Source: Gamarada debralockiae
Lineage: Eukaryota > Ascomycota > Leotiomycetes > Helotiales > Hyphodiscaceae
DNA length: 64,000 nucleotides
Direction: 5' to 3'
NCBI GenBank assembly: GCA_002803225.1
Contig: NXFV01002074.1
Location: 62,001-126,000, forward strand
The notes beneath the pieces are model-generated. The model had not been told where the DNA came from and ran no database searches. It saw only the letters and a list, made by a program, of their open reading frames with translations. The translations under genes were made by a program, and so were the position numbers. Of the stretch, positions 1 through 64,000 are shown in pieces. Within the stretch, counting starts at the first letter, position 1. The number at the start of each line of letters is the position of its first letter.

Positions 1-224
1 TGACACTCCATATGTGAAAATGATGCAAAACTTCAGCGTCACTCAACGTTGAATAGCAAATTCGCTAGAAATTTGATTACATAAGCGTAAATCGCCGCCC
101 ATTTTAAGCCCTCACTTGCATCACTCACAGACAGTGACGATCCGTTTGTGCTTTACATCGACATCCTTCATCCTTCAATTCTTCGCACTCAAGAGCCATT
201 GAGTCTGTCCCCTCCCAAATCACA

Positions 225-1668
225 ATGTGGCCTCATCTTCCCACCGAATTATGGCTTGAAACCCTCAAGGAAGCGTCTCAACATGACCTTAGCGCTTTCA
301 GCAGTACTTGCAAGCACCTTCACGAACTCGCAGAGCCACTTTTGTACTCCAAGTTCAGCTGGATTCCTGATCGTAATAGAGGGATGTCATGGATTGTCTC
401 TGAATACGCTACACGTCCAGGTCTGCTCAAATACAAATATCCCCGGGTTCACCTTCTTTTCAGGACACTTCTAAATCGGCCAGAACTTGCTCGTCACATC
501 AAGAGCGCTGAATTTATATCTCCGTTATTCATTGATGGAAATTCAACATATATCTTTCACTTTTGGGGCGGTGAAATTAGACCAGATAGTGGCTTTACCC
601 GCAAAGAGTTTGATTTGGCTGAAACAATCATCAAGGAGATGAAGTTTGCTTCGGAGGACGAGTGGCTAGAAGATCTTCGAAATGGAAGAAGCGATCTCAT
701 CATCGCTTTATTGCTGTCTCAACTATCCGAAATTAAGTCCTTGAATATACGATTGCGAACCGTCTATTACCAGCCACCGATCGTAGGGAAGAAAATACTG
801 GAAGTCCTCAACTCTCGCACTGTCTCCGGAGCTCCCAGATTCAAGAATCTCAAAAACGTTGCTCTTTCAATCGATAGGGATGAACAAGGCTTGGAGATGT
901 GCGATGACGAGATGGCATATCTCTATCGGTTCGATCGTCAGGTGGCACCGTTATTCAGCATACCCTTCTTGAAAAAGCTCTCTTTGTCCTGGCTTCGCCC
1001 AGAATATCCCATGGGACCGGTGACAGTTCCCATTGCTGCAAATCTCACTGTTCTCATCCTCAGAGACAACTACATTAATGAAGATGTTCTGGGGACGTTG
1101 CTACAGGGAACCCCACATCTTGAGACATTAGAATGCGACTTAACTTACGATAGTTCGAAGGATGAGCAGTGCAACTGTCAAAATCTGAACACTGCTCTGA
1201 GTCAGCTAGCCACCACTTTAAGGACTTTGCTGATCGGTATCCGCATCATATGGCAAGGTCAACTGGCCGATCCATGGAACATCATAGAGGGAAAGATGGG
1301 ATTAATGACGCACTACCAAAAGCTCAAGTACGTTCTTCCACGCCTCCTATTGTATTGTTTAGTTTCTGATTTCCATCAGATATCTGGCTATTCCACTGAT
1401 AATGCTTGTGGGATCTCCCAAGATTCGACTCGGGGAATTACTTCCTCGTGAACTGGATACGTTTGAGGTCGGATGGTTCGACCCACGGCACTCTATTGAG
1501 CACATCGAGCAACAGCTTGACGACTATCTTGGCGAAGCATCGATGCTGCAGACAATGAAAGTAAACGTCTCAAAGCATTGGAGTCCAGGCTTCAAGACCA
1601 AGTTATCGGAGCTTCCTGGAAACAAAGAGGGTGCTATTGCTCTAAGTCACTCGTTGGAATGGCTATGA
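225..1668 (+). CDS. F-box protein, fungal type
   Basis: Two exons, 225-1327 and 1380-1668, give 463 residues. The 52 nt intron starts GTACGT and ends CAG, and splicing restores one frame (…QKLK|YLAIPLIM…). The first 40 residues (MWPHLPTELWLETL, then STCKHLHELAEPLLY) match the F-box pattern of fungal proteins: a hydrophobic LPTEL start and a later CK-x-LHELAEPLLY segment. F-box proteins bind Skp1 and present substrates to SCF ubiquitin ligases. The rest has scattered leucine-rich stretches (LKNVALSI, LKKLSLSWL, LTVLILRDNYI, LETLECDLTY) like the irregular LRR half of such proteins, so it is probably a substrate-binding surface. I cannot name a substrate. The start was chosen because the F-box begins right at this Met. 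Without the intron the reading frame would stop at 1451. Confidence 0.75.
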
Positions 1669-2156
1669 CATGATCCACTCTGATTCAATGGGGCTCAGCA
1701 TAGGGGGGTGGGCCTGCAATGCACATATTTGGAGATCTCCTTGCAAAGTTTTCAGCGTCACTCAAACTTAGTCAATGATTTGGATTCCTTGGGGGCTGCC
1801 GATGTGCGACAGCTTTAAAGCCAAGAACTTCTTAGTATTGAGTACTCCATGGTCAACTTACTCCCAAAGTCATTCACCAGCTTGGTGCAGAAGTCCTTCA
1901 GGGATTGATGTGATAGGGCAACTCTGCCAACGCAACCGGGATCAAATTTATCGTCTTTCAGATGAATACAAGCATAAGGAGCCAAATTCGATCCATCGGC
2001 GACAAAACATTTTCATTTCTCGATTCAAAGCCATTCACCAGAGGGTCCTTTGAACACTATACGCATGTCCACCTACAGCATACAAGGACTAAGTTTCCTT
2101 CTTTCCCCCATCGTCTCATGCGCATCAACTCCGCGTTTCGCATATCTTGTCATGGT
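1669..2156. other. intergenic region, nothing recognised
   Basis: About 490 bases between the F-box gene and the 3' end of the xylanase relic. Short reading frames are present (for example 1775-2053 and 1962-2216), but they overlap each other and show no family features. No repeat or RNA gene was seen. Confidence 0.5.
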
Positions 2157-4292
2157 CTACAGGGCGTTCAGAATGGCAGTATACGCAGCCTTTGGCCAGT
2201 AGTTGGCATCGAATAGAAGAGGAATGCTGCTTGCTTGCCAAGAACTTTGAATATTTCCGAGTCGGCAGTTGCTCGAAAAGGAAGAAAGAGTTAAGCGGGC
2301 TTTGTGATTTCTGGAGCATGCCTTTAAAGACACGTTCTTTGAGGCAGAATATGCTCTTTAAACTCACTAATTGGGAGAGAAGGGGAAATGGATTCCTCCG
2401 AGAAATACATACTCTGGATCGCGAACTCCCCAGACTGTTATTCCCACGCATTTCGCGACACCAAGGCAAGTGTTAACCACCTAGAAGATTCATGTCAGAA
2501 AGTTCGACCAACGTTGTCCTGTGGGAGACAAGAAGTTGATGGCGCCAATGTGGAGATGGTAAATACTTACGTTGGCATAATCACTTGCGGCAGCACCAAC
2601 GATATCAAGCTGGAGGGTTTAGAGTCAGCACATGGAGCCCCGGTAAGATTTGAGCAGCTCGGAGACACGAAGACTTTGATTGAGAAATGTCGACTTGCTC
2701 TATGCGGCGACTTCGGTGACATCAGTGGCAGCAAGAGTCACCTGGGCTCCAGCAGTACCTGTGCTTTGCCCAGCACTCACTGCAGAACATCGGGGAGTCA
2801 GCGTATTAATTCATGGGGAAGGATTTTGGAGTAAGCACTCCCGAGACATGATTCAAGAGTATAAACTTGTGAAACAGTCCCGCATAGGGAATATTTGCTC
2901 CCAGAAGACCTATAATGGCTTTGAGATCCAGTGCCGTCGATTGGAAGACCTGCTGCTTTCCACTTTGTTCACGTGTGCAACTATCCCGGTCGTACTTTTG
3001 CATATTTAGCCGAGTCCAGGCTGTGGCGCGAATTAGTCTCGGGCTCTTCTGATCCTTGCTATGGGTTCTTATAGTCGTTGATGTACAGCTTTGCATTTGG
3101 ATCAGCACCTCTGGCTACGGCGAAAGCGATCGAAACGAAGTTTTCGCCAAGAACAATATACCACATATCGCTTCTAATGGATCCGTCCTCATTAAAGATT
3201 TCGTTCACGACGTCCTGATAATATGTCAGTAACGAGGTAATGTGAGAAATGAAAACCCTTACCCAAGCATAGATCTTGCCCTTATAGCGACACATCTCAG
3301 TTGCGATGTGATTTTGGAGGACGGAAGTGAAGGTCGCTGCGCTCGAGATCGAACACACTTATCTTGGGAGCTGGGAGTACCAGCCTAAACACTTTCAGTG
3401 TTACTCTTGTATGGACAAAATCAGAGAACGTACACAAAGTGTGTCCGCGGATGAGCTTGCCATTAGTTTGCGCCCAGTTAACCTTTTGTATGTCAGTCCG
3501 AGCATATCGTGTTTCAGCGGGAAGTCCTACCAGGTAATCGGCTTGGGCGAAGTTGAAGTTATTTTGAGACGCTGTCATCTGATTTCAGTATGGGTACTTG
3601 CTAACGTCACATTCGAGGCCTCGAAATACCTTCTGTTGTGTCCCACTTCATGCTGTTCTCCGTGGTTACTTGCCCAAAGTCGGCTTGAAAGATGGTAGCA
3701 TGGCTGCCGACAGGAAGGCGGTCCTCGTTAGTTGCAACGCCGAAGTATTTCTTGCCATGAGCAACAAATTAAGTATTGGTACTAGTGCTTCCCCCAGTTT
3801 GGGTTCCAATCCCACCATTGCTGGAACTGCTAGTGCTTGCGGCTGACCTGGTGGTAGTTGTTGATGTTGACAGAGTTGTTGGGTTGCGCTAGATGTTGGT
3901 GCAGCGCTTGTCGTTTGTGCAGTTTGTTGTTGCACCGCTGGGCCCAGAACCTGGAAGACACTGAGAATACCCTTGAGGTCTAGGTTAGATTTGAAACTTT
4001 TTATCGACATTTTAGAGCTACAAGCACTGTGACCAGGTCAGTTTGGAGTTCTTACGTTATTCCTCGAGGGGATGCGGGAGTCTACTGGCTTTGAGTATGC
4101 ACAGTAGGTCCCTGCGACGCAAGTAGTTGCACCTGTCGAATACAATCCTTCACCTGAAGAAGGTCGTTTAATTCCGGTCGAACCATCCACCCGGAAAACA
4201 ACTACATTTCCCCATTCTGCACTCTGAGCAGAAGCAAAATCAACGTTGCTCAAGACCGCAGCCAGAGCCGCAAGGTACTTAATGTTTAGCAT
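2157..4292 (-). pseudogene. decayed secreted GH10 endo-1,4-beta-xylanase with CBM1 relic
   Basis: Reading the minus strand from ATG 4292: a signal peptide (MLNIKYLAALAAVLSNVDFA), a CBM1-like cellulose-binding module (STGATTCVAGTYCAYSKPVD) that has lost its outer cysteines, an S/T/Q-rich linker, then a GH10 catalytic domain broken over several frames. GH10 landmarks in order: [49 protein letters not shown] (normally WHSQLP), [25 protein letters not shown] with the acid/base Glu, [81 protein letters not shown], then a stop at 2157. Lesions: TAA right after WYSQLPR (about 3359-3361), TAG after TEVAA (2700-2702), frameshifts in the KLYINDY to WKAAG stretch, and Gln where the nucleophile Glu of TELDI is expected. 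Family members hydrolyse xylan outside the cell. This copy cannot make an active enzyme. Unannotated introns could explain some but not all of the breaks. Confidence 0.85.
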
Positions 4293-5840
4293 CTTGCTCT
4301 TGAATTGGAAAAGCCAAATTCAGAATAACAGACAAGAATTGAAGAAAAGAGGAGCTCCACATAACAAAGCAACCTAACTTACACATGCAGGCCCATTTTG
4401 TTATATATTTTTTCGAGGAAGCAATGACAGGCGAGACCGTAACATCGCAGAAGCCCATGCCAAGACACATAAATGAACGCCAAGGTGAGACTTCTCTCCA
4501 CACAATCAGTCACAAATGCAGCTGTATTAAATTGATGAACATCAATTCCGAGCGACAGAAGGTCTGGCTAATGACCAAAAAATAACAAGATATCGACCAG
4601 ATCTGGAAGGAACGTATCTAGATGGAGTTTATCGTTCCTGAAAATCGCTTGCCATGAGAAACATATTCCTTGAAAAACGTGGCACCTGATACAAGCCCCA
4701 AGACACTTTTTGAGGGGAACTTTCAGATCTTTTTAGCAGAGATGTGCCTAAATCGAGTTAATCATCATTTTGCATGAAAGACAAACGATATCACGCGAAG
4801 TTGAGGTAAGGAGGCAATGCTAGCTTGGCAGATCCAAACTTTATTTCGACCTTGGATCTGCTGAGTCAAGACAATGCTGTGTGGGTACTTGAAATATAGA
4901 GAAAGCAGACTAGACGAACGGCTGCACTCAGCGCACCGAGGTCTGAATTCAGCCCGAAAAATTCAGTATTTAGGTAAATCCACTGGCCTCATAAAAAAGT
5001 CACCTCCAAAACAGAGTCTAGGTGCCGGAGCGGGGTTGTAAGTGCACCCTCCGGCTTTGCTCAGTCACAGAGACACCCTTAGACTACGCAAAAAGCGTGG
5101 CGAAGCGAGAAGATCATTGCTCGGCTCGTCTAGAAATGGCAAGGCGAATTTGGAGTTCCAATCATTCAAATAATTTGGAGGGTTCAAAAACGATAGCGAG
5201 TAAGGGCTACAGTACTGCTTTGTTAGACTTCGACAGCCCCCTTTTCTATCCGAGCTAAGTCGCAAGGGCAGAATCGGCATGGTAAACATATCCCCCTCGA
5301 ACCAGATTGGGAGTCAAAGTGAGATTTCAATTACATTGGATTGCATGTGTTATTTCATATCACGTTCTCTATGATGCATATTGCTTGTTTTATAGTTAAA
5401 AGTGGGGAGGCGTGACGAGCTTCGGTCCAAAGCTGGACTCCCCACAAACATAAATTCTGGGGATTTTTGACACATTGAACCAGTGCTTCAATGTGTCATT
5501 CGTCTTGCGGAAACAATCCATCCACTCGTTCGCAAAATATACTTTAATTATCGAAGACAGGTGAACGATTGAATGGGATCACGCCAAACATTTCATGTTT
5601 CAAGCGAGATCTCCGATCCTCGCATCAAACTGAAGGGTATGATAGGCCATGCGAGAGCCACCCCAGCTTGCCGATGCGAGAAATTCATGGAATAACGCTG
5701 TAGTTTCTTCTGCGTGGCATCAGCGCTCAGTAGTGGAGATGATGCAACATCTCGCCTGCCGGTCTATAGAAAGACTTGTCAGAACTAACATGTTTTCCAT
5801 TGTCAAAATCATACAGTTGGGTTGATACAATAAACTCATA
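4293..5840. other. intergenic region, nothing recognised
   Basis: About 1.5 kb upstream of both the xylanase relic and the SUR7-like gene. Only short overlapping frames are present (5022-5258 plus and 5065-5289 minus). A fragment of the dispersed TGAACGATTGA motif lies near 5562. I see no gene, RNA or clear repeat. Confidence 0.5.
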
Positions 5841-7189
5841 ATGGAAGAAATCAAAACAAGAATCGAGCTCACAGGCGGCAGTGGGAGACGAGTCAGTCGA
5901 CTTCGACTCACAGCCGCAGCCCCTTTCCTTGTTTCGGTCGTTGCTTTTGTTCTCGCGATCATACTACTGGTGGCTGGGACGAAGCCCGGCACAATGCAAG
6001 ACTACAACATATTAGCAGTGAGTTGTTTCCTAAATGGAATCGAATCTAAGCCTAGGCTGACTTTTCGGAGTTGAACACCTCGAAACTCGGGGAGAACATC
6101 ATCGAATTCTCACCAACAACAACAGCTGCTGCGAAAGCGAAAAGAGCAGCGGATCCAGCAAATCCACTCGACCCCTTTGGCATATTTCCAACGGCGACCG
6201 CATCTTCCTCTGGATCAACCGCCACAGCATCGGCATCTGATCCTCTTGGTGCACTTGGGAGTTTCTTCTCAGGACTTGTGAACAACGTAACAAGCTCTAT
6301 CGATGGCTCCTTGAATGATGCTGAGGCCCAGCTGGTTGCCGGAGTTGTCGACTCTCTGGGGATTGCAGAGTACTACGCGCTGCATTTACTCGATATTTGT
6401 TCCGGCAATCTGTCGAGTCCCACCGCCCCCAACGCCTCGTTCGATGCTACAAAATGCGTGAGCTACTCTGCTACCGGCGGTGGTAAGTCCATTTCCTTTC
6501 TGCTACTCGACTTGCTTTGACTGACGGTAACTGTATTAGGTCTATCGAACTTCAGTTCAAACATTCCAAGTTCACTCATCGTCGCTACCACCAACGTCAC
6601 TGTTCCACTTCTTGCTGAGCTGGGAACCACAGGCAACTACCTCGGAGGTACCATCACAGCACTTACTAGAGCTCTGGTCGCCTTCTACGTTATCGCTATC
6701 GTGGGAAGCGGCGTCACTCTTCTCGGCTCCCTCGTTGCTATCGGTCTTGGAAGTTCTCGGATAGTTCTCTACATCAATATGGGCTTCTCGACCTTAGGCA
6801 CAGTCTTCCTCTTTGCGGGATCAATATCAATCACCATCTTGGCCAAACTCATCGCAAAAGTTGTCAACATGATTGGCAACGGGATTGGGCTGTACGCTGA
6901 GAGTGGCACAAAGTTCATAACCCTTACTTGGGTTGCCTTTGTTATGATGCTACTAGCGAATTCGTTTTGGTTTGTGGTGTGGTTTGTGGAGTTCAAAACT
7001 TTTTCGCTTGTCCTACGAAGGAGAATGGCAGAGCAGAGGGGCAGTTACACAGGCGTTTTCAGGGAGGTGAAGGAGAATCTCAAACTTGCGCCAAAGAACG
7101 ATGCGATCATGATGGGTTCAAGGAGAAATAAGCAGCTTTCACTAGGCCTTGACAAGGAGATATGGGTCGGAAATTCAAGGGCTGCTTGA
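5841..7189 (+). CDS. SUR7/PalI-family cortical membrane protein
   Basis: Exons 5841-6017, 6071-6482 and 6540-7189 give 412 residues. Introns are 53 and 57 nt, GTGAGT..GAG and GTAAGT..TAG, and both junctions keep frame (…YNILA|LNTSKLG…, …SATGG|GLSNFSS…). The topology fits the SUR7/PalI family: one membrane segment at about residues 24-46 (FLVSVVAFVLAIILLVAG), a long S/T/A-rich extracytoplasmic loop with a C-x-x-x-x-L-S-S patch (DICSGNLSS), then three membrane segments (LVAFYVIAIVGSGVTLLGS, INMGFSTLGTVFLFAGSISI, WVAFVMMLLANSFWFVVWFV) and a basic cytoplasmic tail. Relatives sit in the plasma membrane at eisosomes and cortical patches, or act in alkaline-pH signalling (PalI/Rim9). The sequence does not separate these two roles. 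The loop is longer and lower in complexity than in yeast Sur7. Confidence 0.8.
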
Positions 7190-7476
7190 ATTATGGACGT
7201 CATTTGTTGAATTGTGGTTTCATATGTAATGAAAATCTCTCTCTGTTGACGTCTTCTTGAGTGGAATTTATGGTTGACCAAGCTTACCTGTACAGCTGAG
7301 GTACCGACCAGAAAGCGAACCCATTCTTCCTTTCAAGTCACCGTCCCTTCAGGCTACAGGTGCTTGACCATACGAGTACATCCCAACACTCCAATCTTGT
7401 CCGCGTACTGACCCACGCGACCAACCCCAAGCAACCTTTAATTTTCCTATACTCTGGATTCTTTCATCCCTCGAGA

Positions 7477-8427
7477 TCAGGCCCTGAGATTGCTCTCCAT
7501 GACAGCGCCTGCATGCTCGCTCTTCAAAGCATCCTCGTTATGAGCTAACACCTTCTGACTGAGATCGAAGATAGGCAATGGACATGGCACGCCAGTGGAC
7601 GCGCAGACGGTGATAATTGCAAGGTACCTGGTAGTATTGAGTCAGCTCTTATACATTTCGGTAACTTCAGAAAGACTCACCACCCCATTATCATTGTGAC
7701 AAACCCAAAGCCTCCTGCTATTTTGAAGTAATAGGTAGCGTGTGACAAACCCGCCGCTCCCTGATAACCCAGCGAGTAGTAGGCAGCGCCGATGAAGCTG
7801 AATACGAAAACGAGGCAGAAGAAGACGATGACAAAAGGTACATTGGTCCTGAGTGAGCCGATGAGGAATATGAATGTGATGATTGCCATGACTACTGAGT
7901 AGTTTCCTTGGCCGGCATTATATGCTTGATTGAGAGCTCCTTCCGCTCCCCCGTATGACGAAATAATGCCGTGTGCAGGATCCGAGACGTATCCCAAATT
8001 GGCCCAGTGGCAACCATAAATGATGAACACAACAAAAGGGAAGGTATTTCCAAGAATGAACTCGCAAATGCCGGCTATGTTCATCGCGATGCCACCGAGG
8101 AAGTAGAAGGAGCCGGAGACGCTGGTAAGGGAAGTTGGACCACTTCCTTGGAACTGGAGGAGACAGAAGACCGTGCTGGAAAACGGGAGCAAGAATCCTA
8201 GGACACCGAGCAAGGTTGGGTTACCTGAAGATGTTAGTAAAATTCTTTCAAAAGGCTGAGCAGGAATTCATACCAAATCGCTTCGCGAGGTCGCCCTTGG
8301 CCTGTGTGGGCTGGAAGAACAGTCTTTCATACTGTTCGGCATTCAACTGCAAGGTTACTTGACGCTCGAGGTGGCTTGACCCGGGATGATGAGCGACCTT
8401 GTCGCTGAGATCTGGAGTAGAAGACAT
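7477..8427 (-). CDS. GPR1/FUN34/YaaH-family acetate-type transporter
   Basis: Three exons on the minus strand, 8427-8274, 8224-7681 and 7627-7477, give 282 residues. Introns are 49 and 53 nt (GTATGA..CAG, GTGAGT..CAG), both in frame. Family marks: a soluble N-terminus ending in AKRFG followed by NPTLLGVLGFLLPF, the counterpart of the family's NPAPLGL signature, then six hydrophobic segments including FLGGIAMNIAGICEFILGNT and TNVPFVIVFFCLVFVFSFIG, and a short hydrophilic tail. Family members (yeast Ato1/Ady2, Aspergillus AcpA) import acetate or export ammonium at the plasma membrane. The TLLG variation in the signature makes acetate specificity less certain. I chose the ATG at 8427 (MSSTPDLSDK) rather than an upstream in-frame ATG at 8505 because family proteins start with a short hydrophilic leader like this one. 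Confidence 0.88.
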
Positions 8428-11400
8428 GATAGATGTAGAAGGGCTTTTCGAAGATGTCAATGAAAGAAGGGTATTGGTAAAGCAGTGAAGAGATTCCTGT
8501 GCCAAAAGTGAGAACTAAAGGGAAGTGTTAAGATTTATAGAAATGAGGCATCCGAAGACGCCCCCTCATCCGTTCTTGTGGCTTGAACAGGCCTTTCTAG
8601 TCCTAGCATTTCGAGCGTGTGTTGTCATGGTGATGCTTAGCCATGACCACTACACTCTTAGTATAGATGAGGATCTTGCAAGGTTGAAGCTTTGTGGCGT
8701 TCAAGGTATTGGCTGGAACGCTCAAAGAGAGTTGTGAGGTATGAATAGTGGACGGATAGTGTTTGCGAATTCTGGTGGGCGAGCAGGTCGTTGTGCTATC
8801 TCATGCGGATGAAGGCAGTTAAGGAATGGAAAACTGCGGGAAAATAGAATATGGCGAATCCAGACCCCTTAAAGCTCCATTTTGTCGAATTCATGGCACT
8901 TCTATATGTTCCCCCGCATCCGGGGCACCAATGCCAGGAGGCCAGCAACCAATAACCTGGTACGATTGTTCCCGTAGTTTGGAGCCGCTCCTCAACACAG
9001 TACGGGGTACCAACCACTTGGTTGTATCTGGCCGGTGAACTATCCGGTGGTGCCCCGCTGGAGTTGAGACTTCATCGGCTCAGAAGACGGCAAGTATTGT
9101 TGGCCCTTATCCGTGCTCGAACGTCCCAACTCCCGATGAAAATTCTTGAACTCCCGAATGATTTTCTCTTTCTGACTTCAGACTTCACATGTCTTATTCA
9201 CTTCATTCGACCACTGTTCAGCAGCACAACTATGCTTCTGAAAGGAAATTGATTATTGAGAAAGCTCCTAGGCAATGACCTGCAGAAGTCATGCGCGGGT
9301 GGAATGGGCCGGATCGGGAAATACCCCATCGATCTTGGAATGAAAATTTTCTCTCAATGTCTCTGTTTCTCAATCGAAACTTTTCAAGGGCTTGTAGAAC
9401 AGAACGAATGAAACCACTCTTTACTACAATAATCCAGGTTTGATGTCATATTGACAGCAAGTTTGGGAGTGCTGATACAAATGAGGTTGAGGTTGAAGTT
9501 GAAGAAGAATGCGGCTGCGTGGGACCCGCCCCGGAACATGCGGAGGGCTTCCGTCCTGCCCTGCGGAACAGAAACCGCTCAACAATGAGCCCGCTTTGTA
9601 TGCCCCTCATTCCCTTCATCAACATCTCAACACTCGATTTCGGGTTTATTATGCAGGTTGTTGACAAATTATGCATGTTTACTTGGGTGAGGATGAGGAT
9701 GAGGAAGCTTGTATCCGATGCGATGTATTTGGGTGTATGTGGAAACCATCATTCTATGAACCTTTCTGTTATACGTCAATCATCAGTGTGCTGTTGGCAG
9801 TTTCTTAGAATTTTCGACGCATATAGCAACGTTAGGGGAGGAAGTCAGGACAGAAGTCCCCGCCTTCTACTGTACCTGTAGGTACAAGTGAGGCCCACGG
9901 ACTGAGGAGAGACCTGGCGCATTGATACTCCAGATGACCTCACTTTCCAACATGCTTCTTCTGAGTGCATGCTTCTCAATGCACTAGAAAGGGGTTCAGA
10001 TCCATTTCTTCTTATTCTTGTATCTTGAGATCAAATTAGGATGAGGCCTGGAGATGACCCAGTCATGAATGTGGACGTAACGAAGCGAGCTGCGGAACGA
10101 GCACTCCACTTCACGACGCGACATCTGTTGCATCGTACGAAGTGTGAACATCGAACTGAAGGATCAACACGACTATACCGTGGAATAGATGAATTTACTG
10201 CTTTGCAGACTAATATACTCGTACATTCGGTATCGTAGTTGAGTGAGTATGACCTTGCACATCTGTCCAGTCGAACATCATCACGGAACGACTTGGGAGG
10301 TTCAAGATTTTGCGGTGGGGAAATGTTGATGAGAAAAATACTAGAAACATTACGCGCGCAAAATTTCGATCCTAAGGGGGGTTATACTGTCGCTAATAGA
10401 GACCTGCTTCCATTTTGAGCAGGCATCCCTCCTTGCACCTTCCTCAACTCAACACACAGCTCACAATCATGACGTGCCTTGTTGATGTCAACAATCACAC
10501 CCAGTGCTTCCTTATTAGAACCTCTCAAATGGCTGATGATCTGTGAATGCACGTGCAAGTCGTCAAACCAGATCGCAATATGCCGTACTGCTCTCAACAA
10601 TGCCTTCCATTCCCGGCTGGTCTCAAGCCACACACATGTATGACGACCAGAATGCGTTGCATTTTGAGCGTTCAAACTGTCATAAGGGGTTGAAAAGAGA
10701 ATGCTCAGGAAGCTTCATATGTTTTGTTCCATCCCAGTCTTCCTTCTCCTCCATATGAAGTCATTCCTGCCATTCGTTCAGACATTTTGACCGATTCAAA
10801 TTTCAGTGACAACAGCCACGTTACTTTGAGCAGTTTCCCTGATATTACTGTTGCTTGCTGCTCGGAGACATCACCTTCTTGAGGGATGCAGAGGAGCATA
10901 TTTATCTTCCTTCAGATGATGATTGAACATTCAGAGGCGTGGGAGAGTTGCTTCTTAGGAGGGTTACTGATTATGAATTATCAGACCAGTGACAGGATGC
11001 AATCACGCAGAGTCTTATGATATGGGTATGGTACCAATCCCTGAGACAACTTCAACGAAGCGAAAGCAATGAATCTCTTAAAAATATCTCCAATCGTTCA
11101 AACGATTGAATGATTCAAATTCCAAGCCAGCGCCAGTACTAAGTCACCCCGAAATTCGATCCAACCATCCAACGTGATCTTCACGAGCTTTGCTGTCCAC
11201 GCCCTCAAGCTTAAACTCATACAAAATTTGCATATTTGACAGTGTTTACTGAACCCACACCGTCAGGATGTCTCTCGTTTGGGGAGGCACCAGAGGCGGC
11301 AGCGGCAGAGGTAGTAACAACTAACTTCCGTATCCTGCTTCAAATTATGTCGAATCAGACGATATTGTGTGGTAAAACATGTATGTATTGATATCTCTAA

Positions 11401-12810
11401 TGAGGGAAGAATTGGAAGGTTGCCAGAACCCAAGATATGTGTACACAACTGTTGCCATAGCAACCAGCGCATCTGACAAGTTAGCTATGCCAGAACAGAT
11501 ATACTGAAGCCAACCAAGAATGAACTTATCAACACCACGAGGATGCTCTTGGATGACACCAGTAGAACCTGTGGCAACGGAGACTGGACTTGGTTGTGGA
11601 GGCGTTGTGGTTATGGCTGCAAATAAGACTCGGCTTGTAAGAATACACGTTGGATGTGTCAAAGACTGCGAATGAAAGATATTGGGAGTTGAACGAGGTG
11701 GGATGGAGCTTTTTAATATTCGACATCCTTCACTAACAGACCAGAGGCCTCAGGAGAGCAACCAAGAGCAATGCTAGAAATCTAATAGGATAGACAAGGA
11801 AGGCTTGACGATTCCGAACAGCTCATTAACTTTGAGGCGCAAGGACCCTCAGACTACTGTATTCGTCTCTTCAACATCAAACAAGGTCTCTTTCCTACTC
11901 ACCGAACTCTGCTGGCATATGCGGGACTGCCCGTTGTAACCACCAATGGGATTCAACAGTAGCATCTTCAAATCAGAGAGTTGGGAATCTTCAAGTTGCA
12001 CTAAACCTCCCGTACCTTCAGATTCACCATGCCTGTATTTGATCTTTGGACGGAACAGGATTTAGCCACCCAGACCGGCCTGTGACATTTCCATGATGTC
12101 GTATGGTACCAGAACGATTGATGGGAGGTGGCGAAACAAGGTCCTTCTGGTGATGGCGCGAAGCTGTCGTAGTTGAAGAGGGGGTTCGTGTGGTTGAGTG
12201 AAAATCTAGGACGTTGAGGAGTCCTAAGATATCCAAGAATTTCAACAACTGGATTACCGATGTAAACGGAGGTCAGAACTGTTTGGGTCACCCCACTTGG
12301 GCGGTGAAGCTTGTTTCAGGGCCAAAAAATATGGGTGGCCTCCGCCACAACCCAACTTCACCTCCAACTTCAATCAACAACACCAAACGAGTTGGGCGCC
12401 GGAGGAGGCCACCACTCTTTGATTCCCAAACAATCCTGGACCAGAAATATGCACTACGCGATATCCAATTACAATACTTAGAAATTCCATGGCGAGGAAA
12501 TCGCATCTACGTGGCGGAGGCCACCCATCATGAGCACCCAATCATCGGAACTTGTAGGCCTCCCATTTTACAACCTGGTCCGCAATCTGCCTTGCCTGCC
12601 TAAGTCGGGGAAGAAGGCACATATATGGTTTTCCATCCGCTGCTTGAATGGGTAAACAACATCGATCACTCAATTGAATCACTACCAGAGCAATCGACAT
12701 CCGCAAAAGCTTCCCCTCCAACCCCGCAGGCCACATCGTGCGCCAGCGGGGATAAGCTTGCATTTGCACTTATCCCACCAACCTCAGCCTAGTCCACAGG
12801 CTCCATCTAA
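8428..12810. other. long gene-poor region
   Basis: About 4.4 kb with no gene I can support. The longest frames are weak: 9519-9881 plus, 10382-10675 minus (contains SREWKALLRAVRHIAIWFDD and may be a gene fragment), 11345-11662 minus and 12214-12603 plus. None shows a family motif or convincing splice pairing. A copy of the dispersed hairpin motif lies at 11091-11120. Confidence 0.45.
11091..11120. repeat. intergenic copy of the AATCGTTCA/TGAACGATT-like hairpin
   Basis: CAATCGTTCAAACGATTGAA, followed by TGATTCAAAT, forms a near-perfect inverted repeat with the same arms found in the introns at 29-31 kb. No gene is recognised around it. Confidence 0.6.
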
Positions 12811-13903
12811 CCTTCCGGTGATTCTCGCGCGAAGGCACCTTGTCTTCGCGCACTAGCAATCTCGGGAGAAGACGAAGACCATAGTTTAGAAAACTTTCTA
12901 CAACAAAATCCCCCTTTATATGTCTGTCCAGCGGACATAGAAGGTGCATTAAGCAACGACTTCCATGTTACATTTTCAGACCTGTTCGCCGCACATGAGT
13001 ATCTAGACCTTATAGATCCTCTCCGATTCGAATACGAATTTAGTAATCACCTGGGAAGCATCACCAATCTGGGTTTGCTTTCCACCCCTCCTTTCTTGGC
13101 AACCTCCCAACCTTCTACTCAACTACACACCTCAGTCTCTACACCCCTAGACCCACCATCCTCAGGATATCTCTACACGAGCGAGCTCCAATCGCAAACT
13201 ACTGGGCTTACTCCCCCAAACTTGATCCTGCCTCCTCAAAGTTTTGGACTCTCCTCTGGAACACTTCGAGTCGAAAATTCGTCCCCCTCCAGCTCGTCGG
13301 AAAGCAACGTCGGCCATTCTTTTGTTCTTCCTCAGTCAAATTCAGGAATTAAACATAGAGCCTCTGACCGCCGAAACTTAGAGTCTCAGGACAATATATC
13401 AACATCTCAGAGGAGCAGCCCAATATCTCCGTCGTCTCCAGTCGAACCGCACATTCAGATCGGAATTCAAGTTTCTCAGAGCCCTACAAGCCTTATAAGT
13501 CCATCCTCAATCTCGTCTCAGCCCAGGCCACTTGCCCAAGTCGACCAGCCGTCAATACCGACCCGGAGGCGTCGAAAACTCAACCAGAAACTCAGCTGTA
13601 CTTCCTGCTCCAAGGTTTTTTCCCGCCCCTGTGATCTCAAGTAAGTCATACCATGCCTCTCATCTGACCCAAAATCGTTGCTGATCACTGTACAGAAAGC
13701 ACGTCAGAACACACTACCGTTCGTTCAAGTGTGATATTGCGGGCTGTACCAACACTCAAGGATTTGCCCTTCACAAAGACCTCCGTCGCCACATAGACAC
13801 GGTTCACCTCAAGAGCACATTCACTTGCCATTATCCCTCTTGTGGTGAGACATTTTCTAGGTCTGACAATTGCCTCAGACACTTTGAGGAGCAGCACTCC
13901 TAG
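12811..13903 (+). CDS. C2H2 zinc-finger transcription factor, 5' end unresolved
   Basis: The last two exons are clear: an open frame through 13640, a 55 nt intron 13641-13695 (GTAAGT..CAG), then 13696-13903. The coding end carries three finger-like units: CTSCSKVFSRPCDLKKHVRTH, split by the intron inside the finger; CDIAGCTNTQGFALHKDLRR followed by HIDTVH; and CHYPSCGETFSRSDNCLRHF followed by EEQH. This is the usual layout of fungal C2H2 regulators, with a long S/P/Q-rich N-terminal part and fingers at the C-terminus. A basic stretch (TRRRRKLNQK) just before the fingers could be a nuclear localisation signal. The frame is open back to 12811 but holds no in-frame ATG, so either an upstream exon exists or the 5' end is broken. 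A candidate splice acceptor (CACTAG) lies at about 12851-12856. DNA target unknown. Confidence 0.7.
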
Positions 13904-13929
13904 CACTTCCGATATCTAAAGACACTGTT

Positions 13930-13995
13930 TATTTCAAAAGCGCCTTTACTTGCCATTGGTCATATTTTGGTCAGAAACAAGACATATTGAGCTAA
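13930..13995 (+). pseudogene. relic of a duplicated C2H2 finger
   Basis: Twenty-seven bases after the stop of the zinc-finger gene, the sequence FKSAFTCHWSYFGQKQDILS then stop can be read. It resembles the last finger of that gene (LKSTFTCHYPSCGETFSRSD) in both DNA and protein, but the second cysteine and both histidines are missing. It looks like the remains of a short local duplication. Confidence 0.45.
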
Positions 13996-14280
13996 CTTCA
14001 GTCTATCACTCCCAATATCCCGGCCACCCGCTCTGACCCCACCTTCCCTGCCAAGGAAGAGCCTCAAAATTTGATTACATCTTTGTACTATGAACGATCA
14101 CCGCGGACAATACTGAGTGTACCGTGAACCCCAATCCTGGGGCCTTCGAGATCATTTGGAATTCTTCGGCGTCCCATCTATCACAAAAAAGCAACAGTCC
14201 TTCACCACTCCAGACTATCCGAACAAGTCTAACATGCGCCTCCTCGAATCAACAGTACTTCTGCTCCACGAATTCATCTG

Positions 14281-14781
14281 AAATCTGACCCCGTCCTTGC
14301 TGCTGTCGAAGCTTTCTATAAGAAAGCCTTGTTGGCAAATAATTCACAGAAGGATCACGAGATTGAGAAGACTAGTGAAGAGGAAACAAAAGCCAAGATT
14401 GAAGATTTAGACGGGAATATGTTAGAAGCTTCTTCCCGTGCGAGCCGTCGCATCCCGACCATCGAGACCGCCCGCATTGACAGGGCGGGCAGCGCTCGCA
14501 CGATAGATTCCTTCGGCTTCGATGTACTCGGTCTTATGTCGGTGCGTCTTTCGCGCAGAGGTTCAATGTCGTCGTTGAGCGGGATAGGATGGAGTCCCTC
14601 GAGCTCCGTGATAGATTACGCAAGGGATGCTACGAAGAATGGGAAAAATCGCGAGTTGCTTAATCGAGATTATGTTTGGGTTGTGACTCAAACCATGGTT
14701 TCCTTCGAGAACTTAGCTTTGTGGGCTGTGCACATTGTGCTCACCTACAAAGTGTATCCCGGGTTTTGGGGTCGGCTGTAA
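14281..14781 (+). CDS. unrecognised reading frame, possibly a decayed gene end
   Basis: An open frame of about 165 codons (SDPVLAAVEAFYKKALLANN, then a charged KDHEIEKTSEEETKAKIEDL stretch and an S/R-rich part) with no in-frame ATG at its start. Codon use looks protein-like and the segment lies downstream of the zinc-finger gene on the same strand, so it may be a displaced or broken 3' portion of that or a neighbouring gene. No domain recognised. It could also be chance. Confidence 0.25.
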   Translation, partial: KSDPVLAAVEAFYKKALLANNSQKDHEIEKTSEEETKAKIEDLDGNMLEASSRASRRIPTIETARIDRAGSARTIDSFGFDVLGLMSVRLSRRGSMSSLSGIGWSPSSSVIDYARDATKNGKNRELLNRDYVWVVTQTMVSFENLALWAVHIVLTYKVYPGFWGRL

Positions 14782-16378
14782 AGTTTGTACTTTCTCAGAC
14801 AGTTAAGCTTTGGAAGGCTATTGCTTTGAAGAACTGGCGGTCAACAAGGATGACTACTATGCTGGTAATTTTCGCCGGCACCTTGTGGATTGGGGGAAAG
14901 AGCTTTGAGGCTCTCGACCTCGGAGGAAGTAGCAGCAGTCAATGCAGAGGCATAGTAATGACGCTACTTGCCATGGATCCAGAAAGTTTCCTGTATTTCC
15001 TTTCCTAACGTTAGCTTTTGTAGCGGACATGGCGTTGGATGACAGCACTTTGACGATTTTCATTGCTGGAGGATTTTGAAAAGTGGAGTATTCTGTTGAG
15101 CATTCTTTCACGGGGTTTGCGCGCGCCGCGACAGGCTCCGGGAGAATAAGTATCCTTTGGCATTCTATTTGATCTTATTCTTTGCGTGCCATCTTTCCAT
15201 CAAAGCGGGGTTTCTCATGTCCTGCAGTATCCGTTTTGCGCTGCATGAAGACGTTTCCTCTGTTATTTTCGAGGGAGAGATGGATCACCTTGTGTGCTTT
15301 CTTGCAATGCTTGGCACAGTGCTCAAATTTCTTTTGTTAGCTAATGTACCACTCAACGGCCATCATATAATCAGAGAATCCAACATTCCACCAACTCTTC
15401 TTCCCATCATCACATCTGTGCGATTTAACCCAAAAATGCAGTTTTTACCTACCCAGCTGTTTGAGGCCATCACGTGACAACCCCCTGAATTGTGACAGGG
15501 CCTTGTATCAATATTTCGACCACTTGGCAGCTGATCTCCTTACTGTCCCCATTCGAATCACACTAGCAAGATCATGCCATAAGGCACTTTAAAGTCCTAT
15601 GGAAATGAATCACAAGCATCACATTCATCATTTGAGGAGACCAAGGGTGTTAAATATGTTTGTACTGCCTGAAGCTGGCTGGCAAGACGGAACAGAATTA
15701 GATATTTGTACAATTGCGTCGTCTCCTCCACACCGACGACGGACCCCTTCAACTCAATCCAAGCTTCCACGCACTCGCCGTTGGCGACCAGCTCATGCAC
15801 GAACAGCCCGAATCGACCTTTCCCTTCCTCACCAAAGCACTGAAACCCACCCGCGAATCTCAAGATTACAACGTCAGCCAGCCAGGCTTATCAGGAAAAG
15901 GACTGCGCAATGTAACGACTTCCAGACCATCTGATGTAACAGAGGGCCCAAGTCCAGATCGTGAAAATGTGCCAACTCAAAATGCAACGCAATGTTCGCA
16001 ACCCTTCGCAGTAGAACAAGGCCTGAAATCGATCCCAAAGAAAGGAAATGTATTGACACAAAAAGCTTTTAGTCGTTGACCCCCTCGTCGGCGAGATTGC
16101 CGTCGTGCAGAGCCAAAAATCCATGAGCAAAAGGAAAATCTTGCAAAAACAAAAGCAACCGGTCTTCCCGCACACCATTCATATGCGCAGGAAAAGATGA
16201 GTAAAGAAATCTGGTGCCGAATGTAGTCTATAGTGGAGGTATCATGGTATCAGGAAGGAAGAACTTTTAAGACACGTTTTAGAAAAGGCCCCGCCGCGAA
16301 ATGCAATGTCAACCCGCCGGTCTATGCACAGAGATTAGGATGCTCCTTGTAAACACTTTGAAGTATGTCATCGAATGC
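14782..16378. other. intergenic region, weak frames only
   Basis: About 1.6 kb. Frames at 15157-15477, 15599-15934 and 15714-16079 overlap each other and lack domain features. The last bases before 16379 should hold the 3' untranslated region of eIF4G. Confidence 0.45.
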
Positions 16379-19300
16379 TCATGACTCGCTCTCCTTCTTG
16401 TCTTCAGACTTTCCTGCAGATGCGGGAGTAGCCTTTGACAGTTCTGGTGAGTTCGATGCCGAAGGTGGGGAGGCTGGGTTCTCTGGCTCGCCAGATCCTA
16501 ATCCTGCAAGTAGACTATAAAGCATTAGTATGAGATTCATGAAGTAAAACCGGGTGAAAGGCATACCTGAATGCATTTGCGGAGGTAGCTGACTCCTTCT
16601 CCTTTTGTTGAGGAGGTGTGCCTGTTCTCGATGAAGCTCCTGAATCCTCCCCGGTCCTACTCAATGAACCACCAGGACCCATCTTGCGACCGCTGTTGCT
16701 TCGTGATGAAAACATTGATGTGGGACCAAAGGACATTTGTTGACTTGATGTGCGGTTTGCAGCACCCTTGTTGGTCAGGCGACGGAGATCATCCATACCA
16801 ACAGTGTTCTTTTGGTAGTCGACAGGAGGTTGATTGCCATATTGGTTCGAGAAATTTCGTGAATCGCCGCGACCCATCTGCATACGACCTCCACCGCCAC
16901 CTCCACGTTGATTGCCTCGAGCATTCTCGGCCGCCTTCTGAGCAGCAGCAGCTTCAGCCTATGGAAATATTAGCAATATTATCAAAGAGGTAGCAACATT
17001 AGGAACTTACCTCAGCTCTAACTTCGTCAAGTGTCTTGGGACCCTTGTTGGTCTCCTTCGATTGCCAGCGTGCCTTTCGGAGGTCGACAATGTCCATGAG
17101 CATGAACCGAAGTCGACTGGGCAACTCGGGAGTGTCAATCATTGTCTGGATGCGTGCGAAGTAGACATCCATCATAGGCTTGCCCTTCTCAGTGCTGTCC
17201 AAATTGGCACCAATGGTCTTGAGAAGCTTCGTCAATGACTCGATTTCAGCCTCATCAGGAATACCAGTGTAGTCGACAAGCTTCTTGACACACTCGTGCA
17301 TGATACGTTCCGTAAGCATGCTAAGCTTGTAAAGCTCACCGATGAATTGAACGAGACCAAGACCACGTCGCTTCGCAGCAGCGGCGATGTAGTACTCATC
17401 GGACAGCATTGCAGCCTCCTCGGTCTTTTCCTCGCCACGTTCACCCTCTGGTTTTTCTGGAAGATCTATCTTCCAACCACGCTCGAACTCTTCTTGACAT
17501 CTGTTAAGCAAGTACTTTCGGAAGAGGTTGCCACCAGAAACAATGTTTCCGTTCTTGTCGAGAATGCTCTCGTCCTTGATGTCGGGGCTCATGGTCTCCA
17601 ACATACGCTTGCAGAATCTAGCATACATAGAAGCCCAATGAGCCTCATCTGTAGCCTTCTCGAATGTGAGCTGAATGACTTGTCGAAGGGTGCGACCATC
17701 CGCTTCATCCTTTGATTGGGCAGCAATGGCAAGAATTTGATCGGCGATCTTGTCGAACTTCTCAGGAGTCATCTTGTTCAAAGCAGCCTTCACCTTTCGT
17801 TGAACCATGTCAGGATCCATGTGTCCAGCTCCAGACGCGCCAGGAGTTGGACCAGCGGCACCAGTTGCAGACTGGCTTGCACCAATGCTACGCGGCTTCC
17901 AGCCCTTCTCGGAGACTTGAATAGGCTTGAGTTCCATACCAGCTGTAAGTGGCATGGTCTTGGCAGCTTGAGCCTCTTGTTTGGCGTTGCTAGCTTGGTA
18001 ACCGTCGCGCTTGCTGCCACCGCCGCGTTGAGATCTGCTTTGTTGGCGAGGGGAGTGTGGCATGCTGTTAGAACTTGACGGAGTACGCGTCATTGAGCTG
18101 CCACCTGGGAATGCTCCACCCGGGCGATTGAAGGAAGCCATTGGGTTGATGACAGGGCGTGGCATAGCACCACTCGCCATGGCGAATCGTTCAGCAGATG
18201 TTGTACCAGGTGGAAGAGTCTTGCCACCACCGACTGCACCAAAAGATCCCATAGCGAAAGCCCCAGGTGGGTTTCGGTTTGAGCCTTGTCTTGGACCCAT
18301 ACCTGAAGAAGTTCTCGTCGAAGCTGAACGAGCAGAGCCTCCGTCACCGTCACCAATCAGCGCCTTGATTTGAGACTCGAACTCCATTGATGGCTTTTCA
18401 GTGAAGACCTTCTGAAACTGAAGTAAGAATTCCTTGTCGTACTTGAAGCTCTTGCCTTTTGTCGTGACAGCCGAGTTCAGAGCAGGATTAGGTGAGCTGA
18501 TGTTGGGAGGATAGATGGAAGAGTTCAGTACTGTCAAGAAGCGAGCTGACTTAAGCGACTGAAGAGCTGCGCTAGGCTGAGGTGGTTCGACAGGCTTTGT
18601 GTTGAGAGGAGCGAGATTAAGCGCTGCAGGCTTGCCACGCTTCTCGGTTGAAGGAATCTTAGGAGGTGGGCCCATAGAATCATCGGAAGCCGGGGTTGAT
18701 GTTCCACTGTCGGTGCCGAGGGTGAGATTTGAGAGCTTGGAGGCAAGGGTGCTCGGAGTTGTTGGAGCGTTCTTGTCATCTTCCTTGGTCTCCTTCTTCT
18801 CAGTATCAGTCTCCGATTGACTCTTAGCCTCTGCTTCAGCACGCTTTCGTTCCTTTTCATCTTCCCAACGTTCCATCTCACGCTCAGCTTCTCGAAGCTT
18901 GCGGTCCTCTTCCGCCGCGTTGGCCTTTCTCTTCTCAGCAGCTGCTTCATCAGCTGCCTTCTTCTCCGCAGCACGCCTCTTGGTGATCTCCTCTTGTCTC
19001 TTTTCCTCCGCAGCTTCAGCCTCCTCGATTTCTCGGATTTGACGCTCAAGCTCCTCCTCCTCTTCCTGCTTGCGCTTTTCCTCCGCAGCCTTAGCGTCAA
19101 GCTCCTCCTTTGCTTTGGCCTCTTCAGCAGCCTTGGCTTCCTCCTTTGCCTTTTCTTCCTCTTTCAATTTTGCCTCGGCAGCCGCCTTGGCGGCTTCATC
19201 AGCCTTTGCCTGAGAATCAGTGGCCTTCTCGGACTCAGCAGCCTTCTTGACTTTCTCCATCATCTCAAGGCGTACCTGCTCTGGGTTCTTGCCGCTGATG

Positions 19301-21398
19301 GCGCTGCTATCAGAGCGGTTATGTAGTGGGGTCGACGATTTCGGAGGGGGTGTCGGCGTAGAAGCGATGACAGGAGGTGTGCGAGTCCGGTCTCGAGGAG
19401 CTGGAGAGGCAGGCGCCTTGAAGCTCTCAAGGTCTAGAGTTTCTCCATCTGGTCTCTTGATCTGAATGGCAGCGCTTTTTCGAGTAGGTCTTGTAAAGGC
19501 GGGAGACGCAACAGGAGCTGCCTTGGGTTGTGGCGTATGAGTACTGGAGACGGAGGGTGTCATTGAAGGAGTGCCCGGCTGGCCGCCCATGCTCGAAGCT
19601 GGTCGTTGCTCTGACATCTGAGAGGAGTTTCGGGACATCGGTTGTGCTTGGGCATATTGTCCTGGGATGTAGGCGTTGGGTTGTTGGTAAGGGGGTTGAG
19701 GAGATTGCGGGGGAGGAGCATTCATGTAACCCATTTGAGCCATTTGAGGATACATGTATGGAGCTTGTGGCATTTGCATTGGCATGCGGCTATCGAACTG
19801 AGGGGGGTAGCCTGGGAAATTCTGCTGTTGACTCATTGTTAGAAACTGTTCAAAGCCACCACCTTCTGGTGAAATATCCATCTTCATAATGTTCGTAGCA
19901 TCCATCTTCGGGTACGGAATGAGAGGAGGGAAAGTAGGAGGGGGAATAGTAGGGGGAAGAGGGGGAAGGGCAGATTGGTCAGAAGAAGAATGTTGGCGCT
20001 CCAAGGGTGTCGAGGACATTGGCTCATTGACCTGATTGAATTGAGGTAAATGACCGGGTCCTGAGCGCTCCGAGGGCATTGACCCAATACTCATATCGTT
20101 ATGACCGTAGCCTCCACGCACGAATGGCATTTGCCCATTGGCTGTGTAGGTGTTAAAGAAGAGCTCCCTTGAACGCTCCTTTGGTCGATGGCCGTTTGAG
20201 AACTTCTCGTTTGACCATTTTTTGCCTTTGCCGCCCATGTTGAATCTGAAAGAATCTGCTTGATGGTTGAAAGTAGAAGGGTGGGTTACTTGAGGGCCTT
20301 GCATATGGGGCTGGTAGTAGTTGTTGTACTGCTGGTTTGCCATTGGCATTGCCTGGCCCATGTTTGGGGTGCCGGGGATCGAGTTCGTCAACGCGGGGCT
20401 GCGAGCAGCTTGGTGTGGCGAGTTCGGAAATTGGCCCATTTGACGGCCTTGACCTGGAAATGGAGGAGCCATGCCACTACCGCGACCTTGATTGGGTACA
20501 TTTCTGAAGTTACCGCCAGGAGGAGGATAGCCTATGCTCGGTTGAAATTGAGAGTTGAAGTTTCCGCGTCCACGTCCGCCTTGAGGTGGGAATCCGCCAC
20601 GTCCCGCACCTGGGCCTTGATTGCTCATATCACTGTGGGTAGATTGGGAGGATTCTCGACGAAGGTGTGCAGGTTGATTGCCCGGAGCAAGAGGGCCTTG
20701 GGCTCCAGAAGCCTGTCGCATGTGACGCTAACAAACGTATCAGTATGCGATCATCAGGAAACAAGAGGCAAGAAACTTACATCGCCATCGCCACCGAGAC
20801 TGCCAAATGTGACACCATTACCTTGCTGTGCTAAACCGGATGGGGGCCTTCCACCACTCGCAGCTGGTTGTGGGATAGGAGAAGGTGACTGCGCGGGAGA
20901 AGAGACCCTGGGGTTGCCTGGGATTGGCATCGGAGCTGAACCTGTGGATTGAGCAATTTGCGGAGTGCTGTGGGAAGCTGCCGGAGAATCTGTGATAGAA
21001 CCAAATTGGATCCCACCTTTTGATCCGCCAACTGGACCTCCATTTGCGCCATAACTATTAGGACCATTTGCTATCGTAACAGAAGGCTTCCGGCTATGGT
21101 CGTTCGAGCCACCGTTGACTGAGCTGCCATGCGCGATCGCTGGAGCAGAAACTGCCGGTACAGCAGGAGGAATCGCAGATCTGCCATTCACAGGTGAAAT
21201 AGAAGATGACTTTCCATGTTGCTGCACCGGCGCAGAACCTCCGACAGCCACGGCGGGAGATGGAGAGGAGCCCGTCGCGATAGGTGGCGACGAGACTGCC
21301 TTCTTAGCGGTAGAAGCGTACGACGGGGCCGACTGCGATGCGCTGGTGGTGTTTGAGGCCTGGCTTGGAGGTTGAGTTTGCTGAGAAACGGAAGTCAT
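16379..21398 (-). CDS. eIF4G: eukaryotic translation initiation factor 4 gamma (eIF4G)
   Basis: Four exons on the minus strand, 21398-20781, 20727-17011, 16958-16567 and 16514-16379, give 1620 residues. Introns are 53, 52 and 52 nt and all junctions keep frame. eIF4G is the scaffold joining cap-binding eIF4E, helicase eIF4A and poly(A)-binding protein. Visible features: a long low-complexity S/P/G/Q-rich N-terminus with RGG-like patches; a lysine/glutamate-rich helical stretch around residues 700-850 (many EEAKAKEE-type repeats); the eIF4E-binding motif YDKEFLLQF (Y-x4-L-L) near residue 967; and a MIF4G HEAT domain from about 1175 (VQRKVKAALNKMTPEKFDKI … LRFMLMDIVDLRKARW). A basic, R/G-rich tail follows (RGNQRGGGGGGRMQMG). 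Order and length match Pezizomycotina eIF4G. The start is the first ATG, with an open S/T-rich leader. Confidence 0.96.
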
Positions 21399-24300
21399 AG
21401 GGTGAATCTGTTGAAAGGTGACCTCGTGTTTGGTTTTTTTGGGAGATGACGTATCGCGGTCGAGACTGTTGTATGATTATTTCCTTCGCAGAAGGCTATT
21501 CTATTGAAAGGTAGAGTGGAGAGGTCGTGAGGAGGTTAGTCGAATCTAATCGCTTCCCTCTACAGTACAGAGATGGCCGTGAGGGCGATCTTGTGGTGTG
21601 GTTGTAAGGAGTGTTCGTCGCAGCGATCGTGTCGAAACGTGTGCGTGCGATGTATTAGGTCGATTACCGTACAGGATCGAGACTCGGCGAGATGTCTTCT
21701 ACAGAATAGAAGATCGCCGGAGTAAAGGGGTGTTTTTTGTTGGTCTTCCTTGATAGAGGGTATTAGGTGAAGGGTTAAGACGAAAAATTGTCTGGGGAGG
21801 TTTGGAAATGTCGCTTAGCGCCAATTTGCACCACGCACTTTTTTTTGGGCGGAGGCGGATTCACCAGCAGCAACAAAATCACTTTCCATGGAAGGGACTC
21901 AGGCTCAAATGACTGTGCACAAGGCAAGGGCAGGGGGTCAAATCCGAAGGAAGGCCATTATTCGGATAGGAAGAAAATCCCCGAGATAAACTATCAGTTC
22001 CAAAATAAAATGGACTGTTGGTAGAAGTTTGCCAATCGTCACTGTTTTCTATGGGAGCAAGTCTTTCTTTTTCTATTACTAAAATCTCCTGATATGCTGA
22101 ATCTGGAAGGGTTGAGGCGAGATATCTCATGTTGTCTTGAGCAAAATCTGCAAAATTCTCTGCCAAATTTATTTTTTCTTATTGTCAGATCCTTGAAGCT
22201 TTCTTTTACAGTTCATGTTATTGCACGAATCGTGTTAGCATTGTACAGAACAAAGAAGCAGTTTGACAAGAAGGTAAAAATCAAAGGTTGCTAGAAAGAG
22301 CTGATTTCAAACGCGCTACCGTAGCACGGGGCGCGCCCCCTTGCCCCTTGTTTCCGAGATGGGCTGGACTTTGTATTTCTATCTCCGTCCCCATCCTGCA
22401 CGGTCAACCTCGAGAGGGACTCTTCCTTTCTCGCAGAAGGCAAACAGAAAAAATACCTCTACAGTTCTCATCCAACGTTGTTGGAAGAATCAATCCCTAG
22501 ACTACCTGTACTCATCATCAGTGCTATCTCCCGCCAAGGTGAACCAAGCCCGTACTCTGAATCACTCTCCAGAATGAGCCTCTTGTCTTAGATACTTTTC
22601 TGGGTTTGTGGCAGAAACGACGCTTCGATGCCCAATGCGCCTTCGAAGAAGCCTCAAAAGAAAGAGCCTCGAAGTCGAACAGCGCTGACGACATGTCGAC
22701 CAACTACGTATCTAGAACAATGTTATCAGTAATGACTGGTTGGAGCAATGCGTGAATCACGTTGAGATTCATCCAAGCTTACCAACAGGTCGTCCTGTGC
22801 CCCTCAAAGTACAGATCCAGCCGTTGCACTAAAATTCTTACCCAACCACTGCTTTTGCCCCCATAGAGGCGATTCAAACCCACCAATCCCTCGATTTCCA
22901 CCCCCTAAACCCCCATCCACTGAAAACACCAACATTTCAAACCATCAAGACTCATCGCACGGTCAGATCCGGCCAAAAGTGGCCCAGTATATTGACACAA
23001 ACGCTCTGACTCATTCTGACTGGGAATTCGCCTTACGTGCATGTTGAGATGCACCATCACCCAAAGAAAGAAGGTCAGCATGCGGCGCAAATGCGCCCCG
23101 ATAGTAGATACGATTGTCGATTCTAAATACAGGCTATATTCCCTGCAGCGTGACGACAGCACGATCCGATTTGATTCTGCACTACCATCAGGCGACGATG
23201 CGCTGAGCTGTGGGAAGGATTTAGTTTCCTGCAAGTATCCGTGAACATCATATCATACAATCATATATCTCGTATAATTACTACGAATTTTAAACATCCC
23301 TTTTCATATCATGCCCGTCATTTCCTTTTCAGCCTTTCAGGGCTGGAATGGGGATGTTCTGGAAGCCGACGCCGCCTTAGAAGCCCCGGCAAGCGAGTGA
23401 CTTGCATGTGATCGGCTATCGTGCAGCGTCAAGGGAGTTTAAGATTAATTGGGATACAAGATAACTATTGTTCAAATCAACGGGTATTTCAGCTATTAGA
23501 ATGATATGAGAGGTCTCGCAGGAAATCGCGAGTTTTGATCGTTGACTCTCATGAAGCATTTGAAGTCAAGAGTATCGAGGACAACTTGCGGCTATATGAA
23601 TATCCTCGTAAGAACGAATACGATCTTAATATCCAATTACTGTGGTTTATATAGAGATTCATTTATGTGAGAGCCTTGATCATCTTCAGTATTTTCATTG
23701 TATAACCATCCCCTACGTTAGCATGTTCTTCTCTCGATTGCTCATTACTACGTTCTCTCTTCAGGACAACCCCTTTTATGAGTTGTTGAGTCAACGCTTT
23801 CAAGCGAATTACGATTCCTCTCAAACTGGAAAAGAAAGGTGCCACTCAGTAGATCCCTATAGCCAGCTGTCCCAGTCGTTCAAACTATTTAAGCGATTGA
23901 GTTTCCCAGAATCGGGGTTTTCAGAGGCTTGCCTTGGAGTTTAAATTGTTCAAATGATTGGAACGATGACTCTTTCGAACCCCCATTTCATAGTTGAAGT
24001 GAGTTCGAGGGATTATCGCGTCATCGTACCATTCCAGATAATTTTTATAACAGGAATTTCCTCGAGCCCTGAGTAAAGTCTTTCTTAGTAAGGAAAGAAT
24101 TAATGGGTTCGAACCCTACCATTACACATTATGAGCGCCAGAACCAAATTAATCTCGATATTTCCCCGTGGGTGACATTTTCCCTCACCCAATTTCTAGC
24201 GAGACCCTAGATTTCAAATTTTGAACATATACCTTTCATTCTTCAATCATAAATATCAAAACCCTCCAAGTTGCCAAAATATCATGGAAACAAGTCTAGA

Positions 24301-25418
24301 GAAAGGGCGAGGAGCTGGCCCCGCGCACCAGCAGTGAGGGGGAGGTCGCCATCACCCGAACCCGTGTGAGCTGCCGGGTATATTTTGAATTAAACGGAGC
24401 TCGTTGGGTACAGAGGGTTCATAAAATATAACTTCTAGCCCAGTATGCCATATGTGAGTGTATGGGGATCGTCCAAAGGGGTCCGGTATTGTCACGTCAT
24501 ATAAACCAAAGTTTCGTAGCAGGAACTTCGCGCACTATATATTTTAAATCCTCCATTCCCCGTGAAGTCTACTAGCCACCTCCACCTCCCAGTCACGAAA
24601 GCCCAACCTCTTAACTTCAAACCAACCAATAGATTACTCGCTCTGCCTCCCGAGCTCCGCCTGATAGTATAAAAGCTTTATCTCAGCAATCCCTTCCCCA
24701 TCACCATCAGGTAGATGCGGCCGAATGTTTACTGCCCGACTGCGTGGTTCCACTGCCAAGTCGTAAGCCCTGGTTCCTTTTTGCATGGTTCAGATACTTT
24801 GGACGATTCAGATTCCAGATAATTCACTAGAACCTCAATCGCTCAAAAGGTGTGAATGATTCAAAAACCGGGCGTTGGGGAGCGAATGTACGTTCTCAGA
24901 GATCAAGACATGCACGCTTAGCCCAAGGGAAGTTCAGTCCAAGCCCACCACACTTGATGGGGGATAAACTAGAGAAAATAGGACCAAACACTTGCATATT
25001 TCACAACTTTAGCTTTCGAATGAGTGCATAGTATAATATTACCAGCATCATATATACAATGCGAAATCTCATCCTCAGTCTCAGCGCCATAATCATGATT
25101 GATGACCAACGCCTATATTATTCCGATCAGCCCTCCCCACGAGGAGCAATGCCATGAAACCATCTCAACGCTAATGCAACAAATAAAATGGCCGTCGACT
25201 CTGCATACTCCCTTCCTCTTCTATCTCTCTCTATCTCAAGGAGTTTGGGAACCTTCTCTCCTCCGCTCATGCCCCAAAAAGATAACCCAGACGCTAAACA
25301 GCATCATGAAAATGCTAAGGACGGCTAGTCACACGACCGTGCAGCTGGAGCTCTGACACCTGCACGCGATATTCAGCAGTCATCCTCAAGCATTCTTCAC
25401 ATTTTGTTCCGCTGGGTT
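21399..25418. other. long gene-poor region
   Basis: Four kilobases between divergently placed eIF4G and the 3' end of the RING-LON gene. The first 600 bases are the eIF4G promoter and 5' leader side. Short frames (22094-22577, 22905-23234, 23642-23944, 25099-25356) show no family features. Copies of the dispersed hairpin motif lie near 23880 and at 24835-24864. I found no transposase, reverse transcriptase or tRNA. Confidence 0.5.
24835..24864. repeat. intergenic copy of the AATCGCTCA/TGAATGATT hairpin
   Basis: TCAATCGCTCA and TGAATGATTCAA flank a 7-base spacer. The arms match those of the hairpins in introns at 29-31 kb. It lies between genes, not in a recognised intron. Confidence 0.6.
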
Positions 25419-27143
25419 TTATTCCGGAGTTGGAGTTGACGGGGAAGAGAGAACACCATACCATCTCTGCGCCTCGAGGCCCGCAATCCAGCCCGCACAC
25501 ATTTTTAACCGTTCCCTAACACTCGATGTAGCAAGCAACCTGTACTTCTCTGCATCAGCAGTAGGCAGCACGCTTGCAAACCACCAGGGGAACAAGGCTG
25601 GATCGTCGGGAGGTTCTCCGTAGGCGTGGAAGACTCGGCGATGGAGCCATGGTGCGCTCTGTTCTCGCATCTTCTTTACGAAGGATGTGCCGATTGCCAT
25701 GAGGTCTTGGGTGGACATGGTGCCGAAGTCGACTGCGGTTGGAGGTTCTTTGGGAGCTGGGGTGTGGTGTGGTGGAGCGTCGAAGTGGTCTTGTGCCGAG
25801 ATGTGGCGGGATGTAGAGGAGGCTGAGGTTTCAGATGCTTCTAAAGCTTCTTCTTCTGCGATGCTGATGTCGTCCACACGTTCCACTTTGCCTACTGTGT
25901 AGCCGTCAAGAGTACCATGGCGGAGGACTCGAAACCTGGACACTCCAACGGTTTCGATGAGACTTCGGCCATCTGGCATGAGGTGCATGTTGACGATATG
26001 AAGCATAGTTCCATACTGATAGAAAGGGACCGATCCTAAGTCTCCTTGGGGCTCTCGACTTGGATTGTGGAGGATCATGCCAAACTTTCTGTCACCGCTC
26101 TCCATGGCTCGTCGAATCATCAATCGATATCTGGGCTCGAAGATGTGGAGAAAAGTTGGCGTACTGGGAAAGGACAACGTGCAGACGAACAAGGGAGTAT
26201 CTAACTCCCCCATGCCATTCGTATCTTCTAGGCTTGCAGCCTCAACCCGGGCAGCGAGAGCCTCGGGGCAGAGACCCGTCAAGAGTCTGCTAAGCAAAGC
26301 GTTGGATGGTGCCTGTTTGGCACTGACTCCTGGCGCAATTGCCATCGCCCTTCGACACACGGGACAGAGATCTGAGTGATCCAGTACTCGATGGAGACAT
26401 TTCCGACAGAAGGTATGCCCACAGGCAGTGGTAAGAGGATCCAAGAATAACCCATAACACACTTGACAATCCAGTTCCGACCTCGTAGCTTCCTTAAGAT
26501 GTTCTAACATTGCGATGTCCACCGCCTCCAAACTATCACTGCTGGGCGTCGAAGCAGTATACGTGATTTCCGAATCATATGCCAGCAACCCCTCGTCTAC
26601 CATTGCATACGTCGCCACGAGCAGTCCACCTGGAAATACCCGAACTCGCGGCTCTTCATCCCGCAAAGAAGATACTCCTGCAATTGCCCACTTGTCCTTC
26701 TCCTCCACCTGCAGTACGATCTGTGACGCCTCTGGCGTATTCCGATACGAATCTATTTCCCTCCTCACAACTTCTAAAATCTTATTGAGAGCGACATCCA
26801 CACTGCAATCGCCCACCGCATGGTCTTTCCCACACCCTGAAAATGGACATGTAAACCCTTGTAACCTATTCGCCGTGGCCGGATACGATATATTCGCCCG
26901 CACGTGAAGTTCGGGTATACATCTCTTACAAAGAGAGTTCCCGCATGGAAGTGTAACAGGTTCTTGAAGCAGATAAGAGCATTGCGGACACTGGATGAGT
27001 CTCACAATCTTCCGAGCATCTTTCGAAGCGTCGAGGGGGCCGGTCGGGGACGAGGACTCGGTGGGAGAGGTATTCGAGAGTTTGGAGAAGGTAGACCGCA
27101 AAGGGAGGGAGGTGTTGAGTGGAAGGGAGGACATCAATGACAC
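25419..27143 (-). CDS. RING-finger and LON-domain protein (LONRF/CrgA-like ubiquitin ligase)
   Basis: A single exon of 574 residues. An N-terminal RING-like zinc module at about residues 52-76 (CPQCSYLLQEPVTLPCGNSL, CKRC) continues into FTCPFSGCG. A second, canonical RING lies at about 226-263 (CQVCYGLFLDPLTTACGHTF, CRKC, CPVC). A LON-protease N-terminal substrate-binding domain follows from about 316 (TPLFVCTLSFPSTPTFLHIF, EPRYRLMIRRAMESGDRKFG, MILHN) to the end. The AAA+ and Ser-Lys protease parts of Lon are absent, as in LONRF proteins. Such proteins are E3 ubiquitin ligases; the fungal relative CrgA represses carotenoid synthesis in Mucor. That role is family knowledge, not shown here. 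A second in-frame Met three codons downstream (MSLMSS) could equally be the start. No intron is needed. Confidence 0.9.
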   Translation of the reverse strand: MSLMSSLPLNTSLPLRSTFSKLSNTSPTESSSPTGPLDASKDARKIVRLIQCPQCSYLLQEPVTLPCGNSLCKRCIPELHVRANISYPATANRLQGFTCPFSGCGKDHAVGDCSVDVALNKILEVVRREIDSYRNTPEASQIVLQVEEKDKWAIAGVSSLRDEEPRVRVFPGGLLVATYAMVDEGLLAYDSEITYTASTPSSDSLEAVDIAMLEHLKEATRSELDCQVCYGLFLDPLTTACGHTFCRKCLHRVLDHSDLCPVCRRAMAIAPGVSAKQAPSNALLSRLLTGLCPEALAARVEAASLEDTNGMGELDTPLFVCTLSFPSTPTFLHIFEPRYRLMIRRAMESGDRKFGMILHNPSREPQGDLGSVPFYQYGTMLHIVNMHLMPDGRSLIETVGVSRFRVLRHGTLDGYTVGKVERVDDISIAEEEALEASETSASSTSRHISAQDHFDAPPHHTPAPKEPPTAVDFGTMSTQDLMAIGTSFVKKMREQSAPWLHRRVFHAYGEPPDDPALFPWWFASVLPTADAEKYRLLATSSVRERLKMCAGWIAGLEAQRWYGVLSSPSTPTPE

Positions 27144-28932
27144 TTCGTCCAGCGTATGACCGTTGGACCGTCCTTTTCGTATATTCGTGCTGGCTCAAAG
27201 CCGTTCAATCCTTTCAAAACACACCAGAATGCGGTCTTCCTAACTCCCAGCACACCGCGCTCTCTAAATTTCGGCTCGATCGATCCTTTATATGTCCTCC
27301 CAAATCAATTCTGGGCAGGATCTTTGTTTTGTCTGTCGTCGGTTACTTATTGTAAAAGGGTCGTTTGCGCAAGGAAATGGGACAACAAGATAAATCGTTG
27401 CAAAGATTAGAATGAAGAGAAATTGTCCATATTCATACAGCCATGGCCAAAGTCATGAGGGTGTTTTTTAGTCCACAGAATGTATATATGCCGTTACCAA
27501 GCGCACAAATGTAAGTGGAAGCCGTCTCAATGGGAGGTGTGAGGATCATCAAACGCCACTCAGGCGAGAAGCGAGTCGAGCATTGGTGGGGCCGACAGGG
27601 GTCGATAATAGGTATCTTTATGCAATCGACTCCCATTTGATAGAATCTACAGAATCATTACTATTAGACGTCCCACCGGCAGTAAAAATGATTTGTTATA
27701 TGCTACATCTATCAAGAGTCCTCCCAAAAGATGTTTTAGTCGCACATATCTACCTCTAAAAGTCCTTGCCGTCAGCCTTCTCAAAACCATCCAATCCGGA
27801 CTCCCCACCAAAAGTCTTTCAGGGGACATGCAGCAGTCGATTTCATAAGCAAGAAATCTACTCGTCCATAATCCTGCTGGTGAACTGAGACTTCTTGGAG
27901 ACTCTTGAAGAACTTCGGAGAAAGACCGTAACCAGCTGCCTCGTACTACTGAAAGTTCGAGCTCATTGGTGTTGTCCAACGATGGGTCAGCCTTCTTAAG
28001 TTCCCTCGATCGACGCCTTGCCTCTTTGAGCCATGACTTTTATCTTTCCACGCCGCCGAAGCCATTATCGACGATGATCCGGAGTCGCAAGCCACGGGCT
28101 ATCGTCCTTTAGGGAAATACGTTGAGCAAGCTTTGGGAGAAGCAGGAGGGAATCTCATGTGATATGTACCCATTGTACCGGTACCTTTTTCTATACAGTA
28201 TCATGTGGAAAGTCGAACACGCAGAGAGCAGATAGATCCTCTTCCTACCAAAGCCCACTCTCTTTCACACCCTCCCAAGCCGTTTACGCACCCACCATTA
28301 AAATTCTGCTTTGAGTCTTTTTCTTTCGGATTTGCTTCCCGAAAACGAAGCTGTGAAAATAGAGAGCGTCATGGATCTCGCATTCGCCAAGCGCAGTCCT
28401 CCTATGGCCCCTTCCGGATTCCTGATATATCCGTTCCGCAAGAAACCTCCCAGATATAAATTTCACCACTCCGTAAACCCCAACTCCGGAAACGCGGATA
28501 TCTGCCCGACTCCGATACACCCTGTGGCGGTGCTATGGAAGTATCTACCAAGCGTTATGCTTTTAGGCCTCGTAGCTTTATCAGATCGCTGGTTGTAAAG
28601 TTTCATGTAAGGAATCAGGTACCAGAAGGGAACTGGTCAGCGTTGGTGCAAAGTAGGTCCTTCGACCATTCTTCACGTTGAGAGATCAATTGTAAGGAGG
28701 GTTTGTGAAAGATGTCTATTTGCAATTTTCCCTGAGGTTTGCTCAATGCTCCATAATTACCATGAATACCATCGTAATGAGAAATCACCAGAGAGCAAAT
28801 TCAGCGCCGTTATATGTGTGCCTGTATGACCGAATGAAAAGTTGTAATGCCGGTCCCCGACCTATGACCACCCATCCCCGTAAAGTCTGATGGTCGATAC
28901 CCCTACGCTGAAATATAATCGTTGACGCTGAT
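27144..28932. other. intergenic region, weak frames only
   Basis: About 1.8 kb. A minus frame at 27647-27979 (110 residues, MDNTNELELSVVRGSWLRSF…) and plus frames at 28205-28598 have start codons but no recognisable domain and no matching splice partners. I would not call them genes. Confidence 0.4.
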
Positions 28933-31153
28933 TCAAGAATCGACGGTATTCGATTTTTTAACCTTCGTAGCTTTCGTCTTATCTTTCTTTGCATCCTTTG
29001 CAGCGTTTACGGCGTCCTTTGCTACCTTCTTTCCAGCGGTCTCGGCCAGCCGCTCGTCAATCTTTGATTGTCTTTCACTGATTGCAAGAAGTTGGCTAGT
29101 CAAAGCGCGGTAACCTCTGAGCTCCTTAGCCGTCATTCCGCTGTAATTGTCACGAAGGTTCCAAGCTTCCACGACCGCTTCCTGCGAGCAGCTGTTAGCA
29201 ATCGCTCTCCTTTATTGAGCGATTGGGCCCGGGCGGATTTCGGCAGTAGAACTCATGAAACTGGGCCAGTAATCGCCCGAATGTGGTGAGAGAATGAAAT
29301 ACGTACCTTGCCATAAGCCTGTGAATTCTTCTGATAGAAGGTTACGATCGCATGTCTGCACCAGAGGGCATTCAACACGGAAACATCTTCCCATGATGTT
29401 TCTGGCGGGAGATCGCTTCGTTGCCAGGCATGCATGCCAGTGAGAGAGGCAATCTTGGCGTGGAACTCAACACTAGCAGGGAATCCATCAGGCTCGGATC
29501 TTCGGGAAGCCAATATCTCATCAACCTGCCAGGCTAGATCGCCATCCGCATCGTACTTTGGAATGACTCTCTTAGGGATTGTTCCATCGTCTGTAAAGGA
29601 TTCGAGCTTGCGCAGTTGGTGGCGTGTGCGACTCGCAACGATACAAGGTTTCCTGTGCAAATCTCGAAGTCAGTAATCGCTCAATAGAGGTGAAGGATTA
29701 GAGCTAAGTCGATTTCACGCGCTTCAAACTCAAAGACGCCCTTCAAAGGGCTGGATTCCGGAGTAGCTTCATGAGACCGCCAGAATATGGAGAAAGTTGC
29801 CGTTAAATACTTACTTATCTTCACCAAGGCGGCCGTCACCGTGTATGTCGAGTGTCGCTTCTCGCTGAGCGATGAGCAAGGTCTTTAGGCTGTATGGTGA
29901 AGTTCCTCGAGGGTCCTTCATCCGCTCCCGCAGAACAGGCTCCAACTTCGCAACGAACAATTGACAACGGTCCTGCCAGCCTATTCCACTGCAGGAGCCA
30001 CAGACCTTGAGTCTCAAGGCCTGCAGACCCTCCATAGCGATCAAGGCATCTTTATACCCTGATATCTTAGACTCTTCTCCCTGGAAGAAACCGGGGTAGG
30101 GTTCTCCATCGAAGAAGGTGTAGCCGTAGGGGATGTGGAAGTCGGAGTGGAACAGGAGAGTAAGTTCCTGGAGACCGTCACTGCAGAAAAAGGCAGTCAG
30201 CAATTGTTCATTAGATTTGGAAGATTCTTAGTGACTGCTTTTGGGGCATTTTGCTCGACGATTTGCAATCGCCCATTAGATTTGAAGGATTCAGGATTCA
30301 TGCTTTCGAGACGTTGTGATCGCCCCCTCGCAATCACTGATTCTATGTGAAAGATTGCGGAACTTACCATGTTGCCAGAACCGTGAAAAGCTTGGAAGCT
30401 TCTTTAGGTATACCACTCCAATCACAAATGATGGATCGAATAGCCTTCATTCGGGGCGAGGTGAGTGCAACAAGATAGTTGATTGTGCCAGCAGCGCGAT
30501 TGACCCGCCAACCCGGTGCGCATGTGAACGCGAAACGATTGACTTTGTAGAAAAGGTGAGTGAGGGCGACTTCCTCGTACAATGTGCGGCAGACTCTGGA
30601 TAACTGAACCGCGGTCAAGGTAGGGGCATCATTGACGGTCTTTTTACGAGTACCGTCCGACTTAATCTGAGCTCTGGACCAAATGAACTTGTTGGACCGC
30701 TCTCGAAGTTGGACTGGCTCGATCGGTTCGTCGACGGTAATGACCAAGATCCACTGGACGATCGAGTCAGTTATTGCTGCAGCGGGGTAGAAGGAAAGCA
30801 CTTACGATCTTCTGCTTAATCTCAACTGGAAGCTTGAGCAATGCGCTTTCGGCGTTGCCCTAGAAGGAGATAAATAATCATTCAGACAAATTCAGCGATT
30901 GATTTGCGCACCTGGACGATGACCTTGCCCGTCAAGTTGGATGCTTCCTCGGTGTTCTAGAATACGTGTCAGTTTGAATTGCTCGAAGGTGATGAGCGAT
31001 TCAAATACCTGGGCTGCAGCGGTCGTGTTGTCAATTTCGGCACTCTGAAATCCATATCAGCTTCAATCGTTCAGGGGAGATGAACAATTCAAATACCTTG
31101 GGGGCGGGAGCGCGCTTCTTGCTGGCCTTTCCAGACTTGGATTTCCTCGTCAT
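28933..31153 (-). CDS. fungal F-box-like (2EXR/DUF7730-type) protein with eight exons
   Basis: Exons on the minus strand: 31153-31097, 31044-31009, 30956-30912, 30859-30806, 30753-30368, 30180-29815, 29652-29307, 29181-28933; 512 residues, every junction in frame. After a basic leader (MTRKSKSGKASKKRAPAPK), the segment ALLKLPVEIKQKIWILVI matches the LPxEIrxxIw core of the F-box-like 2EXR/DUF7730 families. It is followed by LSRVCRTLYEEVALTHLFYK, the usual 'record of earlier parts' helix of these proteins. The end is a lysine-rich helix (AAKDAKKDKTKATKVKK). Function is unknown; such proteins form large, fast-evolving fungal families. The first four introns are each exactly 52 nt and three carry a shared hairpin. 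Introns 5-7 (187, 162 and 125 nt) also hold copies. The tiny exons of 36, 45 and 54 nt between them suggest recent intron gain. Confidence 0.8.
29182..29306 (-). repeat. introner-like intron 7 of the F-box-like gene
   Basis: 125 nt. It holds a perfect 9-base inverted repeat (CAATCGCTC at 29199-29207, GAGCGATTG at 29217-29225). On the minus strand the right arm is followed at once by the branch site GCTAACAG. It also shares CATGAGTTCTACT with CACGAGTTCTACT in the Aquarius intron. Confidence 0.7.
29653..29814 (-). repeat. introner-like intron 6, homologous to Aquarius intron 5
   Basis: 162 nt. Its 3' half on the minus strand, CTTAGCTCTAATCCTTCACC then TTGAGCGATTACTGACTTCG and TTTGCACAG, is nearly the same as the end of the 166 nt intron at 43481-43646 in the Aquarius gene. 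The middle parts (GAAGGGCGTCTTTGAG against GAGGGCATTTTTGGAG) also align. Confidence 0.8.
30181..30367 (-). repeat. intron 5 of the F-box-like gene with two tandem motif copies
   Basis: 187 nt. On the minus strand, CTTCAAATCTAATGGGCGAT (about 30261-30295 on plus) and CTTCCAAATCTAATGAACAA (about 30195-30230) are two copies of the same element. The second runs into the branch site TTGCTGACTG. Confidence 0.6.
30860..30911 (-). repeat. diverged introner-like intron 3 of the F-box-like gene
   Basis: 52 nt. The arms AATCGCTGA and TCTGAATGATT are present but more diverged, and the donor is GTGCGC. The length is identical to introns 1, 2 and 4. Confidence 0.55.
30957..31008 (-). repeat. introner-like intron 2 of the F-box-like gene
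   Basis: 52 nt. On the minus strand it begins GTATTTGAATCGCTCATC, then GAGCAATTCAAACTGACA, and ends TTCTAG. It aligns without gaps to intron 1 over its length, with the same hairpin and branch-site position. The flanking exons are not related. Confidence 0.75.
31045..31096 (-). repeat. introner-like intron 1 of the F-box-like gene
   Basis: 52 nt. On the minus strand it begins GTATTTGAATTGTTCATC, then GAACGATTGAAGCTGATA, and ends TTTCAG. The two arms pair, so nearly the whole intron folds into one hairpin, with the branch-like CTGAT right after the right arm. Near-identical in plan to intron 2. Confidence 0.75.
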
Positions 31154-33203
31154 GTTCGCTGTGTCTCCTTCAACGTGCAAAGAAGGGTGAACGATCGAGA
31201 GTTGTTGAAGATGATCCAGTTTTCAATTTGCGAAGTAGGTTGAACGATCTAAGGTTGTTGGCGGTAAATAAGCGAGTCGACAATGGAGCCTCGTTAGTTC
31301 AAAAGAAAGGAGCGGTTGAGAAAGCGGGCGAGTATGGGATGGAAGGTACTCTCGAAGAGTTTTCTGGAAGGTGCTACCGAAGCGCCTCGAAGAAATCGAC
31401 TTATTGAGCCAAAAAGAAGTCGCGGCGAGGAGAAAGAAAACTTATGAAGACCTCAAATACTTCGTAGTGAATTTAAACGTCAGCTCAATGTGGTTTGTGG
31501 ATAACTTCGCTGACTGTTTTCGAGAATCTTCGCGCTTGTCTTTCAGTTTCTTGTTGAAGTTTTATACTTCGTTTTGTACAACAATGGAAGGTTCGATTTA
31601 CGAGACATTCTTGGACCTTCGAAACACTTCACGATTGCTTTACATCCAGAGAAGCCTCGTGGTTTCTCAGCAAGCCTTGATACCCACCGGCCGTCTCTTA
31701 AGTACGAAACAACCACCGACTTTGTTTATTCGATACCTGCACCGCATTTTCAGGCTGGACAATGAGAAATTCTGCTTCAAGAACTCATTCTTCATCTATC
31801 ATATTCCCTTTCTGTCCCGAGTAACTCGAAAGACTCCAGAACAAACTGAGCAAGTGGCTTGGCATGAACTCCAGAAGACTATCACCCCCGAACTTTCAAA
31901 GGTCATCCATTTGTCTTTACAATTTAGAACTTCGTTACAAGCACATGACATGACCCATAAGTCTGGTGGCACAAAGGCACCTATGGCCCTGGGCATCCGT
32001 TGGTCCCTGACCAGTTCCTGTCGAGGTCTCCTCTCGAAACAACACGAGCCACGGTACCACTTGTGTGGACTCCAGCCGAGTTTTTCCAGGCGGAATTTCC
32101 ACGGTTTCTTGTGTGCTGCTTAATGATGACTGCTGAAGCCAATTTACGCATTTATACCGCTTACACACTTTTCACCCCCGTTTCCAAACGCTAGATGGAA
32201 ACCAGCATGTTGGACTGTTTTCCAGATTCATGATTCGAGAGTTCCCTTGTGTATGAGCTGTAGCAATCTGCCATGGCATTGCAATCATTCAAGTATACCG
32301 TCCTTTCAATTGACTCTCTTCGCCGATCTATATCTAGGAGGAAAAGATCCGGTCTTGCATCGCGTACAGGATACACTTTTGAGATTCTCCAGCATATTAT
32401 TTCCTTCGGTATCATCCGAGATGTACCTGTCAGTGATCGAAGGTATGGTATTGGCAGTCGTCTTAAAGTCATTGAACAGTGCTCTGCGAGGTCGTCTGTG
32501 TGCAGGGAGGTCAGCAACTTTCCTCATTACCTTACCTGGCGTAGTCTGGATTTGTGAATCCCTCACAAACTGGCGTATCCTCAAGAGCTATGAGCTTGCA
32601 GCTTGAACACAAGTTGGTGGTGATGAGATGTCGTTGAGAACGCAGCATTCGCGTTAACCTAGGGAGGACGACAGCAGCCAAATGCGAACCCGCCAGTTTG
32701 CACGAACCTCAAGCTTCTCCATTGCATCTCGTTGGTCTTGCCCAAGCTGAAGCCAGAAGCCTAATAGATTATTGACAAGTCGAATTCCAATGAGTACATT
32801 ACGATGATGACCATGCAGTAGTTCTCATTATTCATTTCATCATTAATTTCCGATTTCTTTCCTCCGCAAAACTCTCCACCTCGATCTTACTCCAGTGCCC
32901 CGGGATAACTTCCGATCAGCGCTCGGCGCAAGGGTCTGAGTGGAACATTGGAGCAACAAAGACTGCGACTCTTATCAATTCACGATAGAGCGAGTCATTC
33001 CCATATCGTGCCCCTCCATTGACAGCAGTAGCCCGCCCCCGGGGCTTATCTAAGCTTTCGTTCCACTGCCATGGCGTTGGAGGGGTAGCTCGATGGCTAT
33101 TCCTAGAGCTTGATAGGTAGGAAGTCAGGAGCTTCAGTCATGGAGATGACCTAGGGAATAATTTCGGGCTGACTAGATTTGTATTTATATTCTGCTGCTC
33201 CTC
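31154..33203. other. intergenic region with one weak 250-codon frame
   Basis: About 2 kb. A plus frame at 31371-32123 (250 codons, MLPKRLEEIDLLSQKEVAAR…) overlaps a second frame (31574-31765, then 32000-32194) that reads about as well (SLDTHRPSLKYETTTDFVYS; LETTRATVPLVWTPAEFFQA). Two frames of equal quality without a splice model suggest either a decayed gene or chance. No family recognised. Nothing else was seen up to 33203. Confidence 0.35.
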
Positions 33204-34460
33204 TTGTTTCCTCCATTCTTGAATCTCAAATTCTCAATCTTCAAGTCAAAAGTACACATAGAGCAGAATTTCAAAAAGTCTACACCTTACTCTCTTCCAT
33301 CAGATGCTTCTAAGATCAAGCTCTTTGAATTGGATGACCACTACAATTTCCTACGAGACCTTGTTGGCTATGCGAGAACTCGTTCAATCCTCAATGGCCA
33401 GGAAGAGCTAAAGGTCGCAATTTCCTTTGTGATCAACTACGAGGAGGTTTGTTCAGGAGCCATCAATTACAATCACTTAACATCTCTAACATACCCTCAG
33501 GGCGTCGAGTACACTGTCCTCAAACGGAGACATCCACTCCGAAACGCACCTCTGGGAAGCCTCCGGTGGAAACCCCAAACTCCAAGAACGAGCCATAAAC
33601 ATCGAATCCGAATACGACTACGGCTCACTCACCGGAGTCTGGCGCCTCTTCCGTCTCTCCAACAAATATAACTACAAATACACACTCTACGCCGTCGGAA
33701 AAGCCATCGAGGATAACCCCGTAGTGAGCATCTCGTCCGTGAAGAACGGACACGATGCAGCTTCCCACGCCTATAGGTGGATCGATTACGCAGACATGCC
33801 TCCGGAGAAAGAGAAAGCTTATATCAAGAAGGAAATTGAGACTATTACGAAGATTTGCGGTGAGCCGCCGGAGGGTTGGTATTATGGACGCTTGTCGAGG
33901 AGGAGTTAGGCGCTGGTTTGGAATGTGTATACCGAGATGGGTGTACTTCTACTGTGGGACTCTGATTCTTATGCGGATGATTTGCCTATTGGGTCGATGT
34001 TCCGTCTGAGATAAAGGAGGAGAAGCCTCAAGGCATGCTTATGATTCCTTACTCTTATGGTCAGTCCACTGTTTTTTACCTTTCTGTCATAATCTAACCA
34101 GAGTAGATTGCAACGACTACAAATCCAACGTCCCATCCGGTTTCGGCTCCCCAACCAACTTTCCCGACCACGTCAAGACTGCTTTCGATACTCTCTACGA
34201 AGAAGGCAGCGAAGGCTCCCCAAGATGATGACAATTACTCTCCATTGCCCTGCGTCGGCAATCTAGGGCGATTCGGAGCCCTCAAGAAGATTGTGGAGTA
34301 TATTTCGCAGAAGGAAGGCGTGTGGGTTGCTACACGCACCCAGCTCGCAGAACACTTTAAGAGAAGTTTCCCACCTATATACCTTGCGCCTGGTGTGAAG
34401 AGAGCTGAAGCGCCGAAAATGGCCAATGGCTGGTCTACTCACAAGGAAGTTCCTGTTTAA
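33204..34460 (+). pseudogene. decayed polysaccharide deacetylase (allantoinase/PuuE-like)
   Basis: The order of motifs follows the PuuE/chitin-deacetylase-like NodB family: LVGYARTRSILNGQEELKVA, ISFVINYEE, a 54 nt intron (33447-33500), GVEYTVLNGDIHSETHLWEA, INIESEYDYGSLTGVWRLFR, NGHDAASHAYRWIDYADMPP, EPPEGWYYGRLSRRS, then DSDSYADDLPYWVDV, a second intron, CNDYKSNVPSGFGSPTNFPD, LHC, and GRFGALKKIVEYISQKEGVW. To follow it one must change frame at 33522-33524 (extra A), read through TAG 33907-33909, and change frame again near 33986-33989, 34218-34222 and 34247-34253. Intact relatives hydrolyse amide bonds of N-acetyl sugars or allantoin. With five lesions this copy is dead unless the assembly is wrong; some lesions lie in short base runs. 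The 5' limit is approximate because no convincing ATG was seen. Confidence 0.8.
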
Positions 34461-34565
34461 ATGTACTTATTATTGATTTGAAAAGCAATTTTAATTTTTG
34501 AACTCCGGCCTTCACCATTTTGCTCATCTATCGTTTTCTTCATAACTTCATAACAGACAGCCGAC

Positions 34566-35402
34566 TCACAGTTCGTGATCAACAAAACTCTCATCGGCAA
34601 CTGGAGCACAATTCTTCCCACCAGCTCTCTCACACCCAGCAGGACACGGGTAGCTCTCATCATACTGCCACGAGAATAACGAATCCGTCTCATTCGCCAA
34701 AACATCTGCGATCAGAACCGTCTTCCCAGGAAGCTTCGACGACTCCTTAAATACCTCCTCAGAAGAAATCGAAATTTGTCCCCATCCCTTCTCAGACAGG
34801 GTGTCCATGCTTGTAGCATATACGTATTCCTTGAAGCCCGACCAACGAATTGCTGAGGCGCACTAGAGCATTGTCAATGCCTTGATTGGGAGGAAAGAGA
34901 GGGAAATGGTACCATTGGGCAAGCTTCTGCAGTCGTATATAAACTCAAAGACCTGAAAGCCTCCAATGCTGTAGTAGAACTGAGTTTATAATCTCCCTTT
35001 GGGTCCGTGAGAATTGTTGAACAATTGTTGATAGCTGCAATCTCCCCTAATCACCCTCGCATCAGCACAACCCCACCCAACCCAAAAATATCTCTTACCA
35101 TGCAAAGTAGGATTTCCAGACTGTGTATTCTGGTTAACGCCCATACAAACAAGCTTCCCCTTTGGACCCTCGCTCGTGTCAGTGTGATTCACAATCACCG
35201 TTCCAAAAGCAGCAAAAGGACATGGTGATTCAAGTTCCGATAGCGCGGAAATGGCTCTGCGCATCCAGTATGCTCTTATTTCGAAAGAAATTTTGTCTGC
35301 AGAATAGGAGGGGGAGGGATGGATGTGTTTCTGGTCGTGGCCGTTTGTGAGGTGGATTAAAGCTAGGAGGATCAGGCTGAGGATTGAGAGTGGGTACAGC
35401 AT
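34566..35402 (-). CDS. zinc-dependent nucleoside/nucleobase deaminase with signal peptide
   Basis: Three exons on the minus strand, 35402-35099, 35046-34913 and 34862-34566, give 244 residues. Introns are 52 and 50 nt and in frame. The cytidine deaminase fold zinc motifs are present: H-G-E-I-A-A-I (H101, E103) and C-P-M-C-A-S-A-I-R-W-S-G (C144, C147). This resembles the guanine deaminase/tRNA adenosine deaminase-like branch (CMP/dCMP deaminase zinc-binding). The first residue of the usual P-C-x-x-C motif is Ala here. The N-terminus MLYPLSILSLILLALIHLTN is a clear signal sequence, so the enzyme should enter the secretory pathway, unlike housekeeping deaminases. The mature part has many cysteines near the end (CPAGCERAGGKNC). 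The ATG at 35402 was preferred over an upstream in-frame ATG at 35492 because it places the signal peptide at the start. Substrate not determined. Confidence 0.85.
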
Positions 35403-36157
35403 TTTGACTTCTTCAATTGCGAGATTTTGAAATAGAGTGAGGGATTGATTGGGATGGGAGAGTCTGATGAGGTGTTGAAGTTCTCCTCCCACTTTGAGGA
35501 TATAATGTATGTCAGTAACAGCTGATGTTGACCCCTCACCAACGTCGCCTTACGCACATATCGATGTCATGCTTTATCGCCCGATAAGCCCACAGCCTTC
35601 TCTCAGCCTTCTCATTACCTCACTCCGTCATCATACACAAACTTCCCCACATCCCTTTCCCAACCGAGACCCATCTGTGGAATTCTCCAAAAAGCGCCAC
35701 TCCTCTCTCATGCACGCGATTCCATCTCCTAATAAATATCATAAAACATGGCCCGTGTGCGCGGCGCAAGATCTTCGGAAGGACCCTCGACAGCCTGCCA
35801 GCCTTTCGGAGTGGATCCGTGAAAATTGAGGACGATAAGGAGAGGGGGCTGCTTATCAAAACTCTTCAGATTGTTTCTGGAAGAGAGGTCGATCCCGGGG
35901 CAAGATTGAAGGATGGGTCTGAAATGCTGTTGAAAGGACCTTCGAGATGGGTGACGTCCCGGTTTTTGAATCCCATGATAAGGATGTACCGAGGGTCACG
36001 TCTCGCCGCGGCTGCTTGCATCCTCTATTGTTTTGATTGCTCAAGTGACAATCTTTTAGTCCTACTTTCTCAAAGTTTTCAAAGTCTCCTTTGCTGCGTG
36101 TTTTTACACTCTCATTAGCATTACTGCAACTTGTTCCCGTCCCATCAATACCACTCT
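35403..36157. other. intergenic region, nothing recognised
   Basis: About 750 bases between the deaminase start and the old-yellow-enzyme relic. Frames 35509-35829 and 35819-36118 carry no recognisable domain. The region probably holds the promoters of both neighbours. Confidence 0.45.
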
Positions 36158-37567
36158 ATGGTCTTGAAAATGGGTTCAGTACTAAGAGCAAACCCTATCG
36201 TCTCAGCTGAAGAAGCAGCCCTCCCAGGAAATGGCATAACATCAAAAGAAGACGCTCCTCGCGGAGCCTCCTCCAAACTCTTCACACCCCTCACAATCGG
36301 AAACGGCAAGCTAACACTCTCCCACCGCATCGTCCTCGCACCCTTAACACGCATCAGCGGCCTTCCTCTCATCCTCAACCCAACCCCCGAAACCCAAATC
36401 GAGTCTGGTGTCCCGATTCTCTCGTTACAGAATACTACGTCCAGCGCACCACTCCCGGCGGTTTTCTGATCACTGAAGGTCTGCCACCTTCAGTTGAGTG
36501 TAACGGCATGCCCGGTGTCCCAGGTCTCTTCTGCGCCGAGCAAGTGAAAGACCGGAAGGCTGTCGTGGACGCAGTACATGCAAAAGGCAGCTACATTTAC
36601 GCACAATTCTGGAACGCGGGATGAGCATTGATACCGCAACATACTGGTCTCCCACCATCAGCGCAAGCGCAACGCCTTATGATGGCGACGAGATGTATCC
36701 CTACCCACCGCCGTTCACCAGCACACAAGTACGCCCATTTCCACCAACCGAACTAAGCTTGGAGGGCATCTAAAAGCAAATCGCAGGCTACGTATCCTCC
36801 GCCAAGCTCGCAATCGAAGAATGCGGTTTCGATGGCATCGAAGTACATGGCGGAAAACGGCTATCTCCCCGAGCAATTCCTAAGCAGCAATATCAACACC
36901 CGAACCGACTCTTAAGGCGGGTCTCCTGAGAAAAGATGCAGGTTTGTGTTGGAATTAATGGATGCGTTAGCGGAAGCTGTGGGTGAAGATTGGTTGGCGA
37001 TAAGATTGAGTCCGTTCGGGCTTTATAACCAGGCGAAGGGAATGCAGAGGTTGGAGACATGGGAGCATTTGTGTCGGGAGTTGAAGCGGAAGCATCGGTT
37101 GAGTTATGTGCATTTCATTGAGCCGCGGTATGAGCAGGTTCTGAGTTTGGAAGCTGAGAATAAAAGTAAGTTTTGTTTTTGGAAGGGAGGGCCAGGATTG
37201 TGCTGACGTGTGGCAGTTTTGGCTTCGTGGGGAATGGCAGATGTCGATTTGAAGGTTTTTATAGAGATCTTTGGGGATACGCCGTTCTTTTCCGCGGTGG
37301 GCTGGAATGATAAGAACTCTTGGGGTGTGCTGGAGGACGGCTCTTACGACGCTCTGGCTATTGGGCAGCTATTTTTGAGCACTCCGGACATGGTTGAGAG
37401 GCAAGTACCCATCCATTCGTTATATATCGGAACAGATGCTAACAAGCCGCCAGACTCCAAAAGGCCTCCCATTAAATGCGTACGATCGATCTCGATTTTA
37501 TGGCACCTTCTCAGACCGCGAGGTGGGCTACACAGACTACCCCACGTATGAGGCTGTCCAGAAGTAG
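36158..37567 (+). pseudogene. decayed NADH:flavin oxidoreductase (old yellow enzyme family)
   Basis: Family motifs appear in order: SSKLFTPLTIGNGKLTLSHR, IVLAPLTR, PDSLVTEYYVQRTTPGGFLI, TEGLPPSVECNGMPGVPGLF, AKGSYIYAQFWNAG, ALIPQHTG, IAGYVSSAKLAIEECGFDGI, EVHGG, LPEQFLSSNINTRTD, GGSPEKRCRFVLELMDALAE, DWLAIRLSPFG, and a C-terminal YTDYPTYEAVQK before the stop at 37567. Breaks: frameshift near 36410-36416, TGA 36622-36624 (CGA Arg expected before ALIPQHTG), frameshift near 36660, extra A in 36854-36857 right after the HGG of the substrate-binding HGxNGYL motif, TAA 36913-36915 (Tyr expected), and a one-base loss near 37460. Relatives are FMN enzymes that reduce activated double bonds with NAD(P)H. 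This copy cannot produce one. Confidence 0.85.
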
Positions 37568-37694
37568 AAAAAGTGGCTTAAATGCAATGCATTTTGGCCG
37601 CTCAGACCATGAGACCCTCGCTATGCAATCCACTACGCTGCGCCGTGATCTATTGTTCGTACATTTGCTAAATGTTCTTTTGAGCATTTGCATC

Positions 37695-40584
37695 TCATTT
37701 CGTAGACTCCTCGCCTTCCATGGCACTTGATTTCTCCTCCGCTGGCGTACCCGCATCCTTCATAGTTGTTTCTGGATGCCCGTTTACCTCGCCCTTAGCA
37801 ACATCTCCCGCAGGGGCATCATCCACCATATCGACCTCATTAACCACTTCCAAACCCTCATTTGCCTCGTCTACCGCCGTATCGTCTTCCAGACCAAAGA
37901 TGTACTTCTCTAGTTGTTCGTAGGTCTTTTGAAGATCATCGTTGACAAATATCTTGTCATAAAAACCCTCCACTTCTGCCTGCGTAAGTTCCTTCTCCGC
38001 TATCTCGAGTCTGGCCTTAATCTTGTCCTCGTCGTCAGAACCTCTTCGTCGTAATCGTTTCGATAGCTCAGGAATGTCCGGGGGTTGAAGGAAGATGAAG
38101 CGTGCGGTATATCCTTGATCCTTGAGTTGCTGGATTCCCTGTCTGAGGTTAGTGAAAGCTATGAATGGGAATTCCGCTTTAAACATACGTGCATGTCCAT
38201 CTCCATGATAGGCACCTTGCCCTGAGCAATTATGCCTTCCACGACCTTTCGGCTCGTTCCATAATCATTGCCATTGAAATTATTCAACTCCAGAAACTGA
38301 TCTCCGTCACGAAGAACATCGTATTCTTCCTTGCTGATGAAGTAGTAGTGCTGACCATGAACCTCCCCTTCTCTGGGCGCACGAGTTGTATGAGAAACCT
38401 TCTTGCCAAGGACTTTGGCATGTTTGTCCATGAGCATGGTTACCAACGTCCCTTTGCCAACACCACTGGGTCCAGAGATCACAATTGGGCGCCGATCTTT
38501 GGGAGAGACAGAATCATCGCCTTCCTGTGTTTCCTCATCGCCATTCGTAGCTGGATCCTCAGTTTTGGCATGGTCCTGGAATATCTCATCGATTTTGTCG
38601 GCACGCTCGATCTTGTCAAAAGCGACAAGCTTGGTGGCGCTGGCTATTCGCAAAGCTCTCCAGCTCTTGCTAGCCTTAGCTTCGATTGCGGCATTCTTCG
38701 ACTCATCGTCTCTAGCCATTTCGATATCCATGTCGTCAAGCTCAATCTTGCTTTTAAAGCTTTTGATGGAGGGAACTTTATATCGTGACCGATCTTTTAA
38801 TCTCTCTAGTCCACTTCGCCCTTCACTTTCAGCGAGGAACTTGAGGTCAAGTGAGCCCAAGGGATTCGGGCGGAGTCGTTTGTTTGTTGTGGCTTTGCGT
38901 GCGGAGGCTTTTGCTGCGACGTACTCCTCGGGAGATATTGGAGGCCTTGCGATTGAAGGGCAGTTCTCGATTTTCCACCGTACCCAGTTCTTGTCTCTGG
39001 AAAGTACTGTTTCGACCATGCGGTAGAAAAAGGCCCCCTCAAAACCTTGTTTTAAGTATTCAGCGATTGACCGTTTCATATCAAGTGCCCATTTGGTCTG
39101 CAGTGTATCAGTATAGTTCCAATGTAGTGAATTTGAGAGAATTTAATCCTTGGTGGATTTAAGCCGCGCAATGAAATAATAATTATGAATTGAGAAACTA
39201 AAACAGGATACTTACATCGTCTTCGCTGAGGACTTGATCAGCATACATGACGGATTTGTTGAGATTCTCTGGCAACGCCTTGGCAAGCTTCTCTTTTGCT
39301 TTTGTGCTCAGAGAAAGAAGGAAGTCCATGACAATAAGGACTTGGACCAAGATATGTCTCCGGAATGAGAGGTCACTGATCTGTTGCAGGGTGTTAGCAA
39401 GGTGTACGTAGTAGCTTTATATATAGGAGTTGGTACCTCGAGCTCAAACAGATCTCTACTGGTGAGATACTTCGGATTAAATGCATTGGCGAGATCATCT
39501 TCGCCTTGACTTCTTTTCCGCTTCGTACCTCTTTTCCCCTCTTCTGCTATCTTCACAGGACGCCCATTCATCTCTGTTTGGACCGACTTGAACATGGTCA
39601 TGGTTGCTTCAAGTCCGGCTCTAAACCCTCCAAAATGGGTCGCATTGAATAGCTTTTTGGGCTGGTTGAAGCTTTCCTGCAAAGACCAGAATATTGGGTA
39701 GAGCTCCTCGGCACTCATAGGTTCGGCCTTGGAGAATGTGACGCCTTTGGATGCGGAACTCGATTCCTCGACGGGTTTTCCTGCGCTTGTGGCGCTGTTT
39801 GTCGTCGAATTCAAAGGAGCGGGAGCAACCTTAGAAGCATCAGAATCTACATCCATCTTCTCCGGATCCGATTCCTTTGGCGGTAATTTGTCAAACGTGG
39901 TGACATTTTCGGTGTGGTATTCTCCTCGAAGATTAACAGAACTCTTGTCGCCCAATGGGAAGCTCTGGAACATGAATATGAATACCCTCCCACAGAATGC
40001 CGTATCCTCTGCGCGCGATAATCGTCTGAGCAACTCATTGCAGCTTCGTAGAATGACCAAATTCTTCTGCGAGAAATGTTTGGCCGTGATCTTTTCCCTC
40101 CGCGACTCTAAATAATCAAAAATCTTCCGGCATCCAGCTATTGTTTGACTGTCCAGAAGTTCCTCGATTAGCCAGAACAAGAGGGCTGCATCGCATTGTT
40201 CGTCGTCGGAGAGGATCGATATGATGTCGAAGAGGTTCCATAGCTTAACAAAGGAGGGCATGTCAATGGTCGTAGAGGCCTAGGGTTCGTCAGATATAGG
40301 TTCCCACGGTCGTACTGAGGGAGGCTCACGAGAATCGAGTTGAAGGTCTCTCGTACGGCGGTCTCGATTACCGCATGCTTCCGCTTCCTCAGTTCAGGTG
40401 TTGCGGCAGAAGAGAAGAACTCTCCTTCCACTCGTTCGAAAAGATCATCGAGATCTGATTTGTTCAATGGCGGTTCCACCGTGCTCGTCTGCTTTACCAT
40501 CTCAGCCTGCTTGAGCATTTCCAGCAGGAGCTTCTTAAACTCATCCACCCCTTGTACCCCATGGCCAGCCATGTTGGTGGTCAT
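37695..40584 (-). CDS. fusion of THO complex subunit 1 (Hpr1/THOC1) and guanylate kinase
   Basis: Five exons on the minus strand, 40584-40330, 40279-39437, 39380-39216, 39097-38189 and 38138-37695, give 871 residues. All junctions are in frame and introns are 50-118 nt. Residues 1-600 are THOC1: FVKLWNLFDIISILSDDEQC, SKSWRALRIASATKLVAFDK and the conserved RDKNWVRWKIENCPSI segment. THO couples transcription to mRNA export. Without a stop or new start the frame runs through an acidic linker (TEDPATNGDEETQEGDDSVS) into guanylate kinase: P-loop GPSGVGKG near residue 630, SHTTRAPREGEVHGQHYYFI, FLELNNFNGNDYGTSR, and RFIFLQPPDIPELSKRLRRR after the last intron. Guanylate kinase makes GDP from GMP. 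An acidic tail follows. Separate translation of the kinase would need an internal start; none is close to its P-loop. It shares a 375 bp promoter region with Aquarius. Confidence 0.92.
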
Positions 40585-40959
40585 GCGCCAGCTCAGTGTC
40601 GATTGGGGTTTGTGTTTCGACGTCGGCGCTGCTCAAAAAGTATTGCGGCAGTGAGGTTCGTTCCAGACAGCTTTCTTTGACGTGGAGTCGCGATAGGATG
40701 ACCCACCAAAAATATTAGCACGTGACCCCTAAAAACCAAAACGGAAGGAGCGCGTTGATCGCGAATCGAAAATTATTCTACAAGAGGTCTGAATGATTCA
40801 GGTACAACCAGCGATTTGCCTTCTAGAAAACCACTCTTATGGCAATCCCCTCGATCTCTCCATCGCTCACTCCTGTTGAATGATCCTTTCGAGAATTTGC
40901 CTAGAGCCCTCCTTTAGGTTACGAATCGTTCATAGTCTTTGAGCACGTCAAAATCAACA
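40585..40959. promoter_or_regulatory. divergent promoter between THO1-GUK and Aquarius
   Basis: 375 bases separate the two start codons on opposite strands, so this stretch must hold both promoters. I see no TATA box I would trust. The motif TGAATGATTCA, similar to the arm of the dispersed hairpin, lies near 40790. Confidence 0.6.
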
Positions 40960-43900
40960 ATGGCCCCGAGAAAGAAGGCAAAGGAAGAGCCTCCCCGGGA
41001 GGTGGATGATGGAAGACCAACTATGGCCGACCTAGATGGCGAAAATCCGTTTGCGCAGCTTGCCCAGAAGCATTGGTTGAAGACGAAAAAGTCTGCGAAA
41101 ATCAAGGTCAAGCCGGAGGTGTTGAAGAATGAAATATGGGATGTTTTGGAGCGGGAGGACTTTGCGTTTAAGTCTCTGCTTGTGTTGGAGAACTTGCAGA
41201 TATTGGAGAGGTACGGTCATAATCTGTTACCGCATTAATTGGGGTATAAGATGCCAATCGTTCAACCTATCCCAGCGACTGAGGACAGACAATTTGGACA
41301 GCTACAAGCTACCCTGGATGGCTAGGAGTTGAATAAGTCGATTGAAGGGCCAAGGATCCAGCGGGCTATGGGAAGCTCAGTCGAATTCCTTTTCATTGAA
41401 CTTCACTGAGCGATTGATATCTTGCACCCCAATTAATGCAGTACCGTATGGCGCATGGCTAACTGTTCTGATAGTTACCTATGGCCAGGCTATTCCGAGG
41501 ACTCGTCCAACTTCCACGTCTTATTGATTGTCTTGATCACGAATGTTAGGACTCGGGAACATCTCCCAACATGGGGTAAGCAATGTCGAGTGCATACGAG
41601 GGATTGCACTGACTTTGAACAGATTTGTTTACGGACAATCCTACCGAATTCTCCTCTCTGTTTCGACGAATACTTTCGATGACATTGGATGCTACGCTAT
41701 CGCCCACCGTCAGAACCCACCTCCTCTCGTTCGTCATCAGTGCCTTCCAATCATTGGATAGCGGGATAGTCAGGAAGGAATGCGCTCCATTAGTTTCGAT
41801 ATCCATCTGGCACAATTTATCGAGCGAAAAGAAGCGGGAACGGAAGCTTGATCAGAGCGTACAATTACGAAAGGCTTGGAGAGCTGCAGCAAAACGCTAC
41901 GAGGCGGCTGACGATGCAACAAAGCCTCGACTCCGATTCGAGCGTTCGTGGCTATTTACGTTGATTCTTGACTTCTTCAATCAGCTCTATGGCGAGAAGA
42001 GCAAGCCAGGTGTGTTTCATGCATATACAAGAGACTTAGTAAATACTGACCCCAATAACAGAAAATGTGCACTACTGCGAACGGTTCCTTGAATTTCTAT
42101 CGGACCTACAAAGCCAGTTGCCAACCCGGAGATATGTCAATACCCTTCTTCAAGATCTGCACACACTTCCAGCTATCCGATTGTCTCCGGCCTTTAACGA
42201 CGAAGACAATGGCCTGATACGAGATCTTTATGCTTTACTCAAGCACTACACCTACTTCTCAATCGACGATCATACTGGTATCCAACATAGCCGTACTGAG
42301 GCATACGAACGTCACTGTGCTACACTTGCATCTTTGCAGCGGGTTGCTCTCAAGCACTTCAAGGAGAAGCTGACGATTTTGGCATTGTCAAACTATGCGT
42401 CTATTGATAAACGAACGGAACTTGAGGGCCATCTCGAGGCTCTTACAGATGCTGAAGTTGTTGAGCTGTGTGACCTCCTCCACTTCCGAACATCTTTTCC
42501 TACATCCACAAAAATTGTCGCAGATCGTCAATTCCTGATTGAAGTTCTGCTGTCCAGTCACGAGAAGCGCAAGACCTTCCAGGAGACAGCGCGTGACCTG
42601 AGTATTTTACCTACGGAGCTTACACTTTTTGAGCCGATGTTGTTGAGAAACGATAACTACAATGGCTCACAACCTTTGGCGTTACCTAAACTCAATCTCC
42701 AATACCTCACAGTGGGCGACTTTCTTTGGAGATCCTTTATTCTGCACCGTTGCGAATCATTTTACGAGATTAGGAAAGAGATGGAGGATACCATCAAACG
42801 CCTACGACCAAGTATGGGCCGGAATGGCCAGACCAGCTTTGGAGGATTCTCAAAGATGGCCTTGCCAATCACGAAACCAGCGTAAGTCTCATAAAAATAG
42901 CTTTTTACAGCGTGCTAACAGTATCACAGAATTTTGGAATCACTTCCACCACTCGTTGGTGACGATAAGCCTGCAGTTGTGCGAGCTGAAATCGCACTCG
43001 ATGTTAGCCGTCTGGCAGACAACATTCGACGAGAATGGGAGTCGCTTCGACCAGATGATGTGGTCTTCTTACTCGCTGTCCAAGCTCCCGATGACTCCAA
43101 AATGATTACGAATGGTGGATCAATCCTTTCTGATGCCCAGAAAGTAGGACTGAAATACCTGCGAGCAGCCGAGATCACCCAAGTGCTGGACGATAATGGA
43201 CGCCCGCTGAGGGACCACAACGGTCAAACGAATGGACATGGTCGACCGCGGACGCGCAGATTGCAAGTCAAACTCGACGCCACTATGTTCAAAGAAGATA
43301 TGGCTCGAGTAAACAGCGGTAAACCGAACATTTACGAGAGCATGAACATTATTGTTCGTAGAAGAGGTAGGGAGAACAACTTCAAGCCGATTCTTGAATC
43401 GATTCGAAGTCTGACCTTGTCTGATATACCTCTCGCTCCATGGCTTCACGAGGTATTTCTTGGTTATGGTGATCCTGCAGGTATGTAATTCTCAAGGCAG
43501 TTGTCGCAGAATTGCGGCTAGATCCACGAGTTCTACTCCTGGCATTGACCCTATAGAGGGCATTTTTGGAGCCTGTAACTCATGGATCCCGCTTAGCTCT
43601 AATCTTCATCTCATTTGAGCGATTACTGACTCCGAAATCTTCACAGGAGCTACCTACACCCATTTATCCAATCAACTCACGCAAGTGGATTACAGAGACA
43701 CCTTCCTCGACTGGCAACATCTGATTGAAAGTTTACCCGGCAAGACCATTGAGCCAAGTGATGATGTAAACGGCAGCTTCGGGCCACCGTATGTTCTCCA
43801 GACCGTGCCGAAGCCTGGCGAAGCTGCCCCAGCAAAGCCTTCAAAGAAGCGACGACGGGATGCAGAACCTACGCCTCAAGTACAGCCGGAAGCCATTCAA

Positions 43901-45891
43901 GTCTCTACTTATAAGCCCCCCAGCACAGGCCCGTATCCAATGGATGCTCCCAAGCTTAACAACGTCCGGTTCACACCAGCACAAGTTGATGCAATCGTTT
44001 CCGGAACGCATCCTGGATTGACGGTCATCGTTGGGCCACCAGGCACCGGAAAGACTGATGTTGCCACTCAGATTATCAACAACATATATCACAACTTTCC
44101 TAAACAGCGTACTCTTCTCATTGCGCATAGTAACCAAGCCCTAAATCAACTATTCCAAAAGATTGTTGCGTTGGATATTGATGAACGCCACCTTCTTCGA
44201 CTGGGCCATGGCGAAGAAGAACTGGACACAGAAGCTAATTTTAGCAAACACGGGAGGGTAGAGTCCTTCCTCGAGAACCGGGATGGTTATCTCATGGAAG
44301 TTAACCGACTCGCTGCCAGCCTTGGTGCCCCAGGTGCCCATGGTACCTCTGCAGAGACTGCAGGCTATTTCAATTCTGTCTACATCGAACCTGCGTGGAT
44401 GAGATTCCAGGAAGCTGCTAACGATCCAGACGCTACTGTCGAGGCCATTCTCGAAGCTTTCCCATTCCATGACTACTTCTCTAACACTCCCCACCCGCTC
44501 TTCCCACCCGATGCAGATAAGGATGCCATCCTTGATATAGCCAATGGCTGCTATCACCATGTCTCAAAAATCTTCACCGAGCTGGCAGACGTCCGGCCCT
44601 TTGAGATCCTTCGCCGAGATCGCGATAAAGCCAACTACCTCCTCACGAATGAAGCCAGGATCATCGCCATGACGTCCACGCACGCAGCTATGAGAAGGCG
44701 GGAAATAGCATCACTTGGCTTCCATTACGACAACGTTATCATGGAGGAAGCGGCGCAGATCACTGAGATCGAGAATTTCATTCCTCTCGCTCTACAGAAC
44801 CCCAAGGATGGAGAAATGCCGTTGCAGCGAGTCGTTCTCTGCGGAGATCACTACCAAAACTCCCCTGTCATCCAAAACCTTGCTTTCCGTCAGTATGCCA
44901 ACCTGGAACAATCACTTTTCTCCCGCCTGGTCCGACTCGGCGTTCCAACCATCAATCTCGACCAACAAGGTCGTGCTCGCCCTTCGATTGCGGCCCTGTA
45001 TTCATGGCGCTACAACAACCTTGGTAATTTACCTCTCGTATCCTCTTTGCCTGAGTTCCAGACGGCCAATGCTGGTTTCAAGTATGACTACCAGTTCATC
45101 CAAGTGCCCGATTATAAGGGCAAAGGAGAATCAGAGCCTACTCCACATTTCATCCAGAATCTAGGCGAAGCAGAGTACGCAGTTGCCATCTTCCAGTACA
45201 TGCGTCTGCTCGGGTATCCAGCCTCGAAAATCAGCATTCTGGCGACATACGCTGGTCAGCGGGCCTTGATCAAGGATGTTCTCAACCATAGATGCGCCAA
45301 GAATGCTCTATTTGGTCTCCCAAAAATTGTCACTACGGTCGACAAATACCAGGGTGAGCAGAATGATTGTAAGTCTGTCCATCTCGCTATTAATAAGCCA
45401 CGTACTAAAAGCTCTCAGACGTAATCCTTTCTCTCACCCGCACGTCCCGCGTTGGCTACCTGCGAGATATCCGCCGTCTGACAGTCGCACTCTCCCGAGC
45501 ACGGTTAGGACTCTACATTCTCGGCCGTCGTGAAGTCTTCGAATCCTGTTTCGAGCTTCGCCAAGCCTTCGATATCCTTTTACAGAGACCTGACAAGTTG
45601 ATGCTAGTGACTGGAGAGTTATTCCCGAGCAACAGAGTTCTGAAGGATGAGGAAGGTGCGGATATTCCTGGGGAGACGCAGATGGAGAATGTGGAGCATC
45701 TAGGACAATATGTGTATGAGATGACGAACTCGAAAGTGCAACAGCTCAGAGCAGAGAGGGGCTTGGCAGCCGCTGAGCTTGTTGCGCCTGTAGTGGGGGA
45801 GGAGGATGTGGAGTTAGGTTATACCCAGGGAGAGGAGGAATATTTCGAGGAGGAGATTGAGGAGGGGTTGGAGGCTGAGGCTGAGGAATAA
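40960..45891 (+). CDS. AQR: intron-binding spliceosomal RNA helicase Aquarius (Cwf11)
   Basis: Seven exons, 40960-41210, 41475-41575, 41623-42009, 42062-42881, 42930-43480, 43647-45368 and 45419-45891, give 1434 residues with every junction in frame. Aquarius binds the intron upstream of the branch site and helps couple splicing to exon-junction-complex and snoRNP assembly. The N-terminal helical part is recognisable (LLVLENLQILESYLWPGYSE, HVLLIVLITNVRTREHLPTW). The UPF1-like helicase core has the P-loop GPPGTGKT near residue 832, a DEAA-type box read as EEAAQITEIENFIPLAL near 1069, GDHYQNSPVI, DQQGRARPSIAALYSWRY, VDKYQGEQNDYVILSL and TVALSRARLGLYI. The tail is strongly acidic. The ATG at 40960 (MAPRKKAKEE) is the first in frame. 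Introns 1 (264 nt) and 5 (166 nt) are much longer than the others; intron 5 is an introner-like element. Confidence 0.97.
43481..43646 (+). repeat. introner-like intron 5 of Aquarius
   Basis: 166 nt, GTATGT..CAG. The last 55 bases (CTTAGCTCTAATCTTCATCT, TTGAGCGATTACTGACTCCG, ATCTTCACAG) match the intron at 29653-29814 of the unrelated F-box-like gene almost base for base. Homology continues more weakly toward the 5' side. Confidence 0.8.
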
Positions 45892-45895
45892 CAGT

Positions 45896-45920
45896 AATCG
45901 CTCACCGAGGTTGAACGATT
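45896..45920. repeat. hairpin copy directly after the Aquarius stop codon
   Basis: AATCGCTCA, spacer CCGAGGT, TGAACGATT: arms of 9 bases with one mismatch, four bases past the stop codon. The same arms occur in the introner-like introns. It lies in the 3' untranslated region and could affect 3' end formation, or be an intron-derived remnant. Confidence 0.6.
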
Positions 45921-46182
45921 GCATAGAAAAATGATATCCAGGTTCGTGCAATCCATTTCAGCCATGGAATATTTGAGGAGAGCCTCCAACAAGTCCGCTG
46001 GCCCTTGATCGTTCCCTTTATTTGACCGATTGAAAAGATCTCTGAAATAGGTTACGAAGGTTGCTATTCTCCGCCGTCAATGGTATCCACCGCCTCAATC
46101 CTCAGAAATTTTGACTTGGTTTGATTTCCAGTTTACCCTTGATGAATGAGGAAAGAGCACTGTTTGCATTTGAGGAATTTAC

Positions 46183-46228
46183 AATGGAATGCCCAATGGA
46201 ATGCCCAATGGAATGCCCAATGGAATGG
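46183..46228 (+). repeat. 12-base tandem repeat, about four copies
   Basis: AATGGAATGCCC repeated three times exactly, and a fourth, partial copy (AATGGAATGG). It lies in a non-coding stretch 3' of Aquarius and DnaJ. Confidence 0.85.
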
Positions 46229-46741
46229 CTGTACGTGAGATTGCATTATATTTTGCATTTTGGACAGGCTTTCAGTAAAGAACGCTCTAACTCCTCGCAG
46301 ATGAATTCCAAGTTTTGCCATAACGCCAAGGTCCACATACTCCACACCGAAATTTGAATGGCACGACTAGCAATTGTGAGTCAGCTTTGTAGACAACATT
46401 CCTGTTTACCCAGCCTTGAATACATGAAAATTTTCGAGACTTGATCGACCCTTCCTCCCCTTTTGTCTATCCTCCTGGGGGAATGGAAGCCAAGCTAAGC
46501 CATCTGTCTGTTTGAGAATGCCTGCGGCGTTGTTAGAACTTGTCTGAATAGTACAGAGTTTGATTGGGAGTACTTACTTCGCTGGAATGAAAGTATGAAG
46601 GGCACAGAGACCGTTACCAAGCTTCAATGCGGACACGCTTATGAAGATTGCGTCCTAGCACATATGCCATCCCCAGAAATCCTGTGACTGATCGTTTTGA
46701 TATACCTGCACCAACTAAATATGCAAGGCCGAATGAACGAT

Positions 46742-47653
46742 TCATTTGGTGGGGCGTTTGGCGATCATCTTGTTGAGGCATAATTGGCAGGAAAGCAGCG
46801 AACAGTGTGGACACTTGTAGGCCATTATGCCCCTCTTCTTGCCGCAAGAACCACATTTGAATTTCCGCTTCTGCTGCTCCTTGGCACAAAATCCGGAATG
46901 AAGGCAGGTCCTTTGCTTCTCGGCTTCGGTCGTTGCATTGAGGCTCGACCATCGCTTCTCCTGGAGGTCTCTCTCTGCCTGATCTCTCATTTCCTTTGAC
47001 TTCTGCTTGGCCTCTTCCTCAGCTTTCTTGGCGTTGGCTTTGGCTTGACGTCTGGCTTCGGCTTCGGCTTCTTTACGTTGTTTCTCCTCTCGAAGTTGTT
47101 TGCGAATTGCCTCCTGGCGTTTCCATTTTTGGTGCGCTGCTTCGTAGGCAGCGTGATTTGCAGCAGCCCGTCTACAAAAATCTGGGTCGAACCCAAGTTC
47201 TTGTCGGAGAAAGTCCTCGAAGCTGAAGAAGTCATAACCAAGTTCATTTTCGGAGTCATCTTCATCATCGTCGTAATAGTAGTAGTCATCAGGAGGACTT
47301 GCAGAGAAGGGATTGTTTGGGAATCCTTGCGGACGAGTGTCTCGATTGTCGTATCTTGCGCGGAGAGCTGTGTCAGAGAGGGTGTGGTGAGCCAAGCTAA
47401 TCTAGTTTTCGTAAAGACGTTAGTATCAATCCCAGGAGTACTACCAGTATGTGAACTTGCGAAGGAGGGGAGAAAGTGATATGGGGAACAAACTCACTCG
47501 TTGGAATCGTGCCGTAGCTTCTTGATCTCCGGGGTTCTTGTCAGGGTGATGAATCAGAGCCAGGCGTCTGTAGGAATCTTTGATCTCCTGAAGGGTTGCT
47601 GTTCTGGCCACCTCCAAAGCCTCGTAGAGGTCGAAATCCGGAGTGGGAGGCAT
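46742..47653 (-). CDS. DnaJ-domain (J-protein) co-chaperone
   Basis: Two exons, 47653-47498 and 47401-46742, give 271 residues; the 96 nt intron (GTGAGT..CTAG) is in frame. The J domain fills residues 7 to about 70 (DFDLYEALEVARTATLQEIK, SYRRLALIHHPDKN with the essential HPD, and after the intron TLSDTALRARYD). J proteins stimulate the ATPase of Hsp70. Behind it are an acidic/tyrosine patch (DDYYYYDDDEDD), a long charged coiled coil rich in KRQEAIRKQ/EEAKQKSKE, and a C-terminal cysteine cluster (CGSCGKKRG, CPHCSLLSCQLC) that probably binds zinc. That architecture is common for fungal J proteins of unknown partner. The start was taken at MPPTPDF, next to the J domain, rather than an upstream in-frame ATG at 47764. 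The exact acceptor (47401, or another AG a few bases downstream) is slightly uncertain. Confidence 0.88.
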
Positions 47654-50600
47654 CGTGCAAACGGACGTGTCGTGAGGTGTGTGGCTGCGGTACGTGGGAG
47701 AAGAGTAGTTTTTCAAAGATTGACTTGAAGGATAACGCGCCCAGAGGCTAGTCTTCAGTTGCAAAAGAGTAGAAGTTAATTCAATGGATGTCGAAAGTGA
47801 ATGGGGTCTGAAAGAGTTGTAAGGTGACAGGTCAACCTGTAAAGGCGCGATTAAGCGAGACCGTCGAGGCGTGTCACGCTCTCACTTGCTACACTTTCGA
47901 GGTACAAAAATGTATTTCAAGTACTTGTCTGCTTCCAGAGACATACGCCTCCTGTTAAAACCTACCACTTGAAGATTAAATGTGTGTACTTTTCATAGCA
48001 ATTTAAACATCTCTGTTGGAACCCCGTGCCTGATTTCCTGCCCTCATAAGTCATGGCAGACTGGCAGTGAAGGATTGTTTTCAGTCCTAGAAATTTTATG
48101 CTGATGATTCATAGGGCTTCCAGTCGAAATAACCTGGTTACATTTAACATTTAACCAAGCTGCGAGCAACCTACTGTCCTCCTTTGCCTCCAAGAAGCTG
48201 ACCGTTTCCAAAATCCAATTCTCTCTAACATACCCAATCATATTCCAACGAAGGTATCCATCACTGGAAGCTGAGGGTGCCTTTCCAAGTCTTGGGCCAT
48301 TGTCAAGTTGTCTCTGTACCTTTCAGGGTGTGTAATAAGCAACACGCTCTGAGATTCTTCAGAAAACTCCGGGCCATCGTTCAATCATTCACAATCTCCC
48401 ATGCCAGCAGTTATGTAGTTTCACTGTCAGTTGTAGCTGTGAGCCAAGATGACGAGCAAACTCAGTCACTTTATTAAGAATTGGGATAAGCCATATCAGG
48501 TCTCTCCATTCGATGTTCTGCAAAATCGCTCCCAGGAAACCTAAACGGGCCCAATGTCAACTCATCATTTTTTGTGAGCGGCTGAGTTGAGGGTATCCAT
48601 ATCAGCTACCGTAGCTGTCAAAAGTACTCTTCTTCATCGGAAGAAATAAACCAACCATTCATATCCTACTTCCTATATCCATTTGTATGGTTCGATTGTC
48701 GTTTGGAAGAAGAAGAAACATTTGGTCGAGGTCAAGAACTTCTCACCTCCAGCCACCGAATATACCACGTCTCTGGCCTTCAGTCTGCGGTCAAACAAAA
48801 TCCGGGGGTGTTCCGGAAACAAGAGCTGACGTCCATCCGTGCAAGCCTCTGTATCCAATAGAAATAGGGAAACGGAAGGGTCGGCGCCGAAAACGTGGAG
48901 AAGCTTAACTTCCATTGCACGGACAAGAATAGGACCAAAGCCACAGGGCATACAGAGTCCCAGCCCAGAAGTTTGGGTCAGGGATACAGAGCTAACAAAT
49001 TCTCCGAGCGAGTGATGGCTTTTTTGGGCTTTATGGTGTGCTGTAGATTGTTGCGTCGTAAGAGATATAGAGGAGATAATAGAGTCTGATAAGGTTGGGG
49101 TAGGTGACAAATATGGAAGGGCAAGTCGATGACGGTTGCTGAGGACTTGCCAAAGCCAACATCTTTGAAAATTGGGATCAAATGTGAAGGACCACTATGT
49201 TTGACTTTGATTGCTCAATAAATGTCACTGACTGAAATACTTCGTATCTGTGCTGTAAAATGTGATGGCTGATGATACCCCCGTTGATGCACAGATCACT
49301 ACTTGGGGGAGGGGATATGAGCAGATTGGCGAGGTTGGATGTTGACGTAGCCTCGCAGCCCATGGGCGAAATGTTCGTCGAAGCTTCCGGGGTTCGTTGA
49401 GGCTCGCAATCCCGACGCAGTGACGGAGTGATCTTCAAAAATTAAGATTAGAGATGAGGGCGGCTGAGTGGGAGGAGTTTGATATTGATTGAGCAGGGAG
49501 TCGGCACTTGATAACATGCGAGGGGCTTGCACGTGGACCAGGCTGTTTTGTCAAATGTGATTGCTGAATGATTAGGAATGCAGGGTCTAACTTGTTTCCA
49601 CAAACGAAATGAGACTTCTCGTAATTTTCGAGTTGCTCCTGTGCGTTGCTGGTGCGAAATAAGGCCTGTTAGGTGATAGGAGTTAGCTTGAATAATTCGA
49701 GCTGAGTCAATAAATTTGAGCCTCATGTTGCAGAAGGCAAAAGTGCTCCAGGAGATCTAGCCATCTACTAAAGTAATATTATTTGAAATATTTCTGCTCG
49801 AGACGAATGGGAACACTTGACCGCCGTGCGTACTCGTCCGCCATGGACATCCCTACAACAGAGACGAGAACTAGCTCAAAGACCGGCGTTCGATCAGGAC
49901 GAGGAGGACTCCAAGCCTTGAGTCTCAGCACATTAAATCTACAATACCGAGCTAGGTCTTGACTTGCTCATGATCGTTCGAACCATCCGAACCAGCCGCG
50001 GTTGATCCCAGGTTTTGAAAGTCCACATCAGCATTCAACCGTTTGGAACTTCACGGGCGCAGAACAAAGGTGCTGCAGATTTTAATTCGGTGCTTCTGAG
50101 TAAAAACCTCGGTGTTAATCCCTCCTTGTCGCAAAACTTAAAAAGGCGGTAACAACACCGAAGCCCGAGGAATTTTACTGAAGTGCCTGGGGCCGATGTT
50201 GGGCCCTCGATAAAGAGAGTTTTTTGGCGGTAGCGTGACGTTGATTCTGAGTTTCAGACTTTCAAACCCGTATCTCGTCAAGGCTTAAGGAGATGAAAGG
50301 ATAATGTCGGACAATAACTGCCAGTCAAAACCGTGGTAAGCAACATTCAAGGTGGATATAACCAGGCACATAAGCTTGAAAGCGAGGAAATATATTTGCA
50401 ACTAGTCTTATCAGGCTAAGACATAATATAAAATATATTAAGCACTACCGACTACGATAAGCCTGAGATTCCAGTCCTGTGGTTTTTGCGGGATCATGCG
50501 AGTTACGGTGCGATAGGGTGGTGTGAAGCAGATTTAGACGGAGTGAACGGAGGCTGGAACTTCCGCCACACTTCACACATGACAGACGACCTTGCAGATG

Positions 50601-53600
50601 CTCTAACGGCATATGAGGGGCAAGACGAGCGCATAAAAAAAAAACTGGGGAAGAATCTCTTATCGGGTTTTGCGGAGAGGTGTTAAGCCCGGTAACGAGA
50701 GTAGCTGTTGCAGTTTGGTAGCTTTGAAGTTGGGGAAGAGCAGATTCCGTATAGCTAACTGAAGAACGTCTCGTCAACTCAAGCGACAGGGCCACTGAAT
50801 GAAATCGTTGACATCGATATGGAGCCGTGGCTGTTGTGGCTTTTGATCAGCACCATGGCCAGGTACTTCTAGCAGGGGTTGTATTATGACTTTGCCATCC
50901 TTAAGATGAGCGCGACAGGGGATGAGATGGTATTCTCGAACCAGGGCACCCCTCAATTTTCACGGATAATCTGACCGCGCAGCCATGAATGTATTCTTCC
51001 AGTCTTCCCTTTTGTCCGTTGTATCAGTGACGATCATACTATTGCATGTATCTGAGCATAAACTGGCTGATATGCCTTGGGACGTGTTTGAGGATCGTCA
51101 GAGTGAGAAGTCGTCATGTGGGTTTGTTACAAGAATTTCTTGGACAAATCTACGCCCAAACTCGACTTGATACCTTAAATTTTCAGGCATTAACTCTGTC
51201 CCAGAGCTTCTACTTTGGAAAGACCGCCCCTAAGCCCGACGAAGGGGGTGGGTAGGGGCTTCTCCCTCCTGAGGAGATAGGTGTCGGGCACAACAATTTC
51301 GTAGTTGTGATTGAGATATAAAGCTGTGAAGTTGATGGGTTTTGGTGGTGAGGAGGGGCGCCGGGGAATCATTAGCCATTTCTTGGCGATGGGGAGAAGA
51401 AAGTGGAGACACAAATGCGGGACGGAAGAATTCCTGAGAATTTTTAAACGCCGCGGCTGCTATCTAGGTCCGTAAATGAGAGAAATTCTCTAGGCGGTTG
51501 CCGGAAAATAAGGAGTGAGTAATCTTGCGCGGCACGGTACTTCAGCTGAAGAACAGGGACGGTTGGACGCTGTTGTGGCGGTTGGCCTTGGATGATTTAC
51601 TGGAAGTTGGTGGGATGGTGCCTCGTCCCTCAGGTACACATAAGTACGACATCTTTGGACGATGGCATTCCCCCTTGCGGCAGTGGACGGGAAGTTTCAT
51701 GTGTACCTGCATCCAGAACTTTCCCTTTTCCCAACTGCCAGCAAACCATCTGCATCCTGCACTCCACTTTTCTCCACCCTCTGACAGGACCTTTCACCTC
51801 GTATTTCCAGACGCAGGAATTCTATCATGTCGACGGCACAGACAATTCCGAATAGCGGCTACCTACCTTGATATTTCTCATTCCCAGCTCGAAGTGCCCT
51901 TTTCATTACCGAAGCCTCCGAGTTTCCAAAAGAGCAGCCTGAGAGTCATTGAATGGCTTGGCCCGGGTGACCAAAAATGCTGTACTCGCATACACAACAG
52001 CGTGATCTTCATTTCCATCGGACCCAAAACGTAACAGTGCTCGTCTCTAATTCGTCTCAGCCTTACCAATTCTCAGTATTGGATGTATGACGTTGTACGC
52101 CCGTGGGTAGCGAAGTCATGAATACCTTCTCGTACCGAGGCTTGATCATCTGAATCAGGTATTAAATACTTCGAGACAGTGTTGAAGAAATGAGGTTAAA
52201 GCTTTATGCGACCCTCCGAATCCGATGGTACGAGCTTCTCCGAGAAAGATTTTCTATAGCGGATCTCGACAAGGGATATTGCTCGCCAACATCCTGGTGT
52301 CAGATCGTGCCAGTGGCAGTTATGGGGCCTGCACTCACCACCCTCAGGGGTTTGCTGCTTCCACGAGGCCCCATTCAGGTGATCCGCAAATGTCAAGATG
52401 CAGTCCGATTCCGGGAACCTCGCAAACAGAAGACAGCTAAAAGATGTAACATGCGATGCAAAATGGGTGCGCAAGCGACCTCCTGCCGGGTATTGTAGTC
52501 GAGTCTCCCTCCGCATTTTACAACCAACTGAACGTCGTTATCCGGGGTAACACTTGCTAGAAAGTTCCTTGCTAGACGGGGATCCTTACCGTCGGGCCGC
52601 TCAGGTTACAACATGACAAGAGATCAAATTTTGGGAGACCTGTAGACTCCTTGAGAAAGACGTGGAAAATACAGAGACGCTGTACTTTAAAATTATCGGG
52701 ATTATTCAGGTGCCATGACGAGATGACGGGATGTGTATGGCACACTGACTCTGCGAGGTTACTTTGTTGATAATATATCAGGACTAATGGAGGGTCAAAT
52801 CCAATCTGATACCAGTAGTGGTCAGATGGGATTGGGAAAACTCTTGTCCATTTCTGGGAGGAACCGAGCTGGTGGGGCGTGGTCCTCCAGGGACAACCTT
52901 GTTGTGGGCTCAAAGGGCCTCGAAACCAGGGCGAGAGCATTCGCAAAGTCGTTGTGTTGTCGTTCCTGGGCCAGCAAATAATTATGAGATGATCCCGGCA
53001 ATTCCTGAAACCACGGGCTAACAAACCTTATCCGCAGAAGCTAACCCGCCCGCATACCGCACACACTCTCGCAAAGACATCCCGACACCTAGCCTTTCTA
53101 GCACCTACGTTGCGAATTCTAGCGTGCCCACACTTTGCACCCCCACCAAGCCTAAGAATTTCTGACAGTTGCGTCCTTTCTTTGTGCCTGTGGTCCTGTA
53201 TGCACTACTGCGAGATGCACTACTACTTTGGTACTCTGCATTAATCCAGACATTATCCTATCCTCCCAGGCTCCTGCTCAATTTTACGAGAAAGGTTCCT
53301 TGCTAATGACAGATTGTCAGACGTCCGACTGTCCGACTGTGTGACAGGTGGCCTCGTACCAACTCAGGCTCGAAGCTCGTGCCTGCTTCAGAGGTACAGA
53401 GATCAGCCCTCGATTATTCAGGGCCGTCACGCTGTCCGTAATCGCTGTTCGAATCGACGGCTAGGTACCCCCCTTGAAAAAGAATAGACGATAAGCCACC
53501 CCATTGGGCTTTCAAGCAACGGTTCTGCGCAGATTCATATCCTTCTAATGCCATGGAGGCTAATGATTTGCGTGTGACCCAGCCTCGATCTTTTCGCTTG

Positions 53601-55074
53601 CTCCCTGTCAAACTCACTTTGCCCAGTTGCCCTCCATCAGGCTTAGTTGAGATCGATGCACTTCGCGAACTACCCAGCCCTGCTGCTGTTCGTGTTGGCC
53701 CATTTTTCCTGCTTCATCTGAGTATCGGATGATTGCGCCGGTACCAGGACCCTAGACCCAAGTCGCACACTCATCTTACCCAACGTCCTGCACAGTTCTC
53801 GATAGAGTACAATCCAGCATATGGCTGCAGCTTCCATTGCCATTTGCCAATCCTCACGCAAGCCGCAAGGGACTTCCCACAGTCCACCCACACTAGTCAT
53901 TAAGCCGGTGCCTCATCTGTTGTTATCAGTTTGTTCTGTGGCTAATCCTTCTTTCATTGTCGAGAATCTTCATGCAATGAATTTGCTCTGCTTGCCAAAA
54001 CCGTCCAAACTGCTCTCATCTACCGGTTGACCGTGCGTTGATTTGCAACTCTCGTCTGAGTCTCATCAGCAAATCCTAGACGCAACCGTGCAGTCCTTGT
54101 ACTCATCTTCTCAGCATCGATAATTCTCCGTCTGGACCGGAACCGCCTGCTAACGAACGGTACTAATTTGCCTCAGCGGCACTGGTTCTGACAAGGTCTG
54201 GAAGAAAGGCTCAAGGGCTACAGGGCGCTTCTCGGTTCCGTTGACCTTGTTGCGGTGATCATAACTCAAGCACAATATCAACGACCTTGCAGTATATCAC
54301 GCGAAGTTCGTCGATCGAACGTGGGAAGCAGGACAACGAAGCTCCTCCAACTTCGTTACATTCTCACACTTCCTAAAGCGGACGCAGCACGTCATAACGA
54401 CAGCAAGTAATTTATCCTTCATTTAGTGGACCCAGGACATCCGCCACAACTATTCATACAGCAAGTCATCCTTGACAGATCGCTTCATCTCCATCTTCAA
54501 CCGCGTGGTCTGTGAACATACCATCTTGGATGTCTCGTCACCTTTTGGGTCATTATATGCGTTCTGAAGCACGCCCAGAGCTCGAAAGGACGTCCAGTCT
54601 GATCCACCACCGAGATTGCGGAGCACAAGGAACCTTATTTTTCTAAAGATCAAGGCATTGCCTCCAGAGGATCTTCCACAAGTACCAGACATTTAGAGAA
54701 GAGCTTTTGCACTACCTCGATATTCTTACCTACAGACTCCTCGAAGATTACGCACTTAACCACACAAAACTTGCCTTCGATAGGCCTTATGTTCTATTCT
54801 GGTCAGTGATCAGCCATTGATTGTCCGTAGCGGCCCTCACTCTCGTTCATCCCACGGCTCCAAAACACACATCTTCCGGTCTTCACCGTCTTCTTCGATA
54901 TCGACGGTCAATCAAGACCTCCGACATTCAGCAACTACGACTGACTCTAAAGCTTTCTTGCATCAGAAGCAAACGCATCTCTCAATGCTTGTCACACGGC
55001 AATGTGATACAGGACTGAACACTTGGTCTTCCAGCAAGCTCGAGGCCATCTATCACAGCGCCGCGTCTCCACGC
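47654..55074. other. 7.4 kb gene-poor region upstream of the homeobox gene
   Basis: No supported gene in the longest gap of the window. Frames such as 48673-49110 minus, 49448-49726 minus, 51525-52034 plus and 52572-53024 minus have no domain, overlap frames on the other strand and lack splice partners. The last 2-3 kb before 55075 are C/T-rich with many short open stretches, as in a long 5' leader of a developmental regulator. A frame continuous with homeobox exon 1 is open from 54817, with an alternative ATG at 54985. No transposon protein was seen. Confidence 0.5.
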
Positions 55075-57225
55075 ATGTCGAACTTTGAGCCACTGTCAAC
55101 GCAGCCGGACTGGCGAGAACAGTACTCCCCATTCCCTCTTCCGGGAGAGAATGGTCTCCTTCAACCATCCTTCGAGCAGTCAGCGACCTCGAACATATCA
55201 GACAACAACCAAGCTCCACTACAGAATCGTTCTAGACCCCAATTAGAACATCGACATAGCCTTGGACCCTTAAGACAAGAGCCACAACCAGTTCCGGTCA
55301 TCGAACGCCCAGATTCAGCTCCAGGTGACTGTGGCAACCAAGTCAACAATCCTACACGCGACGACTCTCTCGTTTCCACAGAGTCCACAGCACTTTCACT
55401 TGGATCCCTTGGATCGAACCCACTTAGTTCAGTATCCAGCGCGCCGGTAAAGCAAGGTACACTGGCAAATGGTGAGGGAGAGAATGTCAATGTCGAGTTC
55501 AAAGAAGAGGAATATGACGATGAAGAAGATGACGACGACATGCTTGATGTAGAGGAGGGATCAGCGCCGCAGACAGCGGCAGAACGTCAAGCAGAGCGGA
55601 GGAAAATGAAGCGTTTTCGGTAGGGTCACCTTTTTGAGCCCTTTACCCCAAGTTTTTCATGATCTGATGATCGTAACAAGTCTTACCCATCAACAAACTC
55701 GATTCTTGATGAGCGAATTCGCCAAACAGGCACATCCTGATGCTGCACACCGAGAACGACTCTCGCGGGAGATTCCAGGCTTAAGTCCTAGGCAAGTCCA
55801 AGTATGGTTTCAAAACCGGTATGTGAAACATTTCCCGAGTGTCTTAGGTGTTGTGTTGACCGAATCTAGACGTGCGAAGATAAAGCGTTTGACAGCGGAT
55901 GATCGCGAGCGGATGATGAAAATGCGGGCGGTACCAGACGATTTTGACAATGTACAGGCTCTCCACTCTCCATATGGGGCCGTTCACGGTATTGGGACTC
56001 CTATGCAGTCACCAGTCGACTTTGTTCCAAACTATGCCGACCATATGGTGCGTCCACTGATGGTAGACACCATGCGAAGAGATGGGAATGAAGAGCACAT
56101 GTCTCCAACTGGTCTAAGTCCAGCGTTTAGCCACGTTGGATTCGCTCCTCAGGGGCCAATGGGTACTCCTGATGTCCTTTCGCCTTTGTCGTTAAATTCG
56201 ACCGACCGGTACTATCCAAGCCATCTCTCCAGTCCAATGAGCGCAGGGCCGCGAAGCGCAAACCCATTCGAACGCCAGAATAGCTACCAAGCCCTTTCCC
56301 ACGCGAGACAACACTCTCGGCCCTTGCAACCATTACAGCTTCGCGAAACAATGTCGAGGTCCAGATCCGAATCACTTCAATCACCTTTGAGGTCGAGCAT
56401 GTCTTGGAAAGGAGAAACATTGGACTATGGGAATTACCAAACCGGACAGCCTAGTCCTCAATTGAGTGGACGACAGCAGTCTGTGTATCAGCCTGATCAA
56501 ATTGGCAATAGTGCCGTCAATGCGCACCAGTATGATGCGAATGCATATTCAAGTTCGTCCCGTGTTTCCCAAATAGGTTTCAAAGCCCCTGACGAAGTTC
56601 ATGCGATCTAACAACTTTCATAGACTCGAACATCCAAACATCCCCAACGAACACGTCGTACTCGCCATCGCATGGCGCATCAGCTTCCTTGCACCAATCG
56701 TCGCCTTCTGCAATGTCGCGACTCAAAGCCTCGTCTGCAGCCTTCCCTCCTGGCCTCGATCTCCGGAATCAGTATCGAACGCTTCCTTCTCAAGGCAACT
56801 CCCAAGGTCTTTCCACACCGCGGAGCAGCTCCTTTGCGAGCGCCTTTACTGGTGGCTATGCAAGCGCGCCATTGACTGTCCCTGTTGACTTCTCCCTGCC
56901 AAGAACACCTAATGATACCAACCCTGGAGCGAGGGATTTCAATATTCCTCAATTGAGCGCACCCATGGCACCACCTCAAGACTTCGCAAACGCCTACAAT
57001 TCAAATCTCAGCCCGAACCGAGCACAGCAAAGAGAGCGAGATTTTGGGAATCAGAGGCAAAATAGTGGGAATCCAGGGGGTCAGGGGCAAGGTCAGGTCG
57101 TGGAACAGCAGCAACCTCAGCAACATCAACACTCTAGAAGTAATGAGGAAGCGTCCTACATGAGGTCAATTGAGTACGAAACAGGGCAGAAGCGAAGACG
57201 AAGCTTCACGATGTCGGGGATTTGA
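55075..57225 (+). CDS. homeobox transcription factor
   Basis: Exons 55075-55619, 55681-55818, 55870-56576 and 56624-57225 give 663 residues; introns are 61, 51 and 47 nt and all junctions are in frame. The homeodomain (residues about 172-236) is split by two introns: RRKMKRFR, LTHQQTRFLMSEFAKQAHPD, ERLSREIPGLSPRQVQVWFQ, NRRAKIKRL. Helix 3 carries the invariant W-F-Q-N-R. It is preceded by an acidic run (EEEYDDEEDDDDMLDVEE). The long S/P/Q-rich tail ends in a basic GQKRRRSFTMSGI. Fungal proteins of this plan control development and conidiation. The intron inside the codon of WFQNR is only 51 nt, so a read-through model keeps frame but inserts a non-homeodomain stretch (YVKHFPSVLGVVLTESR); splicing is clearly right. 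The start is uncertain: ATG 54985 or an upstream exon is possible. Confidence 0.9.
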
Positions 57226-57800
57226 CGAGATTGCCGCAGGGCAATGACCGTTTTCAACGACGTACACGACTTCGTTATTATACCATCCATCTATGCAGCG
57301 ACCCTTCACACCTCCGGCGTTATTGACTCTTGGAGTCTTCCTTTCTCCTTTCCTTATCCTCTTCGCTGCTCAATCGAGCCTATTTGTTTCAAAATACCAG
57401 TGTTTTAGTACTTGTGTTATATGGTCATCGGCAGGGGCTTGGGTTTCTATGGGACTTGTGGGTTGGGAAGCGGGATGTAGGTTCTGAGTGAGGAAACCTA
57501 TCGGTTATGGTTTTTGATTAATTGTTTTTGCGTGCGTGCTGTGCGCACCCTTTTGCTTACAACGAAGTTCCTTGTGCATATTTTGCTCTTTTGGTATGAG
57601 CTGGCTTCAGGGCCTGTAGATATTTGAATCGATGCCCTCAAAAGAATTTCTGAAAATCTAAGGATTGAGTCCCATGAACATGGGAGTTGGGTGGCAATGG
57701 TGAGTGAAATTCATATTGCCCAAAAGCCATTCAGATATGAGGCCCGTGCCATTTGAGAATCAACGCTTTCATTGTCACTCTGACAATGTTGTACACTTTC
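57226..57800. other. intergenic region between convergent genes
   Basis: About 570 bases between the 3' ends of the homeobox gene and the dehydrogenase gene. It presumably holds both transcript ends. No feature recognised. Confidence 0.5.
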
Positions 57801-58911
57801 CTAATAATCATAAAATCTGACACATGTTAGTATGCACACCGCTCATCAGACAACCGGAACTTACCCCTTTCCACTCTTCTTTCCCAGCCATCCCGCATCA
57901 ACCATCTTTCTCAGCAGGATACTGGGTCGGTACTTCGAGTCTCCAGTCTCTTCGTACAAAACTTTCATAATTGCAAGGCACGTATCAATACCAATGAAAT
58001 CCGCCAGCTGCAGAGGTCCCATAGGCACATTTGTCCCATTCTTCATAATCGCATCGATATCATCTCTCCCTCCTACTCCAGTCTCCAAGCATATAATAGC
58101 TTCGTTGATATAGGGCATCAGAATCCTATTTGCAAGGAATCCAGGTGAATCGGCAGACTGTGACGGAATCTTGCCCATGGCTTTGCAGAAAGCTATCGCA
58201 GTGTCGATAGTCTCTTGGCTTGTTTGTAAACCCGTAATGATCTCAACCCCCTTCTGAACCGGAACCGGATTCATGAAATGTGTAGAGATGACTCTTGACG
58301 ATGCAGAGGTGTCGGTTGGGTCTTTCGCAGTTGATGCTGCGATTCGGGTTATGGATATGGAGGATGTATTGGTTGCGAGAATGGCGTGTGGTAAGCAGAT
58401 CTGTGCCAGGGAACTGAAGATCGAGAACTTGAGATCTGGAATCTCGGGAACTGCCTCAATTACGAAGTCGACGTCGGAGAGTGAATCCATCGAGGTGGTA
58501 GGGCTGAGGAGGGATCGTATCTTGTCGGATTGGTCCTGGGTAATGCGCTCTTTTGTGACATCTTTGGCCAACAGTTTATCTGCAGAGCATCATGTCAGCT
58601 CTGCTCTGTGGGGTAAGGTAGGGAAGCAGAAAACGGACCTGCAAACTTGAGCCCCTTATCAATTGAAGCCTGATTGGTATCTACCAGAGTAACTGGCACA
58701 CCCGCCTTCTGCGCAGCAACCAGTGCTATTCCCAATCCCTAGAATCTGATCAGCAAATGGAGGACGAAAGGCAGGTTCGCAATACCATCTGTCCAGCGCC
58801 AATGACTCCAAGGCGTTTTACTTCTTGCGCAGAGGCAGTTGGGGTTGAGCTAAAGCATCTCGAGTGTCTGGTGCTCTGGAGGAGACATCGTCTGATTATA
58901 GGAGTGATCAT
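57801..58911 (-). CDS. 3-hydroxyacyl-CoA (3-hydroxybutyryl-CoA) dehydrogenase, probably mitochondrial
   Basis: Four exons on the minus strand, 58911-58786, 58738-58639, 58579-57865 and 57816-57801, give 318 residues, the family's usual length. The last exon codes only the final five codons and stop (…KKSGKG|FYDY). The NAD-binding site is split by intron 1 after GVIGAGQM|GLGIAL. Further marks: VDFVIEAVPEIPDLKFSIFS, ILATNTSSISITRIA, the catalytic His in STHFMNPVPV, SPGFLANRILMPYINEAI and NVPMGPLQLADFIGID. The enzyme oxidises 3-hydroxyacyl-CoA with NAD+ in beta-oxidation and short-chain fatty acid metabolism. The N-terminus MITPIIRRCLLQSTRHSRCF is basic and free of acidic residues, as in a mitochondrial presequence, and there is no SKL-type peroxisomal end. 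Its start faces Tof1 across 255 bases. Confidence 0.94.
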
Positions 58912-59070
58912 TTTGACTGGTGTACCCAACGAACAAAACGACTCAGGAAGATTGAAGGAGTGGAAGTCGGATGTCGAAGTTTCTCTAGCTTAAGCTTATT
59001 TCTTCCCCTCTGCCTCGGCCCGTGATGGTCCGGCGGTCGGTAGAGCGGGCAGGGATCAGCACGTTCCCAA

Positions 59071-59095
59071 GTCGCGTAAGTCGCGTCAGTCGCGT
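59071..59095. promoter_or_regulatory. triple MCB-like box in the Tof1 promoter
   Basis: GTCGCGT occurs three times at 9-base steps (59071, 59080, 59089), which reads ACGCGAC on the other strand. The MBF cell-cycle factor of fungi binds ACGCGT/ACGCGN. The site is about 72 bases upstream of the Tof1 ATG, a gene expected to be expressed for S phase. It could also serve the divergent dehydrogenase. That MBF binds here is inference. Confidence 0.6.
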
Positions 59096-59166
59096 CGCCT
59101 GTCAACAGCGTGTAAAGAGCTTGAAGAAATTATGAAAACCGACAATTGAACGAACAACCCGCCACT

Positions 59167-62100
59167 ATGGAGTTAACTGATGGCAGGAAAGATGTTGTAG
59201 ACCCAGAAGTCAGGGCCTACGTATCGAGTCTTGTCACAGCTGTAAGTCCTACCAATTATTTTATGTAGCCTAACTGACGCGTTCAAAGCTTGGAGGAAGC
59301 GGTGCCGACGAAGATGGTCGATATGTGCTTGGGGATGATGCATTGGCATGTCTTCGCGATCTCAAGAAATGGTTAAAGCTCTACGACGAAAAGGCAAATC
59401 GACTAGACGTAGCACGATGTTTGGCAGAGTCCAATCTTGTGGGAGGGGACTTGCTCCAGATCCTGGCAGCTTGGCCAGAGAATGCCACGGACGACAGATT
59501 GAAATCGAAGATTGCTTTGGCGTGTTTGGAACTTCTGGTTCCTCTGACTTGGCCCTTGGAGAAGAATCCGCAAAATATGACTGTCAATCACCATCGACAT
59601 ATTCCATACCTTCAAATGGCTCAACTTGGATACAAGCGATCGATTATCAACTACGACGGGGCACGAATACTACATACAGCTGTGAGATGTGCTCTACCAT
59701 CGATGGCAGAGGCAATGGGTGATAGGAGTACGAGAGACGAGGGTATCATCAAACTTCTGCTCTACTTCGTGCGCAATATCGCCATGATCGCACCTCCTCC
59801 AAATGTCCAATACGAGGGCGACGAAGCCGAAATATCCAGATCCGCGACCATCGATGCTTTCGACTACCAAGATATTTTCCACCTTCTTCTCACGATCTCA
59901 TCTACTATGGGCGAGGACTTTAATACCCAAGACGTTGTTGTACTAGATGCGTTATTCCATCTCATAAAGGGGGTCGACATAGAGAAACTTTTCATGGACG
60001 AAAACAAAGCGGACAACAGCAAGATGGATGAATTAAATCGGTTACGAAAGAAAGAGGCTGCCATGTTGAGAGGCTATCAAGCAAATGCCCCAACGAGACA
60101 CAATCGATTCGGCACTATGGTTTGGATGCAGCGAGAGGATGCGAAAATGACTACCATTTCTGGACAAGCTGCGTTGACATCCGCCTCGAGAAGTTTGGCG
60201 AAGATGGATAGCACCAAGAAGTTCAAGCCTCCTCGCCGAGCGATGAAAGGAGACAACGGACCCATGGACTTTGATACCCAAGTCACATTGAGCGTGCAGG
60301 CAAATAAGCATCTTCGTACATTTGTCGAAGACTTTCTCGACTCCGGTTTCAATCCACTCTTCAACCACATACGCAAAGCCATTGATCGAGAAGCAGAGCG
60401 AATCCTTGAGTACCATCCAAGACAGTTTTTCTATCTTGTGTCATGGTTTCTCGAGGCTGAGCGTGTGAGGAGGAAGAACAAGAAGCCAACGAAAGGACAA
60501 AAGCTACAGGCTCCTGAAGAACTGGACAGCTTTGCGCTTGTTGCAAGTGTTTTGAATCAGGAAATGTTTGTTACATTGAACCGAGCTATGGACTCGACGT
60601 ATGAGAACAAGTCATGGGCCGACCTTAGTGCTGCGATGAAGTGCTTTACCCAAATCCTTCTCACTGTCCAAGAAATGTCCGAATCGCCACTTGAGGACGA
60701 CCAAGAGATTGCAGAAAACATCCTGAATCGAATTTTCTACGAGGAGACCACTCATGATCGAGTAGCAAATATTACACGAACTTACAAAGACCAAGGATTC
60801 GGTTATCTCGATTCGTGTACAGAACTTGCCCACAACTACATGCGAATTCTCGAACAGTACTCCAAGCAGAATGTGGACATGCAAGTCAGATCACGAAGAC
60901 GAGTGAGACGGAAGAAGAAGGCTGCCAGGGATACGGGAGAGGACGATGGCAACAATGATAACCTCGATGATTCCGACGCCGAAGACGAGGCTAGAGCGGA
61001 ACGCACATCTCACGAACGGAAATTCGACTTCAAGCGTTTTGCTTCCAGATTTGTGACACAAGGATGCGTAGACACGTTTGTTACGTTTACATCTTACTAC
61101 AACGACCTCAAGCCTGAGCAGTTGAAGCGATCACACAGATTCTTCTATCGTGTCGCTTTTAAGCAAGAGATGAGTGTCATGTTATTCCGGGTCGACATCA
61201 TTGCTCTCTTCTACAAGATGATCAAGGGTCCTGAAGGGCTAGATCCTATATCTAGCTGTTTTAAGGAGTGGGATGAGCTCGTGAAGCAGTTAATCAAGAG
61301 ATGCACGAGGAAGATAGAGGAGCGTCCGGAGCTTATTGTGGAAATGCTATTTTCGAAAACTAACAGCACAGCACACTATCTAGAGTACGGGTACGAGAAG
61401 CAGACCGTGACCACAAAGCCAAGGGCTGCTGCTGAGCTGGAAGTCAAGCCAGGAATGGAATGGGAGGAAGAAGTTGCAGTGGTTGTTGGTGCGATGCTAG
61501 ACCGCAATGAAGGAGATCTTCTTCAGTGGGTGAAGTCTCAACTATCCTCAGCGGAGAGCGAGCGCCAGAGCTGGGAAGGAGCAAATACAGCGTTGCAGTC
61601 AGTCGAGAAATACCCATTTGCGGGTGACGAGACGCCAGCTGTTGAGGCCGAGCCACCGAAGCCTTCCTCAATTCGTGAGTCTTCATTTATAATAATCTAT
61701 CTCTATATACTGATCCATCATAGTGGTCAAACCAGGAGACGAGAAGTGCAAGGTTGCGATTTTCAAGAACGGTTATCTTCGCCTTCTCATGGCTTTGATA
61801 GGTTTCCAAAGAATTGGTGAGAATGACGACCCCGACGCATTGTGGACTATCCCCCCGACACTCTCCGCCGACCAGCTGAAACAAGCACTTGATCTAATCA
61901 ACAAGTCGGAATTCAGTCCGCCAACATTTGATGATGGCAGAGAAGCCGCGGATTTTATTCGACGAAAATCGGCCGGCGCAGCAGGAAGAAGAAGGGCGGT
62001 GTTTGATGACGAGGACGATGGAATCGACGATGACGAAGACGAGGAGCCTTTGTTCCCTGCAGGTGGCCCCACGGCTATGAACAAGTCGGATGCTTTGAAA

Positions 62101-62811
62101 GAGTTGAAGAAGATTCGTCGACGAAGGAGGAAGGAAGGAACTGAAGAGTCTGAAGACAATGGGCTGACAGATGAACAGCTCCGAGCACGCAGAGACGCAC
62201 GGAGGCAGAAGGAACTTGAGAAGAATCGCAAAATCAAGAGCGAGCTGTTCGTTCATGATAGTGATGAGGAAAGCGACCAAGAACGGGATCGGGCCTTCTT
62301 CGAGGCTGAAGAGAAGCTCAGACAGAGATCTAAGATCGCCATTATGAAGGAGCTGCTCCGTGTTGGAGAAACGAAAGACAAACCTGCTGCAACGAATACG
62401 AAGAAGAGACAGTCGAGCGCGATGTCTCCTGATAGCGATGACGACGATATTCTCATGACGGGGAGCAGGAAAAGACAGTCCAGTGCTATCTCAATTGATA
62501 GTGATGACAAAGCGGATCCAGGAAGTGGGCTTTCTTCATCTCCAGCCAGAGATAACGTTCTAGTAGAGTCTGAAGGCGAAGCTACTGACACCCCGATGTC
62601 AAGCCCGAATGCAAAATCATCGCAACCGAAGAGACGGAAGTTTTCAAGGGATGATAAGCAAGCCTCCCCAGATCGGTCAGCACCTACGAAGAGCGCGGCC
62701 GGCGATGAAGCTATGTCGGACGATGACGAGGAGGATGCTTTACCTGTCGCCAGGCCAGCTCGGCAGAGAGTCAGGGCAGGCTTTATTATTGACAGTAGTG
62801 ATGAGGAATAA
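59167..62811 (+). CDS. tof1: replication fork protection protein Tof1/Swi1 (Timeless family)
   Basis: Exons 59167-59241, 59289-61674 and 61724-62811 give 1182 residues; introns are 47 and 49 nt and in frame. The start [20 protein letters not shown] leads straight into the Timeless N-terminal domain: [80 protein letters not shown], then [15 protein letters not shown]. The central part is helical; a basic stretch ([15 protein letters not shown]) sits near residue 559. The last 300 residues are acidic and S/D-rich with repeated [11 protein letters not shown] / [10 protein letters not shown] units and end in [14 protein letters not shown]. Tof1 with Csm3 travels with the replisome, pauses forks at barriers and relays the S-phase checkpoint in the nucleus. 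Length and order match Pezizomycotina Swi1/Tof1. Confidence 0.96.
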
Positions 62812-63181
62812 TCGTCTTACTTTGTTTGGATGGAGTTCTGGGTTAATGGGTTGGCTGGGTATTGGAATAATGATCATCGCGCGGACAAGTTGGTAGCGGA
62901 GTAAGGATAGGAAGCAGTACGATGACAATGATTCGAACTTTGATTAGTGCCAAACCCCCCATTGACCTCGGTGAATCGTAACTTCACAATTCAAAGCGCG
63001 AGGGAGAAGGCTGAGCAGCCTCGTCCAAAACCTTCAGCCCTGCGCTAAGCTCCATAACCGAGTCCGGAACTAACCTCATTACTTTCACCTCTTCACAATA
63101 TTTCACCTTCTAAATATAAATATCCCACAATGACCACCTTATAGTAATATTTTTGGACATCTCTTCTTCACAAACATAAAA
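62812..63181. other. intergenic region, 3' of Tof1 and promoter of NTM1
   Basis: About 370 bases. An A/T-rich stretch with CTCTTCACAATATTTCACC-like pyrimidine runs lies just before the NTM1 start. Nothing else recognised. Confidence 0.5.
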
Positions 63182-64000
63182 ATGGCGGACGCTCAGATCA
63201 ATCACCAAGATGCCCGTAATTATTGGCAAGGCATCGACGCTGATGTCAATGGAATGCTAGGTGGCTTCCCATACATCTCGAGAGTCGATCTTCAGGGCTC
63301 GAAGAACTTTTTGGCTAAGCTGGGTGTGGGAGGGAAGAGTAAGAAGAAGGTTGAGAGGGCGGTGGATTGTGGTGCTGGGTAAGTTTGTCTAATTTTCTTC
63401 TCATTCTTTGAAGAGTTTAGAGTTTACGTGATACATCTCCATTTCTAAGTTACCTCATCAATTTTGATTTTACGCCGAATCGCATTTTATTCAGAATAGT
63501 TCGAGTCTTGGGTGCTCTTTCTTAAGGGAACGCCTCGCCAAAAGAATACAGCTTAGTGAAAGCCTGCCGCATTCGGCGAACTATCTGTCTTGTCACAGAG
63601 TACTCAGAAAAATGACTATGCTAAACATGAAAGCAGGATTGGAAGGATCACCGAGGGTCTTCTTTTGAATATTTCAGAAACAGTTGATATCGTCGAGCCC
63701 ATCACAAAATTTTCCGATAATCTGAAAGGAAAAGAAGGCGTTGGACAGATCTTCAATACTGGATTAGAAGATTGGTCGCCATTACAGTCCGATGACCTAA
63801 AATACGACTTGATATGGAATCAATGGTGCTTGGGTCACCTGACTGATGCTCAATTGGTGGTGTATTTGGAGAAGTGTGGACAGGTGTTGAATGAGGGTGG
63901 ATTGATTGTAATCAAGGAAAATCTGAGCACGGCCGGAGAGGATGTGTTTGATGAGCTTGATAGCAGTGTCACACGGTACGTATACCGAACAAGGAGGGGG
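63182..64000 (+). CDS. NTM1: alpha-N-terminal protein methyltransferase NTM1, cut by window edge
   Basis: Exon 1 is 63182-63378 and exon 2 is 63637-63975; a donor GTACGT at 63976 opens an intron that leaves the window, so the 3' part is missing. The 258 nt first intron ends GCAG and restores frame across the SAM-binding motif (VDCGAG|IGRITEGLLL). Family marks in order: RNYWQGIDADVNGMLGGFPY, the glycine-rich SAM site, VDIVEPITKFSDN, YDLIWNQWCLGHLTDAQLVV, GLIVIKEN. NTM1/Tae1 (human NTMT1) methylates the alpha-amino group of X-P-K N-termini, for example on ribosomal proteins. The fit is close, including the WNQWCLGHL substrate-pocket motif. The start is the first ATG in frame. Confidence 0.93.
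63473..63578. repeat. 8-base inverted repeat inside the NTM1 intron
   Basis: CGCCGAAT (63473-63480) and ATTCGGCG (63571-63578) flank about 90 bases in the unusually long first intron of NTM1. It could form a stem or mark an insertion. This may be chance. Confidence 0.3.

What the first reader, a model, noticed from the sequence alone, without database searches (positions are those of the whole stretch)
29182..31096. One gene carries several related introns that look like introner-like elements
Seen: introns 1 and 2 (both 52 nt) align end to end and fold into one hairpin from the donor to the branch site; intron 3 (52 nt) is a diverged version; introns 5, 6 and 7 contain the same TGARCGATT-type right arm, placed directly before the branch site (GATTACTGAC, GATTGCTAAC, AATTGCTGAC). 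The exons between introns 1-4 are tiny (36-54 nt) and unrelated. Established: introner-like elements, which are multiplying spliceosomal introns with stable stems, are described from several fungi. Inference: this genome has such a family, with the hairpin bringing donor and branch point together.
Basis: partly seen in the sequence, partly recalled or inferred. Interest (0 to 1): 0.88.

Follow-up and report, generated by a model that had tools for sequence, protein, structure and literature searches.

The report
Fungal introners built around dispersed palindromes
A fungal gene carries introns from an old genome-wide family of copied introns, and its smallest introns hold a short DNA palindrome that is scattered over a thousand times through the genome, often away from intron ends, which may hint at what new introns were made from.

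Summary
The gene model holds: minus strand, 8 exons, 7 introns, a DUF7730 protein. Introns 1 and 2 are alike beyond chance and each folds into a hairpin; intron 3 is neither alike beyond chance nor folded. This genome (54.3 Mb, unnamed; a filamentous ascomycete by inference) has a real introner-like family: introns, mostly 120-175 nt, with a shared donor region and a fixed 3' module (palindrome, branch site, CAG). Introns 6 and 7 belong to it, intron 5 weakly; introns 1-3 are not clearly above an ordinary intron. I estimate roughly 500 copies, all diverged (mean identity 60%, best 74%). The surprise is the 'hairpin': AATCGYTCA-N7-TGARCGATT is a 9-7-9 palindrome found 1,317 times genome-wide (4 in the reversed-pattern control), spacer nearly always 7 nt but variable in sequence. 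In the DNA I could read, 78 of 121 are not beside a branch site, and it is depleted from called coding sequence. Its arms mutate independently, and the introner consensus hairpin carries a mismatch, so it behaves like a DNA motif or mini-element rather than a selected RNA stem. 'Introner family' is supported; 'a hairpin that brings donor and branch point together' is not. Recent gain could not be tested: no relatives or RNA-seq.

The parts
28933..31153 (-). Host gene: 8 exons (31097-31153, 31009-31044, 30912-30956, 30806-30859, 30368-30753, 29815-30180, 29307-29652, 28933-29181), DUF7730 / 2EXR-like protein of 512 aa, no paralogue found in the genome
31045..31096 (-). Intron 1, 52 nt, minimal palindrome intron (GTA + extended palindrome + CTGAT + CAG)
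30957..31008 (-). Intron 2, 52 nt, related to intron 1
30860..30911 (-). Intron 3, 52 nt, holds a 9-7-9 palindrome (2 mismatches) but is not alike introns 1 and 2 beyond chance and does not fold
30754..30805 (-). Intron 4, 52 nt, ordinary intron without the palindrome (internal control)
30181..30367 (-). Intron 5, 187 nt, three palindromes exactly 65 nt apart, the last directly before the branch site; weak introner-family match (z 6.8)
29653..29814 (-). Intron 6, 162 nt, clear member of the introner-like family (z 42.7; model R2 E 6e-28, but it is one of the 13 sequences the model was built from)
29182..29306 (-). Intron 7, 125 nt, shortened member of the family (z 16; only fragments found by model R2, E 0.1)
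43481..43646 (+). Full-length introner-family intron, 166 nt, between coding stretches of an Aquarius (intron-binding protein) gene
2246..2412 (-). Diverged introner-family copy with a degenerate branch site and acceptor (R2 E 3e-9)
31065..31089 (.). 9-7-9 palindrome in intron 1
30977..31001 (.). 9-7-9 palindrome in intron 2
30876..30900 (.). 9-7-9 palindrome in intron 3
30202..30356 (.). three 9-7-9 palindromes in intron 5 (30202, 30267, 30332)
29675..29699 (.). 9-7-9 palindrome in intron 6, directly before the branch site
29200..29224 (.). 9-7-9 palindrome in intron 7, directly before the branch site
45896..45920 (.). perfect palindrome outside the gene of the finding, 4 nt after a TAA triplet that ends an open acidic-coding stretch (read by eye)
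23874..24861 (.). cluster of four palindromes (23874, 23944, 24784, 24837) outside called coding sequence

Best explanation
Two layers are mixed in this gene. (1) An old, diverged introner-like family: spliceosomal introns, in the 13 near-full-length copies 122-175 nt, that share a donor region (GTAWGTAATTCTC..AGCA), a middle part (CATGAGTTCTACTCC...GGAGTTTGAACTCATG) and a fixed 3' module (AATCTTTCA CCTCTAT TGAGCGATT R CTRAC ... TTTTCACAG). Introns 6 and 7 are members and intron 5 a remnant. I infer that they spread by copying of the whole intron into new exon sites, then decayed; the shared sequence is shown, the spreading, its orientation and the lack of a target-site duplication are not proven. 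(2) Beneath it lies a dispersed DNA palindrome, AATCGYTCA-N7-TGARCGATT, with 9-bp arms and a nearly fixed 7-bp spacer of variable sequence, found more than a thousand times and depleted from called coding sequence. The introner 3' module is one lineage of this palindrome fixed one base upstream of a branch site. Introns 1-3 are minimal introns of 52 nt, each holding one palindrome; introns 1 and 2 are probably duplicates of each other. The palindrome is conserved as two independent DNA half-sites, not as an RNA stem, so I take the hairpin in introns 1 and 2 to be a by-product. Most likely role: a mobile or protein-bound DNA module that can supply the branch-proximal part of new introns (inferred).
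For: Family: 55 exact and 142 looser 3' modules genome-wide against 0 and 1 in reversed controls; 13 copies align GT to CAG, mean pairwise identity 0.60, best 0.74; 27 of 27 tested introns (24 family introns plus introns 1-3) leave an open junction when spliced, 3 of 27 when retained; random splices are open in 79%. Membership of introns. Palindrome: 1,317 places at up to 2 mismatches against 4 in the control; with spacers of 2-25 allowed, 46 exact places, of which 40 have spacer 7, three 6, one 5, two 8, control 0; in a 200-kb sample 12 of 76 half-sites have their partner at spacer 7 against 0.2 expected; 109 different spacers among 121 palindromes. Not an RNA stem. Depleted from called coding sequence: 15 of 114 against 68 expected, with a loose coding call.
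Against: Introns 1 and 2 do fold (z -1.9, -3.2), and three of eight family introns folded have z -1.4 to -2.0. The family's sense strand has U-G rather than C-A at arm position 6 in 29 of 43 branch-site copies against 3, which an RNA stem would also give, though common descent explains it. 92 of 99 palindromes outside called coding sequence have called coding sequence on both sides within 300 bp in all, so many could lie in introns away from the branch site; the coding call is loose. No splicing data and no relatives, so gain is inferred only from similarity. No near-identical copies, so active multiplication is not shown. No clear target-site duplication or other sign of movement of the palindrome itself. 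Among the 40 perfect palindromes spacers are slightly more alike than column-permuted ones (33 near-identical pairs against 19, 1 of 300 permutations as high; exact repeats 3 against 1.5, not significant), so the spacer is not fully free there; no such excess in 78 copies of the held DNA.
Confidence: 0.64

Rival explanations
1. One reading: one family of introner-like elements in which a selected RNA hairpin brings donor and branch point together; introns 1, 2, 3, 5, 6 and 7 are all members.
For: Introns 1 and 2 fold from near the donor to the branch site with z -1.9 and -3.2; three of eight family introns fold with z -1.4 to -2.0; palindrome placed one base before the branch site in many introns.
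Against: No both-sided changes in 38 copies; 77.5% of cells paired against 77.9% in shuffles; the pair of columns 7 and 23 is unpaired in 32 of 38. No consensus structure in 13 copies. Intron 3 and five of the eight family introns folded are no better than shuffles. 78 of 121 palindromes are not beside a branch site. Introns 1-3 do not match the family clearly above the control intron 4.
Confidence: 0.13
2. The palindrome is a binding site of a dimeric DNA-binding protein (chromatin, transcription or recombination) kept by selection; introns carry it only because introns are non-coding, and the introner ancestor happened to contain one site.
For: Nearly fixed 7-bp spacer with variable sequence, independent half-sites, conserved 9-bp arms, everted pairs also 7 bp apart (44 places against 1 in the control), depletion from called coding sequence.
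Against: No such protein or site is known to me; over a thousand long sites is many for a regulator; the preferred position one base before branch sites needs the extra assumption of common descent.
Confidence: 0.27
3. The palindrome is itself a mobile mini-element of 25-33 bp (REP- or MITE-like) and introns 1-3 arose by its insertion into the first exon, flanking bases supplying splice sites.
For: Over a thousand dispersed copies, clusters at 50-79 and 31-33 bp, slight excess of like spacers among perfect copies, one pair of neighbours on contig C127 with spacers one base apart.
Against: No clear target-site duplication and no strongly conserved flank; fresh copies of a mobile element should share a spacer, but 109 different spacers stand among 121 palindromes.
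Confidence: 0.21
4. Chance or assembly artefact.
For: None found beyond the single-gene view.
Against: Controls.
Confidence: 0.01

Closest known systems
Introner-like elements (ILEs) of Capnodiales / Dothideomycetes (van der Burgt 2012, recalled; Collemare 2015, PMC4457414, parts 1 and 2 of 4 read plus a term search)
   Same: Spliceosomal introns, related in sequence, in many genes, decaying to ordinary introns; genes with more than one copy
   Different: Copies here are at best 74% identical end to end, not near-identical; the 3' module is a palindrome that also occurs over a thousand times in the genome, often away from branch sites; no common secondary structure over the copies tested
Symmetrical sister stwintrons and cropped sister introns of Hypoxylaceae (Fekete 2021, PMC8469720, passages read)
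   Same: Proliferating short introns with internal symmetry; a small palindrome inside the intron
   Different: Symmetry there is a 45-55-nt terminal inverted repeat with a 10-nt palindrome TTTCTAGAAA; here a 9-7-9 palindrome that lies next to the branch site and is dispersed genome-wide
Introners from DNA transposons (Gozashti 2022, PMC9860276, part 1 of 7 plus passages read)
   Same: Similarity runs between both splice boundaries; the paper calls ascomycetes an outlier with fewer TSD/TIR signatures
   Different: No TIR or TSD seen here (by eye); the dispersed palindrome is not the intron's end
Dispersed palindromic repeats of organelle or bacterial genomes (LIMP of Lobosphaera mitochondria, PMC4524435, passages read; bacterial REP, recalled)
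   Same: Short dispersed palindromes with a 7-nt centre in non-coding DNA
   Different: LIMP has an invariant loop and repeat-unit arms in 19 copies; here the arms are fixed, the spacer varies, and there are over a thousand nuclear copies

Membership tests
Introner-like elements (fungal ILEs) | Spliceosomal introns with sequence similarity from donor to acceptor in unrelated genes | tested here: met
   13 copies aligned GT to CAG out of 24 delimited, in different loci; that the genes are unrelated was not checked gene by gene; splicing inferred from reading frames
Introner-like elements (fungal ILEs) | Many copies per genome (hundreds) | tested here: met
   142 matches of a 15-nt signature, control 1; about 500 by two rough extrapolations
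Introner-like elements (fungal ILEs) | Near-identical copies (recent multiplication) | tested here: not met
   Best end-to-end pair 74%, mean 60% over 13 copies; best local match 79% over 142 nt; of the 31-nt 3' module one exact copy and five with one mismatch. PMC4457414 says Dothistroma ILEs have much lower identity too
Introner-like elements (fungal ILEs) | Stable or symmetrical secondary structure | tested here: not met
   RNAalifold on 13 copies: 0 pairs; eight family introns folded (one cut short), z from -2.0 to +0.9; no covariation in the 3' hairpin
Introner-like elements (fungal ILEs) | New intron positions relative to related species | not testable with these tools
   No fungal relatives are held; the protein search was off
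Introner-like elements (fungal ILEs): introns 1-3 as members of this genome's family | Similarity to the family clearly above an ordinary intron of the same gene | tested here: not met
   z 2.8, 4.4 and 1.2 against 4.1 for intron 4
DNA-transposon-type introners | Target-site duplications or terminal inverted repeats | tested here: inconclusive
   No obvious TSD at 24 family introns by eye, no statistical test; around 121 palindromes no clear TSD-like signal: best of 930 column pairs z 3.8, best diagonal z 2.8
Symmetrical sister introns / stwintrons | 45-55-nt terminal inverted repeats, nested donor | tested here: not met
   Introns 1 and 2 are 52 nt in all with arms of 9-13 bp; nested splice sites were not searched for

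The most novel reading that the evidence does not exclude
A nuclear 9-7-9 palindrome (conserved half-sites, nearly fixed 7-bp spacer of variable sequence, the core-site geometry of site-specific recombinases such as lambda integrase; geometry recalled) is a mobile or recombinase-linked DNA module that has seeded both non-coding arrays and new spliceosomal introns: placed next to a branch site it became the 3' module of an introner family, and in its minimal form it makes 52-nt introns like introns 1-3.
Probability: 0.2. Interest if true: 0.88.

Novelty: new variant of a known kind. Interest (0 to 1): 0.62.

Why it matters
How new introns arise is an open question. Introner families in fungi are, as far as I know, described as whole introns of unexplained ancestry. 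Here one family shares its branch-proximal module with a repeat that exists over a thousand times in the genome, often away from branch sites, which gives a testable source for introner sequence. The fixed spacer length and independent arms of the palindrome also point to a protein that recognises it, which could be sought by a simple pull-down. Even if the link is only common descent, the palindrome is a striking repeat of which my paper searches listed no description.

Tried and rejected
RNA stem selected for splicing: rejected as the main explanation for lack of compensation. Local duplication of exon plus intron as the source of introns 1-3: not supported, the exon pairs tested are not alike; intron-only duplication of introns 1 and 2 remains likely. 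Known RNA family: none in the window at gathering scores. General enrichment of hairpins in this DNA: none (450 found, 432 in one Markov control), so the motif is specific. Transposon ends facing each other with a 7-bp TSD: not supported, little conserved sequence beyond about 6 bp outside the arms. Recombinase integration with equal spacers at both ends: most neighbouring exact palindromes on one contig have different spacers, except a pair on C127 that differs at one base. Viral origin: exact AATCGTTCA-N7-TGAACGATT and an exact introner 3' module are absent from viral contigs. 36 stretches, one site each, in the 257 Gb of prokaryote contigs, which I read as chance (no shuffled control, loci not looked at). 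Sequence words in print: no paper held contains any of six 12-14-nt words.

Limits: the 200-kb sample (L033-L052) comes from contigs chosen because they held a hit, and one region (L035) includes such a hit. Loci L003-L032 were chosen by TGAGCGATTRCTRAC, so right arms and branch sites there are biased. Of 40 3' ends listed the alignment used 38 (L016 and L027 left out for poor left arms), and one further match had no nearby AG. The alignment used 13 of 24 delimited introns; L006, L018, L022, L026, L027 and six short ones were left out. 'Beside a branch site' is a pattern test. The coding call is loose (59% of bases). A second rough test: 64 of 119 palindromes lie outside ORFs of 100 codons or more, which cover 66% of bases, and 33 lie in ORF-free gaps of 500 bp or more, but one of these is the known intron 7, so this does not separate intergenic DNA from introns cleanly. 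For the 24 untargeted family hits I dropped four loci that overlap others. One search printed nothing through a parsing slip and was repeated.

Confidence in the best explanation lowered from 0.66 to 0.64, and that of the mobile-element rival raised from 0.20 to 0.21, for the spacer result.
Full report
Gene and introns. The finding lies in a minus-strand gene with ATG at 31153 and stop at 28933-28935. Its eight exons join to 1539 nt with a single stop at the end, 512 aa, with a DUF7730 match (E 1.7e-7) and a sub-threshold 2EXR match. No other gene of this kind was found in the genome (four matches, all this gene's exons). Introns 1-4 are each 52 nt; introns 5-7 are 187, 162 and 125 nt.

Introns 1 and 2 agree at 37 of 52 positions; outside palindrome arms and splice signals they agree at 16 of 25 (P 0.00015), so they are probably copies of each other and do not merely share a motif. 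They fold as described (z -1.9 and -3.2), but introns 3 and 4 do not (z +0.8 and +1.3). Intron 3 agrees with them no better than chance; what it shares is a palindrome.

A genome-wide introner-like family. TGAGCGATTRCTRAC occurs 55 times in the genome (control 0) and TGARCRATTRCTRAC 142 times (control 1). The fetched loci show most of these to be intron 3' ends with consensus AATCTTTCACCTCTATTGAGCGATTRCTRACTCCGAAATTTTCACAG, several alike over 100-170 nt at 64-79% identity. I delimited 24 introns (67-277 nt); 13 were aligned from GT to CAG, mean pairwise identity 0.60, best 0.74. All 27 introns tested (these 24 plus introns 1-3) leave an open junction when spliced; 3 of 27 stay open when retained; 79% of random splices are open, so this alone is modest support. 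Intron 6 (z 42.7) and intron 7 (z 16) of the finding are members and intron 5 is weakly so (z 6.8); introns 1-3 (2.8, 4.4, 1.2) are not clearly above intron 4 (4.1). A sequence model of the family finds two untargeted copies at E below 0.01 (L039, and L041 whose 3' end lacks a clear branch site) in the 200-kb sample, plus one at window 2246-2412. By contrast, 24 untargeted copies or fragments lie in about 78 kb around targeted copies: copies are strongly clustered, as in this gene. Two rough extrapolations (2 per 200 kb; 87 looser-only matches divided by 5 of 27) both give about 500 copies. The 31-nt module has one exact copy and five with one mismatch out of 46 at up to three, control 0. The family is therefore old and decayed, with no sign of a recent burst.

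The palindrome. The 'hairpin' is AATCGYTCA-N7-TGARCGATT. Genome-wide there are 1,317 places at up to two mismatches, control 4. With any spacer from 2 to 25 allowed, 46 exact AATCGTTCA/TGAACGATT pairs exist, 40 of them with spacer 7, control 0. Longer arms (TTGAATCGYTCA) give 85 places at up to two mismatches, control 0. In the 200-kb sample, 12 of 76 half-sites have their partner at spacer 7 against 0.2 expected, other offsets 0 to 3. In all held DNA (342 kb) 129 palindromes at up to four mismatches stand against 3 in reversed sequence. Of 121 distinct palindromes at up to three mismatches, 43 are followed by a branch-site-like word and acceptor and 78 are not. They avoid called coding sequence, 15 of 114 against 68 expected, with a loose coding call; but 92 of the 99 others have called coding sequence on both sides within 300 bp in all, so I cannot say what share lies in introns, UTRs or intergenic DNA. 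Thirty-three of 119 lie in ORF-free gaps of 500 bp or more, a rough test that also catches the known intron 7.

What kind of thing it is. Spacers are nearly all different (109 different ones among 121) and carry 0 to 0.23 bits per position in the 78 non-branch-site copies against 0.75 to 1.64 for arms. Arms were selected for similarity and spacers were not, so the contrast is partly built in; the fixed length of the spacer is not. Among the 40 perfect copies spacers are somewhat more alike than column permutations allow (33 pairs within one mismatch against 19, 1 of 300 as high), which hints at some copying; among the 78 there is no such excess (22 against 25). Changes in the arms are independent: no excess complementarity at any of nine positions, and fewer complementary pairs than expected at position 6 (46 against 62). 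In the introner 3' module no pair changes on both sides, and pairing equals that of shuffles. There is no clear TSD-like signal around the palindrome (best of 930 column pairs z 3.8, best diagonal z 2.8). Neighbouring palindromes are often 50-79 bp apart (22 of 96 gaps), and five of 96 are 31-33 bp apart, which places the next half-site again 6-8 bp away. The everted pair with spacer 7 occurs 44 times genome-wide, control 1. I have no explanation for this 16-bp pitch other than a protein with matching geometry.

Position relative to branch sites. For TGAACGATT followed by CTGAC within 0-20 nt (55 places, control 8), match lengths give a gap of one base in 18 places and of four or five in 8. 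Introns 1 and 2 have a gap of four. A pattern of palindrome plus NNNRCTRAC (88 places at up to 3 mismatches, control 0) includes 11 outside this gene with an exact RCTRAC by my count; their donors could not be read, so a second, minimal class of introns elsewhere is possible but not shown. An exact search for GTATTTGAATYGYTCA-N{3,14}-TGARCRATT finds intron 1 only.

Reading. The palindrome is a separate, wider phenomenon; introns 1-3 show it in minimal form and introns 5-7 in introner form. I do not think the stem is kept for splicing. Whether the palindrome moves, or is bound by a protein, is open. Papers: PMC4457414 (parts 1 and 2 of 4, term search), PMC8469720 (passages), PMC9860276 (part 1 of 7, passages), PMC4524435 (passages); searches listed no description of such a nuclear palindrome or of these sequence words (titles and starts of abstracts seen).

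Noticed in passing
window 42067-45424 (+), intron 43481-43646: A family intron sits between coding stretches with Aquarius domains, that is in the gene of a spliceosomal intron-binding protein.
   Followed up: partly
L006:2449-2537, L022:1303-1390, L007:2049-2106: Palindromes stacked head to tail with 6-8 nt between them, so half-sites alternate at about 16-bp steps; genome-wide 44 everted pairs with spacer 7.
   Followed up: partly
window 30202, 30267, 30332: Three palindromes in intron 5 exactly 65 nt apart although the sequence between them looks unrelated.
   Followed up: no
L048:2953-3601: Cluster of six palindromes, one of them with spacer 6, in about 650 bp; of the five scored, four lie outside called coding sequence.
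   Followed up: no
L010, L019, L023, L028, L032: Three-kb loci with three or more introner-family matches or fragments each: introners are strongly clustered.
   Followed up: partly
window 2246-2412 (-): Family copy with CCGAC at the branch site and AAAG in place of the acceptor: a decaying or no longer spliced introner.
   Followed up: no
window 45896-45920: A perfect palindrome begins 4 nt after a TAA triplet, possibly in a 3' UTR.
   Followed up: no
40 perfect palindromes listed: Some spacers recur (AAAGATT three times) and near-identical spacers are more frequent than in permutations, a hint of copying with the spacer.
   Followed up: partly
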